Origin: Aestuariivirga litoralis
GTDB taxonomy: Bacteria; Pseudomonadota; Alphaproteobacteria; Rhizobiales; Aestuariivirgaceae
Direction: 5' to 3'
NCBI RefSeq assembly: GCF_003234965.1
Contig: NZ_QKVK01000002.1
Location: 434,001 to 498,000, forward strand
DNA length: 64,000 bases
Shown: positions 1 through 64,000 of the stretch, piece after piece
Position numbering within the stretch: the stretch's first letter is position 1
How the letters are laid out: every line of letters starts with the position of its first letter
Made by a program: the position numbers and the translations under genes
The notes under the pieces: model-generated
The model's input: only the letters and a program-made list of their open reading frames with translations
The model's database searches: none
What the model was told of the DNA's origin: nothing

Positions 1-365
1 GCAACGAGAAGGCGGCGAAGCTCTCCGGCATCAATACCGAGAAGCTCACCTTCCTGATCTTCGTCATCATGGGGGCGCTGGCCGCCCTCGCCGGCCTCAT
101 CTTCGCCGCCCGCCTCAACGTGGCAACCCCCAAGGCGGGCCTCGGCTTCGAGCTGGACGTCATCGCGGCCTGCTTCATCGGCGGCGCGGCGACGACGGGC
201 GGCGTCGGCAAGGTGATCGGCGCCGTCATCGGCGCCTTCATCATGGGCGTCATGAACAACGGCATGTCGATCATGGGCATCGGCATCGACTGGCAGCAGG
301 TCATCAAGGGCGCGGTCCTGATGCTCGCGGTGTTCCTCGACGTCTATTACAAGAACAAGGGCTAA
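1..365 (+). CDS. mmsB: Sugar ABC transporter permease, C-terminal part (GguB/MmsB-type)
   Basis: This is the last ~120 codons of an inner-membrane permease; the reading frame is open from base 3 and the 5' part lies outside the window. The visible protein has two hydrophobic segments around a Gly/Ala-rich loop and the string GFELDVIAACFIGGAATTGG, which matches my recollection of the GguB/MmsB 'multiple monosaccharide' permeases (RbsC/XylH superfamily) better than XylH itself. It would form the channel of a CUT2 importer for xylose, arabinose, galactose or similar sugars, with a periplasmic binding protein and a double ATPase encoded upstream. Substrate cannot be told from the fragment. Family call is firm; the symbol is tentative. 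Confidence 0.8.
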   Translation, partial: NEKAAKLSGINTEKLTFLIFVIMGALAALAGLIFAARLNVATPKAGLGFELDVIAACFIGGAATTGGVGKVIGAVIGAFIMGVMNNGMSIMGIGIDWQQVIKGAVLMLAVFLDVYYKNKG

Positions 366-453
366 CCCGCTACGGCGGGCCCGGCCCGAGGCAGTGCTGG
401 CACACCAGCGGGGATTGCACTAGCCTTGGGCGTCAACACGCCGGGGGAAAGAA

Positions 454-1068
454 GTGACATCCATCTCTGCCGAATTCGTTCTGCTGCTGGTCACCATCAA
501 CCCCTTCGCGGCGCTTCCTGTCTTCCTCTCAGCAACGGCGGGCATGACCGAGGCGGAACGGCGGCGCACGGCGCTCCGCGCCTGCACCATCGCGAGCGTG
601 ATCCTGCTGTTCCTGCTCGCCTTCGGGCAGATCTTCCTCGAGAAGATCGGTGTCTCCCTGCCAGCACTGCGCATCGCTGGCGCGCTGGTGCTGCTGATCC
701 TGGGGCTGCGCATGGTGTTCGGCGAGGTGCCGGGAGGCTCCGGTGGCTCTGCCCCGGCGGGGGACGTGGCGGTGTTTCCGCTCGCCATGCCGATGCTGGC
801 GGGCGGCGGCTCGATCGCCGCCATCGTGGCGATGACCGATCACCGGGTGAACAGCATTCTCGACCAGGCGGTGACGGCCCTGGTGCTGATCGCCGTCATG
901 GCGGTGATCTATCTCGTGCTGCGTTCGGCCGAGAAGATCCAGAACGCCATCGGCGAAACCGGCACCAATGTGATGAGCCGCATCATGGGCCTGGTGCTGG
1001 CCGCCCTGGCGGTGCAGACCTTCTTCAGCGTCTTCGGGCCGCTGCTGGGCGCTGCCGTCTATCCTTGA
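454..1068 (+). CDS. MarC family (UPF0056) integral membrane protein
   Basis: A 204-residue polytopic inner-membrane protein with about six hydrophobic segments. The N-terminal stretch TINPFAALPVFLSATAGMT is the typical MarC-family opening (membrane segment containing NP, then a loop with T and E residues). The family was once linked to multiple antibiotic resistance, but no transport activity is firmly established. The GTG start at 454 is preceded by a purine-rich GGGGGAAAG. It ends inside the last codons of the convergent NhaC gene (10-bp tail-to-tail overlap). Function unknown beyond family membership. Confidence 0.85.
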   Translation: MTSISAEFVLLLVTINPFAALPVFLSATAGMTEAERRRTALRACTIASVILLFLLAFGQIFLEKIGVSLPALRIAGALVLLILGLRMVFGEVPGGSGGSAPAGDVAVFPLAMPMLAGGGSIAAIVAMTDHRVNSILDQAVTALVLIAVMAVIYLVLRSAEKIQNAIGETGTNVMSRIMGLVLAALAVQTFFSVFGPLLGAAVYP

Positions 1069-2504
1069 GCGCGCTCGCGCGGCATGCGGATGTTGAGGAA
1101 GGCCAACGCCACGACCACCAGCGGGCTCAGCACGCTGAACAGCGCATAGGGCGCATAGTGCAGCGTGCCCACACCCAGCGTGGCCGCCATGTAAGCGCCG
1201 CAGCTGTTCCACGGCACCAGTGCGGAGGTGGGCGTTGCCGTGGCGCCCACCGCGCGCGACAGCACGATGGGCGCGAAGCCCAGCCTTGCGAAGGCCGGCT
1301 TGAACATGCGGGCCGGCAGCACGATGGCGATATACTGGTCCGCCGTCACCACATTGGCAGCGACCACGGAGCCGACGGTGGCGGAGATCAGCGCGCCGGT
1401 CGATCTGGTGCGCGTCACGATGGGCTCGATCAGGCGGTCGAGCACGCCCGCCTTCTCGACCACGCCGCCGAAGGCCAGCGCGGTGATGACCAGCCAGATG
1501 GTGTTGAGCATGCTGTCCATGCCGCCGCGCGAGACGAGCTGGTCGATGGCGGCATTGCCGGTGTGAGTCTCATAGCCATTGGCCAGCGCCAGCCACACGC
1601 CCTTGATGAGGCCCAGGATGTGCGGCAGGTCCTGCGCCTCGGCAAAGGCGACGACCCGGTCGGGCGAGCCCACCGCCGCCACCACGCCGCCCGCCAGCGC
1701 GCCGAGGAAGATCGCGGTGAAGGGCGGCACCTTCAGCAGCGCCAGCGCCGCCACGAGCACCAGCGGGATGAAGAGCAAGGGCGAGGTGGGGAAGAATTCG
1801 CGGATGGCGAGGATCTTGTCGGTGGCGTCGAAATCCCCCGGACGGCCCAGCCACCAGAACAGCACCAGCGACAGCAGCAAGGCGATGGACGAGGTGAGCG
1901 CCGTCTCGCGGATGTGCTGGTAGAGGCCCACGCCCACGGTGCCCGAGGCGAGATTGGTCGAATCCGACAGCGGTGACGTGGTGTCGCCGAAATAGGCGCC
2001 GGAGATGATGGCAGCCGCCGTGATGGCAGGGTCGAGCCCCATGTTGGCAGCGATCCCCATGAAGCCCACGCCGATCGTTCCGGCCGTGGTCCAGGAACTG
2101 CCGATGGAGGAGGAGACCACCGCGCAGATGATGGCGGTGGTGAGGTAGAAGTAGTTCGGGCTGAGGATCTGGATGCCGTAATAGACCATGGCGACCAGCG
2201 TGCCGCTCATCGCCCAGGTACCGATGAGGGCACCCACCGCAAAGAGGATGAAGATGGCGCCGATGCCGGAGCTGACACTCTCCACCGCCGCCTTGTTGAG
2301 CACAGCCAGCGAATGGCCGCGCCGCCACGCGACGAACACGGCGATCATGGTGGCGACCGTGAGGGCCACCTGGCTGGGGCCTGCGGCCCCGCCATCACCG
2401 AACAGGAAGAAGGACAGGCCCACGAGCACGACGAGGCTCGCCACCGGGATGATGGCTTCCACCAATCCCAGCGGCTGCGGCTGAACCTCGTCTTTCCCGC
2501 TCAT
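1059..2504 (-). CDS. nhaC: Na+/H+ antiporter, NhaC family
   Basis: A 481-residue protein with about a dozen membrane segments and NhaC-type sequence, including the stretch SGAYFGDTTSPLSDSTNLAS, where acidic and hydroxyl residues sit in a membrane region as in NhaC. NhaC proteins exchange Na+ (or in some members other cations) for protons across the inner membrane. It is the last gene of a minus-strand run after the APC exchanger (3816-5249) and arginine deiminase (2550-3797), 45 bp after the latter. That context suggests a role in ion or pH balance when arginine is deiminated, or a substrate-linked antiporter. The call rests on overall similarity; the ion is inferred. Confidence 0.85.
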   Translation of the reverse strand: MSGKDEVQPQPLGLVEAIIPVASLVVLVGLSFFLFGDGGAAGPSQVALTVATMIAVFVAWRRGHSLAVLNKAAVESVSSGIGAIFILFAVGALIGTWAMSGTLVAMVYYGIQILSPNYFYLTTAIICAVVSSSIGSSWTTAGTIGVGFMGIAANMGLDPAITAAAIISGAYFGDTTSPLSDSTNLASGTVGVGLYQHIRETALTSSIALLLSLVLFWWLGRPGDFDATDKILAIREFFPTSPLLFIPLVLVAALALLKVPPFTAIFLGALAGGVVAAVGSPDRVVAFAEAQDLPHILGLIKGVWLALANGYETHTGNAAIDQLVSRGGMDSMLNTIWLVITALAFGGVVEKAGVLDRLIEPIVTRTRSTGALISATVGSVVAANVVTADQYIAIVLPARMFKPAFARLGFAPIVLSRAVGATATPTSALVPWNSCGAYMAATLGVGTLHYAPYALFSVLSPLVVVALAFLNIRMPRERAQG

Positions 2505-2549
2505 CGCGCGCCCCTCGCCCCGGCGCGTGCCCGTGGCCGGCCGTGCCCG

Positions 2550-3797
2550 CTAGTAGTCGACCGCGTCACGGATGATCGGGCAGGTCATGCAATGGCCGCC
2601 GCCACGGCCGCGGCCGAGCTCGGCGCCGGAGATGGTGATGACCTCGATCCCTTCCTTGCGCAGCAGCGTGTTGGTGTAGGTGTTTCGGTCATAGGCATAG
2701 ACCACGCCGGGCGAGGCGCACACGAGGTTGGCGCCGCTGTCCCACTGGGTGCGCTCGCGCATGTAGGCGGTACCGCCGGTCTCCACCACGCGCATCTTCT
2801 TGATGCCGAGAGCGCCCGCCACCACCTCGACGAAGCTGCCCTCGTCCTTGGTGAGCTCGACACCCGAGGGATGGCTGCTCGGACGATAGGAATAGGCCGA
2901 GATGTGGTTGACGATGTCGGGGTAGAGCAGCACGCAGTCACGGTCGGCGAAGGTGAAGACGGTGTCGAGGTGCATGGCGGCGCGCAGCTTCGGCATGGCC
3001 GCCACGATCACGCGCTCGGCGGCGCCCTTGGCGAAGAGTGTCGCGGCCAGCTGGCTGATGGCCTGGCGCGAGGTGCGCTCGCTCATGCCGATCAGCACAT
3101 TGCCCTTGCCGATGGGCATCACGTCGCCGCCCTCGAGGGTGGCGAGGCCATGGTCCTTGGTGGGATCGCCCCACCAGACATTCACCTTGCCGGCGAAGTC
3201 CGGGTGGAACTTGTAGATGGCTGTCGTCAGGATTGGCTCCTCGTGCCGCGCCGGCCAGTAGAGCGGGTTCAGCGTGCAGCCGCCATAGATCCAGCAGGTC
3301 GTGTCGCGCGTGTAGAGCGTGTTGGGCAGCGGCGGCAGCAGGTATTCGACCTCGCCCGCCGCCTCGCGGATCACCTCCAGCGCCTTGCCGCCGATCGCCT
3401 CGGGGAATTCCTCGGTGGACAAACCGCCGATGAGCGTCTCCGCCAGGTCGCGGTTGGAGAGGCCGTCGAGATAACTGCGGATCTCGTCGATGAGGCCGAG
3501 GCCCACCTGGTCCGGCACGATCTGGTTGTCGAAGATCCACTTGCGGGCCTCCGGGATCGCCATGGTCTCGGCGAGGAGGTTGTGCATCTCGACCACGTCG
3601 ATGCCGCGGTCGCGCATCTTGGTCACGAAGTCGAAATGGTCGCGCTTCGCCGTCTCGACCCACAACACGTCGTCGAACAGCAGGCGGTCGCAGTTGCTGG
3701 GGGTGAGGCGCTGGTGGGCACGGCCGGGCGCGCAGACCATCACCTTGCGGAGCTGGCCCACTTCCGAATGGACGCCGAACTTGGTTTCGCTGGACAT
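2550..3797 (-). CDS. arcA: Arginine deiminase
   Basis: A 415-residue cytosolic enzyme that hydrolyses L-arginine to citrulline and ammonia. The sequence shows the guanidine-modifying-enzyme signatures in order: an N-terminal [15 protein letters not shown] strand, [20 protein letters not shown] in the middle, the His-Asp pair of MHLDTVF, and the nucleophile Cys at about residue 403 in GGGHCMTCP. Length and catalytic set are complete. It starts 18 bp after the end of the APC transporter gene, so the two are probably one transcript. The usual partners of the ADI pathway, ornithine carbamoyltransferase (arcB) and carbamate kinase (arcC), are not within the window, so the fate of citrulline is unclear. 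Confidence 0.95.
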
Positions 3798-3815
3798 GTG
3801 AGAGGCACCTTTCGA

Positions 3816-5249
3816 CTAGGGAGTGATGGTTCCGGAGATGAGGCCCCAGACCCCGATGAGTCCGGCGACCGCGGTGACGGCGAAGATGACGAGGTCGCGC
3901 GGCGAGAAGAGCGGCATCTTCCAGTCCCGCCGGGCCCAGACATAGAGGATGGTGCCGGGCACATAGAGCACGGCGACGAGCAGCACGTATTTCAGCCCCG
4001 CCGCGAGGAACATGAAGAGTACGTAGATGACGGCGATCCAGGAGAAGATCTGGTCGCGCCCGCGCTGGTTCTCCACCCCCTCATAGCCCTCGCCGCTCCG
4101 CGCCAGCAGCACGCCATAGCCGGCCACCAGCAGGTAGGGCAGCAGCGTGGTGACGCTGGTCATGTCGAGCATGAAGTTGAAGGCGTCCTGCGACCAGTAG
4201 GTGGAGATGACGAAGAGCGAGACCACCGCATTGGTGAGCCACAGCGCATTGGCGGGCACGCGGTTGCCATTCTGCGCCGAGAACAGCCGGGGCATGTCCT
4301 TCGACTTGGACGCAGCGAACATCACCTCGGCGCAGATCAGCGACCAGGCGAGATAGGCGCCGAGCACCGAGATCAGCACGCCGACCGAGATGAACACCGC
4401 ACCCCAGTGGCCGACCACCGACTCGAGCACGCCGGCGAGCGAGGGCTGGCGGAGCCCCGCGATCTGCGACTGCATCATCGAGGCATAGGGCAGCAGCGTG
4501 ATCGCCACCATGAGGCCGGTGACGCCGACGAAGCCGAGGATGGTGGCGCGGCCGACATCGGCCCTGGTCTTGGCGAAGCGCGAATAGACGCTCGCCCCCT
4601 CGATGCCGAGGAAGACGAATACGGTGATCAGCATGGTGTCGCGCACCTGCTGCAGCAGCGGCTTCTCCGGCATGTCCGCCCCGCCGAAGAAATTGTCGGC
4701 GAACTGGGAATAGTTGAACACGAAGATCAGCGCGATGATGGTGACGAGGATCGGCACGATCTTGGCAACCGTGACGACCGAGTTGATGAAGGCCGCCTGC
4801 TCCACGCCGCGCAGGATCATGAAATGGAAGGTCCAGATGCCGATGAGCGACACCACGATGGCGGTGAGGGTGTTGCCGCCGCCGAAGACGGGGAAGAAGG
4901 CGCCCAGCGTCGAGCCGATCAGCACCCAGTAGAACACGTTGCCGAGGCATGAGCCGAGCCAGTAGCCGAAGGCGGAGAGGAAGCCCATGTAGTCGCCGAA
5001 GCCCGCCTTGGCATAGGCGAAGACGCCCGCATCGATGTCGGGCTTGCGCTCCGCCAGGGCCTGGAAGACGCGCGCCAGCATGTACATGCCGGTGCCGGCG
5101 ATGGCCCAGGCGATGATCGCGCCGAAAGGCCCGGTCGCGGCACCGAAGCGCCCCGGCAGGTTGAAGATGCCCGCACCCACCATGGAGCCCACCACCATGC
5201 CGGTGAGGGCCACGAGAGACATTTTTCCGGCTTGCGATGCTTGGTTCAC
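3816..5249 (-). CDS. arcD: Basic amino acid exchanger, APC family (arginine/ornithine antiporter type)
   Basis: A 477-residue APC-superfamily carrier with about 12-13 membrane segments. The opening LTGMVVGSMVGAGIFNLPGR is the conserved TM1 region with the GSMVGAGIF unwound helix that binds the amino-acid backbone. Proteins of this type exchange arginine for ornithine, agmatine or citrulline. Position directly before arcA supports arginine import in exchange for a product. The open frame starts at GTG 5249 behind a G-run; an ATG ten codons in (5222), preceded by GGAAAA, is an alternative start. A promoter-like sequence and a palindrome lie upstream. ArcD assignment is from context plus family; other basic amino acids are possible. 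Confidence 0.85.
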   Translation of the reverse strand: MNQASQAGKMSLVALTGMVVGSMVGAGIFNLPGRFGAATGPFGAIIAWAIAGTGMYMLARVFQALAERKPDIDAGVFAYAKAGFGDYMGFLSAFGYWLGSCLGNVFYWVLIGSTLGAFFPVFGGGNTLTAIVVSLIGIWTFHFMILRGVEQAAFINSVVTVAKIVPILVTIIALIFVFNYSQFADNFFGGADMPEKPLLQQVRDTMLITVFVFLGIEGASVYSRFAKTRADVGRATILGFVGVTGLMVAITLLPYASMMQSQIAGLRQPSLAGVLESVVGHWGAVFISVGVLISVLGAYLAWSLICAEVMFAASKSKDMPRLFSAQNGNRVPANALWLTNAVVSLFVISTYWSQDAFNFMLDMTSVTTLLPYLLVAGYGVLLARSGEGYEGVENQRGRDQIFSWIAVIYVLFMFLAAGLKYVLLVAVLYVPGTILYVWARRDWKMPLFSPRDLVIFAVTAVAGLIGVWGLISGTITP

Positions 5250-5315
5250 GTGATGCCCCCCCCCGATGGCGTGGACGCCGTGCGGCAGGTCCGCCGGAGC
5301 CTTCTCTGCAACCCT

Positions 5316-5345
5316 GATATAACTTTAGATTGCAGTTTAATTCAA
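5316..5345 (-). promoter_or_regulatory. Candidate sigma-70 promoter for the arcD-arcA-nhaC run
   Basis: On the minus strand TTGAAT and TATATC are separated by 18 bp, in an AT-rich island about 65 bp upstream of the APC start. This is a visual match only; no start site is known. Confidence 0.35.
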
Positions 5346-5367
5346 GTGATAGGAGCAGGGGGGGGCA

Positions 5368-5377
5368 AAAACGTTTT
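5368..5377. promoter_or_regulatory. Palindrome AAAACGTTTT upstream of arcD
   Basis: A perfect 10-bp palindrome sits just upstream of the candidate promoter and 12 bp after the end of the SorC gene. It could be a regulator site for the arginine genes; the regulator is unknown and a chance palindrome of this size is possible. Confidence 0.25.
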
Positions 5378-5388
5378 CGTGATCGGGC

Positions 5389-6345
5389 TCAGGTCTCCAG
5401 CAGCAGTTCCGCCATGGTCTCGTTGGTGATGAGACCGTTGATCAGGCAGCCGCGCAACGCGCCCTTCACGGCGCGCAGCCGGGCCGTGGCCATGGCGACG
5501 CCAATCACCTTCTTCTGCGCCGGCTGTTCCAGCGGCACGCTCAGCACGCGGTCATTGGTCAGCCCCTCGATCAGCTGCCCCTGGCCGTCGAAAGCCCAGC
5601 CGGTGATCTCGCCCACCGCACCGGCGCGCATCAGGGCGCGGATCTCGTCATGGCGCACGAAGCCGTCCCGCAGCAGGGCCGCCGTCTCGTCCACCGTCCC
5701 GATGCCGATGAAGGTGACGTCCGCCTGGCGGGCGAGTTCGATCACGTTCCTCAGCGTCTTCTGCGCCAGCAACAGGGTCTTCTCGTGCACCGTGGGTGCA
5801 ATGACGGGGAGCGGCATGGGGTAATGCGGCGCCTTCACCCGGTCGCCGATGCGGCTCACCACGTCGAACAGCGAAGCGGAGCCATCGGGCGCGATGTTGC
5901 CGACGAGCGACACCATCTTGTGCTGCGGGCAATCCATGGGGCTCACCTGCTCCACCATGGCGCGCAGCATGCGGCCCGTGCCCATGGCGCAGATGACGGG
6001 GTGCTGCGACACCAGATAACGCTCGAGTTCCGCCGCCGCCGCCTCCGCCACGCCCAGCGAATCCGAGGTGGATGCGGGATCGGCCGGCACCACCTCGCAC
6101 ATGGAAATGCCGTAGACCTCCTTCAGCCGGCCCGAGAGCTCGATGCAGCGGCCAATCGGATGGTCAAGGCGCACCTTGATCAGCTTCTCGCTCACGGCGA
6201 GCGAGACGAGGCGCTGCGCCGTCTGGCGCGAGACGCCGAGCTTCTTCGCAATCTCGTCCTGGGTGTTGCCGGCGATGTAATAGAGCCAGCCGGCGCGTGC
6301 CGCATCGTCGAGCCTGTCGCTGTCCGCGTCGATCTTCCGGGTCAT
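5389..6345 (-). CDS. SorC/DeoR-type sugar-responsive transcriptional regulator
   Basis: A 318-residue regulator: an N-terminal helix-turn-helix (YYIAGNTQDEIAKKLGVSR at about residues 23-42) followed by a SorC-type sugar-phosphate-binding domain, with GTGRML and IGIGTVDETAALL as ligand-site-like segments. Such proteins control sugar or polyol operons and respond to phosphorylated sugars. The ATG at 6345 is chosen because it has a GAGGA ribosome site and the homology starts there, although the frame stays open upstream. It follows the HAD phosphatase gene by 22 bp and is probably cotranscribed with it. The target operon is not evident; the sugar permease at the window edge is one candidate. Confidence 0.85.
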   Translation of the reverse strand: MTRKIDADSDRLDDAARAGWLYYIAGNTQDEIAKKLGVSRQTAQRLVSLAVSEKLIKVRLDHPIGRCIELSGRLKEVYGISMCEVVPADPASTSDSLGVAEAAAAELERYLVSQHPVICAMGTGRMLRAMVEQVSPMDCPQHKMVSLVGNIAPDGSASLFDVVSRIGDRVKAPHYPMPLPVIAPTVHEKTLLLAQKTLRNVIELARQADVTFIGIGTVDETAALLRDGFVRHDEIRALMRAGAVGEITGWAFDGQGQLIEGLTNDRVLSVPLEQPAQKKVIGVAMATARLRAVKGALRGCLINGLITNETMAELLLET

Positions 6346-6367
6346 GCCGTCCTCTTTCCCTCCACAA

Positions 6368-7051
6368 CTAAGGTGAGAGCGCGGAAGAGGAAAGCCCCAA
6401 TTCGCGGAAGCCCGCCCCCAGCTCCGCCATGCCCGCCACCACCCGGTGCGGCACCACCTCCGCCGGCAGGCGATAGCCCGCCAGCACATGGCAACCGCCT
6501 GCGAAGTGCCAGACTTCCATGCCCGCCGCCAACCCGGCTCTCACGCCCAGCTCACTGTCCTCGATGACGAGGCAGCGGGCGGGCTCGGCCCCCATCCTCG
6601 CCGCCGCATGCAGGAACAGGTCCGGGGCGGGCTTGCCCCTGGCCACTTCCGATGCGGTGAAGCAGCGGCCTTCGAAGAAGGCGGTGAGGCCCGAGGCACG
6701 CAGCGACAGCGCCAGGCGGCGGGGGCTGGAACTGGTTGCCAGACAGAAGGGAACACGCAGCGCTGCCAGCACCTCGGCGACGCCCGGCATCGCAACGAGC
6801 TCCGCCTCGAGCCTGGCGAACAGGCGGTCGCGATAGCGGCCCTCGAAATCCTCCGGCAGGGCGCGACCAAAACGCTCCTTCGCGCGCAGCGCCGCGGCGG
6901 CGAAGCTGCGACCGAGGAAATCGCTGCGGAAGGCCTCCTCCGTCAGCGGAAAGCCCTCCTCCGTCATCATGGCCATCAGCACGCCGGCGCTCAGCATCTC
7001 GCTGTCCACCAGCACGCCATCGCAATCGAAGATGATGAGGTCACAACCCAT
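6368..7051 (-). CDS. HAD-superfamily phosphatase (beta-phosphoglucomutase/GPH-like)
   Basis: A 227-residue haloacid-dehalogenase hydrolase with all four motifs: IFDCDGVLVDSE (nucleophile and acid Asp), ATSSSPRR (motif II), ARGKPAPD (motif III Lys) and LVIEDSELGVRAG (motif IV acids). The alpha-helical cap between motifs I and II fits subclass I enzymes acting on small sugar phosphates. ATG 7051 is preceded by a near-perfect CAGGAGGTC ribosome site, which decides the start although the frame is open 33 codons further upstream. Coupled to a SorC regulator, it likely dephosphorylates a sugar or polyol phosphate; the substrate is unknown. Confidence 0.88.
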   Translation of the reverse strand: MGCDLIIFDCDGVLVDSEMLSAGVLMAMMTEEGFPLTEEAFRSDFLGRSFAAAALRAKERFGRALPEDFEGRYRDRLFARLEAELVAMPGVAEVLAALRVPFCLATSSSPRRLALSLRASGLTAFFEGRCFTASEVARGKPAPDLFLHAAARMGAEPARCLVIEDSELGVRAGLAAGMEVWHFAGGCHVLAGYRLPAEVVPHRVVAGMAELGAGFRELGLSSSALSP

Positions 7052-7252
7052 GACCTCCTGACGTAATTCACCCGCGCCACGCTTGTCCAGCACTGCCGGG
7101 AACAGCAGGCCTCGCCGGGCGTTCATCAGGCAGCGCGATCCACGTGTCAACCAGACGCGATGGCACCGGGGAATGCGGATGGTTTTTCTGGTTTCCCGCC
7201 GCAGCCGACGAAATGGCAGCCGAGCTCCTGTCCCATCCGTGGACGCGCGTCC

Positions 7253-8086
7253 TCAACCCGTGGCGATGCCACGGGTCACACCGATCACCGCCTTTACCGG
7301 CAGGTGGTCGGACGCGATCCGTGAAAGCTCCGTCTCCACCGCCTGCATCTCGTAAACCGTCACGTGGCGGTTGGTGAGCACGCGGTCGAGCGGCCACAGC
7401 GGGAAACGTGAAGGAAAGCTGGCGATCGTCATGTCGACGTCGCTGAGGTGGGGATCGAAGGGCTTCAGGGCGGAGCGCCCGCCGGTGCGCCATTCATTCG
7501 TGTCACCCAGCAGGATCACCGCCCGGTCGTCGACGGGATGCGCCGCATCGAGGATCGCCTCCGCCTGCCGCGCGCGGGACGACTTGAGGAGGCCGAGATG
7601 TGCTCCGATGATGCGGATGGGGTGGCCCGAGAACTCGAAGTCCACCAGCACCGCGCCGCGCGGCTCGAATCCCGGCAGCGTCATCTTGTGGACGTTGGCC
7701 ACATTGCCCGCCTGCTCGCGGTAGAGGATCACATTGCCATGCCAGCCATGGCTCAGCTTGCGCGAGCCCTGATCCAGCACCGAACGATAGCCACCCTTCT
7801 CGTAGAGTGCCTTCAGGTCCAGCAGGCCCCTGCGGCTGCCGAAACGCTGGTCCGCCTCCTGCAGCGCCACGATATCGGCGCCAAGTTCCAGCACCACGCT
7901 CAGCACCCGGCCGGGGTCGAACACCCCGTCCGTCCCGACACATTTGTGAACGTTGTAGGACGCCACCGAAATGGTCAGCGCAGGGTCGTGTCCGTCATGG
8001 GTGGGACGTTTCTGGCCCTTGGGTGCAGGCACCCGGCCGGCCGCTCGCGTCAGGTTCCGGCGCAGTGCGGGAACGATATGTCTCAT
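7253..8086 (-). CDS. Endonuclease/exonuclease/phosphatase family protein
   Basis: A 277-residue protein with the EEP fold signatures: SVASYNVHKCVG (Asn near the metal site), ADIVALQEADQRFGSRRG (catalytic metal-binding Glu), GAHLGLLKSSRARQ (His), ILLGDTNEW (GD-N) and the C-terminal SDHLPVKAVI (Asp-His). EEP enzymes cleave phosphodiesters in DNA, RNA, lipids or inositol phosphates. The N-terminal ~35 residues are basic and unrelated to the fold. It is transcribed divergently from a phospholipase-D-type cardiolipin synthase 127 bp away, an arrangement that suggests a shared membrane-lipid role; that is inference. Confidence 0.85.
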   Translation of the reverse strand: MRHIVPALRRNLTRAAGRVPAPKGQKRPTHDGHDPALTISVASYNVHKCVGTDGVFDPGRVLSVVLELGADIVALQEADQRFGSRRGLLDLKALYEKGGYRSVLDQGSRKLSHGWHGNVILYREQAGNVANVHKMTLPGFEPRGAVLVDFEFSGHPIRIIGAHLGLLKSSRARQAEAILDAAHPVDDRAVILLGDTNEWRTGGRSALKPFDPHLSDVDMTIASFPSRFPLWPLDRVLTNRHVTVYEMQAVETELSRIASDHLPVKAVIGVTRGIATG

Positions 8087-8181
8087 AGTGCATTCATCCT
8101 TGCCGTCCGGCCCTGCTCCGCGCCCGGATGACTCATGCTTTCCGGCGTGACAAGGTGCCCATTCGCAAGCCCCGGTTCAAG

Positions 8182-8196
8182 TGTTCTCGGCGAACA
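8182..8196. promoter_or_regulatory. Inverted repeat TGTTC-N5-GAACA in the EEP/PLD divergent promoter
   Basis: Perfect 5-bp arms separated by 5 bp lie 18 bp before the PLD start codon, in the 127-bp region between divergent genes. It is a possible regulator site or could affect the ribosome-binding region; no regulator gene is adjacent. Confidence 0.25.
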
Positions 8197-8213
8197 TTAT
8201 GTTGGAAAATTGA

Positions 8214-9785
8214 TTGACGGATTCTCCCCAGATATGGGCCCTGCTGGCCGTCGCTGCCGCCGTAGTGGCGGTCATGGGAATTGCCGCCATCAACGCCTTC
8301 GGCCGCGTGGCGCAGCGCCGCCTCGGGCCGCCCACCCTGTCTCTCCCCGTACAACCGGACCAGACACCGCTCGACCGCGCCGTGGCGCCCCTCCTGGCAC
8401 AACACCCCGCCGAAAGCGGCCTGATGCTGATGACCTCGAGCATCACCGCCTTCCGTGCCCGGCTCGAAACCGTGCGCCTCGCCGGGCGCAGCCTCGACCT
8501 GCAGTACTATTTCTGGAAGCGTGATCTCACCGGGCAGATCCTCATCCGCGAGGTTGCCGCCGCTGCCGAACGCGGCGTGCGGGTTCGCCTCCTCCTCGAC
8601 GACATCAACTCCTTCGGGCTCGATCCGTCGCTGCTGGCGCTCGACAGCCATCCCAACATCGAGGTGCGCCTGTTCAACCCGAGCCGCAGCCGCACGGACA
8701 CCTTCCGGCGCGGCCTGGAGCTTACCTTCAAGTACTTCACGGCCACCCGCCGCATGCACAACAAGTGCTGGCTGGCAGATGGCCGCGTGCTGATTGCCGG
8801 CGGCCGCAACATCGGCGACGAATATTTCGATGCCTCGGCCGATGCCAACTTCCACGACATCGACGTGCTTGCCGTCGGCCATTGCCTTGGTGAGGCGCAG
8901 GCCAATTTCGACCGCTACTGGAACAGCGAGCCGGCGCTGCCCATTCGAAACCTGCACAAGCTCCGCCAGATGCGCCGTCCGCGGTTTTCCCGTCTCGTGA
9001 AGAGGCTGGACGAGCATGCGCGGTCCGACCGTGCCCAGGCGATGCTGCGCCACGTGAGCACGAATTCGAAGGCCCCGGACCTCAGCGATCCGGAAGCACT
9101 CGCCTGGTCGCAGGGCGTCGAAGTGGTGGCGGACCCGCCGGAGAAGGCGGCCGGCCTCGCGCGTGACAATTGGATGGGCCAGCGCATCAACGCGCTCATC
9201 GCCGCCGCCCGGGAAAGCCTGCTCATCAGCTCACCCTACTTCATTCCCGGGGCCGCAGGCGCGCGCACGCTGAGCGGTCTGGCCACCGCTGGCCGCACCA
9301 TCCGCATCCTGACCAATTCGCTCGCGGCAACCGATGTCATCGCCGTGCATGGCGCTTATGCACGCTATCGCCGCGCGCTGCTGTCAGCGGGCGTCCAGAT
9401 TTACGAGCTGAAACCGGAGCCGAAGCGGCACCGCGCCTCGCTCTTCGGCTCACGCACTGCCAGCCTGCACACAAAGGCCTTCCTCATCGACGGCCGCCAG
9501 GGCTTCGTCGGCTCCTTCAACCTCGATCCGCGCTCGGCTTCGATCAATACCGAGATGGGACTGCTCTTCTCCTGCCCCCGCCTGGTGCAGCAACTCAAAT
9601 CGGCTTTCGAAACGCAGATGGGCCGGGATTTCAGCTATGGCCTCATGCTCCGCCATGGCCACCTCTTGTGGAGCGAACGCAAGAACGGCCGTGACCTCGA
9701 CCACGCGTCGGAGCCCGAAGCCCCGCTGCGCCGCTCCCTGCCTGCCTGGCTCATCTCGTGGCTGCCCATCGAGTCGCAGCTCTAG
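8214..9785 (+). CDS. Phospholipase D family protein, cardiolipin synthase (ClsC-like)
   Basis: A 523-residue protein with one N-terminal membrane segment (about residues 6-25) and two HKD-type catalytic halves: MHNKCWLADGRVLIAGGRNIG (first, HxK(x4)D) and LHTKAFLIDGRQGFVGSFN (second). The order and the preceding LDLQYYFWKRDLTG strand match bacterial ClsC-like synthases, which join phosphatidyl groups to make cardiolipin at the inner membrane. The TTG start at 8214 is taken because it keeps the membrane anchor; the ribosome site is weak. Divergent to an EEP hydrolase. Other PLD-type phosphatidyltransferase reactions are possible. Confidence 0.85.
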   Translation: MTDSPQIWALLAVAAAVVAVMGIAAINAFGRVAQRRLGPPTLSLPVQPDQTPLDRAVAPLLAQHPAESGLMLMTSSITAFRARLETVRLAGRSLDLQYYFWKRDLTGQILIREVAAAAERGVRVRLLLDDINSFGLDPSLLALDSHPNIEVRLFNPSRSRTDTFRRGLELTFKYFTATRRMHNKCWLADGRVLIAGGRNIGDEYFDASADANFHDIDVLAVGHCLGEAQANFDRYWNSEPALPIRNLHKLRQMRRPRFSRLVKRLDEHARSDRAQAMLRHVSTNSKAPDLSDPEALAWSQGVEVVADPPEKAAGLARDNWMGQRINALIAAARESLLISSPYFIPGAAGARTLSGLATAGRTIRILTNSLAATDVIAVHGAYARYRRALLSAGVQIYELKPEPKRHRASLFGSRTASLHTKAFLIDGRQGFVGSFNLDPRSASINTEMGLLFSCPRLVQQLKSAFETQMGRDFSYGLMLRHGHLLWSERKNGRDLDHASEPEAPLRRSLPAWLISWLPIESQL

Positions 9786-9789
9786 CCCC

Positions 9790-11163
9790 TCAGGCGATCG
9801 CCGGCGCGCCGAGCAGCCACAGGCCAAAGCCCGTATAGGCCACCATGCACAGCGCCAGCGGCAGTTCCAGCTTCATCATGCGCTGCGGCGGCAACCCCTC
9901 CTCCACCGCCATCGCATGCGCCACCGCCACGCCGATCACATGCCCGATCACCAGCGCCAAGGTCTGCGTGGCATAGATCGCCAGCGCGCCCGAGGCCGTG
10001 TTCTGGAACGAGGTCATCACATGCGCATGCCCGATCCCGAAGACATCGGCTCCCCTCTGCAAGGGATCGTTCAGCGCCAGCAGCAGGTATTGCGACTTCA
10101 CCAGCGTATCGCCGAGGTAATGCGCGAAGTGATAGGCAATCGAGATCGGGATCAGCGAATAGACCAGCCGGCCGCACAGCCTCGTGAGGGAGTCGGGCCG
10201 TCCCGCCCACCGCCACCCGGCCCACACCGCGGCGAAGAAGCCCGCCGCCAGCACACCGCTCACCAGCAGGATGCCGATCGTGTTCGCCGCCATCAGCGGT
10301 GTGCGGCCCGGATAGTCCAGCGGGTTGATGCCGATGAGCGAGAGCCAGGCGAAGGTGTTGGCGAAGCCGTCGAAGGTGATGGTGCCCAGCGTCAACAGAA
10401 CGAAGATCACGCCGCTCACCGGCAGCGCGGGCAGCGCAAGCAGCCCCGCACCGGGCCAGCGCAGCCCGCCGCGCCCGAAGGGGGCGGCGGCGCCGAGCTG
10501 TGCGAGGAACACCGCGAAGGGGTCGGCCTTGCCCAGCCAGTCCTTCACCCCAAAAGCCAGCACGGCCGCGAAGCCCACCGCGAGATAGACACAGACAGCG
10601 GTCGCAAGAATTGCAGGATCCTCGGGCGCAGGCCAGACCAGCTGGAACCACGCGAAGGCGAAGAAGATCAGCACGGCGGGCCAGTAGGACGCCCAGGCTG
10701 GATAGCGCAGCGGCGGCGCATGGTCCTCATGCCCTAAGCGCCCGCGCAGCAATGCCGCAGGACCCGTGAAGGGGTTGAGCGCCTGCCACAGGTTGCCGAA
10801 CAGCGGATGCAGCATCACGATCTCCACCCACCACAGCGTCCAGATGGCGAGCGGCAGGAGATTTTCCACCGGGTCGCGCGGTCCGAGGAAACCCAGCACG
10901 AGCAAGGCCGCGAGAATGAGTGCCGAGACCAGGCTCGTCACCTGCGCCACGGCGGGCGACAGCGGCTCCGGAAGTGATGCCGCCTTCATGGCCAAACGCG
11001 GCAGCAGCGTGACGGCGATGAAGGAGACCAGCACCGCGGCGGCACCGCCCGCGATCACCCAGCCCGTGGGCAGCAGCATCACGAAGCCGCGCCCGGCGGC
11101 ATGGGCGAAGGCAGGCCCCGTCAGCAGCAGCAGCGCGGCGATGGCGAGGGCCAGCCGCTGCAT
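9790..11163 (-). CDS. Polytopic membrane protein of unknown function linked to a Liv-type ABC operon
   Basis: A 457-residue protein with a signal-like N-terminus (LAIAALLLLTGPAFAHA, cleavage after AHA plausible) and about ten further hydrophobic segments. His-containing motifs occur in membrane-proximal positions, for example AYHFAHYLGD and GIGHAHVMTSF. From memory, similar proteins have been annotated as 'fenitrothion hydrolase'; I treat that as unproven. ATG 11163 follows the livF stop by 2 bp, so translation is probably coupled and the protein belongs to the ABC operon. It could be an accessory transport component or a membrane-bound hydrolase of the imported compound. Adjacent to the convergent PLD gene (4 bp apart). 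Confidence 0.6.
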   Translation of the reverse strand: MQRLALAIAALLLLTGPAFAHAAGRGFVMLLPTGWVIAGGAAAVLVSFIAVTLLPRLAMKAASLPEPLSPAVAQVTSLVSALILAALLVLGFLGPRDPVENLLPLAIWTLWWVEIVMLHPLFGNLWQALNPFTGPAALLRGRLGHEDHAPPLRYPAWASYWPAVLIFFAFAWFQLVWPAPEDPAILATAVCVYLAVGFAAVLAFGVKDWLGKADPFAVFLAQLGAAAPFGRGGLRWPGAGLLALPALPVSGVIFVLLTLGTITFDGFANTFAWLSLIGINPLDYPGRTPLMAANTIGILLVSGVLAAGFFAAVWAGWRWAGRPDSLTRLCGRLVYSLIPISIAYHFAHYLGDTLVKSQYLLLALNDPLQRGADVFGIGHAHVMTSFQNTASGALAIYATQTLALVIGHVIGVAVAHAMAVEEGLPPQRMMKLELPLALCMVAYTGFGLWLLGAPAIA

Positions 11164-11165
11164 GC

Positions 11166-11861
11166 TCAGATGCCCACGTAGCGGTCGATCAGCGCGCGGT
11201 CCTTGGCGAGGTCGGCCGCGCTCTCGAGCCCCGTCACGCGCCCGTTTTCGACGAAGGCCACGCGGTCGGCGACCGGCAGCACGGCATCGACGCGCTGCTC
11301 CACCAGCAATGTCGTCACGCCGTGTTCCTTCAGGTCCAGCACCGACTGGCGGATGCGCGCGATCATCGCCGGCATCAGGCCCTCCGTCGGCTCGTCGAGC
11401 AGCAGCAGCTTGGGCGAGATGCACAGGGCCCGCGCCATGGCCAGCATCTGCTGTTCGCCGCCGCTCATCGTGCCCGCGCGTTGCGAGAGCCTGTCCTTCA
11501 GCAGCGGGAACAGCGCGAGCACGTGCTCCAGCACCTCCGGCCCGGAATTGCGCGTCATCAGGCCAACACGCAGGTTCTCCATCACGGTGAGGTCGGAGAA
11601 CAGCCGCCTGCCCTGCGGCACATAGCCCACGCCATGGCGCGGCACTTCGTGCGCGGGCAGCTTCGACAGTTCCGTGCCGTCAAGCGAGATCGACCCGCCG
11701 CGCGCCGCCACGAGCCCCATGATTGCTTTCAGGGCGGTCGTCTTGCCCGCGCCATTGCGCCCGAGCAGGCACAGGATCTCGCCCTTCTCAGCCGTGAGCG
11801 AGAAGGAGCGCAGCACCTGCGCCTCCCCATAGAAACAGTCGACCCCGCGCATCTCCAGCAT
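11166..11861 (-). CDS. livF: Branched-chain amino acid-type ABC transporter ATPase LivF
   Basis: A 231-residue ATP-binding subunit with Walker A GRNGAGKTT, ABC signature MSGGEQQM and Walker B LLLLDEPTEG. The string GVGYVPQGRRLFSDLTVMENL is typical of LivF. With LivG it drives import through LivHM at the cytoplasmic face. The start overlaps the livG stop by one base (TGATG), indicating coupled translation. The imported ligand is set by the binding protein at 14451-15755 and is unknown. Confidence 0.95.
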   Translation of the reverse strand: MLEMRGVDCFYGEAQVLRSFSLTAEKGEILCLLGRNGAGKTTALKAIMGLVAARGGSISLDGTELSKLPAHEVPRHGVGYVPQGRRLFSDLTVMENLRVGLMTRNSGPEVLEHVLALFPLLKDRLSQRAGTMSGGEQQMLAMARALCISPKLLLLDEPTEGLMPAMIARIRQSVLDLKEHGVTTLLVEQRVDAVLPVADRVAFVENGRVTGLESAADLAKDRALIDRYVGI

Positions 11862-12556
11862 CAGCCCGTCCCCAGATAGGCGGCCTGCACGGCAGCATTG
11901 GCGTGGACCTCCTGCGGCGTGCCCTCGGCGAGGATTGAGCCCCTGTCCAACACGGTGATGCGGTGGGCAAGTTCCATCACGAGCGGCATGTTGTGCTCGA
12001 TCAGCAGCACCGTCTCGTCCCTCGCCACGTCGCGCACCAGCGTGATGAAATTGTCGATCTCGGCATCGGACAGCCCCTGCGTGGGCTCGTCGAGGATCAG
12101 GAGCTTCGGCTTCAGCGCCAGCCCCATGGCCACTTCAAGCAGGCGCTGGTGGCCATAGGCGAGCGTGCCGGCGATCTGCGAGGCGCGATCCGCCAGCCCC
12201 ACCCGCGCCAGCGGCTCGAGGCTGGCCCGGCCACCCGGCTGGTGCGCGGCCAACGCCACGTTCTCGGCCACCGACAGGTTCTGGTAGATTGAGGTGATCT
12301 GGAACGTATAGGCGATGCCCTTCTGCACGCGGGCGTAGGCGGGAAGCTCCGTCACGTCCTCGCCCTCGAAGAGAATTGTTCCGGCGCTGGGCGCGATGCG
12401 GCCGGAGATCAGGCTCACGAAGGTGGTCTTGCCCGCGCCATTGGGCCCGATCACCGCGCGCACCTCGCCCTTCTCGACGCGGAAGTTCACGTCACTCACC
12501 GCCTTCAGCCCACCGAAGTTCTTCGACAGGCCGCGCGTTTCCAGCAGCACCGTCAT
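11861..12556 (-). CDS. livG: Branched-chain amino acid-type ABC transporter ATPase LivG
   Basis: A 231-residue ATPase: Walker A GPNGAGKTTF, signature region LAYGHQRLLEVAMGLA (the AYGxQR form common in LivG), Walker B LLILDEPTQGLS and the switch His in LLIEHNM. ATG 12556 overlaps the livM stop by 4 bp; the frame continues 66 codons upstream but only as antisense-free coding shadow of livM, so the internal ATG is used. Second ATPase of the heterodimer with LivF. Confidence 0.95.
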   Translation of the reverse strand: MTVLLETRGLSKNFGGLKAVSDVNFRVEKGEVRAVIGPNGAGKTTFVSLISGRIAPSAGTILFEGEDVTELPAYARVQKGIAYTFQITSIYQNLSVAENVALAAHQPGGRASLEPLARVGLADRASQIAGTLAYGHQRLLEVAMGLALKPKLLILDEPTQGLSDAEIDNFITLVRDVARDETVLLIEHNMPLVMELAHRITVLDRGSILAEGTPQEVHANAAVQAAYLGTG

Positions 12557-13503
12557 GGCAGCCACCGCCACAAGCGCTGGCGCAGAGTGCCGAGGATACC
12601 CTTGGGAAAGAACAGCACCAGCAGGATCAGCACCACGCCGACGAAGAGCAGGCTCGCCGAGGTGAAGCCCGAGGCAAAATCGACGAGCAGGAACATGAGC
12701 GCTGTGCCCAGCACCGGCCCCAGCACGGTGGCGGCCCCGCCGAGCAGCGTCCACAGCAGCGGGTGGATCGAATACTGGATCGAGGCCAGCGTCGAGCCCG
12801 CATAGGCGAAGAGCAGCGCATAGGCCGCACCCGAGAAGGCCGCAAAGGAGCCTGACAGCACGAAAGCGATGAGCTTGTAGCGCTTCACGTCATAGCCCAG
12901 CATCGCCGTGCGGTTCTCGTTCTCGCGGATCGCCACCAGCACGTGGCCGATCTTCGAGCGCACGACGGCGAGGCACGCCGCAATGGCAAGCGCCAGGAAC
13001 ACGAGCGCGATATTGTAGCGCAGGACGGGGTCGGCGAGGTTCACCACATGGCCGAAGAGCGAGAAGACCCGCTGGTCGTCCTTGATGACGATCCCCTCGT
13101 CGCCGCGCGTGATGTCGCCGAAATAGAGCACCGTAAGGAAGGCCGCCTGGCTGAACATCAGCGTCACGATCATGAAGGCAACACCGCTCGCGCGGAGTGC
13201 GATGAGCCCGATGACGGTGGAGACGATGACGCCGCAGACCGCCGCGAAGAGGAAGGCCTCGGGCACCGCCATGCCGAGCCGCGTGACACCCAGCGCCGCC
13301 GCATAGAGGCCGGTGGCGAAGAACATGGCATGGCCGAGGCTCAGCAGGCCCGCATAGCCGAAGAGGATATTGTAGCCCAGCGCATAGACCGCCAGCACCA
13401 TGATGCGGGTCGCGGTCAGCACCGCATAGTCGCTCGCCACGAACTGCAGCAGGAACAGCGCCACAATCACCGCGCCGTGGAGCAGGAGGACGCGCGCCGT
13501 CAT
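12553..13503 (-). CDS. livM: Branched-chain amino acid-type ABC permease LivM
   Basis: A 316-residue permease with about nine membrane segments. The strings NILFGYAGLLSLGHAMFFATG (split here as the SLGHAMFF motif) and AIRENENRTAMLGYDVKRYK, the cytoplasmic coupling loop, are diagnostic of LivM. It pairs with LivH to form the channel. Start ATG 13503 overlaps the livH stop by 4 bp (ATGA) and the stop overlaps livG, so the whole run is tightly coupled. Confidence 0.95.
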   Translation of the reverse strand: MTARVLLLHGAVIVALFLLQFVASDYAVLTATRIMVLAVYALGYNILFGYAGLLSLGHAMFFATGLYAAALGVTRLGMAVPEAFLFAAVCGVIVSTVIGLIALRASGVAFMIVTLMFSQAAFLTVLYFGDITRGDEGIVIKDDQRVFSLFGHVVNLADPVLRYNIALVFLALAIAACLAVVRSKIGHVLVAIRENENRTAMLGYDVKRYKLIAFVLSGSFAAFSGAAYALLFAYAGSTLASIQYSIHPLLWTLLGGAATVLGPVLGTALMFLLVDFASGFTSASLLFVGVVLILLVLFFPKGILGTLRQRLWRWLP

Positions 13504-14381
13504 CGGGCCGGCACCCCGAACAGCCCCTGCGGCCGGAACACCAGCACCAGCGCCACGGCCAGCGTGGCGATGATCGAAGCCAGGGTGGGCGAGAAGAACA
13601 TCGAGATGATGCCGTCGCTGAGCCCGATGATGATGGCGGCAATCACGCTGCCCTTGATCGAACCGAGCCCGCCGATGATGACGACGATGAAGCTCATCAG
13701 CAGCGGGTCGAGCCCCATCAGGTAATGCGCCTGCTGGATCGGCACGATCAGCACCGCGGCGATGGCGACAAGGGCGGCACCCGCCACGAAGACGGCGGAA
13801 TAGACCTGGTTCACCGGAATGCCGAAGGCGGTCGCCGTCTCGCGGTCGAACTGGGTGACGCGCATGATGAGGCCGAGCTTCGTCTTCGCCAGCACCCACC
13901 ACACGCCGAGCAGCAACGCCACGGAGGCCAGCACCACGAACAGCTTGTAGCCCGAGAAGCCGAACCACGGCAGCGCGATGCGGTAGGTGAAGGGCGCCGA
14001 CACCGCCTTGGCATCGGCCCCGAACACGGTGAGCGCCAGTTGCTGGATGACGAACATCAGCCCGATGGTGGCGACGATGGTGGCCTCGGGGTCATAGTTG
14101 ATGCGCCGCAGCAGCAGCCGTTCGGTGACGAAGGCCAGTGCCCCCACCGCGAGCGGCGCGACGATGAGCGCCACGACGAAGCCCGCAGCCGGACCGCCCG
14201 GCACCGACTTCGCCACGAACCACGCCAGCATGGCGCCCAGCATGAAGAACTCGCCATGCGCCACGTTGACCACGCGCATGACGCCGAAGACCAGCGACAG
14301 GCCCAGCGCCGAGAGCGCCAGGACGGCCGCGGCCACCGTGCCTTCGAGAATGGCGAGCAGGAGATGCGGGAAGAAGCCCAA
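13500..14381 (-). CDS. livH: Branched-chain amino acid-type ABC permease LivH
   Basis: A 293-residue permease with eight or so membrane segments and the LivH motif SLVFGVMRVVNVAHGEFFML near residue 40. The first possible start in frame is TTG at 14381 without a strong ribosome site; the family usually begins about here, so TTG is accepted. A 69-bp gap with a 9-bp stem-loop separates it from the upstream binding-protein gene, which may lower permease expression relative to LivK. Confidence 0.93.
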   Translation of the reverse strand: MGFFPHLLLAILEGTVAAAVLALSALGLSLVFGVMRVVNVAHGEFFMLGAMLAWFVAKSVPGGPAAGFVVALIVAPLAVGALAFVTERLLLRRINYDPEATIVATIGLMFVIQQLALTVFGADAKAVSAPFTYRIALPWFGFSGYKLFVVLASVALLLGVWWVLAKTKLGLIMRVTQFDRETATAFGIPVNQVYSAVFVAGAALVAIAAVLIVPIQQAHYLMGLDPLLMSFIVVIIGGLGSIKGSVIAAIIIGLSDGIISMFFSPTLASIIATLAVALVLVFRPQGLFGVPAR

Positions 14382-14403
14382 GTCACACAGCCGTCAGCAA
14401 GGG

Positions 14404-14437
14404 AAAAGGATGGCCGGGGCGAGGCCCGGCCATGATG
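14404..14437. repeat. Stem-loop between livK and livH; half copy of a dispersed palindrome
   Basis: ATGGCCGGG and CCCGGCCAT form a perfect 9-bp stem (14410-14433) with a 6-nt loop. The sequence matches the right half of the palindromic elements at 35324 and 45382. Its place between the binding-protein and permease genes suggests an attenuating or mRNA-stabilising role. Confidence 0.6.
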
Positions 14438-14450
14438 TGCGTGTGACGGC

Positions 14451-15755
14451 TCAGAGCGCCATCTTGGAATAGTCGTCCTCGGGCTCGTACATGCCCTCCT
14501 CGATGGTCGTGCGATAGACCAGTTCGCCCACGCCGTTCTTCACCTGGGTGATGTTCTGATGGCCAAAGACCTGGTGGATCTTGCCATTGAAGATCTTGTC
14601 GCCCTGCGGGTGCTCGTTGCCCTCGGGGATCGTGGTGATGGCCTCCACCGCCTCGATCAGCTTGCCGCGGTCGGCCGTCGTCTTGTAGCCCGCCGCCTCC
14701 ATCGCCTGCTTGATGATGTAGAGCGTCTCCCAGCAGCCGAACATGTGGGAATAGGTCGAGACGTCATTGGGGTCGGAGACGCTGGCGCCATACTGGTCCA
14801 CGCCCACCTTGCCGCGATAGAAGGTGTCGGCCTCGGTGGGCTTCGCACCGGCGTAGCGCGGATAGGCTTCCCAGAAATAGGAGCCCTCGAGGAACTCGAG
14901 GCCCGGGCTCTTGAGGCTCACCGCCTCGAGGCTGTCGATGAAGCCGAAGAGCGGGGGATGGTTCGAGCCATAGAACTCGCCCAGTTCCTTGACGAAGGTC
15001 AGCACCGCCGGCCCCACCATCACGTGGTAGATCACCTCGGTGTCGGCCGGGATCTGCGCGAAGTAGCGCGAGAAGGAGGTCTCGGTCGGCGGGATCGGGA
15101 TCAGCGCATTGACCTCGCCGCCCTGCGCCTTGATGGCGGCGGAGAAATAGTCGCGGTGGTCATAGCCGAAGGCGAAGTCCGGGAAGATCATGGTGACCTT
15201 CTTGCCCAGGTTCTTGGCGATCCACGGCGCCATGGAGATGACCTGGCTGCGCACGTCCGTGATGCCCGGCTGGAAGGTGTAGCGATTGAGCTTGCCGGAG
15301 GCGACGTGATGGCCTTCCGAAACCACGAAATAGGGAATCTTCAGTTCGCCGGCACGCGGGGCCGAGCCCATCACCACATGGCTGAACAGCGTGCCGAAGG
15401 CCACGTCGCACTTGTGCTGGGTGGCGAATTTCTCGACCACTTCGGCACCGCGGCCGGGGTCCGTCGCATCATCTTCGGGCACGATCTCGATGGGCCGGCC
15501 GGAGATGCCGCCGGCCTCGTTGATCAGCTTCACCGCCGCATTGGTGGTCTGCTCGTACCACTTGCCATAGGCCGCGCCGATGCCGGTGCGGTGCACCTGG
15601 AAGCCGATGCGGATCGGTTCGGAGGATTGCGCCTGCGCATAACGGACGTAACCGGGCCCCATCAGGGCGGCAGCGGCACCCGCACCGCCGAGCTTCAGGG
15701 CGGAACGGCGGGAAATGAGCGTCTTGTCAGGCACGATCAGTTTGCGTTTCGACAT
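14451..15755 (-). CDS. Tat-exported branched-chain amino acid-type ABC solute-binding protein (LivK family)
   Basis: A 434-residue periplasmic binding protein of the type 1 fold (Peripla_BP_6). The N-terminus carries a twin-arginine signal (SRRSALKLGG at residues 15-24) followed by an Ala-rich segment ending in AQAQS. The body begins IRIGFQVHRTGIGAAYGKWYEQ and includes INEAGGISGRPIEIV, both typical. Strong ribosome site CGGAGGAAACC before ATG 15755. First gene of the liv operon. Such proteins bind amino acids, amides, urea or aromatic acids; the nearby N-heterocycle genes make an aromatic or amide ligand conceivable, but this is inference. Confidence 0.9.
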   Translation of the reverse strand: MSKRKLIVPDKTLISRRSALKLGGAGAAAALMGPGYVRYAQAQSSEPIRIGFQVHRTGIGAAYGKWYEQTTNAAVKLINEAGGISGRPIEIVPEDDATDPGRGAEVVEKFATQHKCDVAFGTLFSHVVMGSAPRAGELKIPYFVVSEGHHVASGKLNRYTFQPGITDVRSQVISMAPWIAKNLGKKVTMIFPDFAFGYDHRDYFSAAIKAQGGEVNALIPIPPTETSFSRYFAQIPADTEVIYHVMVGPAVLTFVKELGEFYGSNHPPLFGFIDSLEAVSLKSPGLEFLEGSYFWEAYPRYAGAKPTEADTFYRGKVGVDQYGASVSDPNDVSTYSHMFGCWETLYIIKQAMEAAGYKTTADRGKLIEAVEAITTIPEGNEHPQGDKIFNGKIHQVFGHQNITQVKNGVGELVYRTTIEEGMYEPEDDYSKMAL

Positions 15756-15877
15756 GGTTTCCTCCGGTTATGTTTTCGCCCCCGTATGCGGGGTGCGTGG
15801 TCTGGCGCCGGAAGGGATCATATCAAAAGCGAGGCTGCCGGATAGGGGGCGGTGCGGCAAACTGCAATTGATTGTAA

Positions 15878-15890
15878 CCACACAGTGTGG
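15878..15890. promoter_or_regulatory. Palindrome CCACAC-A-GTGTGG in the livK/DUF937 divergent region
   Basis: A perfect 6+1+6 palindrome lies 52 bp before the DUF937 start and 123 bp before livK. It is a possible operator for either gene; no regulator is identified. Confidence 0.3.
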
Positions 15891-15941
15891 GACGCTGAGG
15901 TTGTGTATAGCTCCGCGGCACCAATCAGGGAGGCAGAAACC

Positions 15942-16727
15942 ATGGATCTTTCAGCAATCGGCCGTCAGTACGGCCTCGACCCGGCGCAGACCGAGGCGGC
16001 GGTTGCCGCCCTCGCCCCCGTCATTGCGGCGGGCTTCAAGCAGAGCGCCGGCTCGGGCAATGGGCTCGGTTCCATCTTCGACGCGTTGCAGCAGGATGAG
16101 CAGCGGGGCCAGATCGCCTCGCCGACGGACGCTGGCAATGTGGTGCTGGGCCAGATCTTCGGCTCGAAAGACGTGAGCCGCGGCGTCGCCCAGCAGCTCT
16201 CGGCCAGTTCCGGCATCAGTTCGACCATCCTCAAGCAGCTCCTGCCGGTGATCGCGGCCTATTTCGTGAGCCAGATGATGAGCGGCAAGGCTGCTTCGGC
16301 CTCCACCGGCTCGGGCGGTGGCGGCCTTGGTGACATTCTGGGCCAGGTGCTCGGCGGCGGCGCGGCCCCACGTTCGGCCCCTGCCCCGCAGCAAGCACCG
16401 GGGGGCGGGCTCGGCGACATCATCGGCAACATCCTGAACGGCGCCGGCCAGCCGCCGTCGCGCCAGTCGGCACAGCCCGCCTCCGATGGCGGTCTCGGCG
16501 ACATTCTCGGCCAGGTCCTCGGCGGGGCCCAGGGTGGCCAGGCAAGACAGGGCGGCGGCGGTCTCGCCGATGTCCTTGGCGGCATGCTCGGTGGTGGCCA
16601 GCCTCAGGGCGGCGGCGGCCTCGGTGACATCCTGGGCCAGGTGCTGGGCGGAGCCGGCGGTGCGCAGAAGGCGAGCTCGGCGGATGATCTTCTGGCCAGC
16701 GTGCAGGCCGCGCTGCGCGGGCGCTGA
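15942..16727 (+). CDS. DUF937 family protein with five glycine-rich amphipathic repeats
   Basis: A 261-residue protein. Residues 1-112 resemble the DUF937 helical domain (YGLDPAQTEAAVAALAPVI, then LLPVIAAYFVSQMM). The rest is low complexity with five copies of a 13-residue unit, GGLGDILGQVLGG, at about 127, 155, 183, 206 and 225, three of them identical. The tail SADDLLASVQAALRG is helical. ATG 15942 has a GGGAGG ribosome site. No signal peptide is seen. Function unknown; a self-associating or membrane-curvature role is only a guess from the amphipathic repeats. Confidence 0.8.
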   Translation: MDLSAIGRQYGLDPAQTEAAVAALAPVIAAGFKQSAGSGNGLGSIFDALQQDEQRGQIASPTDAGNVVLGQIFGSKDVSRGVAQQLSASSGISSTILKQLLPVIAAYFVSQMMSGKAASASTGSGGGGLGDILGQVLGGGAAPRSAPAPQQAPGGGLGDIIGNILNGAGQPPSRQSAQPASDGGLGDILGQVLGGAQGGQARQGGGGLADVLGGMLGGGQPQGGGGLGDILGQVLGGAGGAQKASSADDLLASVQAALRGR

Positions 16728-16742
16728 ATCACATTGTGAAGG

Positions 16743-16769
16743 CTGCGGCGCTCACCCGATGCGCCGCAG
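16743..16769. terminator. Stem-loop between convergent DUF937 and marR genes
   Basis: CTGCGGCGC and GCGCCGCAG form a perfect 9-bp stem with a 9-nt loop, overlapping the marR stop codon. There is no T-run, so intrinsic termination is uncertain. Confidence 0.35.
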
Positions 16770-17195
16770 CAGTTCCACCAGCGCGCGCTGCTCCGCCGCA
16801 TCGAGCGGCTGCAAGGTTTCGGCGGTAATGGCCGTTGCTGCGGAAACGCCGCGCGCCACGGCCGCCACACCTTCGCGGGTGATCGACACGCGCATGCGCC
16901 GCCCGTCCTCGGGGTCGGGCGCGGTCTTCACAAAGCCGCGCTTCAGCAGGCGATCGACCACGCCCTTGATGGTGGCGGCATCCATGGCCGTCTCGCGGCC
17001 CAGCAGGTTCTGCGACAGGGATTCGAATTCGGCGAGCTTGACGAGCGCCGCCCATTGCGTCGGCGTCAGCTCATCGATCATGTGCCCAGCGAAGATCGCC
17101 GCATGGCGCTGGCCCGCACGGCGAAGATAGAAGCCCACCTGGTCTTCCAGGCGGTAGCCGCCCAGCGCGGTCGCCTTCGCCTCCGCACCGGCCAT
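16752..17195 (-). CDS. MarR family transcriptional regulator
   Basis: A 147-residue winged-helix repressor-type protein. The segment ELTPTQWAALVKLAEFESLS opens the DNA-binding domain, ATIKGVVDRLLKRGFVKT is the recognition helix region, and DPEDGRRMRVSITREG is the wing with the conserved D-x-R. It starts 3 bp after the ferredoxin-NADP reductase gene and is cotranscribed with it. A perfect 16-bp palindrome in the promoter between this operon and the divergent 6-hydroxynicotinate-reductase-like gene is its likely operator. The ligand is probably a pathway intermediate. Confidence 0.88.
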   Translation of the reverse strand: MAGAEAKATALGGYRLEDQVGFYLRRAGQRHAAIFAGHMIDELTPTQWAALVKLAEFESLSQNLLGRETAMDAATIKGVVDRLLKRGFVKTAPDPEDGRRMRVSITREGVAAVARGVSAATAITAETLQPLDAAEQRALVELLRRIG

Positions 17196-17198
17196 GGC

Positions 17199-17972
17199 TC
17201 ACTTCTCCACAAAGGCCTTTTCGATGACGTAGCTGCCCGGCTCGTTGCTCGAACCCTCGGTGAAGGACATGCCCTTCAAGAGCCCGACGATGTCAGCGAG
17301 GAAGGCAGGCGAGCCGCAGATCATCACCCGGTCATGCGCCGCCTCGACGGGCGGCAGGCCCAAGTCCTGCGCCATCCTGCCATTGCCCATCAGCAGCGTA
17401 ATGCGGCCGCGGTTCCTGAATTCCTCGCGCGTCACCGTGGGGTAGTAGAGCAGCTTGGCGCGCACGTCCTCGCCCAGGAGCTCGTCGTTCGGCAGCTGGT
17501 TCTCGATCTCGTCGGCATAGGCAAGTTCGGCGGCGGTGCGGCAGCCATGGACGAGGATCACCTTCTCGAAACGCTCATAGACGGCAGGGTCCTTGACCAG
17601 GCTCATGAAGGGCGCCAGCCCCGTGCCGGTGCCGAGGAGGTAGAGGTTGCGGCCGGGCGTCAGGTTGTCGAGCAGCAGCGTGCCGGTGGGCTTCTTGCCG
17701 ACCAGGATCTTGTCGCCCACCTGGATGTGCTGGAGCTTGGAGGTGAGCGGGCCGTCGGCCACCTTGATCGACAGGAATTCAAGCTCGTCGGCGTAATTGG
17801 GGCTCACCAGCGAATAGGCGCGCAGCAGCGGCTTGCCGTTCACCTCGAGGCCGATCATCGTGAACTGGCCGTTCTCGTAGCGGAAGGCCGGCGAGCGGGT
17901 GGTCTTGAAGCTGAACAGGCGATCGGTCCAGTGATGGACGCTCAGCACTTCTTCCTCATACAACGCACTCAT
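17199..17972 (-). CDS. fpr: Ferredoxin-NADP+ reductase
   Basis: A 257-residue FAD enzyme of the bacterial Fpr type. Visible motifs: RAYSLVSPNYADELEF (FAD-binding RxYS), LGTGTGLAPFMSLVKD (NADP-binding GTGTGxAPF) and the C-terminal SYVIEKAFVEK. It moves electrons between NADPH and ferredoxin or flavodoxin. Its place divergent to a ferredoxin-dependent-looking reductase (18070-19488) and in one transcript with marR suggests it supplies reduced ferredoxin to that enzyme, rather than being the housekeeping copy. Function is firm; the dedicated role is inference. Confidence 0.93.
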   Translation of the reverse strand: MSALYEEEVLSVHHWTDRLFSFKTTRSPAFRYENGQFTMIGLEVNGKPLLRAYSLVSPNYADELEFLSIKVADGPLTSKLQHIQVGDKILVGKKPTGTLLLDNLTPGRNLYLLGTGTGLAPFMSLVKDPAVYERFEKVILVHGCRTAAELAYADEIENQLPNDELLGEDVRAKLLYYPTVTREEFRNRGRITLLMGNGRMAQDLGLPPVEAAHDRVMICGSPAFLADIVGLLKGMSFTEGSSNEPGSYVIEKAFVEK

Positions 17973-17996
17973 GGGCCGCCCCGATCCTCAAATTTG

Positions 17997-18012
17997 TTTG
18001 TATACATACAAA
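17997..18012. promoter_or_regulatory. Candidate MarR operator
   Basis: TTTGTAT-AC-ATACAAA is a perfect palindrome of 7-bp arms. It lies immediately downstream of the -10 of the minus-strand promoter and overlaps the probable plus-strand promoter, so a bound MarR dimer could repress both directions. Confidence 0.65.
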
Positions 18013-18040
18013 AAATATGGGATCATGGCAGCCCTGTCAA
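18012..18040 (-). promoter_or_regulatory. Sigma-70-type promoter for fpr-marR
   Basis: On the minus strand a perfect TTGACA (18035-18040) is followed after exactly 17 bp by TATTTT (18012-18017). It reads toward fpr, whose start is about 40 bp downstream. Confidence 0.6.
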
Positions 18041-18069
18041 CCGTGATTTCGCACCTGCGAAGGATTGCC

Positions 18070-19488
18070 ATGGACGCCCCGACGGACAAGATCCGCTGCG
18101 ATGCCTGCCCCGTGCTCTGCTTCATCCGGGAGGGCATGCTGGGCGCCTGCGACCGCTATGCCAACAAGGGTGGCGTGCTGACGAGGGTAGACCCCCATGT
18201 GCTGCTGGAGCGCACTGTCGCCCAGGGCGGCGGCCTCGTGCCCTTCCTTCCCTCCTCGCGTGACTGGGACGGCTCGATCGTCCGCGAGCCGCAGACCTTC
18301 GTCACCGCCATCGGTGCCGGCACCACCTATCCGGACTACAAGCCCGCGCCCTTCATCGTCTCTTCCGAGGTCGACGGCGTGGACATGGTCACCGTGGTGA
18401 CCGAGGGCATCTTCAGCTATTGCGGCCTCAAGGTGAAGATCGACACCGACCGGCACCTTGGCCACGAAACCGCCGCCGTGCGCGTCGACGGCGAGCAGAT
18501 CGGCCATGTCACCACCGCCGAATATGGTTCGCAGATGCTGTCGCTCGGCGGCGTGCGCCATTTGACCGGCGGCTCGAAGAAGGAAGGCCGCGTCACCTGC
18601 GAGGCGATGCTGGCACTCGCCAACTGCAAACCCGTCGAGGTGACCGTCGATGGCGGCGCAACCGTCGTCATCGAGGCCGGCAAGGCGCCAATCATCAACG
18701 GCGTGAAGGAAGAGCGCATGCGGGTGGGCTGCGGCTCCGCCACCATCGGCATGTTCGCCAAGCAGTGGATGGGCCATGTCGACGAGGTGGTGGTGGTCGA
18801 TGATCACATCACCGGGGTTCTTTCCGAGCACCAGGCGGGCAAGTTCCTGGGCGTGCCGGACACCGGCATCAAGATGAAGGGCCACCGCTCCACCCCGGGC
18901 CGCTACTTCAAGGTCGCCCAGCCCGGCACTGGCTGGGGCGGCACCGACCTCACCGACCCGCTGTCGATCCTCAAGCCCTTCGACCCCAAGGAAGCCTGGC
19001 CCGGCCTGCGCATGCTCATGGTTTCGACCACCGGCGAACACCACGCCTATTTCGAACTCGACGCAGCGCTCGCCCCCGTCGAGAAGGAACTCCCTCCCGC
19101 TCTGCGCCTGTCCGTCGACCGCATCCAGGAGAATTGCGAGCCGGCTCTCTCCACCGTCCTCTTCATGGCAGGCGCGGGCGGATCCCTGCGCGCCGGTGTC
19201 ACCGAAAACCCGGTGCGGCTCACGCAATCGGTGAAGCAGGCCATCACCCGCGTCACGGCAGGGGGAGCGCCCTGCTATGTCTGGCCCGGCGGCGGCATCA
19301 CCTACATGGTGGACGTCACGCTGCTGCCTGAAAACGCCTTTGGTTCGGTGCCCACCCCCGCCCTCGTCGCCCCCATCGAGTTCACCATGAGCAAGGCGGA
19401 CTATGCGGCCCTCGGTGGTCACATGGACGAGCTCCGGACGCTCGCCGACATTGCCGGGGACGGATCGAAAAGGCGCATCGCGGTGTGA
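18070..19488 (+). CDS. 6-hydroxynicotinate reductase-like iron-sulfur protein
   Basis: A 472-residue protein. The N-terminus has four cysteines (residues 10, 13, 17, 27; CX2CX3CX9C in KIRCDACPVLCFI...GAC), a ferredoxin-like cluster motif. The remainder includes VVTEGIFSYCGLKVKIDTD and further Gly-rich stretches with no familiar Rossmann motif. I recognise it as the family annotated 6-hydroxynicotinate reductase, known from Eubacterium barkeri, where ferredoxin drives reduction of the pyridone ring. ATG 18070 has a GAAGGA site; the frame is open further upstream but crosses the promoter. Fpr, MarR and a molybdenum hydroxylase nearby support an N-heteroaromatic pathway. The real substrate could differ from 6-hydroxynicotinate. 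Confidence 0.6.
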   Translation: MDAPTDKIRCDACPVLCFIREGMLGACDRYANKGGVLTRVDPHVLLERTVAQGGGLVPFLPSSRDWDGSIVREPQTFVTAIGAGTTYPDYKPAPFIVSSEVDGVDMVTVVTEGIFSYCGLKVKIDTDRHLGHETAAVRVDGEQIGHVTTAEYGSQMLSLGGVRHLTGGSKKEGRVTCEAMLALANCKPVEVTVDGGATVVIEAGKAPIINGVKEERMRVGCGSATIGMFAKQWMGHVDEVVVVDDHITGVLSEHQAGKFLGVPDTGIKMKGHRSTPGRYFKVAQPGTGWGGTDLTDPLSILKPFDPKEAWPGLRMLMVSTTGEHHAYFELDAALAPVEKELPPALRLSVDRIQENCEPALSTVLFMAGAGGSLRAGVTENPVRLTQSVKQAITRVTAGGAPCYVWPGGGITYMVDVTLLPENAFGSVPTPALVAPIEFTMSKADYAALGGHMDELRTLADIAGDGSKRRIAV

Positions 19489-19712
19489 TGGCTCAGCGCA
19501 AGCTGTGCGACAACTAAGAACAAGTTGGTGATAAATAGAATCTCCAGCGACAGATACTGTTAACTTTGCCAGCTTGCATGGCCCATTCCCAGGGTCTTCC
19601 GTCAGCCATCCGTCAGCTTTGACGGGCTAACCAGCATGACGATCGCTGATTACGCCGGCCCTTGCCGGTTTATTCCAGCACATGCCGGTGAATGAGAAGG
19701 GGAACACCATCC
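19489..19712. other. Intergenic region before the molybdenum hydroxylase genes
   Basis: This 224-bp gap starts AT-rich and holds two direct CCGTCA copies followed by an inverted TGACGG (19599-19624). It is long enough for a separate promoter, so the hydroxylase genes need not share the transcript of the upstream reductase. No gene is seen. Confidence 0.4.
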
Positions 19713-20168
19713 ATGGCACAGATTTCGTTCAAGCTGAATGGCGTGGCGCGCACCGTCACGGTCGACAACATCGAGACGCCGCTGCTCTGGGTTCTGCGCG
19801 ACCTGCTCGGATTGACCGGCACGAAATATGGCTGTGGCGTCGAGATCTGCGGCGCCTGCACGGTGCTGGTCAACGGCCAGCCTGAAAAGTCGTGTGACGA
19901 ATCGATCGGCGAAGTGGCCGGCAAGTCGGTGATGACCATCGAGGCGCTGAACAGCGATCCGCTCGGCGCCAAGCTGCAGGCCGCCTGGCTGCAACATCAG
20001 GTGCCGCAATGCGGTTTCTGCCAGTCCGGCATGCTGATGGCGGCCTACGGGCGGCTGAAGGCCGGCGAGTCGCGCGCCTCCACCGCGTCAGGCCTCAGCA
20101 ATATCTGCCAGTGCGGAACCTTCCAGCGCGTGAAGGAGGCGATCCTCAGCCTCCCTGGCGTCGCCTGA
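19713..20168 (+). CDS. Molybdenum hydroxylase [2Fe-2S] subunit (IorA/nicotinate dehydrogenase small-subunit type)
   Basis: A 151-residue iron-sulfur subunit of the xanthine dehydrogenase superfamily. The plant-type cluster uses Cys 41, 46, 49 and 61 (CGVEICGACTVL...SC) and the second cluster uses the QCGFCQSGM and NICQCGT cysteines. It passes electrons from the molybdenum site of its partner, encoded 29 bp downstream. ATG 19713 is chosen over an in-frame ATG seven codons earlier because the family begins here. The two-subunit form without a separate FAD subunit resembles isoquinoline 1-oxidoreductase and nicotinate dehydrogenase. Substrate unknown. Confidence 0.9.
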   Translation: MAQISFKLNGVARTVTVDNIETPLLWVLRDLLGLTGTKYGCGVEICGACTVLVNGQPEKSCDESIGEVAGKSVMTIEALNSDPLGAKLQAAWLQHQVPQCGFCQSGMLMAAYGRLKAGESRASTASGLSNICQCGTFQRVKEAILSLPGVA

Positions 20169-20197
20169 GCCCGAAGCCAACAGCAGGAGATCACACC

Positions 20198-22351
20198 ATG
20201 CGTGACACCGCACAGGACGACAGCCTCGTTCTCGACCGCCGCAGCTTCATCGGTGGCGCTGCCGCTGCCTTTCTCATGCCGGTCAGCCTTGGCCTCACCG
20301 CCTCTCCCGCGGCGGCGGCGACCGGGGTGGGCGCCTATATCCGCATCGACGCCGACAACACGGTGACACTGATCACCGGCCAGACCGAGATGGGCCAGGG
20401 CATCGGCAGCGGCCTCGCCCAGATCATGGCGGAGGAGCTGATGCTCGACTGGGCGCAGGTGCGCTTCGAGCATGCCCCCGTCAATCCCGCCGTCTATGGA
20501 CTTCCGGGCTGGGGGCTGCAGCTCACTGGCGGCTCGACCTCCACCATGATGTGGTACACGCCGCTGCGCACCGCCTCGGCCAAGGCGGCCTGGCGCCTGC
20601 GCGCAGCCGCGGCGCTCACCTTCGGTGGCACGCAGGCGCAATGGTCGCTTGTCGTGGGCGGCAAGCTCCGCCACGCAACATATGGCGAGAAGACCTTTGC
20701 CTCCGTGCTCGGCAAGATCGCCAGCACAAGCGATCCGGCCTCGGTGTCCTTTGCCGGCACGAAGCGCATCGTCGGCCAGGGGGTGCGCCGCCTCGACCTT
20801 GCGGGCAAGGTCAATGGCACGGCGAAGTTCGGCACGGACGTGATGCTGCCGGGCATGGTATTTGCCAGCGTCGTGCACTGCCCCACCATCACCGGCACGG
20901 TGAAGAGCTGCCCGACGAGCGCCGCGGGTGCCCTCGCGGTCGTCAACCTGGGTAACGCGGTTGGCGTCGTCGCCTCCAATACCTGGGCCGCCATGCGCAT
21001 CGCCAATTCGCTGCAGTCCAAGGTCACATGGACCCTGCCTGCCGACCTGTCGCTGCTCGATTCCGCCGCCCTCGCGAGCAAGGCCCAGGCGCTGCAGGCA
21101 GCTGCGAAGCCCGCCAACCTCCAGGTCTTCGAGACGGCGGGAACGCCAGGCGCCGGCACCGGCAAGCTCGACGCCATCTACAAGACGCCCTTCCTGGCCC
21201 ATGCCTGCATGGAGGTGCTGAACGCCACGGTCCAGGTGACGAAGACCAACGGCGTCGTCAGCAAGGTGGAACTCTGGCTTCCCACCCAGGGCCAGAGCTT
21301 CATTGCGGCCACCGTGCGTTCCGTGGCAGGTCTTGCCAATCTCACCGATGCCCAGATCAAGGTGAACTCCATGCTCTGCGGTGGCGGCTTCGGCCGCAAG
21401 ATCGAGCAGGACTATGTGCTGCAGGCGGTCAAGCTCGCGGTGGCTGTCGGCAAGCCCGTCAAGCTCACATGGTCGCGCCCGCAGGACTTCAAGAACGACA
21501 AGTACCGTCCTTATGCCTCCATGCGGGTGCGCATGGGCGGCGACGCAAACGGCATCACCGGGCTTGTCTACCGCAATGTCTCGGCCTCCATCACCTTCCA
21601 GCAAGGCACCAACCCGGAGGACACGGGGGCAGTGGCGGGCGCGGTGAAGCTGCCCTACGCCATTCCCAACCGCCGCATTGAGTTCGCCCCCCTGCCGACC
21701 GCCATTCCACTCGGCTACTGGCGTTCGGTTGGCGAATCCTACAACACCTTCGCCGTCGAGAGTGCCATCGACGAGTTGGCCATGGCGCTGGGCCAGGATC
21801 CGATCGCCTATCGCCTGCGCATGCTGACTGCCGACGCCCGTGCCACCAAGGCGCTGCAGACGTTGAAGAACTCACCCAACTACACCGCCATGCCCACCAT
21901 GCGGCGCGGCGTCGCCTTCCTCAGGGGTTTCAACAGCTACGTGGCGCTGGCGCTCGAGATTGCGCTCGACTCCGCCTCGCGCATCAAGGTCACCAAGGCC
22001 CACTATGTGGTTGACTGCGGCGTGGTGATCAATCCCAACGCGGTCGAGGCACAGATGCAGGGTGGCCTGGTTCACGGAATCTATTCCGCGCTCTACAACC
22101 GCGTCAGCTTCGTTAATGGCGTGCCGCAGGTGCAGAACTTCTCCAACTACCGGGTGCTCACCCCGCGCGACATGCCGAAGGTCACGGTGGATATCCTGCA
22201 GGGCGATCCGGCAACCGCCATGCCCGGCGGCATCGGCGAGGCAGGCGTGCCCTGCGTTGCCCCGGCACTTGCCGCCGCCTGGCACCGCATGAGCGGCACG
22301 CGGGTGCGCGAACTTCCCTTCCACCCCGGCGCCACCATGTCGGACGACTGA
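20198..22351 (+). CDS. Tat-exported molybdopterin-binding hydroxylase subunit (IorB-like)
   Basis: A 717-residue catalytic subunit. It begins with a Tat signal (DRRSFIGGAAAAFLMPVS, RR at 14-15), so the folded enzyme is probably periplasmic, carrying the small subunit along. Motifs: TGQTEMGQGIGSGLAQIMAE, CGGGFGRKIEQDY (cofactor binding) and the active-site Glu in GGIGEAGVPCVAPAL. Homology is to isoquinoline 1-oxidoreductase beta subunit; no cytochrome c domain (CXXCH) is present, unlike NicB of Pseudomonas, so the electron acceptor is not encoded here. Start ATG 20198 has a CAGGAGA site. It hydroxylates carbon next to a ring nitrogen or an aldehyde; which one is not visible. Confidence 0.88.
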   Translation: MRDTAQDDSLVLDRRSFIGGAAAAFLMPVSLGLTASPAAAATGVGAYIRIDADNTVTLITGQTEMGQGIGSGLAQIMAEELMLDWAQVRFEHAPVNPAVYGLPGWGLQLTGGSTSTMMWYTPLRTASAKAAWRLRAAAALTFGGTQAQWSLVVGGKLRHATYGEKTFASVLGKIASTSDPASVSFAGTKRIVGQGVRRLDLAGKVNGTAKFGTDVMLPGMVFASVVHCPTITGTVKSCPTSAAGALAVVNLGNAVGVVASNTWAAMRIANSLQSKVTWTLPADLSLLDSAALASKAQALQAAAKPANLQVFETAGTPGAGTGKLDAIYKTPFLAHACMEVLNATVQVTKTNGVVSKVELWLPTQGQSFIAATVRSVAGLANLTDAQIKVNSMLCGGGFGRKIEQDYVLQAVKLAVAVGKPVKLTWSRPQDFKNDKYRPYASMRVRMGGDANGITGLVYRNVSASITFQQGTNPEDTGAVAGAVKLPYAIPNRRIEFAPLPTAIPLGYWRSVGESYNTFAVESAIDELAMALGQDPIAYRLRMLTADARATKALQTLKNSPNYTAMPTMRRGVAFLRGFNSYVALALEIALDSASRIKVTKAHYVVDCGVVINPNAVEAQMQGGLVHGIYSALYNRVSFVNGVPQVQNFSNYRVLTPRDMPKVTVDILQGDPATAMPGGIGEAGVPCVAPALAAAWHRMSGTRVRELPFHPGATMSDD

Positions 22352-22376
22352 GGCGCGGCCAACCTGCCCGGTGCCC

Positions 22377-23099
22377 TCAGGGTGCCGCGGTGGTGGCCGT
22401 ACCAGTGGTGGAACCGGTGAGTGAAGCTGACGGCGGAAGCTCCGTGCCCGCCGGGAAGACCTCCGCACCGATACCACTGATCTCCACGGCCCCGCCCTCC
22501 TCCGGCAGGATGCCGATGAAGTCGCCATAACCCGCCTTCATCACCGGCACCTTGTAGATGAACGAATAGCTCGCCAGCTGGTCGCCGAGGTCAAAGCGCT
22601 GCCAGCCGGAATTGCCCACCTCGTTGGTCGAGTAGGCAACGGCGAAGGACTTGCCCGGCGCGTCGGACGCGCGGCGTGCCATCACCGTTACCCGCACGGC
22701 CTGGCCGCTCGCTGCCTGCTCGAAAGCAGGTGGCAGGGTGAGATAGACGCCAGGCTTTCCGAAGGCTGGTGCATTCGATTTCATTCCTGACAGGCGCACG
22801 ACCGCAATGTCACCTGCTGCGCCGGCCATGGGTGCAATGGTGGCGCCTTCCGGGGCGGTGAGGCCGGCCATACCCTTGACGTCCGCCACGGTTTCGTAGC
22901 GCGCGGTGGCCGGAAGCGGGGCCGGTGGCTCGCTCTTGCCTTCCGCGGTCACCTGCCCGCCATTGGCGAAGGTGGGCAGCGCCAGCGATGCGGGCAAGTA
23001 TGGCCTGGCAAACACCAATACGCCGGCAAACACCGCCACCGCAAAGGCAACGATCGCCGCTGCAACCAGCCAACCCCATCTCACGCCCGTATTCTCCAC
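22377..23099 (-). CDS. Membrane-anchored protein of unknown function
   Basis: A 240-residue protein with one N-terminal membrane segment (WGWLVAAAIVAFAVAVFAGV) and a periplasmic part of about 200 residues rich in beta-strand-like sequence (ARYETVADVKG, SFAVAYSTNEVGNSGWQRF). No known domain is recognised; the pattern recalls carbohydrate-binding-like sandwich domains. The GTG at 23099 is chosen because CAGGGAGA lies 8 nt upstream; an ATG at 23156 in the same frame has no such site. It is convergent with the hydroxylase gene and divergent from the aminotransferase gene. The tail is Ser/Thr/Gly rich (low complexity). Confidence 0.65.
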   Translation of the reverse strand: MENTGVRWGWLVAAAIVAFAVAVFAGVLVFARPYLPASLALPTFANGGQVTAEGKSEPPAPLPATARYETVADVKGMAGLTAPEGATIAPMAGAAGDIAVVRLSGMKSNAPAFGKPGVYLTLPPAFEQAASGQAVRVTVMARRASDAPGKSFAVAYSTNEVGNSGWQRFDLGDQLASYSFIYKVPVMKAGYGDFIGILPEEGGAVEISGIGAEVFPAGTELPPSASLTGSTTGTATTAAP

Positions 23100-23286
23100 A
23101 AACAATCTCCCTGCCGGGGCCCGCGCCGTTCCGCCCGTCCGGTCCGATAAACTCATTTGGCGACAGCGCCAAGTCAACCGCGAAATGCCGCTGACCCTGC
23201 GGCAGCCGGTCGGCGTGGAACGTCGCTTGCCAATGCGCGCGATCACGGGCATCCCCACGGAAACTGACCTCCGGAGTGCCTTGCCC

Positions 23287-24537
23287 ATGTTCACGCCCGC
23301 CCTGCTTGACGCTGTCCGCGCCCGCTTCGCCCATGTCGATGCCTGCCCCTTCTCCGGCCTGCGGGTGTTCTTCGAGAATGCCGGCGGCGCGCTTACGTTG
23401 AAATCGGTGGTGGAGACCTCCGCCACCTATGCCGCGATCCCCGACAACCAGGGGCGCGACAATCCGGCATCGAAGGCCATCATGGCGGCGATCGACAGGG
23501 CAAAGGCCGACATGCGGCTGTTCTTCAATGCGCCCTCGGGCCAGGTTTTCGTCGGCGAGAGCGGCACGGAGGTGCTGTTCCGCCTGGTCCGCACCGCAGC
23601 GCTGGGGGCCGCTCCGGGCGGCATCTTGCTGTCGACCACGCTGGAGCACCCCGCCTCGCGCAGCGCCATGGCGCGCTGGGCGGATGTCACGGGCCGGAAA
23701 CACGTGCTCGTGCCGCATGATGACGCCACGGGCTGCGTCACCGCCGCCGACTACCTGCCCTTCCTCACGCCGGAGATCCGGGTGGCCACCATCGTCCACA
23801 CCTCGCCGGTCACCGGCATGGCGGTGGACGCGGGTGCCATCGCCGCCGCGATCCGCAAGGCAGCGCCCCACTGTTTCATCATCGTCGACGGCATCCAGCA
23901 TGCGAGCCATGGCGCGGTGGATGTCGCGGGCCTCGGAATAGATGGCTATGCGATCTCGCCCTACAAGGTGTTCTCGCGCCACGGCTATGGCGTGGGCTGG
24001 GCGTCGGACCGGCTGACCGGCTGCACGAAGGAAACCGTCATCGGCGGACCGGCCACCAGCTGGGAAATGGGCACGCGCGATACGGGGAGCTACGCAACCT
24101 TCTCGGACGTCGTGTCCTATTTCGACTGGCTCGGCAGCCATTTCACCAGCAGCGAGGATCGCCGCACGCGGCTTGAAGCTGCAGCCGCGGCGATCCACGA
24201 CCACGAGCACATGCTGGCCGAGGCCATGGTGAATGGCACTGGCAACCTGCGGGGACTGAAGGATATTCCCGGCCTCCACATCATTGGCGGTGCAGCCAAT
24301 GCGCGGCGCGAGGGCGTGGTCTCGGTCTGGCTCGAGGGCCGGCCCAGCGAGGAGGTGGTGAGCTTCCTCAATGACCGCGGCATCCGCACCCACACCCGCA
24401 AGGCGGACCATTACAGCGGCAACGTCCTGTCACCCCTCGGCCTCAAGGATTGCGTGCGCATCTCCTTCAGCCACTACAATACGCTGGCCGAGGTGGCGCA
24501 GTTCCTGACCGCGATGAACGAGTTCACCTCCGCCTGA
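23287..24537 (+). CDS. Class V aminotransferase / cysteine desulfurase-like PLP enzyme
   Basis: A 416-residue fold-type I PLP enzyme. VFFENAGGALTL is the typical N-terminal substrate loop, IIVDGIQHASHGAVDV supplies the Asp and His that hold the cofactor, and Lys ~227 in AISPYKVFSRHG is the Schiff-base lysine. Members act as cysteine desulfurases, selenocysteine lyases, isopenicillin epimerases or aminotransferases. No desulfurase active-site Cys loop is obvious. ATG 23287 has a CCGGAG site; the frame is open upstream. It lies 38 bp before an amidohydrolase gene, so the two may share a transcript and act on the same compound. Reaction unknown. Confidence 0.8.
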   Translation: MFTPALLDAVRARFAHVDACPFSGLRVFFENAGGALTLKSVVETSATYAAIPDNQGRDNPASKAIMAAIDRAKADMRLFFNAPSGQVFVGESGTEVLFRLVRTAALGAAPGGILLSTTLEHPASRSAMARWADVTGRKHVLVPHDDATGCVTAADYLPFLTPEIRVATIVHTSPVTGMAVDAGAIAAAIRKAAPHCFIIVDGIQHASHGAVDVAGLGIDGYAISPYKVFSRHGYGVGWASDRLTGCTKETVIGGPATSWEMGTRDTGSYATFSDVVSYFDWLGSHFTSSEDRRTRLEAAAAAIHDHEHMLAEAMVNGTGNLRGLKDIPGLHIIGGAANARREGVVSVWLEGRPSEEVVSFLNDRGIRTHTRKADHYSGNVLSPLGLKDCVRISFSHYNTLAEVAQFLTAMNEFTSA

Positions 24538-24575
24538 TCATCGGCTAGCCTCTCCCCGAAACGGGACGGAGCAGC

Positions 24576-25427
24576 ATGATCGATTTCCCCATCACCGACA
24601 CCCATGTCCACCTGCTGGACACCTCGAAGTTCAAGTATGGCTGGGCGTCGGGTGCCCCGAAGCTCGGGCGCGACTGGACCATCCATGATCTTGAGCAGGC
24701 CGCGAAGCCCTACGTCATCGAGAGCATGGTCTTCGTCGAGGTCGACGTCGACTATCCCCAGCACATGGACGAGGCGGAGTGGGTGCAGCAACTCGCCCAG
24801 GGCGACTCGCGGCTGAAGGGCTGCGTCGCCTCGCTGCCGCTCGAGGAAGGGCCAAAGCTCGAGGCCGATGTTGAAAGGCTGTCCGGGTTTCCGGTGGTGC
24901 GTGGCATCCGGCGGCTGATCCAGAACAAGAGCGACCCCGAATTCGTGCTGCGGCCAGACTTCATTGCGGCGACGAAACTGTTGCCCAAGTATAACTACAG
25001 CTTCGACGTTTGCATTTACCACCATCAGTTCGGCAATGTGATCGAGTTCATCCGCCGCTGCCCCGAGGTATCCTTCATCCTCGACCACATCGGGAAGCCC
25101 GGCATCAAGGATGGCCTGATGGAACCATGGAAGCGGCACATCCGCGAACTGTCGCAGATCCCCAATGTGATGGTGAAGCTCTCGGGCGTCACCACCGAGG
25201 CCGACCACGAAAACTGGACCCGCGAACAGCTGCGGCCCTACATCGACCACGTCATCGAGAGCTTCGGCTTCAACCGCATCATGTATGGCGGCGACTGGCC
25301 GGTGGCGGAGCTGGCAGGAAAATATACCGACTGGATTCAGGTGCTTGACTGGGCGACTTCGGGCTCGACGCCGGAGGAAAGGCGCAAGCTGTTCCGTGAC
25401 AACGGAATTCGCGCCTATCGCCTGTAG
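24576..25427 (+). CDS. Amidohydrolase 2 family, TIM-barrel metal hydrolase (lactonase-like)
   Basis: A 283-residue hydrolase of the COG3618/amidohydrolase-2 type, the group of 2-pyrone-4,6-dicarboxylate lactonase (LigI) and fuconolactonase. Motifs: ITDTHVHLLD (HxH metal ligands), SFILDHIGKPGI (central His) and MYGGDWPVAEL (C-terminal Asp). Length is normal. Good ribosome site GGACGGAGCAGC before ATG 24576. It likely opens a lactone or cyclic amide; linkage to the preceding PLP enzyme and the N-heterocycle genes is suggestive only. Confidence 0.85.
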   Translation: MIDFPITDTHVHLLDTSKFKYGWASGAPKLGRDWTIHDLEQAAKPYVIESMVFVEVDVDYPQHMDEAEWVQQLAQGDSRLKGCVASLPLEEGPKLEADVERLSGFPVVRGIRRLIQNKSDPEFVLRPDFIAATKLLPKYNYSFDVCIYHHQFGNVIEFIRRCPEVSFILDHIGKPGIKDGLMEPWKRHIRELSQIPNVMVKLSGVTTEADHENWTREQLRPYIDHVIESFGFNRIMYGGDWPVAELAGKYTDWIQVLDWATSGSTPEERRKLFRDNGIRAYRL

Positions 25428-26186
25428 CTAGTTCGACGGCGGCGGCGACTGGATGGCGGCCTGCTTGCCGGTGCAGATCGGCGGCAGGTCCTTGTCGCCG
25501 AACCAGATCTCGAAGGTGTTGGGGCGCACCTTCTTGGCGCCGGACCAGATGTTGGTGAGGTTTACCACCTGGATGTCGAAGCCGATGTTGCGCAGCCAGT
25601 TGGCGATGGCTTCGGCCTTGGGCACGTCGTCATCGTTCATGGCGCGGATTTCATTCACCTTTCCATCCCACTTCGCCATGGCGATGGAGGGCACCGTGAT
25701 GGCCGCGCCATCGGTATCCTTGAGGCCGGTCAGGAGCTTCGAGAAGCAGGCGCGCTGCTGCTCGTTGAGAACATTGACGAAAACCCGCGACGGCAGGCGG
25801 CCGACGGCCTCCTTGAACACCGCCTGGACATTGGTGTTGGTCTGGGCTGCGGCGGTGAGCGCGCGCTCCATGGCGGGCAGCAGCTGCGGGTCGGAGGCGT
25901 TGTTGGCGTAGTCGAGCTGGGCGGCCACGAACTCGACGGGCACCTTGTCGTTCTTCAGCAGGTACTCGAACATGGCGATCCCGTATTTCTGGCGCTCCGG
26001 CTTGTCGTCGGATACGAGATCGATCATCGTCTTGAGATCATTCACGTTCTGCTGCCAGCGCGTGTAGTAGAGGCCCATCCCCGCGATGGTCAGCGGGATC
26101 ATGATGGTGGCCGTCATCTGGAGCATGATGTCGCGCCACGCGCGGGCGCGCTCGCGGATTTCCGATGCCTTCGGCGATTCAGCCAT
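25428..26186 (-). CDS. Single-pass membrane protein of unknown function
   Basis: A 252-residue protein: a charged N-terminus, one membrane segment (MIPLTIAGMGLYYTRW, about 30-45) and a soluble helical region rich in Asn/Asp/Ala, then a segment GFDIQVVNLTNIWSGAKKVRPNTFEIWFGDKD that resembles a small alpha/beta domain, and a Ser/Pro tail. No family recognised. It follows xsc in the same direction after 90 bp that contain a GCCCGG/CCGGGC stem-loop, so cotranscription is uncertain. It is tail-to-tail with the amidohydrolase gene with no spacer. Confidence 0.65.
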   Translation of the reverse strand: MAESPKASEIRERARAWRDIMLQMTATIMIPLTIAGMGLYYTRWQQNVNDLKTMIDLVSDDKPERQKYGIAMFEYLLKNDKVPVEFVAAQLDYANNASDPQLLPAMERALTAAAQTNTNVQAVFKEAVGRLPSRVFVNVLNEQQRACFSKLLTGLKDTDGAAITVPSIAMAKWDGKVNEIRAMNDDDVPKAEAIANWLRNIGFDIQVVNLTNIWSGAKKVRPNTFEIWFGDKDLPPICTGKQAAIQSPPPSN

Positions 26187-26276
26187 GGGTGTCCCTGTTC
26201 CTCACGCCCGCCCTCACACCAAGGGAATGCAGCAAAAGCGTGACGGAGCCCGGAATCCCGGGCCCCGTACCGAGAC

Positions 26277-28052
26277 TTACACGGTCTGCGGCCGCATGTC
26301 CTTGGCGTCGATGCCGGCCACGGCAACGGGCTTCTTCATGGCGTCGCGGCGGAAGGGCTCACCCAGTTCCTGGTTGATCATGGCCTCGATGAGGGTCGTC
26401 TTGCCGTGCTTCATCTGGTCATCGATCGCCTTGGCGAGCGCATCGCGCAGCTCGTCCATGGTGTAGGCGACAACCCCTTGAAGTCCGCAGGCTTTTGCGA
26501 TGCCGGCGTAGCTCACCTGGGTGTCGAGTTCGGTGCCGACGAAGTTGTCGTCATACCAGAGGGTCGAGTTGCGCTTCTCGGCACCCCACTGGTAGTTGCG
26601 GAACACCACCTGGGTGATGGCCGGCCATTCCTTGCGGCCGATGGCGGTCAATTCCGTCACCGCGATGCCGAAGGCGCCGTCGCCGGAGAAGCCGACCACG
26701 GGCACGTCCGGGCAGCCGATCTTGGCGCCGACGACCGAGGGCAGGCCATAGCCGCAGGGGCCAAAAAGGCCTGGCGCCAGATACTTACGGCCCTGCTCGA
26801 AGGTGGGATAGGCATTGCCGATGGCGCAGTTGTTGCCGATGTCGGAGGAGATGATGGCCTCCTTGGGCAGCGCCGCCTGGATGGCGCGCCAGGCCATGCG
26901 GGGGCTCATCCAGTCGGGCTTGGCCTTGCGGGCGCGCTCGTTCCACGTCGTGCCGGGGTCGTCTTCCTCGTGGTCCATGGAGGAGAGCTGCTGGGCCCAG
27001 CGCGACTTCGTCTGGGCGATCAGGTTCTTCCGCTCCTCGCGGCCGGCATCGCCGGCGGAGGGCGACAGCTTGGCCAGGATGCCTTCGGCTACCTTCTTGG
27101 AATCACCCACGATTCCGACGGTCACCTTCTTGGTGAGGCCGATGCGGTTGGGGTTGATGTCGACCTGGATGACCTTGGCCTCCTTGGGCCAGTAGTCGAG
27201 GCCATAGCCCGGGAGCGTCGAGAAGGGGTTGAGGCGGGTGCCGAGCGCCAGCACCACGTCCGCCTGCTTGATCAGCTCCATGCCGGCCTTGGAGCCGTTG
27301 TAGCCGAGCGGGCCGACGAAGAGCGGGTGCGAACCGGGGAAGGCGTCGTTGTGCTGGTAGCCGACGCAGACCGGGGCGGAAAGCCTCTCGGCCAGCGCTT
27401 TCGAGGCCGGGATGGCGCCGCCGAGCACGACGCCCGCGCCGTTGAGGATGACCGGAAACTTGGCTTCCGACAACAACTTAGCGGCTGCGGCGATGGCCTC
27501 CTCGCCGCCCGACGGGCGCTCGAAGGCGACGACGGCGGGGAGTTCGATGTCGATCACTTGAGTCCAGAAATCGCGCGGCATGTTGATCTGGGCCGGGGCC
27601 GAGAGGCGCTTGGCGTTCATGATCACGCGGTTCAAGACCTCCGCCACGCGGGAGGCATCACGCACCTCCTCCTGGTAGCCGACCATGTCCTTGAACAGGT
27701 CCATCTGCTCGACTTCCTGGAAGCCGCCCTGGCCGATGGTCTTGTTGGCGGCCTGGGGGGTGACCAGCAGAAGCGGCGTATGGTTCCAATAGGCTGTTTT
27801 TACTGCGGTAACGAAGTTGGTGATGCCCGGGCCGTTCTGCGCGATCATCATCGACATCTTGCCAGACGCGCGGGTGTAGCCGTCGGCCATCATGCCGCCC
27901 GAGCCCTCGTGGGCACAGTCCCAGAAGGTGATGCCGGCCTTGGGGAAGAGGTCGGAAATCGGCATGAAGGCCGAACCGATGATGCCGAAGGCATGCTCGA
28001 TGCCGTGCATCTGGAGAACCTTGACGAAGGCTTCTTCGGTGGTCATGCGCAT
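26277..28052 (-). CDS. xsc: Sulfoacetaldehyde acetyltransferase
   Basis: A 591-residue thiamine-diphosphate enzyme that converts sulfoacetaldehyde and phosphate to acetyl phosphate and sulfite, the desulfonation step of taurine and isethionate breakdown. The N-terminal domain starts TTEEAFVKVLQMHGIEHAFGIIGSAFMPI, with the catalytic Glu in DCAHEGSGGMMADGY; the cofactor motif is GFSGDGAFGIAVTEL...VFRNYQWGAEKRN. Whole-length identity to known Xsc is evident from memory. Taurine uptake, taurine dehydrogenase and phosphotransacetylase genes are not in the window. A 599-bp upstream region with several candidate operators precedes it. Confidence 0.95.
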   Translation of the reverse strand: MRMTTEEAFVKVLQMHGIEHAFGIIGSAFMPISDLFPKAGITFWDCAHEGSGGMMADGYTRASGKMSMMIAQNGPGITNFVTAVKTAYWNHTPLLLVTPQAANKTIGQGGFQEVEQMDLFKDMVGYQEEVRDASRVAEVLNRVIMNAKRLSAPAQINMPRDFWTQVIDIELPAVVAFERPSGGEEAIAAAAKLLSEAKFPVILNGAGVVLGGAIPASKALAERLSAPVCVGYQHNDAFPGSHPLFVGPLGYNGSKAGMELIKQADVVLALGTRLNPFSTLPGYGLDYWPKEAKVIQVDINPNRIGLTKKVTVGIVGDSKKVAEGILAKLSPSAGDAGREERKNLIAQTKSRWAQQLSSMDHEEDDPGTTWNERARKAKPDWMSPRMAWRAIQAALPKEAIISSDIGNNCAIGNAYPTFEQGRKYLAPGLFGPCGYGLPSVVGAKIGCPDVPVVGFSGDGAFGIAVTELTAIGRKEWPAITQVVFRNYQWGAEKRNSTLWYDDNFVGTELDTQVSYAGIAKACGLQGVVAYTMDELRDALAKAIDDQMKHGKTTLIEAMINQELGEPFRRDAMKKPVAVAGIDAKDMRPQTV

Positions 28053-28101
28053 GGGGTGCTTCCTCGGGTGAATCTGGTTGGTGGCCTTGTAGCGCTCCTG
28101 A

Positions 28102-28111
28102 CTGGTACCAG
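28102..28111. promoter_or_regulatory. Palindrome CTGGTACCAG upstream of xsc
   Basis: A perfect 10-bp palindrome 49 bp before the xsc start; a further CTGGT half-site follows on the minus strand (28119-28123). The TGGT-ACCA form resembles operators of GntR/FadR-subfamily regulators. No such regulator gene is in the window. Confidence 0.4.
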
Positions 28112-28265
28112 ACTAGCACCAGAGGATGGGGACACCGCGGTCCACAACCGGGGGCGTTGGGGTGATGCAAAGCGGGTGATGGATGTTGCGGGCGGATGTG
28201 TTTTCGGATGCAAAAACCTTGTTGTTGTTGACACGGTCCCCGGCGGGCAGGTGCAACCGCGCAGG

Positions 28266-28354
28266 GTTGCGAAATTTTGTTGCGCAAGGTTGGGAAGCCG
28301 GGATGCGGACATCAACTGGCCATAATCGGCCGGCGTTGCGTAATTTTGTTGCGC
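28266..28354 (-). promoter_or_regulatory. Two copies of a TTGCGCAA-N5-TTTCGCAA box upstream of xsc
   Basis: On the minus strand the copy at 28267-28287 reads TTGCGCAACAAAATTTCGCA with one more A, and the copy at 28336-28356 has three changes but keeps the CGCAACAAAATT core. Each is an arrangement of two 8-bp boxes 5 bp apart, like operators of XRE-type short-chain acyl-CoA regulators. The two sites are 69 bp apart, upstream of xsc. Confidence 0.45.
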
Positions 28355-28402
28355 GATGGATGGGAAGGTGGGGCGGTTGTACGGCGACAACCCACCTCAT
28401 GC

Positions 28403-28483
28403 CGTCATCCCAGCGCAAGCTGGGACCCAGCTTTCCGCGTGGCCGATGCCCGAAGCTGGGCCCCAGCTTTCGCTGGGGTGACG
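28403..28483. repeat. Dispersed intergenic palindromic element, family A, copy 1
   Basis: Begins CGTCATCCCAGCGCAAGCTG and ends in the mirrored TTTCGCTGGGGTGACG. Related copies lie at 39361-39440 and 40751-40832. Each has two inner and two outer inverted GCTGGG(A/C)CCAGC motifs and would fold as paired hairpins. Elements of this look are widespread between alphaproteobacterial genes. Confidence 0.8.
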
Positions 28484-28651
28484 AGCCAGAGGGGAGTGGG
28501 GGGCGACAGTACGACAGGGGGTTGGGTGACCGGCCCCCGTGGGTAAGGGTATGGGCCTATTGCCCTGCCCTGCACCCTGCCGTAGAGGTGGAGTTGAGAT
28601 GACACCCGCAGCGGGGGAAGCCCCGGGGCGGTCTTGAACAGGAGTTTTCCG

Positions 28652-29278
28652 ATGACGTTCGACCTTCGCGCCGGCGCCCTTGCCCTGGCCATCATGGCTG
28701 CCGCCAGCGGCACGGCCTGGGCCGATGCCTATCAGGACGGCATGACCGCCTTCCAGAGCGAGGACTATGGCAAGGCGCTGAGCCTGCTGCTGCCCTATGC
28801 CAAGGACGGCAATGCCGAAGCCGCCTACCTCATCGGCGAGATGTATGGCCCGCGCAGCTGGGGCCAGAAGGGCGAGAACCGCAACGGTGTCGAGCAGGAC
28901 AACAAGCAGGCCATCTACTGGTGGGGCGAAGCCGCCAAGAAGGGCAATGTGGACGCCCAGCTGAAGCTCGGCTGGTGGCTGATGAAGGGCCAGGACGTGG
29001 TCAAGCAGGACCAGGCCGCCGGCATGAACTGGCTGCTCATGGCGGCGAACCAGGGCGAGCCGCAGGCGCAGTACGAAGTGGGCCTCGCCTACTGGAAGGG
29101 CCGCGGCGTGAAGCCCGATCCGATCGCCGCCTACATGTGGCTCGACCTCTGCGCCAATGAGCCGGGCTTCGACAATGCGGCGAACTACATCGAGCAGATC
29201 GCCAAGGGCATGACGCCCGACCAGGTGAAGCAGGCCAAGCTGATGGTGCAGGCCTTCGCCCCCAAGATGCAGAAGTAA
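28652..29278 (+). CDS. Exported Sel1-repeat (tetratricopeptide-like) protein
   Basis: A 208-residue protein with a clear Sec signal (LALAIMAAASGTAWADA, cut before DAYQDG). The mature part consists of Sel1-like helix pairs, for example NAEAAYLIGEMYG, AIYWWGEAAKKGNVDAQLKLGWWL and AAGMNWLLMAANQGEPQAQYEVGLAYWKGRG. Such proteins act as scaffolds in the periplasm. ATG 28652 is set by AGGAG seven bases upstream. The binding partner is unknown. It is followed by a tiny putative membrane ORF. Confidence 0.85.
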   Translation: MTFDLRAGALALAIMAAASGTAWADAYQDGMTAFQSEDYGKALSLLLPYAKDGNAEAAYLIGEMYGPRSWGQKGENRNGVEQDNKQAIYWWGEAAKKGNVDAQLKLGWWLMKGQDVVKQDQAAGMNWLLMAANQGEPQAQYEVGLAYWKGRGVKPDPIAAYMWLDLCANEPGFDNAANYIEQIAKGMTPDQVKQAKLMVQAFAPKMQK

Positions 29279-29289
29279 GGCGCAGCGCC

Positions 29290-29382
29290 ATGATCATGCA
29301 TCAGTTCACGGCCAAGCACTGGGTGATCACCTGCATCATCATCCTGATCGCGGTGGGCGCCTTCGCGGCCAGCTGGTCGTAG
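29290..29382 (+). CDS. Possible 30-residue single-pass membrane peptide
   Basis: An ATG 11 bp after the Sel1 gene opens a 30-codon frame whose product has a short polar head (about ten residues, with MHQFTAKHW) and a hydrophobic helix VITCIIILIAVGAFAASW. The composition is that of a small membrane protein, not of a random frame, but the ribosome site (AAGG) is weak and the frame is short. Coupling to the Sel1 gene would be by read-through. Confidence 0.35.
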   Translation: MIMHQFTAKHWVITCIIILIAVGAFAASWS

Positions 29383-29434
29383 GGGCACCATGGTGTTTGC
29401 CGCCCCCTTGTGGGGAGGGGAGCTCTGACGGGCC

Positions 29435-30550
29435 CTAGGGCAGCGGTGAGGTTCGGTGCAGCGTGACCCGCAGGCCGCCGTGCAGCACCGGTGGCTGAGG
29501 CGGCAGGAAGGGCAAGCCGGTCGCGCGGGCCAGTGAGGCGTCCGTCGTGACGAGGCCGACGCGCCAGCCGGAGAAGCGCTGCTTCAGCACCTGCCCGAGG
29601 GCACCATAGAGCGCGAACAGCGGCTTCCTGTCGCCGATGCGCGTGCCATAGGGCGGGTTGACGATGACGAGGCCCGGAGGGCCTTGCGGCGGCACGAGAT
29701 CACTGACCGATTGCTGCTTGAACTCCGTGAAGGCGCTGACCCCTGCCCTTTCGGCATTCTGCCGCGCCATGCGGATGGCGCCCGCATCACGGTCGCTGCC
29801 AAAGAAGCGGACGGGCGGCACGCGCGGCCGGGACCTGGCCTTCATCTCCGCCCACAGCTTCGCATCGAAGGTGGCGAGCTTCTCGAAGGCGAAGGCACGG
29901 GTGCGGCCGGGATCGAGACTGGCTGCGATCTCGGCGGCCTCGATGACGAAGGTGCCGGAGCCGCACATGGGGTCGACCACCGGCTCCTCGCCCGTGAAGC
30001 CGCACTGGCGGAGGAAGAGTGCCGCCAGCGTCTCGCGCAGGGGCGCCTTGCCGACGCCTTCCTTGTGGCCGCGCTTGTGGAGCGAGGCGCCCGAACTGTC
30101 GATGCTGAGGGTGCAGAGATCGTCCTCGATGCGGGCCTTGACGATGACGCCGGCATCATCGTCGATCGCTGCACCGAATTCTTCCGCGATGGCGCGGGCG
30201 ATGCGCTGGACCACGGCACCCGAGTGATAGATCTTCGAGCGCGCGCAGCTGGCCTCGACCCGCACCGGCACGTCCTTGCGCAGCACCTGGCCCCAGGCAA
30301 ATTCGCGCGCCAGCCGGTCGAGCTGGGCGAGGTGCATCACGCGGAAGGAGCCGATGCGGGCCAGCACATGGCCGCAGCCGCGCAACACGAGATTGGCACG
30401 CCACACGTCCTTCCACGTGCCCTTGACCATGACGCCGCCCGCCACCTGCCGCGCGGCCTTGAAGCGGTGCTGGCGCACCTCGTCATAAAGGGCTGCTTCG
30501 AGGCCGGGCGGGGCCATGAGGAAGATGTCGAAATCGGGGGCTAAGGCCAT
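29435..30550 (-). CDS. THUMP-domain class I SAM-dependent RNA methyltransferase (RlmL/RlmK-N type)
   Basis: A 371-residue enzyme. The N-terminal part (to about 170) is the ferredoxin-like/THUMP RNA-binding region seen in RlmL, with RVEASCARSKIYHSGAVVQR. The catalytic part has VDPMCGSGTFVIEAA (SAM binding, motif I) and the NPPYG motif IV for methylation at exocyclic nitrogen of guanine or adenine. Probable target is a 23S rRNA or tRNA guanine N2. ATG 30550 is used because the family begins at DFDIFLMAPPGLE. Length is that of the stand-alone alphaproteobacterial form without the C-terminal RlmK half. Confidence 0.88.
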   Translation of the reverse strand: MALAPDFDIFLMAPPGLEAALYDEVRQHRFKAARQVAGGVMVKGTWKDVWRANLVLRGCGHVLARIGSFRVMHLAQLDRLAREFAWGQVLRKDVPVRVEASCARSKIYHSGAVVQRIARAIAEEFGAAIDDDAGVIVKARIEDDLCTLSIDSSGASLHKRGHKEGVGKAPLRETLAALFLRQCGFTGEEPVVDPMCGSGTFVIEAAEIAASLDPGRTRAFAFEKLATFDAKLWAEMKARSRPRVPPVRFFGSDRDAGAIRMARQNAERAGVSAFTEFKQQSVSDLVPPQGPPGLVIVNPPYGTRIGDRKPLFALYGALGQVLKQRFSGWRVGLVTTDASLARATGLPFLPPQPPVLHGGLRVTLHRTSPLP

Positions 30551-30622
30551 GCGGCGGCATAACCCGAAAGCCGCGGCGGGGCCATGCCTCATTCGCAGGG
30601 CAGGCGACCACGCCCGCCCTGC

Positions 30623-30645
30623 CCTCTCCCCCTGCGGGGGAGAGG
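30623..30645. repeat. GC stem-loop repeat, family C, copy 1
   Basis: CCTCTCCCCC and GGGGGAGAGG form a perfect 10-bp stem with a TGC loop. A second perfect copy is at 50220-50242. It lies between the stress operon and the methyltransferase gene and may act as a terminator, though no T-run follows. Confidence 0.65.
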
Positions 30646-30667
30646 ACGAACGAGTTGGGAGCGGGGA

Positions 30668-31393
30668 TCAGCCCGGCCCGCGGCTCGCAGCGCCGCGCAC
30701 TTCGCTGACGGCGGCGGCGGCGACGTCGCGGGCCTGTTCGGCGGCTTCGCCGAGCTTGCCCTTCACTGCTTCGCTCGCCTGGCCCAGCGTGTCGCGCTCG
30801 GTGGCGGTGAGCGGCAGCGAGGCGGCGACGGCAGCGCCGAGCGCCAGGCCCGCCACACCCAGTGCCACGGGGTGGCGTTCGAACATGTCCCTGAGGCCGC
30901 CGGTCATGTCACCCATCGCGCCGCGCAGCGAGGTATCGCCGCCGCGGCTGAAGTTCGGGTTGCGGTATTCCGCCTGCGCGTCAACGCCATGCAGCGTGCT
31001 GCCGAGATAGTCGCCCATGCGGCTCGCGGTGTCGCTCACCGCCTCGGCGAAGCCGCCGACGGTGGAAGAGACGCCGGAGGCGACAGTGTGGCCCATGCTG
31101 CTGACCGACTGGGCGGCACCCTGCGCCAGGCCGCTGGCGCCATGAGCCACCGAACCCGCGCCATGCGCCACCGTGCCGACGAGGGAGGACTGCTGGCGGC
31201 CGCCGAACAGCGTCATGCGGCCGCCGCCGGCGAAGAGCCACAGGGCGCCCATGCCGATGAGGGCGGCGGGGACCGGGTTGTCGCGCACCGCATCGGTGAA
31301 GGCGGTCATCATGTCATCCCTGTCGCGGCGGGGGCCGCGCATGGCGGGGGCCTCGACGACGACGACGGTTTCTTCGATCATGGTCATGGCCAT
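30668..31393 (-). CDS. Putative membrane-associated protein, last gene of the DUF3618 operon
   Basis: A 241-residue Ala/Gly/Ser-rich protein with two hydrophobic segments (VPAALIGMGALWLFAGG near 42-58 and ALGVAGLALGAAVAASLPLT near 185-204). Between them it is a long stretch of helical, Ala-rich sequence with repeated GAGSVAHGASGLAQGAAQSV-like heptads, suggesting an amphipathic or coiled helix along a membrane. No named domain. ATGs occur at codons 1, 3 and 5; the ribosome site GAGGGA best fits codon 3 (31387). The DNPVPAALIGMGALWL pattern is shared in spirit with the DUF3618 protein (RDNPLQAAALAVGAAYPMWRL), so they may be paralogous parts of one envelope system. Confidence 0.65.
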   Translation of the reverse strand: MAMTMIEETVVVVEAPAMRGPRRDRDDMMTAFTDAVRDNPVPAALIGMGALWLFAGGGRMTLFGGRQQSSLVGTVAHGAGSVAHGASGLAQGAAQSVSSMGHTVASGVSSTVGGFAEAVSDTASRMGDYLGSTLHGVDAQAEYRNPNFSRGGDTSLRGAMGDMTGGLRDMFERHPVALGVAGLALGAAVAASLPLTATERDTLGQASEAVKGKLGEAAEQARDVAAAAVSEVRGAASRGPG

Positions 31394-31397
31394 TCCC

Positions 31398-31805
31398 TCA
31401 CATGTGTTCCTTCATCGTGCCGACGTCGCGATGAAGCTGGTTGATGGTGCGGCTGGGGACCAGCGCCTCCGCCTTGAGGCGGCTCATCCCCACCATCGCC
31501 AGCATGCCGGCGATGACGAAGCCGACGACGGCCGTGATCAGGTACGAGAGCGACCAGGCGAGGCCCAGCTCATGCAGCCCGGCGGCCAGCGCCAGCATGA
31601 GGACGCCGAGCGCCGGCAACGCCACGAAGGCGGCGAGCCCCAGCATCGCGCCGCCGCGCGCCACCTGCTTCGCCTTGTCGGTCATCTCGGCGCGGGCCAG
31701 CGCCACCTCGTTCCTGACGAGGCGGGAGAACTGGCCCAGCGCATCCGAGATCAGCTCCGAGACGGGCTTGGTCTCCGGCGGGCGATTGTCATATGCCGAT
31801 GCCAT
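31398..31805 (-). CDS. Phage holin-like/YqjE family (DUF1469) membrane protein
   Basis: A 135-residue protein: a soluble N-terminus (PVSELISDALGQFSRLVRNEVALARAEM), then two hydrophobic hairpin segments (AMLGLAAFVALPALGVLMLALAAGL and SYLITAVVGFVIAGMLAMVGM). This pattern is the YqjE/DUF1469 'putative Actinobacteriophage holin III' family, found with YqjD/ElaB-type ribosome- or membrane-associated stress proteins; here it is a chromosomal stress-operon member, not phage. ATG 31805 has a GAGGCAGG site. It ends 4 bp before the next gene. Confidence 0.8.
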   Translation of the reverse strand: MASAYDNRPPETKPVSELISDALGQFSRLVRNEVALARAEMTDKAKQVARGGAMLGLAAFVALPALGVLMLALAAGLHELGLAWSLSYLITAVVGFVIAGMLAMVGMSRLKAEALVPSRTINQLHRDVGTMKEHM

Positions 31806-31813
31806 GGCCTGCC

Positions 31814-32398
31814 TCACAGGCCCACGCCGGGCGTCATGCCGGGAGACTGCGAGGCGCCGAAGCGATCCTCACCCATTCCCGCGCCCGCGGTGGCGCCATA
31901 GCGGCCGGAGTCGACCGGTTCCTGCGCGCGCCAGCTTTCACCGCCGGCCGACGAGGTGCCGGCACCCGAGGCGCCGCTCTTGAGGAAGCGGATGGCCGCG
32001 AAGCCCGCGAGGAAGCTGAGCCCCAGGAAGGCGGTGGGCTGGCGGCGGGCAAAGGACTGCACGTCCTGCATCATCTGGCCGATGTCGCGGCGGCGGAGGG
32101 AGTCCGACATCGTCTCAATCTGGTCGGCGGCGTAGCGGATATAGTCCGCGGCCTGCGGCACCTGGCCCTCGAATTCACCCGCAGCGCGGCGCACCGCCCC
32201 GGCGATGGAGTCGACGTAGTCGGCACCGACCGCCTTCTGGCGCTCGGCGGTGTCCATGATCTTCTCGCCGGCCTTCGACGCCATGCCGCGCACCCCGCCA
32301 GGGCTGCCGCCCAGGCCCGGGTGCTGTTCGGCCATGCCCTCGAAGCCGGAGGACGGCTGGTTCTGGTTCATGGTGTTGTCGATGTTGCTCATGTTCAT
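31814..32398 (-). CDS. Stress-operon protein with one membrane segment, nutrient-stress/YqjD-like
   Basis: A 194-residue protein: disordered Asn/Gln/Gly-rich N-terminus, a helical middle (AGEKIMDTAERQKAVGADYV, then AAGEFEGQVPQAADYIRYAADQIETM) and a membrane segment FLGLSFLAGFAAIRFLKSG near 123-141, then a Gly/Ser/Ala-rich tail. The helix-plus-RRQPTAFLG-membrane layout resembles proteins that travel with DUF3618 and YqjE genes. ATG codons at positions 1 and 3. Function unknown, probably envelope integrity under stress. Confidence 0.65.
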   Translation of the reverse strand: MNMSNIDNTMNQNQPSSGFEGMAEQHPGLGGSPGGVRGMASKAGEKIMDTAERQKAVGADYVDSIAGAVRRAAGEFEGQVPQAADYIRYAADQIETMSDSLRRRDIGQMMQDVQSFARRQPTAFLGLSFLAGFAAIRFLKSGASGAGTSSAGGESWRAQEPVDSGRYGATAGAGMGEDRFGASQSPGMTPGVGL

Positions 32399-32417
32399 CT
32401 CCCGAATGCTGGTTGGA

Positions 32418-33287
32418 TCAGGACCGGCTGGCAGAGCCGGGGCCGGAGGCGGTGCGCTCCATCGCCTCGCGCGCGCTGTCGACTGCGGTGCGGGCGGTGC
32501 GGCGCGCGGCCTCGGGCGTCAGCCCTTCCTGGCGGATCTCCTCCGATGCCGTTTCGTAGACCTGCCGGGCCACATCCCTGGCCTGGCGCAGGCCCTGCAT
32601 GGCAAGCTCCTGCGAGCGGCGGCGGACGTCCTCCGCCGTTTCGCCCATCAGGCGGCGTTCCGGGCGCGACACGGGCACGGCGGCGGCCACGATGCTGCCC
32701 ACTGCGAAGGCAACACCGCCGACGAGCAGCGGATGGCGCTCGACCGTGTCGAAGAGCTGCTCGCTGGCCCGCGCAAAGGTTTCACCGGCGCGGTCGCTGA
32801 CCTGGTGGATCGTGTCCGAGGCGGTCTGGCGGGTGCTGTCCAACGTGCTGGCCAGCGTGTCGGTGGTGCGGCTCGCGGTGTCCGACACCTTGCTGCGCAG
32901 GCTGTCCACCGTGTCCTGCGCCTTCTCCGCGAGGCTGGAGGTGAGGTCGGAGGCCTTGTCCCGGAGGCCCGACACCATGGCGCTGCCATTGCCGGAAGCA
33001 TAGCCGGAGGCGTGTGCATCCCTGCGGCGCGCCATGGCGAGGCCGGCGCCGATGAGAAGCACGGGCGCCGGCATGGCGCCGATGAGGCGCCACATCGGAT
33101 AGGCCGCACCCACCGCGAGGGCGGCGGCCTGCAGCGGGTTGTCGCGGATGTAGCTCTTCACGTCCGCCTTGATGGCGGAGGGCGAGATGCGGTTGTGGAG
33201 CGCGTCCACCGTCTGCGCCAGTTCGGCGCGGGTCGTTTCGGCGCGGCGCTCGAGTTCGCTGAGGGAGTTGTTGCTGGTTGTCGCCAT
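32418..33287 (-). CDS. DUF3618 domain membrane protein
   Basis: A 289-residue protein whose N-terminus (ELERRAETTRAELAQTVDAL followed by HNRISP) is the DUF3618 signature. A membrane region follows (LQAAALAVGAAYPMWRLIGAMPAPVLLIGAGLAMA). The middle is a long amphipathic helix with an 11-residue-like periodicity (KASDLTSSLAEKAQDTVDS, VSDTASRTTDTLAST), reminiscent of LEA/apolipoprotein-type helices, and a second hydrophobic segment precedes the tail. First gene of the four-gene operon; a GGAAC-N16-AGTT sequence 40 bp upstream suggests control by the general stress sigma factor. Confidence 0.8.
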   Translation of the reverse strand: MATTSNNSLSELERRAETTRAELAQTVDALHNRISPSAIKADVKSYIRDNPLQAAALAVGAAYPMWRLIGAMPAPVLLIGAGLAMARRRDAHASGYASGNGSAMVSGLRDKASDLTSSLAEKAQDTVDSLRSKVSDTASRTTDTLASTLDSTRQTASDTIHQVSDRAGETFARASEQLFDTVERHPLLVGGVAFAVGSIVAAAVPVSRPERRLMGETAEDVRRRSQELAMQGLRQARDVARQVYETASEEIRQEGLTPEAARRTARTAVDSAREAMERTASGPGSASRS

Positions 33288-33326
33288 TCTCTTAACCCCA
33301 ATGCAGTTGTCGGCTGATGGGGCACA

Positions 33327-33351
33327 AACTCCGGGCGATGCGGATCGTTCC
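33327..33351 (-). promoter_or_regulatory. Candidate EcfG (general stress response) promoter
   Basis: On the minus strand GGAAC (33347-33351) and AGTT (33327-33330) are 16 bp apart, close to the GGAAC-N16/17-CGTT consensus of alphaproteobacterial EcfG sigma factors. It reads into the DUF3618 operon with a predicted leader of about 30-35 nt. Confidence 0.5.
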
Positions 33352-33394
33352 AAGCCGGCGCAAGGCCGGCTTCAACCGCCTGCGCGCGGCGGCA

Positions 33395-34144
33395 TCACAA
33401 GGTTGAGAGGCCGAGCACGCGGCGCATGTGGGCGAGGATGAGGTCACGCCCGCGCGCACCCGTCTCGGCCGTGGCCCTGGCTGCGGTGGCGGTGTACCAG
33501 CGCGCGTCATCGCGCTTCGCCATGTCCACCGCCTCGGGGCACATGGCGAGCATCAGCGAGGTCTCGCCCTCGCCCGCATGGTCGAAGGGATATTGCTCGA
33601 TCGTGTCGCGCGTCATCAGGGGGTGGATCTTGATCCAGTTGAAGGGATCGGCCCCGCCGGCCTGCCGGGCATAGTAATCGGCCATCGCCGCGTCACCCCA
33701 CCAGCCTTCGCCGCGCGTCTTCTCGAGGAAGGCGAAGATCGCCTGCCTCGCGCCGAACCTGAAGGCGAGGTCGGTGGGCATGCCGGTGGCGAAATTCTCC
33801 GTCTGGTGATGGATGAAGGCATGGATGTTGCGGAAGCCCACGCGCAGGAGCCCGGTGAAGAGCTCGCGCGCGAAGGGATGGAGGGCGGTCGAGTCGACCT
33901 GCACCGAGCCCGTGCCTTCGGGCGGCTCCACCGCATAGCTCGCCGCGCCATAGTAGAAGGGCGGCAGGATGACGATGTCCGCCTCCTGCTCGAGGAGGTC
34001 CAGCGCGCGGGTGACGGCGAGCGTGTCCATGCCCACGGCCATGTGCTCGCCATGGTATTCGAGCACGCCCAGCGGCAGCACGACGGGCGTGTTGGCGGCA
34101 ATGGCGGCGCGGATCTGGTGGGGGAGCATCATTTCATAGCGCAT
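33395..34144 (-). CDS. Creatininase family metal-dependent amidohydrolase
   Basis: A 249-residue member of the creatininase/MftE superfamily. PLGVLEYHGEHMAVGMDTL carries the metal-ligand Glu, His and Asp pattern (E-x-H-G-x-H...D), and HHQTENFATGMPTDLAF and DHAGEGETSLMLAM supply further ligands; the usual HGGN is replaced by HHQTEN. Family members hydrolyse cyclic amides such as creatinine or formamidopyrimidines, or trim peptides. The gene stands alone, divergent to the sugar ABC ATPase gene. Substrate unknown. Confidence 0.85.
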   Translation of the reverse strand: MRYEMMLPHQIRAAIAANTPVVLPLGVLEYHGEHMAVGMDTLAVTRALDLLEQEADIVILPPFYYGAASYAVEPPEGTGSVQVDSTALHPFARELFTGLLRVGFRNIHAFIHHQTENFATGMPTDLAFRFGARQAIFAFLEKTRGEGWWGDAAMADYYARQAGGADPFNWIKIHPLMTRDTIEQYPFDHAGEGETSLMLAMCPEAVDMAKRDDARWYTATAARATAETGARGRDLILAHMRRVLGLSTL

Positions 34145-34247
34145 GGGCGGCAGTCCCTAGTAAGCACTCGACGGGGTCAAAAACCTGCCCTAGTCTCCGC
34201 CCTCGCTCAGCGGGGCGCAAGACCCCGCACTTCAAGGGGGACGTGAC

Positions 34248-35309
34248 TTGGCTTCGGTCGACATCATTGACGTGCGCAAGAGCTATGGCGAGCAGGCGGT
34301 GATCCATGGCGTGTCGATCCCCATCGCCAACGGGGAATTCGTGGCGCTCGTCGGGCCATCGGGCTGCGGCAAGTCGACCCTGCTGCGCATGATCGCGGGG
34401 CTCGAGGACATCACCGGCGGCAACATCAGGATCGGCGACAAGGTGGTGAACGCCCTGCCGCCGAAGGACCGCGACATCGCCATGGTGTTCCAGAACTATG
34501 CGCTCTACCCGCACAAGACGGTGGCCGAGAACATGGGCTTCGCGCTGAAGCTCAGGAAGACGCCGAAGGCTGAGATCGACCAGCGGGTGAAGCGCGCTGC
34601 CGAGATCCTCGACCTCATGCCCTATCTCAACCGCTATCCGCGCCAGCTTTCGGGCGGGCAGCGCCAGCGCGTGGCCATGGGCCGGGCCATCGTGCGGGCA
34701 CCCCAGGTGTTCCTGTTCGACGAGCCTCTGTCCAACCTCGATGCCAAGCTTCGCGTGCAGATGCGCGCCGAAATCAAGGAACTGCACCAGCGCCTCAAGA
34801 CCACCACCATCTACGTCACCCACGACCAGGTGGAGGCCATGACCATGGCCGACCGCATCGTGGTGCTGCATGACGGGATCGTGGAGCAGATGGGCTCGCC
34901 GCTCGAGCTTTATGACCGGCCCGCCAACCTCTTCGTCGCGGGCTTCATCGGCTCGCCCGCCATGAACATGTTCAAGGGCACGATCCGGGGAGGTAGCCAG
35001 CCGCATTTCGAGGCAGCCGACGGGACGCGGCTGCCGCTGGCGTCCGTTCCGGCGGGTTCGGACGGGCTGGAGGCCGTTTATGGCATCCGGCCGGAGCATT
35101 TGGTGCTGGGCGGCGAACTGCGACCGCAGGTGACGGTGATCGAGCCCACCGGCTCCGAGACGCAGGTGGTGGCGAAGCTGGCGGGCGAGAAGATCACCGG
35201 CGTGTTCCGCGAGCGCGTGAACGTGGCGCCGGGGGAGGCGATTGCGATGTCGCCCGATGTGTCGCTGGTGCATTTGTTTGATGCGAAGACAGGTGGTCGG
35301 ATTTCCTGA
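34248..35309 (+). CDS. ugpC: Sugar/polyol ABC transporter ATPase (UgpC/MsmK type)
   Basis: A 353-residue ATP-binding subunit of the CUT1 class: Walker [18 protein letters not shown]-loop FQNYALYPH, signature [14 protein letters not shown], Walker [14 protein letters not shown], switch His TYVTHDQ, and the C-terminal MalK-type OB/TOBE domain containing [10 protein letters not shown]. The start is TTG 34248 behind AAGGGGGACGTGAC. It energises the permeases at 37347 and 38459 and precedes the binding-protein gene by 326 bp. The symbol follows family convention; the substrate is probably a sugar or polyol used by the kinase cluster downstream. Confidence 0.92.
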
Positions 35310-35323
35310 CCTGGAGAGCATTT

Positions 35324-35413
35324 CTCCTCGCCCATCATCGCCGGGCGTGTCCCGGCGATCATTTCTGCCGGCAGCTACAGGATGCCCGGGACGAGCCCGG
35401 GCATGATGAGGAG
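35324..35413. repeat. Dispersed palindromic element, family B, copy 1
   Basis: Outer arms CTCCTC...GAGGAG and CATCATCGCCGGG...CCCGGGCATGATG enclose two hairpins. A second copy is at 45382-45459 and a half copy at 14404-14437. It falls after the ATPase gene and may end or stabilise its mRNA. Confidence 0.75.
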
Positions 35414-35500
35414 AGGCGGAATGAACACAGCTTGTGCGCCGCACATATTGCGCTGCACGACTACTTGCTCCGCCGGCGGAGTTTCGCGCATCCCCTTCGT

Positions 35501-35528
35501 TGACATTGCAAATCCCTGTTGCATAGTC
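35501..35528 (+). promoter_or_regulatory. Candidate promoter with overlapping inverted repeat for the binding-protein gene
   Basis: A perfect TTGACA (35501-35506) is followed after 16 bp by CATAGT. Between them TGCAA-N7-TTGCA (35508-35524) forms an inverted repeat placed as a repressor site would be. About 110 bp upstream of the start codon. Confidence 0.4.
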
Positions 35529-35635
35529 GGCGCAGCGTTCCATGACGGCCCCTGCGAGCCTCTTCAAAAAAGTGAGGCGGCGGGGAGAGATATCGCAACA
35601 ACCTGCAACGGACGCTCTAGGGAGGACCCAAGGAC

Positions 35636-37282
35636 ATGAAAGTCGAACTCTATAACTACATGATGAGCCGCCGCGCCGTGCTGAAGGGCGCTGCGGGCGT
35701 TGCCGCCATGGCCGCCGTGGGTGGCCCGGCGATGAACGTCTCCACCGCCTTCGCGCAGGACGACATCCGCGCTGCCATCCTGAAGATCCCCGGCGTGGGC
35801 AAGGGCCAGCCGACGGATGCCGACTGGCAGAAGGTCGGCGAGATGTGCCTCGGGCCGACGAAGCAGAACGTGCAGGAGGGCGAGTTCAAGGGCGTCGAGC
35901 TGTCGTTCATGGGGCTCAACAACCAGAACGTCCACAACGTGCTGTTCCGCGGCCTGTCCAAGGCCTGGGCGGACTACACCGGTGCGACGATCAACTGGAT
36001 CGACCTCGCGCAGGCCGACTACAATGCCCGCCTGCAGCAGGCGATCGCCACCGGCACGGTGGACTTCGACGTGATCGAGATGGGTGCGCCCTTCGAAGGC
36101 GACGTCTGCGGCAAGGGCCTGGCCTCGGTGATGCCGGACTGGGTGGCCAAGCAGATCGACATGGATGACTATGTCGGCTACCTCAAGGCGCCCGTCGGCA
36201 CCTGGGACGGCAAGACCTATCGCGTCTCCTGCGACGGCGACTGCCACAACTTCAACTTCCGCTCCGACGTGTTCGCCGACAAGGCGCTGGCCGAGGAATG
36301 GAAGAAGGCCGGCGGCGAAGGCGAATGGGCCGAGCCCCGCACCTGGCAGCAGGTGAATGCCATGACCAAGTTCCTGAAGGGCAAGCAGCTCGACGGCCAG
36401 GACCTCTATGGCTATCTCGACCCGGCCAAGGGCTGGGGCGGCTTCGGCTTCTACTTCCTGGGCTCGCGCGCCACGGCCTATGTGAAGCACCCCGACTCGA
36501 AGGCCTTCCTGTTCGAGGCGGAGACGATGAAGCCGATGGTCAACAACCCCGGCTGGGTGCGCGCCATCCAGGACGTGGTGGACTGCCTGCCGTCGGAACC
36601 CGCCGACCAGCTCAATGCCGACCCCGGCACCACGGGCTTCCAGCAGTTCCTCGCCGGCACGGGCTCCATGCTCTCGTGGTGGGGCGACATCGGCTCGAAC
36701 GTCAACACCAATGACTCGTCCGTCATCCAGGGCAAGACCGCCTTCGACATCCTGCCCGGCTCGCCGGACGTCTACAACCATGCCGCCGGCAAGTGGGAGA
36801 CGCTCGCCTCGGGCCCGAACTTCGCGCCGAACATGGCCTATATCGGCTGGGGCATCTACGTGATGGCCCGCGTCGATTCCGACCCGAAGAAGCAGAAGGC
36901 GGCCTGGTCGCTCGCTGCCCACCTGGGCGGCAAGGACATCTCGCTGTGGATGGCGGCCTACCCGTCGGGCTTCCAGCCCTATCGCCAGAGCCACTTCAAC
37001 ATTCCGGAGTGGGTGGGTGCGGGCTATGACGAGGCGTTCATCGCGAACTACCTCGCCTCGCAGGCCAATTCCTACAACCACCCGAATGCCGCGATCGAGC
37101 CGCGCATCCCCGGCATCTTCCAGTATTACTCGGAGGCCGAGGACATCCTCTCCAACATCTATGCCGGCAAGATGACGGCACAGGAAGGGGCGGACGCCAT
37201 CGCCGCCGCCTGGGAGAAGCGCACCGACCAGCTCGGCCGCGACAACCAGATCAAGCTCTACAAGAAATCGCTCGGCATGTAA
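35636..37282 (+). CDS. Large extracellular solute-binding protein, sugar/polyol ABC importer
   Basis: A 548-residue periplasmic binding protein of the family-1 type, larger than the usual ~430 residues. The N-terminus MMSRRAVLKGAAGVAAMAAVGG is a Tat-like signal ending in AFAQ. The body has LSFMGLNNQNVHNVLFRGLS and the C-terminal YYSEAEDILSNIYAGKMTAQ typical of these large CUT1 proteins in Rhizobiales. Strong ribosome site (AAGGAC). A strong intrinsic terminator follows, so the binding protein is made in excess over the permeases. The ligand is unknown; the downstream FGGY and PfkB kinases point to a sugar or polyol. Confidence 0.92.
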   Translation: MKVELYNYMMSRRAVLKGAAGVAAMAAVGGPAMNVSTAFAQDDIRAAILKIPGVGKGQPTDADWQKVGEMCLGPTKQNVQEGEFKGVELSFMGLNNQNVHNVLFRGLSKAWADYTGATINWIDLAQADYNARLQQAIATGTVDFDVIEMGAPFEGDVCGKGLASVMPDWVAKQIDMDDYVGYLKAPVGTWDGKTYRVSCDGDCHNFNFRSDVFADKALAEEWKKAGGEGEWAEPRTWQQVNAMTKFLKGKQLDGQDLYGYLDPAKGWGGFGFYFLGSRATAYVKHPDSKAFLFEAETMKPMVNNPGWVRAIQDVVDCLPSEPADQLNADPGTTGFQQFLAGTGSMLSWWGDIGSNVNTNDSSVIQGKTAFDILPGSPDVYNHAAGKWETLASGPNFAPNMAYIGWGIYVMARVDSDPKKQKAAWSLAAHLGGKDISLWMAAYPSGFQPYRQSHFNIPEWVGAGYDEAFIANYLASQANSYNHPNAAIEPRIPGIFQYYSEAEDILSNIYAGKMTAQEGADAIAAAWEKRTDQLGRDNQIKLYKKSLGM

Positions 37283-37293
37283 GCCACGCCACC

Positions 37294-37326
37294 GGGCCGG
37301 CAGCACCCTGCTGCCGGCCCTTTTTT
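37294..37326 (+). terminator. Rho-independent terminator after the binding-protein gene
   Basis: GGGCCGGCAGCA and TGCTGCCGGCCC form a perfect 12-bp stem with a CCC loop, followed directly by six Ts. It stands 12 bp after the stop and 20 bp before the permease gene, so partial read-through must feed the permeases. Confidence 0.92.
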
Positions 37327-37346
37327 GTTTCCCCGAAAGTTTCACG

Positions 37347-38459
37347 ATGACCTCCGCTTCCACCGCAGCACCGGGCCATGAGGCCGTCGCACAGCATGTC
37401 TCGCCCGAGCGGCGGCGCCTGGGCAGCCTGCTGATCCGCAGCGCGACACTGCTGCTCTTCGTCATCGGTGCGGTGCAGCTGCTCTACGTGATGGGTTACA
37501 CCTCCTGGGGCTTCACCAACTGGCAGCCGGTGTTCATCGCCTATATCGTTTGGAGCGTTGCCTTCTGTTCCGGCCTCGTGCTGCGCGACGGCGAGGCGGG
37601 CTGGCGCGCGGTCTTCGTGCTGCCGGCGCTCTTCTTCACCCTGGCGCTCGTCATCTTCCCCACCTTCTTCGGCTTCTACATCGCGTTCTCCGACTGGAAC
37701 CTGCAATCGGCCGGCGGGCGGCAGTTCAACGGGCTCGACAATTTCTGGCAGCTGATCGCCGACCCGTATTTCTGGAACGCGCTCGGCAACATGGTGTTCT
37801 ACGTTGCGACCGTGGTGGTGCAGTATGCGATCGCCTTCGGGCTTGCCATGCTGCTCAATGCCGAGATCAAGGCGCAGAAATTCTTCCGCGTCGCCTTCCT
37901 GCTGCCCTTCATGCTCTCGCCCGTGGCGGTGAGCTGGATGATCGGCAAGTCGATGCTGGAATACCGCTTCGGCCCCGTCACCCACCTGCTGCGCGAACTG
38001 GGCTGGAGCCAGCCAACGCTGCTCACCACGCCGTGGCTCGCCAAGACGACGATCGCGCTGATGGATGCCTGGGTGTGGATCCCCTTCATGATGATCATGA
38101 TCCTCGCCGGCCTCCAGGCGCTGCCCAAGGACGTGCAGGAGGCCGCCAAGGTCGACGGCGCCACCGGCTGGCAGGGCTTCTGGCAGATCACCTTCCCGCT
38201 GATGCTGCCGGTTTCCGTCACCACCATCGTGCTGCGCATCATCTTCCAGCTGAAGCTCGCCGACATCGTGATCAACACCACCTCGGGCGGGCCCGGCGGT
38301 GCCACCGACACGATCTCGAGCTACATCTTCCGCGTCTACAAGGACCGATCCAATGTGGGCTATGGCACGATGATCGCGGAGGTGTACCTGATCCTCATCA
38401 TCATCTTCGTGGCGCTGCTCCTCAAATTCACCAGCCGCTACATGCAGAGGGCGGTGTGA
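37347..38459 (+). CDS. Sugar ABC transporter permease (MalF/UgpA type)
   Basis: A 370-residue inner-membrane permease with eight or more hydrophobic segments; the N-terminal ~70 residues add two extra segments before the canonical domain. The EAA loop is QEAAKVDGATGWQGFWQITFP, which docks to the ATPase. It starts 20 bp after the intrinsic terminator and overlaps the next permease start by one base (TGATG). Partner of the permease at 38459. Confidence 0.93.
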   Translation: MTSASTAAPGHEAVAQHVSPERRRLGSLLIRSATLLLFVIGAVQLLYVMGYTSWGFTNWQPVFIAYIVWSVAFCSGLVLRDGEAGWRAVFVLPALFFTLALVIFPTFFGFYIAFSDWNLQSAGGRQFNGLDNFWQLIADPYFWNALGNMVFYVATVVVQYAIAFGLAMLLNAEIKAQKFFRVAFLLPFMLSPVAVSWMIGKSMLEYRFGPVTHLLRELGWSQPTLLTTPWLAKTTIALMDAWVWIPFMMIMILAGLQALPKDVQEAAKVDGATGWQGFWQITFPLMLPVSVTTIVLRIIFQLKLADIVINTTSGGPGGATDTISSYIFRVYKDRSNVGYGTMIAEVYLILIIIFVALLLKFTSRYMQRAV

Positions 38460-39328
38460 TGCCTTACGCCCTGAAGCGCTTCCTGATCTACGCGGCACTG
38501 ATCCTGTGGACGATCATCGCGCTGTTCCCGATCTTCTGGACCTTCTCCACCACCTTCAAGGTGGCGAAGGACGTGCAGCTGGGGAACATCATCCCCTGGG
38601 TGGACTTCACGCCCAACTGGCTGGGCCTGCGCGCCATCGGGCTTTCGCCCGACACGATCTTCACCGAATCGACACCGCGCACCGAATTCCTCAAGCGCTT
38701 CTGGAACTCGATCCAGGCCTCGGTGGGGGCCTCCGTGCTGGCGCTGATCCTCGGCTCGATGGCGGCCTATGGCTTGAGCCGCTTCTCCTATCGCTGGAAG
38801 ATCTGGCGGAACCGCGACATCTCGTTCTTCTTCCTCTCCCAGCTCATCCTGCCGCCGGTGGTGCTGGCGATGCCCTTCCTCGTGCTCTACAAGGAGCTCG
38901 CACTGCTCGACTCGATGGTGGGTCTCATCCTCATCTACACGCTGTCCGTCCTGCCCATCGTCATCTGGATCATGAAGGACCAGTTCGACACCATTCCGCA
39001 GGAGCTGGAACAGGCGGCCCTCGTCGACGGCTGCTCCACCTGGGGTGCGTTCTTCCGCATCATCCTGCCCATCGCGCTGCCGGGCATGGTGGCGGCCTTC
39101 ATCCTCTCCGTCATCCTGTGCTGGAACGAGTATTTCTTCGCGGCGCTCCTGACGTCCAGCTATGCCAAGACGCTGCCGGTGATGGTGGCGAGCCAGACCG
39201 GCTCGCAAGGAATCTCATGGTGGTCGATGGCCGCACTGTCCTCCGCCGCGATTCTGCCGCTGATCATCATCGGCGTGTTCCTCGAGCGCTACATCGTGAA
39301 GGGGCTGACCTCGGGGTCGGTGAAGTAG
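38459..39328 (+). CDS. Sugar ABC transporter permease (MalG/UgpE type)
   Basis: A 289-residue permease with six membrane segments and the EAA motif EQAALVDGCSTWGAFFRIILP. A periplasmic insert with PNWLGLRAIGLSPDTIF follows the first segment, as is common in this subfamily. ATG 38459 overlaps the preceding stop. Last gene of the importer; palindromic element A follows 32 bp later. Confidence 0.93.
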   Translation: MPYALKRFLIYAALILWTIIALFPIFWTFSTTFKVAKDVQLGNIIPWVDFTPNWLGLRAIGLSPDTIFTESTPRTEFLKRFWNSIQASVGASVLALILGSMAAYGLSRFSYRWKIWRNRDISFFFLSQLILPPVVLAMPFLVLYKELALLDSMVGLILIYTLSVLPIVIWIMKDQFDTIPQELEQAALVDGCSTWGAFFRIILPIALPGMVAAFILSVILCWNEYFFAALLTSSYAKTLPVMVASQTGSQGISWWSMAALSSAAILPLIIIGVFLERYIVKGLTSGSVK

Positions 39329-39360
39329 GGCGCTCATCCGTTCCGTCACACTCCTTGTTA

Positions 39361-39440
39361 CGTCACCCCAGCGAAAGCTGGGGCCCAGCTTTGGGCGGTC
39401 GTCACGCGGAAAGCTGGGTCCCGGCTTTCGCCGGGATGAC
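39361..39440. repeat. Dispersed intergenic palindromic element, family A, copy 2
   Basis: Begins CGTCACCCCAGCGAAAGCTG and ends TTTCGCCGGGATGAC. It lies between the convergent permease and CMD genes, where it may end transcription from both sides. Very close in sequence to the copy at 40751-40832. Confidence 0.85.
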
Positions 39441-39456
39441 AGTATTTAGAGGTGCT

Positions 39457-39852
39457 TCACGCCTTGAAGCGCTCGTCCGGTTCCACCTGCAGGGCATGGG
39501 CCAGTGCATTGGTCTGGCTGGCGAGCGCCACGACGCGCAGGAGCTCCGCGTGCTGGCCGGGCGTCATGCCTTTTGCACGCGCTGCCGCGGTGTGGGAGTG
39601 GACGCAGTAGCTGCAGCCATTGACGGTGGAGACCGCCACATAGATCAGCTCCTTCACCAGCGGGTCCAGCTCGCCCGGCGCCATCACCTCCTGCACGCGC
39701 TCCCAGGTGGACTTGAGAAGGGCCGGGTCATGCGCGAGGGCGCGCCAGAAATTGTTGACGTAATCCGTGTTGCGCCTGGCGCGGATGTCGTCGAAGACGG
39801 CGCGGGCCTCCGGCCCCGCCGCCTCGTCGTCGAGCAAGGGAAGCGTCGCCAT
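39457..39852 (-). CDS. Carboxymuconolactone decarboxylase/AhpD family protein
   Basis: A 131-residue all-helical protein of the CMD family with the redox/proton-relay motif CSYCVHSH (CxxC and His) as in AhpD-type proteins. ELDPLVKELIYVAVSTVNG precedes it as expected. Members are decarboxylases, peroxidase partners or of unknown activity; the CxxC favours an AhpD-like redox role. The start overlaps the stop of the cyclase gene by one base (TGATG), so the two proteins are made together. Confidence 0.85.
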   Translation of the reverse strand: MATLPLLDDEAAGPEARAVFDDIRARRNTDYVNNFWRALAHDPALLKSTWERVQEVMAPGELDPLVKELIYVAVSTVNGCSYCVHSHTAAARAKGMTPGQHAELLRVVALASQTNALAHALQVEPDERFKA

Positions 39853-40667
39853 CAGAAGGTCGCCATGACGCGCGCCGGGCCGCCGGTGCCGCCGCGGTGC
39901 TTGGGTGCTCCGACGAAGAGCGTGGCGCCCTTCACCGGCAGGAGATCGAGATTGGCGACATTCTCGATGCCGTAGCGCCCGCCGGGCAGCCAGGTGTTAT
40001 GGACGATGAAATCCTGCGAGCTGCCGGGATCGAGCGACAGGGTGTCGACCGCGATGGCGGCTGCACCTGCTTCGGCCAGGAGATCCACCGCCTCCTTCGA
40101 GAAGCCGGGAAAGGCGAACTTGCCGTCGGGCAGCGTGCGGTAGCCGGGCTCACCCACCTTGGCGGACCAGCCCGAATTCATGGCGACGCAGGCACCCTTG
40201 GGAATGGCGCCGTTGGCGGAAACCCAGGCATCGATGTCGGCCTTCGTCACCATGGCGTTGGGATCCTCCTTCGCCCTGGCCTTGATGTCGAGGATGCAGA
40301 GCGGGCAGACGAGGTTTTCAGGCGCGAGATCCGCGACCGAGGTGCCATCCGCGGTGAAGTGAAGCGGGGCATCGATGTGGGTGCCCGAATGCTCGAAGAT
40401 GGTGAGCTTGTAGATGGTGTAGCCATTGGTCTTGAAGTCGACGACCTTCTCCATCTCGATGCCCGGCTTGCCATCGAAGGTGGGGAAGTTCTCATCGAAG
40501 GTGTGGGTGAGGTCGACGACCTTGCCGGAACTCTGCGCCAGCGTCTCCCGCGCGCTCACGACGCTGGCGGCCAATGCCGCAGCCCCCGCCGCCGCGGAGC
40601 GTGCGAGGAAGGAGCGGCGGGACTGGGCCTGCTGCCGCACGTTCTCGATGACACAGGCATTGCACAT
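39852..40667 (-). CDS. Tat-exported cyclase family protein (kynurenine formamidase-like)
   Basis: A 271-residue metal-dependent hydrolase of the cyclase (PF04199) family. The signature is EHSGTHIDAPLHF with HxGTHxDxPxH metal ligands. The N-terminus is a Tat signal (SRRSFLARSAAAGAAALAAS, RR at 17-18) preceded by a short cysteine-bearing head, MCNACVIENV. The enzyme should therefore act in the periplasm, unlike cytosolic kynurenine formamidase; related enzymes hydrolyse N-formyl amides, isatin or lactones. Ribosome site ACGGAGAAACACC. Cotranslated with the CMD-family protein. Substrate unknown. Confidence 0.85.
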   Translation of the reverse strand: MCNACVIENVRQQAQSRRSFLARSAAAGAAALAASVVSARETLAQSSGKVVDLTHTFDENFPTFDGKPGIEMEKVVDFKTNGYTIYKLTIFEHSGTHIDAPLHFTADGTSVADLAPENLVCPLCILDIKARAKEDPNAMVTKADIDAWVSANGAIPKGACVAMNSGWSAKVGEPGYRTLPDGKFAFPGFSKEAVDLLAEAGAAAIAVDTLSLDPGSSQDFIVHNTWLPGGRYGIENVANLDLLPVKGATLFVGAPKHRGGTGGPARVMATF

Positions 40668-40750
40668 GGTGTTTCTCCGTTGATGGACGGAGGCTACGCT
40701 AGGTCAGGATCGGGGAGGTGGCAATGGGTTCGCGCCCCTCCCCTCCCGTT

Positions 40751-40832
40751 CGTCACCCCAGCGAAAGCTGGGGCCCAGCTTTGGACGTCAGAGCACGCGG
40801 AAAGCTGGGTCCCAGCTTTCGCTGGGATGACG
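40751..40832. repeat. Dispersed intergenic palindromic element, family A, copy 3
   Basis: Near-identical to copy 2 over its left half (CGTCACCCCAGCGAAAGCTG...) and mirrored at its right end. It lies between the FGGY kinase stop and the cyclase promoter region, both on the minus strand. Confidence 0.85.
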
Positions 40833-40852
40833 GATGTGGCGGAGCGGGAGCC

Positions 40853-42334
40853 TTACAAAAACCGCTTCGTCGCCGGATAGAGCCCGCGGAACACCGCGTG
40901 CTGGCGGTCGTACATCGCTTTCAGCTCCGGCTTCGGCGTGATGGCGGAGGCGACCGGGTTCCAGCGGTCGATGTCGGCGGGGGTCACGTCGCCGAGCGCC
41001 AGGGCGGCGAGGAAGGCATCGCCGTATGACGCGCCGATGGTCTTCTGGCGCAGCACCTGGCGCAGGCCGCTGATGTCGGAGGTCGCTTCCGACCAGACGC
41101 GGTTCTTGGTGCCGCCGCCCACGGCATAGACCGTGCGCGGTGACTGGCCGGCTTCAGCATAGGTTTCGAACACGTGGCGCGTGCCATGGGCGATGCCTTC
41201 GAGCACGGCGCGGAACATGTCGGCCCGCGTGTGAGTGAGGTCGAGGCCGAAGAGGAGGCCCTTGGCCTTCGTGTCGTGGATCGGCGTGCGCTCGCCCGAG
41301 AAATAGGGGAGCAGCACGAGGCCCTTGGCGCCGGGAGGCGAGGCCTCCGCCTCCTTGGCCAGCGTCACCACCGCGCTCCCGGCGGCAAGCTCCTTCGCGA
41401 AATTGTCGCGGAACCAGTGGGTGAGCGTGCCGCTGGTGGAGAGGCCCGCCATGGCGCCATGCTGGCCGGGGAAGAGCCAGGGCGCATACCACAGGCGCCC
41501 GTCGCGCACGCGTTCGGGCGTGATGAGGATGATGAAGATGGTGGAGCCATACATCAGCATCAGGTCGCCGCTGTTGAGCACGCCGACGCTCACCGCCTCC
41601 GCCGCCGCATCGATGGTGCCGGCAATGACGGGTGTGCCTTCTGCGAGGCCGGTCTCGGCGGCGGCCTTCGCAGTGACGGACCCTGCGATGTCGGTGGTCC
41701 AGAGGAGCTCCGGCAGCTTGTCCATGCCGATGATGCCGGGGGCCAGCTCGTCGCTCCAGCCCTGCCTGTCGGCCAGGTAGAAGGGGCTGAAATTGCCGGC
41801 CGAATAATGGTCGATGGTATAGCGCCCGGTGAGGCGGTGGACGAGGAAGGAGCTCGAATTGAGGATCTTGTGGGTCTTGGCGAAGACCTCCGGCCGGTGG
41901 CGCTTGAGCCACAGGATCTTGGGGCCCACCGCCTGCGAGGTGAGCGCGTTGCCGCAGCGCTCGAGGATCGTCTCCGCGCCGATCTGCCGGGTGAGGTCCT
42001 CGATCTCCTGCGCCGCGCGCGTGTCGACGCCATAGAGCACGGCGTTCATCAGCGGCGTGCCGCTTTCATCGACGGGCAGCATGCAGGGGCCGATGCCGCT
42101 CGACCCGATGGCGGCGATGGCGGATGGCGCGATGCCGCTCTCCGCCAGCATCTTCTTCGTCACGAAGACGAAGTCACCCCACCAGTCCTGGCCGGCATCA
42201 TGCTCCGCCCAGCCGGGCTCAGGCACCTGCATTTTGTGGGCGCGCGACGCCTGCGCCACGATCTCGCCCGCGGCGTTGACGATCACGCCCTTGGTTTCGA
42301 AGGTGCCGATGTCGACGCCGAGATAGTGCTTCAT
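40853..42334 (-). CDS. FGGY-family carbohydrate kinase (xylulokinase-like)
   Basis: A 493-residue kinase with the actin-like ATPase fold: YLGVDIGTFETKGVIV (phosphate 1), GVDTRAAQEI, GTIDAAAEAVSVGVL and YAVGGGTKNRVWSEATSDI (adenosine region), all in order. It phosphorylates a ketose or polyol at the cytosolic face. The start overlaps the M42 peptidase stop by 4 bp (ATGA). It lies in the sugar cluster served by the CUT1 importer. Xylulose, ribulose, fuculose and other sugars are all possible. Confidence 0.9.
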   Translation of the reverse strand: MKHYLGVDIGTFETKGVIVNAAGEIVAQASRAHKMQVPEPGWAEHDAGQDWWGDFVFVTKKMLAESGIAPSAIAAIGSSGIGPCMLPVDESGTPLMNAVLYGVDTRAAQEIEDLTRQIGAETILERCGNALTSQAVGPKILWLKRHRPEVFAKTHKILNSSSFLVHRLTGRYTIDHYSAGNFSPFYLADRQGWSDELAPGIIGMDKLPELLWTTDIAGSVTAKAAAETGLAEGTPVIAGTIDAAAEAVSVGVLNSGDLMLMYGSTIFIILITPERVRDGRLWYAPWLFPGQHGAMAGLSTSGTLTHWFRDNFAKELAAGSAVVTLAKEAEASPPGAKGLVLLPYFSGERTPIHDTKAKGLLFGLDLTHTRADMFRAVLEGIAHGTRHVFETYAEAGQSPRTVYAVGGGTKNRVWSEATSDISGLRQVLRQKTIGASYGDAFLAALALGDVTPADIDRWNPVASAITPKPELKAMYDRQHAVFRGLYPATKRFL

Positions 42335-43434
42335 TCGAAGAACTGGTCCCGGTCCAGCGTGAAGCTGCGGTCGATGCGCGTCAGCGCCGCCGTCAGCAGT
42401 CTCGTGAGGCCTTCGAGGTCGGCGAGGTCGCAGACCTCGAGGGCGGAATGCGTGTAGCGCGCGGGGAAGCCCATGTCGATCGACGCGACACCCTTGCCGA
42501 CGAGCTGCACGTAGGAGGTTTCGGTGAGGGCACCAATATGGGCGGAGCGCTGCAGGTTGATCTTCTCCGCGTCCGCCGTGAACTGGAACAGCTGCACGAG
42601 GGCGGGATGCGGAATGCAGCCATTGAGCGTGCCGCGGCCGTGGAAGCTGAACATGCTCATCACCGGCCCGGCACCCAGCCGCACGTCGCCGCGCTGGCCC
42701 ATGTCCGGCGTGTCGGTGGCCAGAGCAAGATCGAGCTGGATGCAGATGTCGGGCTGCAGCACCTGGGCGGCCGTCACGGCGCCGCGCAGGTTGAACTCCT
42801 CCAGCACCGAGAAGACGAGGTGGATCGTCGGCAGCGTGAAGATCTCGCGCGTGGCCCTGGCGAGCTCCAGCATCACCGCGCAGGCCGCACGGTCATCGAC
42901 CGAGGTGCCGCCGATGCGGCCACCCGCGAGTTCCACCACATTGGGCGCGTAGACGATGGGGGTGCCGATGTTGATGCCCGCCTGCAGTGCCTCCGCGGCA
43001 GACGAGAAGCCGCAGTCGATGTAGAGCTCCTGGTAGGGGACGACGCGATATTTCTCCTCCGGCGTGGTGGCATGGTGGCTCTTGTTGGCGATGATGCCGG
43101 GAACGCTGAGGCCGCCGCCCACCGAGAGCAGCACCTCCTGTGCCGCCAATGCGCGCTCCGGCACGCCGCCCACGCGCTCGGCGCGGATCAGGCCATTGGC
43201 CTCGATCTTGCGGACGATGAGGCCCAGCTGGTCCATGTGGGCGATGAGCATGACGGAGGGCAGCTCCACGTCACCCTCGATCGTCGCGATGAGGTTGCCC
43301 AGCATGTCGGTGCGGGACTCGATCCCCATCGCCTTCAGCTCGGCGCGGATATGGCGCCTGACCGTGCCCTCGAAGCCGGAGAGGCCGGGGATCATCATCA
43401 GCTCTTCCGTCCAGCGCCTGATCCGCTCCTGCAT
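42331..43434 (-). CDS. M42 family metallopeptidase (glutamyl aminopeptidase/endoglucanase-like)
   Basis: A 367-residue dinuclear metal enzyme. Metal ligands and catalytic residues appear as MLIAHMDQLGLIV (His, Asp), GGTSVDDRAACAVML (bridging Asp), VFSVLEEFNLRGAV (catalytic Glu pair) and the last His in PARYTHSALEV. M42 enzymes are aminopeptidases, often as large oligomers; some were once misnamed endoglucanases. ATG 43434 has AAAGGGAAC upstream; the frame extends further but has no site. It is translationally coupled to a sugar kinase, an odd pairing, and divergent with a 48-bp spacer from the isomerase gene. Confidence 0.88.
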   Translation of the reverse strand: MQERIRRWTEELMMIPGLSGFEGTVRRHIRAELKAMGIESRTDMLGNLIATIEGDVELPSVMLIAHMDQLGLIVRKIEANGLIRAERVGGVPERALAAQEVLLSVGGGLSVPGIIANKSHHATTPEEKYRVVPYQELYIDCGFSSAAEALQAGINIGTPIVYAPNVVELAGGRIGGTSVDDRAACAVMLELARATREIFTLPTIHLVFSVLEEFNLRGAVTAAQVLQPDICIQLDLALATDTPDMGQRGDVRLGAGPVMSMFSFHGRGTLNGCIPHPALVQLFQFTADAEKINLQRSAHIGALTETSYVQLVGKGVASIDMGFPARYTHSALEVCDLADLEGLTRLLTAALTRIDRSFTLDRDQFFE

Positions 43435-43482
43435 GCCGTTCCCTTTCAATTCCACTGCCGAATTGGTAACGGAAGGAAGGAC

Positions 43483-44505
43483 ATGCCGCAAGCCAAGAGG
43501 CCCAGAGTGACTGCAGAGAAGACCCGCTTCGCCTATGCCACCAGGCTCAACGGCTTCAAGGCCGATGCCGCCAGGGTCTGGCCCGGAAGGAACCGCATCA
43601 CCTCGCTCGACCTCATCGAGCGCGCCGCCACGGTGCCGGGGCTCTCCGCCGTCGACTTCAATTTTCCCGACCACCTGGAAGGCACCACCGCAAAGGACAT
43701 CCGGGCGAAGCTCGACAGCCTGGGGATCAGCCTCAATGGCTTCGCCATGCGCTATTATTCCGACCCCGGCTTCAAGAAGGGGGCGCTCACCAACCCCGAC
43801 AAGGCGATCCGCGCCAAGGCGCTGGACCTGACGCTGCGGGGGATCGATGCGCTGGCCGAGGCGGGCGGCGACCTGATGACGCTGTGGCTGGGGCAGGACG
43901 GCTTCGACTATTCCTTCCAGGCCGATTACCTGCGGCTGTGGGACGAGACGGCAGAAGCGCTGACCGTAATCGCAGCACACAACCCCGCGATCGACATCTC
44001 GATCGAATACAAGCCCAATGAGCCGCGCGCCTTCTCGCTGCTCCCCGACGTCGCCACCACGCTGCTGATGGTGTCCGACGTCAATGCGAAGAACATGGGT
44101 GTGACGCTGGACTTCGCGCATGTGCTCTATGCCGACGAGATGCCGGCCTATGCGGCCTCGCTCATCCACCGCCGCAGCCGCTTGCTGGGCGTGCACCTCA
44201 ATGACGGCTATGCCAAGCGTGACGACGGGCTGGTCGCCGGCAGCGTGCACGTGATCCAGACGCTGGAGCTGCTCCATACGCTGGAAAAGCTCGGCTATCG
44301 CAATGCCATCTATTTCGACACCTTCCCCGATGCGGTGGGGCTCGACCCGGTGGCGGAATGCGCGGCCAATATCTCCGCGGTGGAGGGCATGTGCCGCGTG
44401 CTGGACCGGCTGCGCGGGAACCAGGCGCTCGATGTGGCGATCGCGGCGCAGGACGCGGTGGCGAGCCAGCGCATCCTGCAGAACGCCTTGTATGGTGGCG
44501 CATGA
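43483..44505 (+). CDS. Sugar phosphate isomerase/epimerase (xylose isomerase-like TIM barrel)
   Basis: A 340-residue TIM-barrel protein of the AP-endonuclease-2/xylose-isomerase-like family. Visible barrel strands with metal ligands: DISIEYKPNEPRAFS (Glu), VTLDFAHVLYADEM (Asp, His), LLGVHLNDGYAKRDDG (His, Asp) and AIYFDTFPD (Asp). It probably interconverts a ketose and an aldose or epimer. Strong ribosome site GGAAGGAAGGAC. The stop overlaps the PfkB kinase start (ATGA), so the two act together. Substrate not determinable. Confidence 0.87.
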   Translation: MPQAKRPRVTAEKTRFAYATRLNGFKADAARVWPGRNRITSLDLIERAATVPGLSAVDFNFPDHLEGTTAKDIRAKLDSLGISLNGFAMRYYSDPGFKKGALTNPDKAIRAKALDLTLRGIDALAEAGGDLMTLWLGQDGFDYSFQADYLRLWDETAEALTVIAAHNPAIDISIEYKPNEPRAFSLLPDVATTLLMVSDVNAKNMGVTLDFAHVLYADEMPAYAASLIHRRSRLLGVHLNDGYAKRDDGLVAGSVHVIQTLELLHTLEKLGYRNAIYFDTFPDAVGLDPVAECAANISAVEGMCRVLDRLRGNQALDVAIAAQDAVASQRILQNALYGGA

Positions 44506-45353
44506 TCGACGTCGCCGTCGTCGGCAGCCTGCACCTCGATATCATGGTGGCGGCGCCCCGGCTGCCGGGGCGTGACGAGACGCTGGTCGGCTCCTCCTGG
44601 CACTACAAGTGCGGCGGCAAGGGCGGCAACCAGGCAGTGGCCGCCGCGCGCTTCGGCGCAAGGACTGCGTTTGGCGGGCAGACGGGGCAGGATGATTTCG
44701 GCGAAAGGCTGCGGGCCAATCTCGTGGCGGCGGGTGTCGACATTACCCATGTCGGCATCGACGCGACGCAGGGCAGCGGCATGAGCGTGGCGATCAGCGA
44801 GGACGGCGGCGAATATGGCGCGGTGGTGGTTTCGGGGGCGAACCTCACCATCGATGCCGACGCGGTGGCAACGCGATGGGCGCCGCTGTGGGATGCCAAG
44901 GTTCTGCTGCTGCAGAACGAGATCCCCGAGGCCGTGAGCCTTGCTGCCGCGCGGGCGGTGAAGGCGAAAGGCGGGCGCGTCGTGCTCAACGCCGCGCCGG
45001 CGCGGCAGATGTCGGCGGCCTTCCTCGATCTCGTCGACGTGCTGGTGGTGAACCGGGTGGAGGCGACGATGCTCTCGGGCGAGGACGACATGACGCGGGC
45101 CCTCCACCACCTGCATGCCAGGAGCCGCGACGTGGTGCTGACGCGCGGTGGCGAGGGGCTGATGCTGATGACGCGCGACGGCTCCCGCATCGATGTCCCC
45201 GCCCTGCCGGTGAAGCTGATCTCCAGCCATGGTGCCGGCGACTGTTTCTGCGGCGCGCTCGCGGCGCGGCTGGCGGCGGGGGACGGGATCGAGGATGCGT
45301 GCCGCTTCGCGACGGAGGCGGCGGGGCGCTTCGTGTCGACGGTGCAAGGCTAG
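44502..45353 (+). CDS. PfkB family carbohydrate kinase (ribokinase-like)
   Basis: A 283-residue kinase: N-terminal VVGSLHLDIMV and YKCGGKGGNQAVAAARFGA (the GGKGxNQA of ribokinases), LLLQNEIPEA, and the anion-hole/catalytic base region SSHGAGDCFCGALAARLA (catalytic Asp). Slightly shorter than ribokinase (~305). It phosphorylates a sugar formed by the adjacent isomerase. Starts inside the isomerase stop codon. Convergent with fucU; palindromic element B lies between. Confidence 0.9.
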   Translation: MIDVAVVGSLHLDIMVAAPRLPGRDETLVGSSWHYKCGGKGGNQAVAAARFGARTAFGGQTGQDDFGERLRANLVAAGVDITHVGIDATQGSGMSVAISEDGGEYGAVVVSGANLTIDADAVATRWAPLWDAKVLLLQNEIPEAVSLAAARAVKAKGGRVVLNAAPARQMSAAFLDLVDVLVVNRVEATMLSGEDDMTRALHHLHARSRDVVLTRGGEGLMLMTRDGSRIDVPALPVKLISSHGAGDCFCGALAARLAAGDGIEDACRFATEAAGRFVSTVQG

Positions 45354-45381
45354 CTGATCCGCATTCATCATCATCTTCCTC

Positions 45382-45459
45382 CATCATCGCCGGGCTCGTC
45401 CCGGCGATCCTTTTCGTCGCTGCAAAAGGATGGCCGGGACAAGCCCGGCCATGATGATG
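45382..45459. repeat. Dispersed palindromic element, family B, copy 2
   Basis: CATCATCGCCGGG...CCCGGC on the left and ATGGCCGGGAC...GCCCGGCCATGATG on the right. It lies between convergent pfkB-like and fucU genes and could serve as a bidirectional terminator. Confidence 0.75.
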
Positions 45460-45489
45460 TGGGGAGGTGTGCTGAACCGGGAACGTGCG

Positions 45490-45942
45490 CTAGCGCCCGT
45501 CGAAAATCACGCCCATGGTGAAGAGGAAGCAGCCATAGGGGCGGAACTCGCTGGTGCGGACGACGCAGAAGCCCTTCTTTGCTGCCTCGTAGAAGGCAAA
45601 GCGTTCCAGCGCCTCCATGCCGACGTCCCTGCCCTCGGCCTCCCTCGCGATCCGGTGCACCTCGGCCTGCATGGGGAGCAGCCGGTCAGGCTCGCCCACC
45701 ACCTGCATGCGCGAGACGGGATCGGGGATGAAGTCGTCGAGCGGCATGACGGAGAGAATGGCACGCGCCGCCTGCGGAATGTCGAGGCCGGGAAGCTCGA
45801 TCAGCTTGCCGGTGGCGGTGTGGCGCGCCACGTCATGGGCGGGGAAGTTGCGGTCGACCAGCACCAGGCGCTCGGCATGGCCCATGGAGGCGAGGCACCA
45901 GAGGAGGTCGGGGCTCAGGGTGGCGGGGATGTTCTTCAGCAT
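45490..45942 (-). CDS. fucU: RbsD/FucU family sugar mutarotase
   Basis: A 150-residue pyranase/mutarotase that interconverts sugar anomers. It opens MLKNIPATLSPDLLWCLASMGHAERLVLVDRNFP with the catalytic His of the MGHAERLVL motif (HxxD arrangement with Asp 29) and ends in the conserved YGCFLFTMGVIF with the Tyr. Length fits FucU (~140). The ATG at 45942 is chosen by homology. It lies between the sugar kinase cluster and the urt operon on the minus strand, 48 bp after urtE. L-fucose or a related sugar is suggested but not proven. Confidence 0.9.
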   Translation of the reverse strand: MLKNIPATLSPDLLWCLASMGHAERLVLVDRNFPAHDVARHTATGKLIELPGLDIPQAARAILSVMPLDDFIPDPVSRMQVVGEPDRLLPMQAEVHRIAREAEGRDVGMEALERFAFYEAAKKGFCVVRTSEFRPYGCFLFTMGVIFDGR

Positions 45943-45998
45943 GCGGGGGCTCCGTGTGTGCTCCCTTGTCGCAAGCCGTGGCGGGGCTTGCAACCCGC

Positions 45999-46700
45999 TC
46001 AGAACATCAGGTGGCGGCGCACGTCCGCGCGGTCGAGATCCTCCGCCGGGCCGCCATGCACCACCTCGCCGCGGTCCATGATGTAGACGCGGTCGGCAAG
46101 CTCACGGCAGAAGTCGAGATATTGCTCGACCAGCAGGATGGCCATGCCGCTCGTTTCCTTCAGGTAGCGGATGGCGTGGCCGATATCCTTGATGATCGAG
46201 GGCTGGATGCCCTCGGTCGGCTCGTCCAGCACGAGGAGCTTCGGCCTGGTTGCCAGCGCCCGTCCGATGGCGAGCTGCTGCTGCTGGCCGCCCGAGAGGT
46301 CGCCGCCGCGGCGTGCCAGCATGTCCTTCAGCACGGGGAAGAGGCGCAGCACCTCCGGGTCGATGAAGCGCTCGGCACGCGGCACGGTGGAGAGGCCGGT
46401 GCGCAGGTTCTCCTCCACCGTGAGCAGCGGGAAGATCTCGCGGCCCTGCGGCACATAGCCCAGCCCCGACCTGACGCGGGCATAGGGGGCAAGCGCATCG
46501 ATCGGCCTGCCATCGATGGCGATGGAGCCCGACTTCACCCTCTGCAACCCCATGATGGCGCGCAGCAGGCTGGACTTGCCGACACCGTTGCGGCCCAGCA
46601 CGCAGGTGATGGCACCCGGCTTCACCTCGAGCGACACGCCCTTCAGCGCCTGGGCGGCGCCATAATAGAGATCGAGATTGGAGACGTTGAGGCTGATCAT
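45999..46700 (-). CDS. urtE: Urea ABC transporter ATPase UrtE
   Basis: A 233-residue LivF-like ATPase: Walker A GRNGVGKSSLLRAIMG (GVGKSS form characteristic of UrtE), GLGYVPQGREIFPLLTVEEN, signature LSGGQQQQLAIGRA and Walker B LLVLDEPTEGIQPSI. Last gene of urtABCDE. ATG 46700 is preferred by homology and a CAGG five bases upstream; a GTG two codons earlier would overlap urtD. Urease genes do not follow in this window; FucU does. Confidence 0.95.
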   Translation of the reverse strand: MISLNVSNLDLYYGAAQALKGVSLEVKPGAITCVLGRNGVGKSSLLRAIMGLQRVKSGSIAIDGRPIDALAPYARVRSGLGYVPQGREIFPLLTVEENLRTGLSTVPRAERFIDPEVLRLFPVLKDMLARRGGDLSGGQQQQLAIGRALATRPKLLVLDEPTEGIQPSIIKDIGHAIRYLKETSGMAILLVEQYLDFCRELADRVYIMDRGEVVHGGPAEDLDRADVRRHLMF

Positions 46701-46702
46701 CC

Positions 46703-47449
46703 TCACCTGCCCAGATAGACTTCGATGACGCGCGGCTCCGCACTCACCTGCTCGAGCGGGCCTTCAGCCAGTACCGCGCCTTCGTGCAGCACCGTGACCT
46801 TGACGCCGAGTTCGCGCACGAAGGACATGTCATGCTCCACCACCACCACGGCCTTGCTGCCGGCGATGCGCTTGAGAAGCCGCGCCGTCTCCGCCGTCTC
46901 GTCATCGGTCATGCCGGCCACGGGCTCGTCCACCAGCAGCAGCTGCGGTTCCTGCGCCAGCAGCATGCCGATTTCCAGCCACTGCTTCTGGCCATGGCTG
47001 AGATGGGCGGCGAGGCGGCGGCCCTGCGACAGCAGGCCCACCGTGTCGAGCACTTCCTCGATGCGCTGCTTCTCCTGCGGCGCGAGGCGGTGGAACAGCG
47101 CCTCCGCCACGCCGCGGTGGCCGGCGAGGGCCAGCTCGACATTGTCCCAGACGGTATGGCTTTCGAAGACCGAGGGCCGCTGGAACTTGCGGCCGATGCC
47201 GAGCCGCGCGATCTCCGTCTCGTCGCGCGTGAGGAGGTCGACCGCGGCGCCGAAGACGGCTTCGCCCGATTGAGGCCGGGTCTTGCCGGTGATCACGTCC
47301 ATCATGGTGGTCTTGCCGGCGCCATTGGGGCCGATGATGGCGCGCATCTCTCCCTCCCCGATGATGAGGGAGAGGTTGTTCAGCGCCTTGAAGCCGTCGA
47401 AGCTCACGGTGATGCCATCGAGATAGAGGATGGAGCCATGCCTGCTCAT
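46703..47449 (-). CDS. urtD: Urea ABC transporter ATPase UrtD
   Basis: A 248-residue LivG-like ATPase: Walker A GPNGAGKTTMMDVITGKTRP, LGIGRKFQRPSVFESHTVWDN (typical of UrtD), signature LSHGQKQWLEIGMLL and Walker B LLLVDEPVAGMTD, switch His VVEHDM. ATG 47449 overlaps the urtC stop by 4 bp. With UrtE it powers urea uptake. Confidence 0.96.
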   Translation of the reverse strand: MSRHGSILYLDGITVSFDGFKALNNLSLIIGEGEMRAIIGPNGAGKTTMMDVITGKTRPQSGEAVFGAAVDLLTRDETEIARLGIGRKFQRPSVFESHTVWDNVELALAGHRGVAEALFHRLAPQEKQRIEEVLDTVGLLSQGRRLAAHLSHGQKQWLEIGMLLAQEPQLLLVDEPVAGMTDDETAETARLLKRIAGSKAVVVVEHDMSFVRELGVKVTVLHEGAVLAEGPLEQVSAEPRVIEVYLGR

Positions 47450-48564
47450 TCGGCGGCCTCCGGCAGGGCGGTGGGCGTCTTCCCGGCCTTCGCCTTGCGC
47501 GGCAGGCGCGCCAGCCAGTCCGCCAGCGTGCCGACGATGCCCCTGGGCAGGAACAGCGTGACGCAGATGAAGAGCGCCCCCAGAACGAGGAGCCACATGT
47601 CCGGAAAGGCGGCGGTGAAATAGGTCTTGCCGGCATTGACCGTGACGGCGCCGATGATCGGCCCCACCAGCGTGCCGCGGCCGCCCACCGCCGTCCAGAT
47701 GACGATCTCGATGGAATTGGCCGGCGCGAATTCGCCCGGGTTGATGATGCCCACCTGCGGCACGTAGAGCGCACCCGCAATGCCCGCCATGACGGCGGAA
47801 AGCGTGAAGGCGAAGAGCTTCACATGCTCGACGCGGTAGCCGATGAAGCGGGTGCGGCTTTCGGCATCGCGCACCGCCACCATGACCTTGCCCAGCCGCG
47901 AGGCAACGATCCAGCGCAACATCAGGAGGAAGGCGGCGAGGACGATGCAGGTGGCCGCAAAGAGCGCGGCGCGTGTCGACGGCGCCTGGATGCTGAAGCC
48001 GAGGATGTCCTTGAAGTCGGTGAGGCCATTGTTGCCGCCGAAGCCCATGTCGTTGCGGAAGAAGGCGAGCAGCAGCGCATAGGTGAGGGCCTGGGTGATG
48101 ATCGAGAGATAGACGCCGGTGACGCGCGAGCGGAAGGCGAACCAGCCGAAGACGAAGGCGAGGAGCCCCGGCACCAGCATGACCATGAGGCTGGCGAACC
48201 AGAACATGTCGAAGCCGTACCAGTACCAGGGCAGTTCCTTCCAGTTCAGGAAGACCATGAAGTCCGGCAGCACCGGATTGGCATAGACGCCGCGCGAACC
48301 GATCTGGCGCATCAGGTACATGCCCATGGCATAGCCGCCCAGCGCGAAGAAGGCGCCGTGGCCGAGCGACAGGATGCCGCAATAGCCCCAGGCGAGATCG
48401 AGTGCCAGCGCGAGAATGGCGAAGCACAGGTACTTGCCCAGGAGCGGCACGAGATAGTCCGGGATGTGGAAGGCCTGCTCCGCCGGCACCGCCAGATTCA
48501 GCAGCGGCACCAGAAGGGCGAGGCCGAGGATGATCGCCGCGGCGATGAGGGAAAGCCTGCTCAT
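47446..48564 (-). CDS. urtC: Urea ABC transporter permease UrtC
   Basis: A 372-residue LivM-like permease with about ten membrane segments. DLAWGYCGILSLGHGAFFALG and GFGGNNGLTDFKDILGF are characteristic of UrtC. ATG 48564 overlaps the urtB stop by 4 bp. Forms the channel with UrtB. Confidence 0.96.
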   Translation of the reverse strand: MSRLSLIAAAIILGLALLVPLLNLAVPAEQAFHIPDYLVPLLGKYLCFAILALALDLAWGYCGILSLGHGAFFALGGYAMGMYLMRQIGSRGVYANPVLPDFMVFLNWKELPWYWYGFDMFWFASLMVMLVPGLLAFVFGWFAFRSRVTGVYLSIITQALTYALLLAFFRNDMGFGGNNGLTDFKDILGFSIQAPSTRAALFAATCIVLAAFLLMLRWIVASRLGKVMVAVRDAESRTRFIGYRVEHVKLFAFTLSAVMAGIAGALYVPQVGIINPGEFAPANSIEIVIWTAVGGRGTLVGPIIGAVTVNAGKTYFTAAFPDMWLLVLGALFICVTLFLPRGIVGTLADWLARLPRKAKAGKTPTALPEAAE

Positions 48565-50153
48565 GTCTCGACGAACCTGCCCTTGAGGGCAAAGAGGCCG
48601 CGTGGCCGCTTCTGGATGAAGAGGATGATGAAGACGAGGACCAGGATCTTGCCCAGGACTGCACCGGCGAAGGGCTCCAGCAGCTTGTTGACGATGCCCA
48701 GCGTCATCGAGGCCACCAGCGTGCCCCAGAGACTGCCCACACCGCCGAAGACCACGACCATGAAGCTGTCGATGGAGTAGCCTTGCCCAAGGTCGGGTGA
48801 CACATTGTCGATCTGCGACAGGCCGACCCCGGCGATGCCTGCGATGCCGGAGCCCACGGCGAAGGTGAGGGCGCCGATCCACGGCGTGCGGATGCCGATG
48901 GCGGAGGCCATGCGGCGGTTCTGGGTGACGGCGCGGACATGGAGGCCGAAGACCGTCTTGTTGAGGAGGAGATAGAGCGCGAAGAACACGGCGAGCGAGA
49001 ACAGCACCAGCCACAGGCGGTTATAGGTGATCGAGAGCTGGCCAAGCTCGAAGGCGCCCGAGGCCCAGGAGGGGTTGCCCACCTCGCGGTTGGTGGGACC
49101 GAAGATCATGCGCACGCCCTGCTGCAGGATGAGCGACACGCCCCAGGTGGCGAGCAGCGTTTCGAGCGGGCGGCCATAGAGCGGGCGGATGACCGTGCGC
49201 TCGATCAGCATGCCCATCAATGCCGCGACGAGGAAGGCGAGCGGCAGGGCGATCAGCAGCGAAGCATCGAAGAGGCCGGGCGCGCGGGCGCGGATCAGTT
49301 CCTGCACCACGAAGGTGGTGTAGGCGCCGAGCATGACCATTTCGCCATGCGCCATGTTGATGACGCCCATGACGCCGAAGGTGATGGCGAGCCCGATGGC
49401 GGCCAGCAGCAGCACGGAGCCGAGCGAGATGCCGTACCAGACATTCTGCGCCACGTTCCAGTAGGCGAGCGTCGCCTCGATGCCGGAGGCGGCGCGCCGC
49501 GCGCTGTCGGCCACCACGCCCTCGCCCTGCCCGGCGGTGGCGAGGATGGGCAGGACGTCGCGGCTCCCCGTGGCGGCGAGCGTGCTGATGGCGGCGAGCT
49601 TCGCGTCATCCGGACGGTCGGACGAAAGGATGGCGGCGGCGCGGGCGAGCTCGAGGGCGGACTTGACGGTGGCGTCCGTCTCCTTGCCCAGTGCCTCCTC
49701 CAGCGCCGGAAGTGCTGCGGCATCGCGCGATTTCAGCACCGCCTGGGCGGCGGAGAGACGCTTGGCGGGATCGGCGCTGGCAAGCTCCGAGCCACCTGCC
49801 GCGGCCTTCAGCAGGCGGCGCAGCGCATTGTTGATCTTGATCTTGGAGAGATCGGATTTCGGCGCCACGCCCGCCGCTTCACCCGTCACCGGATCGGTGA
49901 GGGCGAGACCATCGCCCGCAGGCACGGCGATGAACACCTGGCGATCGGCCTTTCGCACGTAAAGACTGCCATCGCCCAATGCATCGAGAGCCTTCTGACT
50001 GGCCTCGCCCGGCTCGGCGGCCACCGTCTTGATGGCCTGCTCCATGTCGGCGAGCTTCGCCTGGCCGAGCGCGTTCACCGCCTGTCGCAGATCGGCCAAG
50101 GCCGGGCCGCCTGCGAGCAGGAGCAGCAGAACTGCCGCGATGAGGCGCCGCAT
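48561..50153 (-). CDS. urtB: Urea ABC transporter permease UrtB with long periplasmic N-terminal domain
   Basis: A 530-residue protein. Residues 1-21 are a signal-like segment; 22-230 form a helical, HEAT-like periplasmic region (TDATVKSALELARAAAILS and LAAISTLAATGSRDVLPIL); from about 235 on it is the LivH-like permease with GVMGVINMAHGEMVMLGAY. The extended form is known for proteobacterial UrtB, about twice the size of LivH. ATG 50153 has GGGGAG. Between urtA and this gene lie a 13-bp tandem duplication and a 10-bp stem-loop. Confidence 0.94.
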   Translation of the reverse strand: MRRLIAAVLLLLLAGGPALADLRQAVNALGQAKLADMEQAIKTVAAEPGEASQKALDALGDGSLYVRKADRQVFIAVPAGDGLALTDPVTGEAAGVAPKSDLSKIKINNALRRLLKAAAGGSELASADPAKRLSAAQAVLKSRDAAALPALEEALGKETDATVKSALELARAAAILSSDRPDDAKLAAISTLAATGSRDVLPILATAGQGEGVVADSARRAASGIEATLAYWNVAQNVWYGISLGSVLLLAAIGLAITFGVMGVINMAHGEMVMLGAYTTFVVQELIRARAPGLFDASLLIALPLAFLVAALMGMLIERTVIRPLYGRPLETLLATWGVSLILQQGVRMIFGPTNREVGNPSWASGAFELGQLSITYNRLWLVLFSLAVFFALYLLLNKTVFGLHVRAVTQNRRMASAIGIRTPWIGALTFAVGSGIAGIAGVGLSQIDNVSPDLGQGYSIDSFMVVVFGGVGSLWGTLVASMTLGIVNKLLEPFAGAVLGKILVLVFIILFIQKRPRGLFALKGRFVET

Positions 50154-50167
50154 GGGAACTCCCCAAT

Positions 50168-50193
50168 GTTTGCGAGATCAGTTTGCGAGATCA
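50168..50193. repeat. Perfect tandem 13-bp direct repeat before urtB
   Basis: GTTTGCGAGATCA occurs twice in direct succession, starting 15 bp upstream of the urtB start codon and close to its ribosome site. It may be a recent slippage duplication or a leader feature. Confidence 0.85.
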
Positions 50194-50219
50194 GATTGTG
50201 GTGCAGATCCTCACCCTGC

Positions 50220-50242
50220 CCTCTCCCCCGACGGGGGAGAGG
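50220..50242. repeat. GC stem-loop repeat, family C, copy 2
   Basis: CCTCTCCCCC-GAC-GGGGGAGAGG, the same stem as at 30623-30645 with a different loop. Located between urtA and urtB, it probably limits read-through or protects the urtA mRNA. Confidence 0.7.
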
Positions 50243-50258
50243 AACGGGTCGGGAGATG

Positions 50259-51551
50259 TCAGGCGCCGCACTTGCCGGTGGCGGTGTTGAAGTTGCCGCA
50301 GGACATGGGCGCCCGCCAGTCGGAGATGAGCGGCTTCGATTCCGGCAGGAAGTCCGACCACTCGTCGCCGACGACGAGGCCGGGTGTGGACCACACGATG
50401 TCGAATTGCCCGTTCTCCTGCACCTCGCCGATCAGCACCGGCTTGGTGATGTGGTGGTTCGGCATCATGGTGGAGAAGCCGCCGGAGAGGTTGGGCACCG
50501 AGATGCCGATCAACGCATCGATGACCTTGTCGGGGTCCGTGGTGCCGGCCTTCTCGACCGCCTTCACCCACATGTTGAAGCCGATGTAATGGGCCTCCAT
50601 CGGGTCGTTGGTGACGCGCTTGTCGTTCTTGGTGAAGGCCTTCCACTTCTTGATGAACTCGGCATTCTCAGGGGTGTCGACCGACTGGAAGTAGTTCCAC
50701 GCCGCGAGATGGCCGACGAGCGGCCCGGTGTCGATGCCGGCGAGTTCCTCCTCGCCCACCGAGAAGGCGACGACGGGAATGTCTTCCGCCGAGACGCCCT
50801 GGTTGGCGAGTTCCTTGTAGAAGGGCACGTTGGCATCGCCGTTGATGGTGGAGACGACCGCCGTCTTCTTGCCCGCCGAGCCGAATTTCTTGATGTCGGA
50901 GACGATGGTCTGCCAGTCGGACTGGCCGAAGGGCGTGTAGTTGATCATGATGTCTTCCTCGGCGACACCCTTGGACTTCAGGTAGGCCTCGAGGATCTTG
51001 TTGGTGGTGCGCGGGTAGACATAGTCAGTGCCGGCCAGCACCCAGCGCTGGACCTTCTCGTTGTCGAGCAGGTAGTCGACCGCCGGAATGGCCTGCTGGT
51101 TGGGCGCGGCACCGGTGTAGAAGACGTTGCGCTCCGACTCCTCACCCTCATATTGCACGGGGTAGAAGAGGATGCTGTTGAGTTCCTTGAAGACGGGCAG
51201 CACCGACTTGCGCGACACGCTCGTCCAGCAGCCGAAGACCGCCGCCACCTTGTCCTTGGCGATGAGCTCGCGCGCCTTTTCGGCGAAGAGCGGCCAGTCG
51301 GAAGCGGGATCGACCACCACCGCCTCGAGCTTCTTGCCGAGCAGGCCGCCCTTGGCGTTCTGCTCCTCGATCAGCATCAGCATCACGTCCTTCAGGGTCG
51401 TTTCCGAAATCGCCATGGTGCCCGACAGCGAGTGGAGCACGCCCACCTTGATCGTGTCATCCGCCGCGCGCGCCACGCCGAAGCCGCCGAAGGCCGCACC
51501 CAACGCCACGCCGGCCGCTGCCTGCGCAAAAGCTCTCCTGGTCAAAGACAT
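50259..51551 (-). CDS. urtA: Urea ABC transporter substrate-binding protein UrtA
   Basis: A 430-residue periplasmic protein with a twin-arginine-like start (MSLTRRAFAQAAAGVALGA) ending in ARA-ADDTIKVG. VLHSLSGTMAISETTLKDV, VFGCWTSVSRKSVLPVF and LFYPVQYEGEESERNVFYTG are hallmark UrtA strings and bind urea. ATG 51551 has a GGAGGAAACAGAG site. A sigma-54 promoter sequence stands 50-65 bp upstream, implying NtrC-controlled expression under nitrogen limitation. Confidence 0.96.
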   Translation of the reverse strand: MSLTRRAFAQAAAGVALGAAFGGFGVARAADDTIKVGVLHSLSGTMAISETTLKDVMLMLIEEQNAKGGLLGKKLEAVVVDPASDWPLFAEKARELIAKDKVAAVFGCWTSVSRKSVLPVFKELNSILFYPVQYEGEESERNVFYTGAAPNQQAIPAVDYLLDNEKVQRWVLAGTDYVYPRTTNKILEAYLKSKGVAEEDIMINYTPFGQSDWQTIVSDIKKFGSAGKKTAVVSTINGDANVPFYKELANQGVSAEDIPVVAFSVGEEELAGIDTGPLVGHLAAWNYFQSVDTPENAEFIKKWKAFTKNDKRVTNDPMEAHYIGFNMWVKAVEKAGTTDPDKVIDALIGISVPNLSGGFSTMMPNHHITKPVLIGEVQENGQFDIVWSTPGLVVGDEWSDFLPESKPLISDWRAPMSCGNFNTATGKCGA

Positions 51552-51600
51552 CTCTGTTTCCTCCGTGGACTGTTGTTTCTTTCGTCCGGGGGAAGCCATC

Positions 51601-51615
51601 GCAACCGGCGTGCCA
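51601..51615 (-). promoter_or_regulatory. Sigma-54 (RpoN) promoter of the urt operon
   Basis: On the minus strand TGGCAC-GCCGG-TTGC matches the -24/-12 consensus TGGCAC-N5-TTGC exactly, including the preceding C and following G of CTGGCACG. Distance to the urtA start (50 nt) is right for a short leader. Confidence 0.8.
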
Positions 51616-51711
51616 GTCCGGCCGGCGCCGGGACAATCTCGCTATGCGGCTGATTTGCTTCGGCTTATGCTGCAGTGCCGAAAAATGCATCAGACGCTGC
51701 GTCACATCGCC

Positions 51712-51742
51712 TGCACAATTAACGTTCATTGATTGCGGTGCA
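51712..51742. promoter_or_regulatory. Possible upstream activator region (TGCAC...GTGCA) for urt
   Basis: TGCAC and GTGCA half-sites, the core of NtrC boxes, face each other with 21 bp between, about 100 bp upstream of the sigma-54 promoter. Normal NtrC sites have closer halves, so this is tentative. It is also near the phaC promoter. Confidence 0.3.
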
Positions 51743-51831
51743 GCATAATATTTAACCCGCCGCGGGCAGGCTCAGCAACGCGGCGCGGTTGATCTGGATC
51801 AGCATGACCAGCCGCCGCCTGGACTAACTGG

Positions 51832-53559
51832 ATGACCGCCATGACCGACACGCCCCGCCACTTCGAAACGCTCGACCGCGCGCAGCGCGCCGCGCTGGCG
51901 CATGTGACGCAGGGCATCTCGCCCTATGCGCTGTGGTCGGCCTATCTCGACTGGGCCACGCATTATGCCATGTCGCCCGGCACGCAGCTCGACGTGGCGG
52001 AGCGCGCGGCGGAGAACGCCGGCAAGCTGTGGCTCTATGCGGCGGCGAAGATGAGCGGGCAGAACCCGGCGCCCCCCTTCCCCGCCAATGGCTGGACGAG
52101 CTTCCAGGAGGACCCGGCGTGGCAGGCCCCGCCGCTGGACCTGCTGCGGCAATGGTACCTCGGCCTCAGCCACCTCGCCGTGTTCGCCGCAGAGGCGCCG
52201 CGCGGCATGCAGACGATCGACCAGACGCGCATGGGCTTCATCACCCGGCACCTGTTGGATGCGCTGGCGCCGTGGAGCAACCCCTTCATCAACCCCGACA
52301 TCTGGAAGAAGGTGCTGGCCGATGGCGGCGCGGGCCTGGCGAAGGGCCTGCAGAACCTCATCGAGGACCGGCAGCGCGAGGCGAGCAGCCAGCCGCCGGC
52401 GGGCGCCGAAGGCTTCGTGGTCGGCAAGACGCTTGCCGCCACGCCGGGCGAGGTGGTGTTCCGCAACGACCTGATGGAACTGATCTGCTATCGGCCGGCA
52501 ACGGAGGCGGTTGCGGCGGAGCCCATCCTGCTGGTGCCGGCCTGGATCATGAAATACTACATCCTCGACCTGTCGCCCGGGAACTCGCTGGTGCGCTTCC
52601 TGGTCGGGCGCGGGCACACGGTGTTCATGATCAGCTGGCGCAATCCGACGGCGGAGGACCGCAACCTGGCGCTCGACGATTATCGCAGCAAGGGCGTGAT
52701 GGCAGCGCTGGACGAGATCACCCGGCTGCTGCCGGGCCGTGGCATCCATGCCTGTGGCTATTGCCTGGGCGGCACCATCCTGGCGATTGCCGCCGCCACC
52801 ATGGCGCGCGACGGCGACAGGCGGCTGGCCTCGCTGTCGCTGCTTGCGGCGCAGACGGATTTCTCGGAAGCGGGCGAGCTGATGCTGTTCGTCGACGACA
52901 GCCAGGTGGCCTTCCTCGAGGACATGATGTGGGACCGGGGCGTGCTGGATACCAAGCAGATGGCGGGGGCCTTCCGCATCCTGCGCTCCAACGAGCTGAT
53001 CCTGTCGCGCATCATCCATGACTACGTGCTGGGCGAGCGCGAGGCGATGACCGACCTGATGGCCTGGAACGCCGACCAGACGCGCATGCCCTATCTGATG
53101 CATTCGCAGTACCTGCGCGGGCTGTTCCTCGAGAACCGGCTCACCGCAGGGCGCTATGCGGTGGAGGGCCGGGTGATCGCACTGCGCGACATCGATGCGC
53201 CGGTGTTCCTCGTCGGAACCGAGAAGGACCACATCGCGCCGTGGCAGTCGGTCTACAAGTTCCGGCTCTTCGCCGACACGGAGGTGACCTTCGTTCTCAC
53301 CACCGGCGGCCACAATGCCGGCATCGTCAGCGAGCCGGGCCACAGGCACCGGTCGTTCCGCATCGGCACCGCGGCGCATGATGCCAAATACGTCGACCCC
53401 GTGAGCTGGGCCGCAGCGGCAGAGCCGCGCGAGGGCTCCTGGTGGCTGGCCTGGGCGGACTGGCTGGAGGCGAAGGGCACCAGGGCCATGGTGGCGCCGC
53501 CGGACATGGACGCCATGCCGAAACTCGGCGCGGCCCCCGGACGCTACGTCTTCACCTGA
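51832..53559 (+). CDS. phaC: Class I poly(3-hydroxyalkanoate) synthase
   Basis: A 575-residue enzyme that polymerises 3-hydroxyacyl-CoA on granule surfaces. The alpha/beta-hydrolase core has the lipase-like box with the nucleophile Cys 311 in GYCLGGTI, the Asp in VGTEKDHIAPW and the His in TTGGHNAGI. The N-terminal ~200 residues are the class I/II domain (PHBC_N, with FINPDIWKK). ATG codons at 51832 and 51841. Thiolase and acetoacetyl-CoA reductase (phaAB) are not adjacent; instead the thiolase of the aromatic module is convergent, 6 bp away. Confidence 0.95.
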   Translation: MTAMTDTPRHFETLDRAQRAALAHVTQGISPYALWSAYLDWATHYAMSPGTQLDVAERAAENAGKLWLYAAAKMSGQNPAPPFPANGWTSFQEDPAWQAPPLDLLRQWYLGLSHLAVFAAEAPRGMQTIDQTRMGFITRHLLDALAPWSNPFINPDIWKKVLADGGAGLAKGLQNLIEDRQREASSQPPAGAEGFVVGKTLAATPGEVVFRNDLMELICYRPATEAVAAEPILLVPAWIMKYYILDLSPGNSLVRFLVGRGHTVFMISWRNPTAEDRNLALDDYRSKGVMAALDEITRLLPGRGIHACGYCLGGTILAIAAATMARDGDRRLASLSLLAAQTDFSEAGELMLFVDDSQVAFLEDMMWDRGVLDTKQMAGAFRILRSNELILSRIIHDYVLGEREAMTDLMAWNADQTRMPYLMHSQYLRGLFLENRLTAGRYAVEGRVIALRDIDAPVFLVGTEKDHIAPWQSVYKFRLFADTEVTFVLTTGGHNAGIVSEPGHRHRSFRIGTAAHDAKYVDPVSWAAAAEPREGSWWLAWADWLEAKGTRAMVAPPDMDAMPKLGAAPGRYVFT

Positions 53560-53565
53560 GGCCCA

Positions 53566-54765
53566 TCACGCCCGCGCCAGCGCCAGCGCCACGCCCTGGC
53601 CCACCCCCACGCACATCGTCGCCAGTGCCAGACGGCCGCCTGACAGGCTGAGGTCGAGGGCTGCCGTTCCAGCCAGCCGCGCACCGGACATGCCGAGCGG
53701 ATGGCCGAGCGCGATGGCCCCGCCATTGGGGTTCACATGCGCCGCATCATCGGCAAGGCCCAGCTGGCGGTGCACGGCCAGCGCCTGCGCCGCGAAGGCC
53801 TCGTTGAGCTCGATGACATCGAACCGGTCGACGGCGAGGCCGAGCCTTGCGCAGAGCTTCTGCGTGGCGGGCACCGGGCCCAGCCCCATGATGCGCGGTG
53901 CTAGCCCTGCCGACGCGAAGCCAAGGATGCGCGCCAGCGGCTGCAGCCCATGGCGCTTCATGGCGGCTTCGGACGCGATGATCAGGGCGGCCGCGCCATC
54001 ATTCACACCCGAGGCATTGCCGGCCGTGACGCTGCCGCCGGCGCGGAAGGGGGTGGGCAGCCTGGCGAGCTGCTCGAGGGTGGTGGCGCGCGGGTGCTCG
54101 TCCTTCGCGACGATGACCGGTTCGCCCTTGCGCTGCGGGAGGGTGACCGGCGTGATCTCGCGGGCGAAGCGGCCATTGCCTTGCGCGGCGATGGCGCGGG
54201 TCTGCGAGCGCAGCGCGAAGGCATCCTGGTCGGCCCGCGAGATGGCGCAGTCGGCGGCGACGTTCTCCGCCGTTTCGGGCATGGAGTCGATGCCGTATTG
54301 CGCCTTGATGACCGGGTTCACGAAGCGCCAGCCGATGGTGGTGTCATGCACTTCCGCGTTGCGCGAAAAGGCTTCGGTGGCCTTGGGCATGACGAAGGGT
54401 GCGCGCGACATGGATTCAACACCGGCGGCGATGGCAAGATCGATCTCGCCCGCCTTGATGGCGCGCGCGGCGATCGCCACCGCATCCATGCCGGAGCCGC
54501 AGAGGCGATTGACGGTGACGCCCGGCACGCTGTCGGGCAAGCCCGACAGCAGCACCGCCATGCGGGCGACGTTGCGATTGTCCTCGCCCGCCTGGTTGGC
54601 GCAGCCGAGAATGACTTCATCCACCGCCGACCAATCGAGGGACGCGTGTTTCTGCATCAGCGCCTTGATGGGGATCGCCGCGAGGTCATCGCTGCGCACG
54701 GAGGAGAGCGCGCCGCCGAAGCGGCCGATGGGGGTGCGGAGGTAGTCGCAGATGAAGGCGTCCAT
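53566..54765 (-). CDS. pcaF: 3-oxoadipyl-CoA/acetyl-CoA thiolase (PcaF/PaaJ type)
   Basis: A 399-residue thiolase: nucleophile Cys 89 in NRLCGSGMDAV, His in GGAIALGHPLG and the second Cys in MCVGVGQG. The start FICDYLRTPIGRFGGALSSV is the form typical of 3-oxoadipyl-CoA thiolases, which cleave to succinyl-CoA and acetyl-CoA. ATG 54765 has AAGGAC. Third gene of the minus-strand half of the aromatic-CoA module (hydratase, dehydrogenase, thiolase). Symbol tentative because a longer-chain 3-oxo substrate is possible here. Confidence 0.85.
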   Translation of the reverse strand: MDAFICDYLRTPIGRFGGALSSVRSDDLAAIPIKALMQKHASLDWSAVDEVILGCANQAGEDNRNVARMAVLLSGLPDSVPGVTVNRLCGSGMDAVAIAARAIKAGEIDLAIAAGVESMSRAPFVMPKATEAFSRNAEVHDTTIGWRFVNPVIKAQYGIDSMPETAENVAADCAISRADQDAFALRSQTRAIAAQGNGRFAREITPVTLPQRKGEPVIVAKDEHPRATTLEQLARLPTPFRAGGSVTAGNASGVNDGAAALIIASEAAMKRHGLQPLARILGFASAGLAPRIMGLGPVPATQKLCARLGLAVDRFDVIELNEAFAAQALAVHRQLGLADDAAHVNPNGGAIALGHPLGMSGARLAGTAALDLSLSGGRLALATMCVGVGQGVALALARA

Positions 54766-54776
54766 CAAGTGTCCTT

Positions 54777-55910
54777 TCACGCGCCGATCAAGTGCGCGAG
54801 CGCGGGCGAAGCTGTGTAGCGGCCCTTGAGATGCGCGGGTGCAGCGGCCTCGCGCGCGGTGAGCGTTGCAAGGATGCGGTCCGCACCATGTGCGCGTGCC
54901 GACTCGAAGGGGCCGCGCGGGAAGTTGAGGCCGAGTTTCAGGGCCGTGTCGATATCGTCCGGCGCGAGCCCGCTCTCCTGCGCGAGGACGGCGGCCTCGT
55001 TGGCGAGCGTGGCCTCGATGCGCAGCGCGATCTCCGCCCCGTCGGCGGGCGCTTCGCCGGGTGTTGCGGGGTGAAGGAAGCCCTGGCCCGACTTGCGGCC
55101 GAGATGGCCGTGGTCCACCTGTTTCTGGAGTGCGGCGAAGACGTGATAGCGGGGATGGCCGTTCATTGCCTGTGACAGGCCGCGCGTGGCGGCAAGGTTG
55201 ATGTCGGCGCCGATCAGGTCGATGAGGCCGAAGGGACCGAGGCGATAACCGGCCTTGAGCATGGCAGCGTCGATGTCTGACGCGCTGCGGCCTTCCTCCA
55301 GCATCGCCAGCGCCTCACCGTAATAGGGCCTGGCACAGCGGTTGACGATGAAGCCCGGCGAATCGCTGCAGGCGATGACCGTCTTGCCTGCCGCCGTCGT
55401 GATGCTGCGCGCGAGATCCACCGCATCGGACGATGCAAGGGGCGGCACGACGAGTTCCACGAGCTTCATCACCGGTGCGGGGTTGAAGAAGTGGAGGCCG
55501 AGCCCGCGCGCGGGATGCGCGAGCCTGGCCATGATGGCGGCGACCGAAAGGGAAGAGGTGTTGGTGGCGAGCACCGCATCGGGGCCCACATGGCGCTCGA
55601 CCTCGGCGAAGAGGGCCTGCTTGACGCCGAGATCCTCGATGACGGCCTCGATCACCAGCCGCGCATCCTTCAGCGCCGCAAGATCGTCGGTGATGGTGAT
55701 GTTGTTCAGAATCGCATCGCGCGCGGCCTCGGTGAGCTTGCCCGCTGTCACGCGGGGTTCGAGGGATTGGGTCAGGCGGGCTTTCGCGCTGTCGCGTGCG
55801 GCGGGCATTGCATCGAAGGCGATCATCCGGTGCCCGGCCTGCGCATAGAGCTGGGCGAGCCCCAGGCCCATGGTGCCGAGGCCCAGCACGGCAATGACGG
55901 GCTTGGTCAT
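54777..55910 (-). CDS. 3-hydroxyacyl-CoA dehydrogenase (PaaH-like)
   Basis: A 377-residue NAD enzyme: VLGLGTMGLGLAQLYAQAG (GxGxxG dinucleotide site), LATNTSSLSVAAIMARL and HFFNPAPVMKLVELV (catalytic His and Asn loop), and a C-terminal second helical domain. Its length, over 310, includes an extra C-terminal repeat as in PaaH. It oxidises a 3-hydroxyacyl-CoA intermediate. Start overlaps the hydratase stop by 4 bp and the gene ends 11 bp before the thiolase, so the three are cotranscribed. Confidence 0.9.
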   Translation of the reverse strand: MTKPVIAVLGLGTMGLGLAQLYAQAGHRMIAFDAMPAARDSAKARLTQSLEPRVTAGKLTEAARDAILNNITITDDLAALKDARLVIEAVIEDLGVKQALFAEVERHVGPDAVLATNTSSLSVAAIMARLAHPARGLGLHFFNPAPVMKLVELVVPPLASSDAVDLARSITTAAGKTVIACSDSPGFIVNRCARPYYGEALAMLEEGRSASDIDAAMLKAGYRLGPFGLIDLIGADINLAATRGLSQAMNGHPRYHVFAALQKQVDHGHLGRKSGQGFLHPATPGEAPADGAEIALRIEATLANEAAVLAQESGLAPDDIDTALKLGLNFPRGPFESARAHGADRILATLTAREAAAPAHLKGRYTASPALAHLIGA

Positions 55911-56665
55911 TGGCCCCTGAACTCCGGCTTGCGCTTCTCCCGGAAGGCGGCGATGCCTTCCGTCTTGTCGGCGCTGTCGAGGAGCTTCTCGAACAGGCTG
56001 CGCTCCAGCGTGAGGGCTTTCGGATCATCGTCGCCATCGACCAGCGCGCGCTTGGCGGCCTGCAGCGCCAGCGGCGCACGGGCTGCGAGTTTCGCGGCCA
56101 GCTTCTCGCCCTCGGGGATGGCGGAGCCTTCGCATCTCCAAGCCGCGATGCCCCAGGCCTCGGCGGTGGCGGCATCGATGATCTCGCCCGTCAGCACCAT
56201 GCGGCTGGCCCGCGCCCGGCCGACGAGCGACAGGAGGCGCTGGCCGCCGCCCGCGCCGGGGATCAGGCCGAGGCTGGTTTCCGGAAGGCCGAAGCGCGCC
56301 GTCTCGCCGGCGATGACGAGGTCCGCCATCAGGGCGAGCTCGAAGCCGCCGCCCAGCGCGAAGCCGTCGACCGCGGCGATGAGCGGCTTGCGGAAGTCGC
56401 GGATGGTCTGCCAGTGCGCCTTGCGCGGATCCGCGGCACCTTCCGCCCGGGTCTTGTGTTCGATCTCGCCGATGTCGGCGCCCGCCGCGAAATTGCCCTC
56501 CGCCCCGCAGAGCAGCACGGCGCGGCAGGAGGAGTTGACGGCCGCGCCCATCAGCGCGGCGGCGAGCTGGCCCAGCAGTTCGGTGTTGAGCGCGTTGCGC
56601 GCGGCCGGGCGGTTGAGCGTGAGCCGCAGCCAGCCGTCGTGGCGGTCGATGAGCAGGGTGTCCAT
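55907..56665 (-). CDS. Enoyl-CoA hydratase/isomerase
   Basis: A 252-residue crotonase: NFAAGADIGEIE and GFALGGGFELALMADLVIA (oxyanion hole and Glu) and the second acid in FGLPETSLGLIPGAGG. Both catalytic glutamates of a true hydratase are present. First gene of the minus-strand half; its start codon is 28 bp from the left arm of the palindromic operator that separates it from the monooxygenase gene. Confidence 0.88.
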   Translation of the reverse strand: MDTLLIDRHDGWLRLTLNRPAARNALNTELLGQLAAALMGAAVNSSCRAVLLCGAEGNFAAGADIGEIEHKTRAEGAADPRKAHWQTIRDFRKPLIAAVDGFALGGGFELALMADLVIAGETARFGLPETSLGLIPGAGGGQRLLSLVGRARASRMVLTGEIIDAATAEAWGIAAWRCEGSAIPEGEKLAAKLAARAPLALQAAKRALVDGDDDPKALTLERSLFEKLLDSADKTEGIAAFREKRKPEFRGQ

Positions 56666-56692
56666 GCCGGCATGATGCCCCCGCGGAGAGAA

Positions 56693-56723
56693 ATTTCAAG
56701 TTCGAATATTTTGAACTTGAAAT
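56693..56723. promoter_or_regulatory. Candidate MarR operator of the aromatic-CoA divergon
   Basis: ATTTCAAGTTC and GAACTTGAAAT form perfect 11-bp arms around a 9-bp AT-rich centre. The site fills the AT-rich core of the 111-bp region between the divergent hydratase and monooxygenase genes and likely covers both promoters. The MarR gene at 59059 is in the plus-strand operon. Confidence 0.7.
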
Positions 56724-56776
56724 ATTAAAATCTGCGTGCGAGCCTCACCGAACCCTGCTCACCGGGAGATTTTCGC

Positions 56777-59062
56777 ATGCGCATCCTGTGCCTCGGCGGC
56801 GGCCCCGCCGGACTTTATTTCGCGATCTCGATGAAGCTGCGCGACCCGGCGCATGAGGTGACCGTGCTGGAGCGGAACCGCGCCAATGACACGTTCGGCT
56901 GGGGTGTGGTGCTGTCCGACGACGCGCTCTCGCGCATGCAGAAGAACGACCCCAAGAGCACCGAGGCCATCCGCAGTCATTTCGCCTACTGGGACGACAT
57001 CGCCGTGGTGCATGACGGCCAGCGCACCGTTTCCGGTGGCCACGGCTTTGCGGGCATCGGGAGGAAGCAGATGCTGATCCTGCTGCAGGCACGCGCCCGC
57101 GAACTGGGCGTGGACCTGCGGTTCGAGACCGAGTTCAAGTCGGCCGAGGAATATGCGAAGGAGTATGACCTGGTGGTCGCCTGCGATGGCATCAATTCGG
57201 TGGTGCGCAAGGAATTCGCCGGGGTCTTCAGGCCGGACATCGACATGCGGCTGTGCAAGTTCATCTGGCTCGGCACGCACCAGAAATTCGACGATGCCTT
57301 CACCTTCATTTTCGAGAACACCGCGCATGGCTGGGTGTGGGCGCATGTCTACCAGTTCGATGCGGACACCGCGACCTTCATCGTCGAATGCCTGCCGGAG
57401 ACCTGGGATCGCTGGGGCTTCGCGGACATGTCGAAGGAGGAGACCATCGCCACCTGCGAGGCGATCTTCGCCAAGCACCTCGGCGGCCATGAACTGATGT
57501 CGAATGCCGCGCACCTGCGCGGCTCCGCCGTGTGGATGCAGTTTCCGCGGGTGATCTGCGAACGCTGGTATCACAACAACATCGTGCTGATGGGCGATGC
57601 GGCAGCAACGGGGCATTTCTCCATCGGCTCTGGATCGCGGCTGGCCTTCGACAGTGCCATTGCGCTGGCGGACTATCTCCACTCCGAGCCGACGATGGAG
57701 CAGGCCTTCCAGCGCTACCAGGACGAGCGGCGCGTCGAGGTGCTGCGCCTGCAGTCCGCCGCGCGGAACAGCCTCGAATGGTTCGAGCAGGTGGAACGCT
57801 ACCTCGACCTGCCGCCGCTGCAGTTCGCCTATTCGCTGCTCACCCGCAGCCAGCGCATCAGCCACGAGAACCTGCGATTGCGCGACCCGAAATGGCTGCG
57901 CGAGGCCGAGGACTGGTTCCAGGAACAGGCGGGCGGGCAAAAGGGCCGTGCGCCGATGTTCGCGCCGTTCCGGCTGCGCGACATGAGGCTCAAGAACCGC
58001 CTCGTCGTCTCGCCCATGGCGCAATACAAGGCGGTCGACGGCTGCCCCACCGACTGGCACTTCGTGCATTATGCCGAGCGCGCCAAGGGTGGTGCGGGGC
58101 TGGTCTATACCGAGATGGCCTGCGTCTCTCCCGACGGCCGCATCACGCCGGGCTGCCCGGGGCTTTACGCACCGGAACACGAGGCGCTGTGGAAGCGCCT
58201 CGTCGAATTCGTCCATGCCGAGACGACCGCGAAGATCTGCTGCCAGATCGGGCATGCGGGCCGCAAGGCCTCGGTGCAGGTGCCGTGGGAGGATGACGAG
58301 ATGCCGCTCGCCACGGGTGGCTGGGAGACGATCGGTCCCTCCGCCATCGCCTGGTCGCCGAAGCACAAGGCACCGCGCGAGATGACTCGGGGCCACATGG
58401 ACAAGGTCACCGCGCAGTTCGTCGCCGCCACCGAAATGGCGAAGCGCGCGGGCTTCGACATGGTGGAACTCCATGCGGCGCACGGCTACCTGATCTCGAG
58501 CTTCATCTCACCCGTCTCGAACCGCCGCACGGATGACTATGGCGGCAGCCTCGAGAACCGCATGCGCTGGCCGCTCGAGGTGTTCCGCGCCATGCGCCAG
58601 GCCTGGGGCGAGGAGAAGCCGATGTCGGTGCGCATTTCCGCCACCGACTGGGTGGGGGCGGATGGCATCACCCCGGAGGATGCCGTCACGGTGGCGAAGA
58701 TGTTCCACGGCGCAGGGGCCGACATCATCGACGTCTCGGCCGGGCAGACCACGATCGACGCGAGGCCCGTCTATGGCCGGATGTTCCAGACGCCGTTCAG
58801 CGACCGCATCCGCAACGAGGCGGGGATTGCCACCATGGCGGTGGGCAACATCACCGAGGCCGACCAGGTGAACTCGATCCTGCTCGCCGGCCGGGCCGAC
58901 CTCGTCTGCCTGGCGCGGCCGCACCTGGCCGACCCCTACTGGACGCTGCATGCGGCGGTGCAGATGGGTGACCAGGCAAGCGAGTGGCCGCTGCCCTATC
59001 TGCGCGGACGCGACCAGGCCTTCCGGCTCAGGGCCAAGTCCACCGAGGCGATCCGCGCATGA
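56777..59062 (+). CDS. 2-aminobenzoyl-CoA monooxygenase/reductase-type fusion (salicylyl-CoA 5-hydroxylase/oxidoreductase family)
   Basis: A 761-residue two-domain flavoprotein. Residues 1-380 are a PHBH-type FAD monooxygenase: [18 protein letters not shown] (FAD), [12 protein letters not shown], and [19 protein letters not shown]. From about 391 an old-yellow-enzyme domain follows: [48 protein letters not shown] and [13 protein letters not shown]. The fusion is that of Azoarcus 2-aminobenzoyl-CoA monooxygenase/reductase, which hydroxylates and hydrogenates the ring in one protein; single-domain relatives hydroxylate salicylyl-CoA. It heads an operon with MarR, hydratase, acyl-CoA dehydrogenase and RidA. 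A CoA ligase to make the substrate is not in the window. Confidence 0.88.
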
Positions 59063-59514
59063 CCGCGCCCGACATCGACCCGCTGTCGAAACGCCGCCTG
59101 AAGATGTGGATCAGGCTCCTCGGCGTCGCGCGCGCCGCCGAGAGCAGCCTGCGCGAATATCTCCGCGTCGAGCACGGCACCACGCTGCCGCGCTTCGACG
59201 TGATGGCAGCGCTCTACCGCCGCCGCGACGGGGCCACCATGTCGGAGCTGAGCCGCATGCTGCTCGTCTCCAACGGCAACGCGACGGCCGTGGTCGACCG
59301 GCTGGAGAAGGACGGGCTGGTGCGCCGCACGGCATCGGAGACCGACCGCCGCACCGTCTATGTGGCGCTCACGCCCGAGGGCTTGCGCCAGTTCGAGCGC
59401 TTGGCGGCGGACCATGAGCGTGAGATCAATGCCCTGTTCAGCGACCTGAGCGAGCAGGACGTGGAACAGGTCACGGCGCTGTTGAAGCGCATGGGCAAGG
59501 GAGACAAGGCATGA
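59059..59514 (+). CDS. MarR family transcriptional regulator of the aromatic-CoA operon
   Basis: A 151-residue winged-helix protein: [26 protein letters not shown] opens the DNA-binding domain, [21 protein letters not shown] is the recognition helix, and [18 protein letters not shown] the wing. Start and stop overlap both neighbours by 4 bp (ATGA), so its level follows the operon, fitting autoregulation. The palindrome at 56693-56723 is the probable target and a CoA thioester the probable ligand, as for other MarR proteins of aromatic-CoA pathways. Confidence 0.9.
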
Positions 59515-60323
59515 CGTCGCTGGCTTCATTCAAGCCGCAGCATTTCCTGTGGGTGGTCAATGACCGCATCGCGGTGGTGCGGCTCAACCGTCCGGACCGC
59601 AAGAACCCGCTCACCTTCGAGAGCTATGCCGAGCTGCGCGACACCTTCCGCAACCTCGTCTATGCGACGGACGTGGATGTCGTCGTCTTCGCCTCGAACG
59701 GCGGCAATTTCTGCTCGGGCGGCGACGTGCATGACATCATTGGGCCGCTGGTCGGGCTCGACATGAAGGGCCTCCTCGCCTTCACCCGCATGACGGGCGA
59801 TCTGGTGAAGGCCATGATCGCCTGCGGCAAGCCGATCATCGCGGCGGTCGATGGCGTGTGTGTCGGGGCCGGCGCCATCGTCGCCATGGCCTCCGACATG
59901 CGGCTGGCGACACCGGAGGCCAAGGCCGCCTTCCTGTTCACGCGCGTGGGGCTCGCGGGCTGCGACATGGGGGCCTGTGCCATGCTGCCGCGCATCATCG
60001 GGCAGGGGCGCGCGGCGGAACTTCTCTATACGGGCCGGGTGATGACGGCGGCGGAGGGTGAGCGCTGGGGCTTCTGGAATGCGCTGCATGATGCGGCTGC
60101 ACTGGAGGCTGAAGCGATGAAGCTCGCCCGCGCCCTTGCCGCAGGCCCCACCTTCGCCCATGGCATGACCAAGACGCAGCTGAACCAGGAATGGAACATG
60201 GGCCTCGAACAGGCGATCGAGGCGGAGGCGCAGGCCCAGGCCATCTGCATGCAGACCAGGGATTTCGAGCGCGCCTACCGGGCCTTCGTGGCCAAGCAGA
60301 AGCCGGTCTTCGAGGGGAACTGA
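59511..60323 (+). CDS. Enoyl-CoA hydratase/isomerase family protein
   Basis: A 270-residue crotonase-fold enzyme: [15 protein letters not shown] and [19 protein letters not shown] (oxyanion hole; the first catalytic Glu is replaced by Ala/Val in GAGAIVA), with [17 protein letters not shown] at the second catalytic position (Asp in place of Glu). The residue changes suggest isomerase, ring hydrolase or another crotonase reaction rather than simple hydration. ATGA overlap with marR; followed 1 bp later by the acyl-CoA dehydrogenase. It may act on the alicyclic intermediate after ring reduction. Confidence 0.85.
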
Positions 60324-60324
60324 G

Positions 60325-61464
60325 ATGGCGGACACGACATATCTCGACTGGCCCTTTTTCGAGCCGCGCCACAAGGCACTGGCGGAGGAGCTTCATGCCT
60401 GGTGTCGGGCCAATCTCACCGGCCATCATGATGACGTGGACACGGCCTGCCGCGCGCATGTGAAGACGCTCGGTGCATCCGGCTGGCTTAAACACACGGG
60501 CGCTGCCGATGGCGAGAGGCTCGATGTGCGCACGCTGTGCCTGATCCGCGAGACCATCGCGCAATATGACGGGCTTGCCGAATTCTCCTTTGCCATGCAG
60601 GGCCTCGGCATGGGGGCGGTGACGCTGTTCGGCACGCCCGAGCAGAAGCAGTGGCTCGCCCGCACCCGCAGCGGCGCGGCGATCGCGGGGTTTGCGATCA
60701 CCGAGCCCGAGGCGGGGTCCGATGCCGCCGCTGCGAAGATGACGGCAACGCGCGTGCAGGGCGGCTTCGTGCTGAGGGGCGAGAAGACCTACATCTCCAA
60801 TGGCGGCATCGCGGATGTCTATGTCGTCTTCGCCCGCACCGGCGAGGCGCCGGGGGCGAAGGGGCTCTCCGCCTTCCTCGTGCCGGCGGACACCAAGGGC
60901 CTGCGCGTTGCCGCGCGCATCGACGTGATGGCGCCGCATCCGCTGGCGCTGCTCGATTTCGACACTGTGGAAGTGCCCGAGGCTGCGCTGATCGGCAAGC
61001 CGGGGGATGGCTTCAAGATCGCCATGTCGGTGCTGGACGTGTTCCGCTCCACGGTCGGTGCCGCCGCACTTGGTTTCGCGCGCCGCGCGCTGGACGAGAC
61101 GCTGACCCGGGTGAAGACGCGCAAGGTGGGCGGGGCGCCGCTCGCTGACCTGCAGATGGTGCAGGGCCACATCGCCGACATGGCGCTCGACATCGATGCT
61201 GCGGCATTGCTCGTCTATCGCGCCGCCTGGACCAAGGACTCAGGTGCGCCGCGCATCACGCGCGAGGCCTCGATGGCCAAGCTCGACGCGACGGAGGCTG
61301 CGCAGCGCGTGATCGACATGGCGGTGCAGCTGCATGGCGGCGATGGCGTGAAGAGTGGCAGCGTGGTGGAGCATCTCTACCGCGAGATCCGCGCGCTGCG
61401 CATTTACGAGGGCGCAAGCGATGTGCAGCGCGTGATCATCGCCCGCGCCGTGCTGGGAGGCTGA
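60325..61464 (+). CDS. Acyl-CoA dehydrogenase
   Basis: A 379-residue FAD enzyme: [20 protein letters not shown] and [20 protein letters not shown] (FAD loop), and the catalytic Glu in [22 protein letters not shown]. Length is normal for the family. It desaturates an acyl- or alicyclic-CoA, passing electrons to ETF. ATG 60325 has GAGGGGAAC; RidA follows after 2 bp. The substrate is presumably a cyclohexane-type CoA ester of the module. Confidence 0.92.
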
Positions 61465-61466
61465 AG

Positions 61467-61877
61467 ATGGGTGAGTCACCACATGAGTTCCTTCACCCGC
61501 GCAACTGGAAGCCGGCGCTGGGCTATGCCAATGGCGTGGCCGCTTCGGGCCGCATGATCTTCTGCGGCGGCCTCATCGGCTGGAACGCGCAGCAGGAATT
61601 CGAGTCCGACGACTTCATCGACCAGGTGGCGCAGACGCTGCGCAACATCGTGGCCGTGCTGGCGGAGGCGGGGGCGGGGCCGGAGCACATCGTGCGCCTC
61701 ACCTGGTATGTCACCGACAAGCGGGAATACCTGGCGCGGCTGAAGGAGCTGGGCCGCGTCTATCGCGAGATCATCGGCAAGCACTTCCCGGCCATGGCGC
61801 TGGTGCAGGTGGTGGCCCTGGTCGAGGACCGCGCCAAGGTGGAGATCGAGGCGACGGCGGTGGTGCCGGAGGGATAA
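61467..61877 (+). CDS. RidA family protein (enamine/imine deaminase type)
   Basis: A 136-residue YjgF/YER057c/UK114 protein: GVAASGRMIFCGGLIGWNAQQ, NIVAVLAEAGAGPEHIVRLTWYV and the signature PAMALVQVVALVEDRAKVEIEATAVVP. The Arg that binds the carboxylate in RidA proper (R105 in the usual numbering) is not evident in the MALVQVVALV strand, so this is another Rid subgroup. Members hydrolyse reactive enamines to ketones and ammonia. Placement as last gene after a 2-aminobenzoyl-CoA-type reductase suggests it removes the amino group of the alicyclic enamine. GGGAGG ribosome site. Confidence 0.88.
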   Translation: MGESPHEFLHPRNWKPALGYANGVAASGRMIFCGGLIGWNAQQEFESDDFIDQVAQTLRNIVAVLAEAGAGPEHIVRLTWYVTDKREYLARLKELGRVYREIIGKHFPAMALVQVVALVEDRAKVEIEATAVVPEG

Positions 61878-61893
61878 GACTGCTCCGTGCTCT

Positions 61894-61933
61894 GACGTCC
61901 CCTCACCTGCCCCGCCTTGCGGGAGAGGACGTC
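61894..61933. terminator. Stem-loop between convergent ridA-like and thioesterase genes
   Basis: GACGTCC...GGACGTC outer arms, with CTC/GAG and CCGC/GCGG inner pairs, form an imperfect hairpin centred between the two stop codons. It can work in both directions; there is no T-run. The core CCTCACCTGCCCC resembles a degraded family C repeat. Confidence 0.5.
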
Positions 61934-61944
61934 TGCGCGATAGA

Positions 61945-62397
61945 TCAGCCGCGCTGCACCGGCTGGTGCGGGTTCGCGGCATCGTCCTTCGGCAGGAAGC
62001 TCATCAGCTTGGCGCGCACGTCGTCGGGCCAGGTCATCGAAGTGTGCTTGTCGAGCCAGCTTGCGGCAAGAACCTGATGCACCGTCCAGCGCAGCTCGTC
62101 GCCGCACCAGATCTCATGGTCGAGCGCCACCGAGGAGCGGCCCACCTTCTTCACCGTGACGCGGAAGGTGAGCTTGTCGCCGAAGAAGGAGGGCTTCGAG
62201 AAATTGCAGGTCAGGTGCACCGTGGGCGTGCCCCAGCGCTCCTTCCAGATGATCTCGTGCCAGGGATAGCCGATCCACGACCAGAACTCCTCCACCACGC
62301 CGTTGAGCAGGTTGAGATAGGACGGATAATAGGCGGTGCCCGAGATGTCGCAGTCGCCGAAGCGGAGCATGCGATCGGTGGTGAAGCTGACGGCCAT
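61945..62397 (-). CDS. Acyl-CoA thioesterase (4-hydroxybenzoyl-CoA thioesterase family)
   Basis: A 150-residue hot-dog-fold protein: LRFGDCDISGTAYYPSYLNLLN carries the catalytic Asp of the FGDCD motif, and the following strand FFGDKLTFRVTVKKVGRSSVALDHEI is typical. It hydrolyses an aryl- or acyl-CoA. Its position facing the aromatic-CoA operon suggests release of CoA from dead-end intermediates, but it is on the other strand. ATG 62397 chosen by homology; the longer frame upstream is a shadow. Confidence 0.88.
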   Translation of the reverse strand: MAVSFTTDRMLRFGDCDISGTAYYPSYLNLLNGVVEEFWSWIGYPWHEIIWKERWGTPTVHLTCNFSKPSFFGDKLTFRVTVKKVGRSSVALDHEIWCGDELRWTVHQVLAASWLDKHTSMTWPDDVRAKLMSFLPKDDAANPHQPVQRG

Positions 62398-62476
62398 GGC
62401 AGGGTCCCGAATGTGAAGCGCCGGGCACGTCGCCATGCCCGGCGCGACTGTAACATGCGAGAGGGTAAATGCCAGC

Positions 62477-63067
62477 TTACTTGGCGGGGTCCTTCGGCGA
62501 CCACAGCACCGGGCCGCCGTCCTTCTCATAGGCCATGCCATTGGGATAGGTGATGGCCTCGAGCTGCAGGCCCCAGGGCGACTGGAAGTACAGGATGGCC
62601 TGGCCGGCGGCGGGGCCCTGGTCCACCGGCAGCGGCCCGAGGCGCGTGACCACCCCCTTCTCGTCGAGGAAGGCCTTGGCGGCCTTGATGTCATCGACAT
62701 AGAAGGCGATGTGGAAGGCGCCGATGTCGCTGTTCTTCTGGTCCAGGCTGCGCTGGCCGGGGGCCTTGTACTTGAACAGCTCGATGTTGGAGCCGAAGCC
62801 GCAGCGCATGAGCGTGATCTGCTCGATGACGGCCTTGGAGTCGACGCCCAGCAGGTCGGTCATGAAGGTGCCCTTGTCATCGGCGAAGGGGCCGAAGGAC
62901 ATGGCCTTCTGGCAGCCGAGGATATCGGTGAAGAAGGTGACGGCCTGGTCCATGTCGGGGACGGTGATGCCGGTGTGGTCATGCCCGCGCATGCCAGGCA
63001 TGGCGGCTTGGGCGGCAGAGAGGCTCAGCAGCAGCGCAGAGGCTGCCAGAAAGGCGCGCTTCATCAT
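62477..63067 (-). CDS. Exported VOC (glyoxalase/dioxygenase) superfamily protein
   Basis: A 196-residue protein with a Sec signal (MMKRAFLAASALLLSLSAAQA, cut before AMPGM). The mature part is a VOC fold: RGHDHTGITVPDMDQAVTFFTDILG (first His), NIELFKYKAPGQ (Glu), DIGAFHIAFYVDDIKAAKAFL (second His) and SPWGLQLEAITYP (second Glu), a complete HEHE metal set. Strong GGAGGAACCACCC site sets the start at 63067. Periplasmic VOC enzymes are uncommon; reaction unknown. Divergent from the flavoprotein gene at 63277. Confidence 0.85.
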   Translation of the reverse strand: MMKRAFLAASALLLSLSAAQAAMPGMRGHDHTGITVPDMDQAVTFFTDILGCQKAMSFGPFADDKGTFMTDLLGVDSKAVIEQITLMRCGFGSNIELFKYKAPGQRSLDQKNSDIGAFHIAFYVDDIKAAKAFLDEKGVVTRLGPLPVDQGPAAGQAILYFQSPWGLQLEAITYPNGMAYEKDGGPVLWSPKDPAK

Positions 63068-63276
63068 GGGTGGTTCCTCCAATTGCGTGATCGGCCGGCT
63101 TATCTGCAGGCTCGCTGCCATTTCGGTCACAAAACATCCATCTGCACAAGATCGATTCCGCAAATGACAGCATCACGCGGGGTGCAAGGAGATGTTTCCA
63201 TCCATCTGCATGTATTTTCGGATTGACCGTCCGAGACCGCTGTTGGAAGCTTCCGCCATAGAGCGGAGCATTCGGC

Positions 63277-64000
63277 ATGGCGACGTCCACATTCGACGCG
63301 GTGATCATCGGTGCGGGCCACAATGGGCTGGCGGCAGCGGTTCACCTGGCCAAGCGCGGCTGGAGCGTTGGCGTGTTCGAGGCCAATGGCGAAGCCGGCG
63401 GTGCGGTGAAGACGCGCGCGGTGACGCTGCCGGGTTTCCGCCATGACCTTGCAGCCATGAACCTCTCGATGTTCGCGGGATCGCCCTTCCTGCGCGAGCA
63501 TGGCGAAGGGCTTGGCCGCCACGGCCTGGGCTTTGCCCCCGCTGCACATTGCTTTGCGTCGGTCTTCCCCGACCGCACCTGGTTCGGTGTGTCGAAGGAC
63601 CCTGCCCTCACCATGGCGCGGCTCAACGCGCTGGACCCCGGTGACGCCGAGGCCTGGGATGCGATGATGCAGCGCTTCGGCAAGGATGCGCCGCACATCT
63701 TCGGGCTTCTCGGCAATGCCATGCCGAGCTGGGCGACGGCGAAAGTGATCTGGAAGGCGTGGCGCGAGAACGGCACGGCCTGGACGCTGGACATGCTGCG
63801 CTTCCTCACCCTGCCGACGCGGACCTGGGCCGACATGCATTTCCGCAATGACAAGGTGAAGGCGACTCTTGCCGCCTGGGGCCTGCACCTCGATTTCCCG
63901 CCGGATGTGTCCGGCGGCGCGCTGTTTCCCTATCTCGAATCCATGACCAACCAGGCCTTCGGCATGGTGATCGGCCAGGGCGGTGCCGACACGATGATCC
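63277..64000 (+). CDS. Phytoene dehydrogenase-like NAD(P)/FAD-dependent oxidoreductase (5' part)
   Basis: The first 241 codons of an FAD enzyme running off the window, so the frame has no stop here. It opens TFDAVIIGAGHNGLAAAVHLAKRG (GxGxxG with the GHNGL form) and GEAGGAVKTRAVTLPGFRHD, the hallmark of the COG1233 carotenoid-desaturase-like group found in many Proteobacteria with no carotenoid genes. ATG 63277 has CGGAG about 9 nt upstream. Function of this subgroup is generally unknown (oxidation of an isoprenoid, amine or thiol substrate). Confidence 0.85.
   Translation, partial: MATSTFDAVIIGAGHNGLAAAVHLAKRGWSVGVFEANGEAGGAVKTRAVTLPGFRHDLAAMNLSMFAGSPFLREHGEGLGRHGLGFAPAAHCFASVFPDRTWFGVSKDPALTMARLNALDPGDAEAWDAMMQRFGKDAPHIFGLLGNAMPSWATAKVIWKAWRENGTAWTLDMLRFLTLPTRTWADMHFRNDKVKATLAAWGLHLDFPPDVSGGALFPYLESMTNQAFGMVIGQGGADTMI

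Follow-up and report, generated by a model that had tools for sequence, protein, structure and literature searches.

The question raised by this locus is how nitrogen is lost when anthranilate is broken down as its CoA thioester, and whether the small Rid-fold protein encoded there could be responsible. The window, i.e., the whole stretch of 64,000 nucleotides from the alphaproteobacterium Aestuariivirga litoralis that was analysed, carries a group of genes that an earlier note, made from the sequence alone, had read as an operon led by a monooxygenase/old-yellow-enzyme fusion with a divergent trio beside it. That map was correct, all eight module genes being found in place by open reading frames checked against Pfam and NCBIfam profiles (Table 1). 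The rightward genes, from the fusion through MarR, crotonase and acyl-CoA dehydrogenase to Rid, are separated by -4, -4, +1 and +2 bases and form a tight operon, and the leftward hydratase, 3-hydroxyacyl-CoA dehydrogenase and thiolase genes overlap by 4 bases each. The MarR start was set at an internal ATG of its reading frame. Both models passed by the thiolase are for 3-oxoadipyl-CoA thiolase; the top NCBIfam model for the PaaF-type hydratase (NF007239, 271 bits) fell below its cut-off of 371, and the 3-hydroxyacyl-CoA dehydrogenase was below cut-off for all 23 NCBIfam models listed. The standing of the convergent thioesterase is uncertain because in many relatives a same-strand thioesterase gene precedes Rid.

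Table 1. Features of the module, in window coordinates.
Feature	Position	Strand	Remarks
PcaF-type thiolase	53566..54780	-	divergent operon, gene 3; NF006551 712 bits (cut-off 605), TIGR02430 681 (597)
3-hydroxyacyl-CoA dehydrogenase	54777..55910	-	PF02737, PF00725
PaaF-type enoyl-CoA hydratase	55907..56665	-	PF00378; closest PDB match 4fzw_A PaaF
Operator-like motif pair TTCAAGYTYRAA, facing	56695-56706 (+), 56710-56721 (-)		within divergent promoter
Monooxygenase/old-yellow-enzyme fusion, 2-aminobenzoyl-CoA monooxygenase/reductase type	56777..59062	+	NF006101 1264 bits (cut-off 1078)
MarR-family regulator	59059..59514	+	PF12802, PF01047
Crotonase-fold protein	59511..60323	+	NF006107 483 bits (cut-off 330)
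Acyl-CoA dehydrogenase	60325..61464	+	PF00441, PF02770, PF02771
Met-type Rid-fold protein (Met110 at RidA Arg105 position)	61467..61877	+	PF01042 80 bits
Hotdog (4HBT) thioesterase, convergent	61948..62430	-	PF13279; module membership uncertain

The abm cluster of Azoarcus evansii, described by Schuhle et al. in 2001, reportedly comprised the fusion, a ligase, beta-oxidation genes, a MarR regulator, an ABC-transport gene and a "putative translation inhibitor protein". As "translation inhibitor protein" is an old name for Rid proteins, and the 2001 abstract names one, the Rid gene is not new to the pathway. The Azoarcus ligase, fusion and beta-oxidation were confirmed by a review (PMC4539516; papers with PMC numbers are cited throughout from excerpts). 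Here, too, beta-oxidation, MarR and Rid genes accompany the fusion, the proposed Azoarcus-type identity of which was borne out by its NF006101 score, and the module is an Azoarcus-type anthranilate-CoA cluster. The fusion is the single copy above that cut-off in the whole genome and is 50% identical to the fusion of the Arthrobacter plasmid pAL1. Unlike in Azoarcus evansii, the hydratase, 3-hydroxyacyl-CoA dehydrogenase and thiolase genes are divergent, and the ligase belongs to another operon, preceded by the motif that also lies upstream of the fusion.

That ligase was found by a search beyond the window that the earlier note had suggested. The candidate 2-aminobenzoate-CoA ligase (C12:523876-525522) lies to the right of the fusion, at a distance of 31 kb, and shares an operon with tryptophan 2,3-dioxygenase (TDO). 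It is 52% identical to the pAL1 ligase, for which the next best match in the genome is at about 30%, and it scores 363.5 bits on TIGR02262, slightly below the cut-off of 375. Anthranilate-CoA ligase activity was reported for ARUE_113p00220 of pAL1 (PMC3534580), with which our pAL1 sequence was equated by gene position. By this likeness, the gene would supply the ligase of an abm cluster. In addition, exact copies of the 12-base operator-like motif occur at just five places in the 4.23-Mb genome: two are in the divergent promoter, one precedes the ligase-TDO operon and two fall within predicted genes. Of the 80 related loci, 71 have the motif no more than 250 bp ahead of the fusion. A further motif count took in perfect palindromes on both strands and was set against base shuffles of related loci. 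The MarR protein is the probable reader of the motif. Since the genome encodes the ligase, TDO, KynB and KynU, and both promoters have a common motif, tryptophan-derived anthranilate is the likely substrate, much as had been supposed.

The Rid protein itself passes PF01042 well above the cut-off of 27 bits, and its predicted structure (pLDDT 92) has YabJ and RidA structures among its top PDB matches; sequence and modelled fold thus place it, as far as prediction goes, in the Rid superfamily. It scored below the cut-off of TIGR00004, the Rid family detoxifying hydrolase model (62.3 bits against 106.25). Its Met110 aligns opposite the YabJ arginine, i.e., the Arg105 equivalent of RidA-type deaminases is absent, and canonical RidA was rejected on this residue. 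Methionine occupies the site in 67 of the 68 fusion-linked Rids read (L040-L127), the remaining one having leucine. The Glu120 position is glutamate in 155 of 155 strong Rid domains with a residue there, and likewise invariant in A1, and the Tyr/Phe17 position is retained. A few strong Rids carry Ile, Thr or Ser at the Arg105 site, the threonine occurring in a genome with a partial fusion match (G206). The loss of arginine is broader than the fusion-linked clade, because the nearest other Rids mostly have Ser, Ala or Asn in place of Arg. In the Rid tree, which is built on few columns and leaves many forks open, the clade that unites proteobacterial with Deinococcus Rids has support (SH-aLRT 97), with actinobacterial and haloarchaeal Rids placed beside it without firm support.

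To our knowledge, no Met-type Rid has been assayed. In the Rids tested so far, Arg105 was needed for deaminase activity (PMC8113886, PMC4433059), and Arg-less Rids showed none (PMC4433059). The R104A variant of RutC, inactive on 3-aminoacrylate (PMC8113886), bears on the protein here because 3-aminoacrylate, like the fusion product, is a beta-enamine. Of the earlier proposal of a RidA that hydrolyses this enamine, the tie between Rid and fusion therefore stood, on their co-occurrence, while canonical RidA hydrolysis fell with the missing Arg105 equivalent.

The co-occurrence was close. Among 349 genomes sampled across the phylum, 54 had both the fusion and a clade Rid, one the fusion without the Rid, none the Rid without the fusion and 294 neither; "clade Rid" was assigned by profile score, and where the Arg105-site residue was read, in 27 of the 54, it was always Met. 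In the class sample, a strong Rid was absent from 6 of 53 fusion genomes and present in 6 of 236 others; the fusion count includes G164, G074 and G017, whose fusions are sub-cut-off or split, but not the partial matches of G206, G220 and G123, at 507 to 543 bits. The cuts for Rid, 138 bits (class) and E 1e-22 (phylum), were chosen after a gap in the class scores was visible, and at 106 bits G103 and G290 of the class sample become Rid-only. Fisher values of 1e-40 (class) and 5e-63 (phylum) treat as independent genomes that are related, the fusion occurring in 17 families and both genes in 16, and both samples, as well as the Rid profile, include the window genome. On plasmids, at least 36 of the 60 fusion records listed were also among the 60 Rid records listed, which was not used as evidence. 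Such co-occurrence indicates a common pathway, not which reaction.

The neighbourhoods point the same way. Nine of the 80 related loci are on contigs that end within 3.1 kb after the fusion; among the other 71, Rid is within the locus in 62 (cut off in one, L111), just beyond or across its edge in seven, judged by coordinates, and elsewhere, apparently on another contig, in L097 and L103. The arrangement is not due to chance, because Rid accompanies the fusion across these loci. That Rid adjoins every fusion would be too simple, as only 29 of 55 fusion places in the class sample have one on their own contig at a distance of up to 20 kb. A further 40 fusion-centred loci were split by choice, 27 picked for a nearby Rid and 13 (L225-L237) for none. 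In one of the 13, L228, the other module genes are with the fusion and Rid is 47 kb off, and in the remaining 12 the fusion stands alone; all 13 genomes have a strong clade Rid elsewhere (at least 164 bits), with Met in the nine whose best Rid could be read. Comamonas, considered as a Rid-less exception, was rejected when its Rid was found 9.8 kb past the fusion. Confinement of Met-type Rids to the anthranilate-CoA pathway was also rejected, some occurring without or away from a fusion and others lying next to acyl-CoA dehydrogenases (L184, L194) or, in L180, a 2-oxoacid oxidoreductase. On two actinobacterial plasmids, Rid occurs with the fusion, and the annotation of the 20-kb stretches seen shows neither a crotonase nor an acyl-CoA dehydrogenase; Rid therefore fits the direct product of the fusion.

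Could the module instead serve salicylate, by salicylyl-CoA 5-hydroxylation, with Rid in no nitrogen-linked role? The NCBIfam name of NF006101 is indeed salicylyl-CoA 5-hydroxylase, and Cupriavidus metallidurans CH34 has annotated abm genes, yet grows on salicylate and not on anthranilate. Gene context favours anthranilate, however: the ligase resembles the tested type and shares its operon with TDO, the identical motif precedes both operons, 61 of the 80 related loci contain a ligase of at least 73% identity and 17 contain TDO, KynU or TDO is present in further clusters, and a phenol substrate would leave Rid idle, all of which makes salicylate very improbable. Only slightly less remote is damage control, with Rid as a broad imine scavenger that shields PLP enzymes while on-pathway deamination needs no enzyme. 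Such is the accepted role of RidA (PMC4433059), and Rid reactions are described as proceeding spontaneously too, but a general protector would be expected without the fusion as well, and none of the 294 phylum-sample genomes that lack the fusion had a clade Rid at E 1e-22; moreover, the window genome already has seven further Rid-domain places.

A stronger contender, although we still consider it unlikely, is a Rid dedicated to the pathway that is not a deaminase, acting on a later or tautomeric intermediate (e.g., in ring opening or a keto-enol conversion) or serving the fusion as its sensor or chaperone, with deamination spontaneous or left to the crotonase. The loss of the arginine behind deaminase activity would be explained, and co-occurrence is silent on the reaction. 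Against this, retention of the Glu120 and Tyr/Phe17 positions speaks for a site that has not decayed, Rid is common to two cluster types that differ in their downstream genes, and the enamine is the fusion's own product. Its instability was reported at pH <5, neutral pH not being covered (PMC3534580), and cells may therefore require a catalyst. Deamination by a specialised Rid is still likely, and since hydrolysis is also spontaneous, the phenotype of a Rid deletion may be hidden, as with DadY, for which a fitness cost was reported as visible in competition only.

The reading that we favour, with moderate confidence, is a lower tryptophan/anthranilate pathway on CoA thioesters with the Met-type Rid as enamine hydrolase, the reactions of which, notably the Rid step and ring opening, we infer. 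Based on gene content, TDO, KynB and KynU would yield anthranilate, which the ligase would convert to anthraniloyl-CoA. The fusion would hydroxylate and reduce this to 2-amino-5-oxocyclohex-1-ene-1-carbonyl-CoA, a chemistry known from Azoarcus, and the Rid would then accelerate hydrolysis of the enamine to ammonia and 2,5-dioxocyclohexane-1-carbonyl-CoA. Methionine may have replaced Arg105, which in ordinary Rids holds the free carboxylate, because the fusion's product is a CoA thioester with no carboxylate to bind; the Glu120 and Tyr17 equivalents would still hold water and substrate. Two glutamates are catalytic in crotonase-fold hydratases; the alignment retains both in the PaaF-type hydratase, whereas the crotonase has Ile and Phe in their place (7 of 7 aligned). 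It is a candidate hydrolase that would open the beta-keto ring, after which a dehydrogenase, the hydratase, the second dehydrogenase and the thiolase would carry out beta-oxidation of the C7 acid. The end point first proposed, 3-oxoadipyl-CoA, found no support, being C6 and thus unbalanced against that acid. Arthrobacter sp. Rue61a grown on anthranilate contained C7H8O4-CoA, read by its authors as possibly cyclohexanedione-carboxyl-CoA (PMC3534580), which is not attributable to plasmid genes because the plasmid-free strain also grows on anthranilate (PMC3534580).

Plasmid pAL1 of that strain, with lower quinaldine/anthranilate genes, likewise has the ligase, the fusion and a Met-type Rid; unlike the window, it has neighbouring genes for an FAH-type hydrolase, a cupin and an acyl-CoA thioesterase, and the stretch seen contains neither a crotonase nor an acyl-CoA dehydrogenase. 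RidA/YjgF is absent from the main text of the pAL1 paper (PMC3534580). RutC, the E. coli 3-aminoacrylate deaminase, has the Rid fold and a beta-amino acrylate substrate whose chemical pattern the fusion product shares, but it has and needs Arg104 and acts on a free acid, not a CoA thioester (PMC8113886). The 2-aminomuconate deaminase AmnE is a Rid-fold, on-pathway deaminase of aromatic breakdown (PMC6742747, PMC6449761), although it retains a pocket arginine (Arg117) and its substrate is a ring-cleaved acid (PMC6742747). The series Rid4-Rid7 also lacks Arg105 and keeps the glutamate; in place of Met, however, Rid4 and Rid7 have Trp, Rid5 and Rid6 are variable, and no function was known for them (PMC4433059).

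The cluster was thus already known, while the Rid clade, its methionine, the co-occurrence and the common motif appear to be new. It is about an even call that the fusion-linked Rids are a separate Arg-less subfamily of CoA-thioester enamine hydrolases with near-fixed Met, supplying the missing deamination of tryptophan/anthranilate breakdown via anthraniloyl-CoA in proteobacteria and, judging by a small number of plasmids, also in actinobacteria, Deinococcus and a haloarchaeon (with Leu). A near-perfect partnership (54 of 55 fusion genomes, none of 294 others) and a catalytic-site change join two open questions: the route through anthraniloyl-CoA monooxygenase/reductase, which pathway curators omitted from tryptophan breakdown "due to a lack of knowledge" (PMC9007349), and the arginine-less Rid groups that "remain mysterious" (PMC4433059). 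If the reading is true, it might help annotation to separate anthranilate-type from salicylate-type fusions. An Arg105-less Rid group would then have a function for the first time, and Rid chemistry would reach beyond small imino acids to CoA thioesters, and beyond damage control to a step on a pathway.

The eight-gene arrangement described in the earlier note was borne out by family models, and it lies, as two divergent operons, in a genome of 4.23 Mb. The monooxygenase/old-yellow-enzyme fusion scored 1264 bits against NF006101 (cut-off 1078) and is the genome's only copy above that cut-off, although the title of the model, salicylyl-CoA 5-hydroxylase, is no proof of substrate. The nearest relative among the loci fetched was in an Aestuariivirga MAG (L040), whose fusion is 93% identical. 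The fusions of two genomes of the same order (G199 and G293, loci L223 and L224) are only about 50% identical to that of the window, as against 84-85% for Rhodobacter-type fusions, and the module may have been transferred.

Features of the module and of the associated genes (bare positions, window numbering; C12, contig numbering)
Feature	Position	Setting	Basis
Fusion	56777-59062	rightward operon, first gene; inter-gene gaps in operon -4 to +2 bases	NF006101
MarR		rightward operon	family model
Crotonase	59511-60323	rightward operon	family model
Acyl-CoA dehydrogenase		rightward operon	family model
Rid	61467-61877	rightward operon, last gene	family model
Hydratase, 3-hydroxyacyl-CoA dehydrogenase, PcaF-type thiolase		leftward operon	family models
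Facing copies of motif	56695-56721	divergent promoter	TTCAAGYTYRAA
PHA synthase, class I-like	51832-53559	adjoins thiolase gene	TIGR01838 470 bits, under cut-off 623
Two genes resembling a urea-type ABC transporter	48561-51599	just left of PHA synthase gene	by eye
KynB and KynU	C12:370726-372572	neighbouring genes	KynB TIGR03035 266 bits (cut-off 223); KynU TIGR01814 321 bits (cut-off 246)
Aldo/keto reductase domain with C-terminal Rid domain	C12:521444-523006 (L012:5445-7007)	adjoins TDO, about 23 kb past window	Asn at Arg105 position
Tryptophan 2,3-dioxygenase (TDO)	C12:523024-523860	directly after ligase gene	TIGR03036 427 bits (cut-off 391)
Candidate ligase	C12:523876-525522	about 31 kb right of fusion	identity to pAL1 ligase

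The known product of the fusion, 2-amino-5-oxocyclohex-1-ene-1-carbonyl-CoA, is a cyclic 3-aminoacrylyl thioester, and hydrolysis of its enamine would yield 2,5-dioxocyclohexane-1-carbonyl-CoA, the acid of which is C7H8O4. For the ring opening that would follow, BadI, which hydrolytically opens the ring of a beta-keto thioester, offers an analogy. The crotonase of the rightward operon has neither of the hydratase glutamates (Ile and Phe stand there in 7 of 7 aligned), the divergent PaaF-type hydratase retains both, and the crotonase is the best candidate for such an opening, which would give a C7 4-oxo-dicarboxylyl-CoA. The end point proposed earlier, 3-oxoadipyl-CoA, was not supported, being C6 where the ring-opened acid is C7, and no decarboxylase is present among the eight genes. 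A C7H8O4-CoA was detected in cells of Arthrobacter sp. Rue61a on anthranilate, and in the relevant passage its authors read it as possibly a cyclohexanedione-carboxyl-CoA (PMC3534580); as the strain has chromosomal paralogs, the compound cannot be ascribed to the plasmid genes in particular.

The earlier note had assigned the deamination to a RidA. The protein does have a Rid fold, predicted with confidence (pLDDT 92, with YabJ and RidA among the top structural matches), but it is not canonical, since Met110 aligns, against solved Rid structures, with the YabJ arginine that corresponds to RidA Arg105. That arginine is described as binding the substrate carboxylate and as required for activity (PMC4433059, in the part available), and RutC, which deaminates the beta-enamine 3-aminoacrylate, is likewise described as needing it (PMC8113886, in part); in the accessible part of PMC9714295, the Rids tested that do not have it showed no deaminase activity, and DadY is described there as showing a cost in competition alone. 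The substitution is a property of the group: Met occupies the position in 67 of the 68 fusion-linked Rids that include the residue (L040-L127), the exception being a haloarchaeal Leu, with the cut-off Rid of L111 outside the count. L089 has an additional Rid, 5 kb upstream of its fusion, with Asn. Across distinct Rid domains of at least 100 bits, fusion-linked or not, Met was found in 150 of 155 (the others being two Ile and one each of Thr, Leu and Ser), and Glu was kept at the Glu120 position in all 155 with the residue; 27 of 38 weaker Rids had Ser, Ala or Asn at the Arg105 position.

The loss of activity that follows loss of the arginine in RidA and RutC, as given in the parts of those papers available, is evidence against a deaminase role in an anthranilate pathway, as is the occurrence of Met-type Rids in fusion-free genomes and other contexts. 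Also counting against it, Cupriavidus metallidurans CH34, annotated with abm genes, is recorded in the available part of PMC8879955 as growing on salicylate and not on anthranilate. Rid might instead play another role within the same pathway, a reading that we consider unlikely while giving it some weight. Met in place of Arg105 would be explained if the substrate were a thioester, which offers an arginine no free carboxylate to bind, and the Met-type Rid probably acts on the direct product of the fusion, hydrolysing its enamine.

The distribution of the two genes bears on their association. In 349 evenly drawn Pseudomonadota genomes (fusion at E <=1e-200; Rid at E <=1e-22 against a profile of 27 fusion-linked Rids), 55 had the fusion and 54 a strong Rid, with all 54 within the 55 and such a Rid in none of the 294 fusion-free genomes; the residue, read in 27 of the 54, was Met in every one, and G325 had a second, weaker Rid with Ser. 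Rid lay within 15 kb of the fusion, on the same contig, at 48 of 57 fusion places. An even sample of the class (289 genomes), after which both thresholds were chosen, had both genes in 47, the fusion only in 6, Rid only in 6 and neither in 230. Four of the fusion-only genomes (G035, G074, G236, G287) are at most 86% complete, or their sole Rid is truncated by the end of a contig; neither explanation covers G234 and G241. The sampled genomes share ancestry, with the fusion in 17 families and fusion plus Rid in 16, and in a tree of 61 fusions the module was spread over several well-separated clades. Twelve lone fusions (L225-L237 except L228), about 46-51% identical to that of the window, lie away from any crotonase/MarR/ligase module, and in each of these genomes a strong Rid from the same clade is encoded at another place. 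In L227 and L237 the lone fusion has a similar neighbour, the start of which we take to resemble a gamma-glutamyltransferase. Met- or Ile-type Rids away from a fusion were seen beside 2-oxoacid oxidoreductase-like and rubrerythrin-like proteins (L180) and beside acyl-CoA dehydrogenases (L184, L194).

A ligase had been sought next door to the window, and a candidate was found, but not adjacent; it is the closest to the fusion of 16 AMP-ligase places in the genome and is 52% identical to the pAL1 ligase of Rue61a, the runner-up being about 30%. Equating the pAL1 ligase, by its position beside the fusion, with ARUE_113p00220 links it to a reported anthranilate-CoA ligase activity (PMC3534580, in part). 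With ligase, TDO, KynB and KynU present, a predicted gene set for tryptophan to anthraniloyl-CoA is thus encoded in the genome. A ligase at least 73% identical is inside 61 of the 80 related loci and TDO inside 17, and other clusters also have KynU or TDO nearby. An Asn-bearing Rid within an open frame similar in length to that of the aldo/keto reductase-Rid protein occurs in G001 (L142).

The motif of the divergent promoter, TTCAAGYTYRAA, recurs as a 12-mer between the ligase gene and its upstream neighbour. Genome-wide there were five exact sites, two of them inside predicted genes, and the reversed pattern had zero. Of the 80 related loci, 71 carry it no more than 250 bp upstream of the fusion, eight do not, and in one the upstream sequence is too short. 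A set of 128 loci, totalling 2.46 Mb and including many relatives, held 140 matches with palindromes scored on each strand, whereas ten shuffles gave between 0 and 2. The MarR regulator of the operon is the natural, if putative, reader of the motif, and we infer that one regulon unites the fusion-side and ligase-TDO operons.

The anthranilate-CoA cluster type itself is already known, and among its genes a 2001 Azoarcus abstract reportedly names a 'putative translation inhibitor protein', as Rid proteins were formerly called. In the available parts of the open-licence literature on Rid, anthranilate-CoA and the fusion, with subscription journals mostly outside, no Rid was assigned to this pathway and no Met was reported. 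Judged by these searches, the following are new: the Met-type clade and the fact that it occurs together with the fusion, the non-hydratase crotonase, and the operator-like motif present on both the fusion side and the ligase-TDO side.

In many related modules (L120, L121, L199, L200 and others) fusion and MarR are separated by an SDR gene that is absent from the window, and L195 (G164) groups SDR, MarR, crotonase, dehydrogenase, ligase, TDO, KynU and Rid with no fusion match adjoining, the sole match at E 1e-150 in that genome being divergent and 1.8 Mb away. Ligase, fusion and Rid are also present in Paracoccus denitrificans PD1222 (PDEN_RS25315, RS25280 and RS25310, respectively), and Ruegeria pomeroyi DSS-3 has the Rid (SPO_RS21860). 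The actinobacterial plasmids pAL1 and pRLCBG43 carry ligase, fusion and Met-type Rid, but their neighbours are different, namely an FAH hydrolase, a cupin and an acyl-CoA thioesterase. The actinobacterial cluster of L124 and L127 (Rid, FAH-type hydrolase, cupin, acyl-CoA thioesterase, ligase and fusion) looks like another lower pathway following the same first step. Rid is the fusion's constant partner while the later steps seem to vary, as would be expected if Rid acts on the direct product of the fusion.
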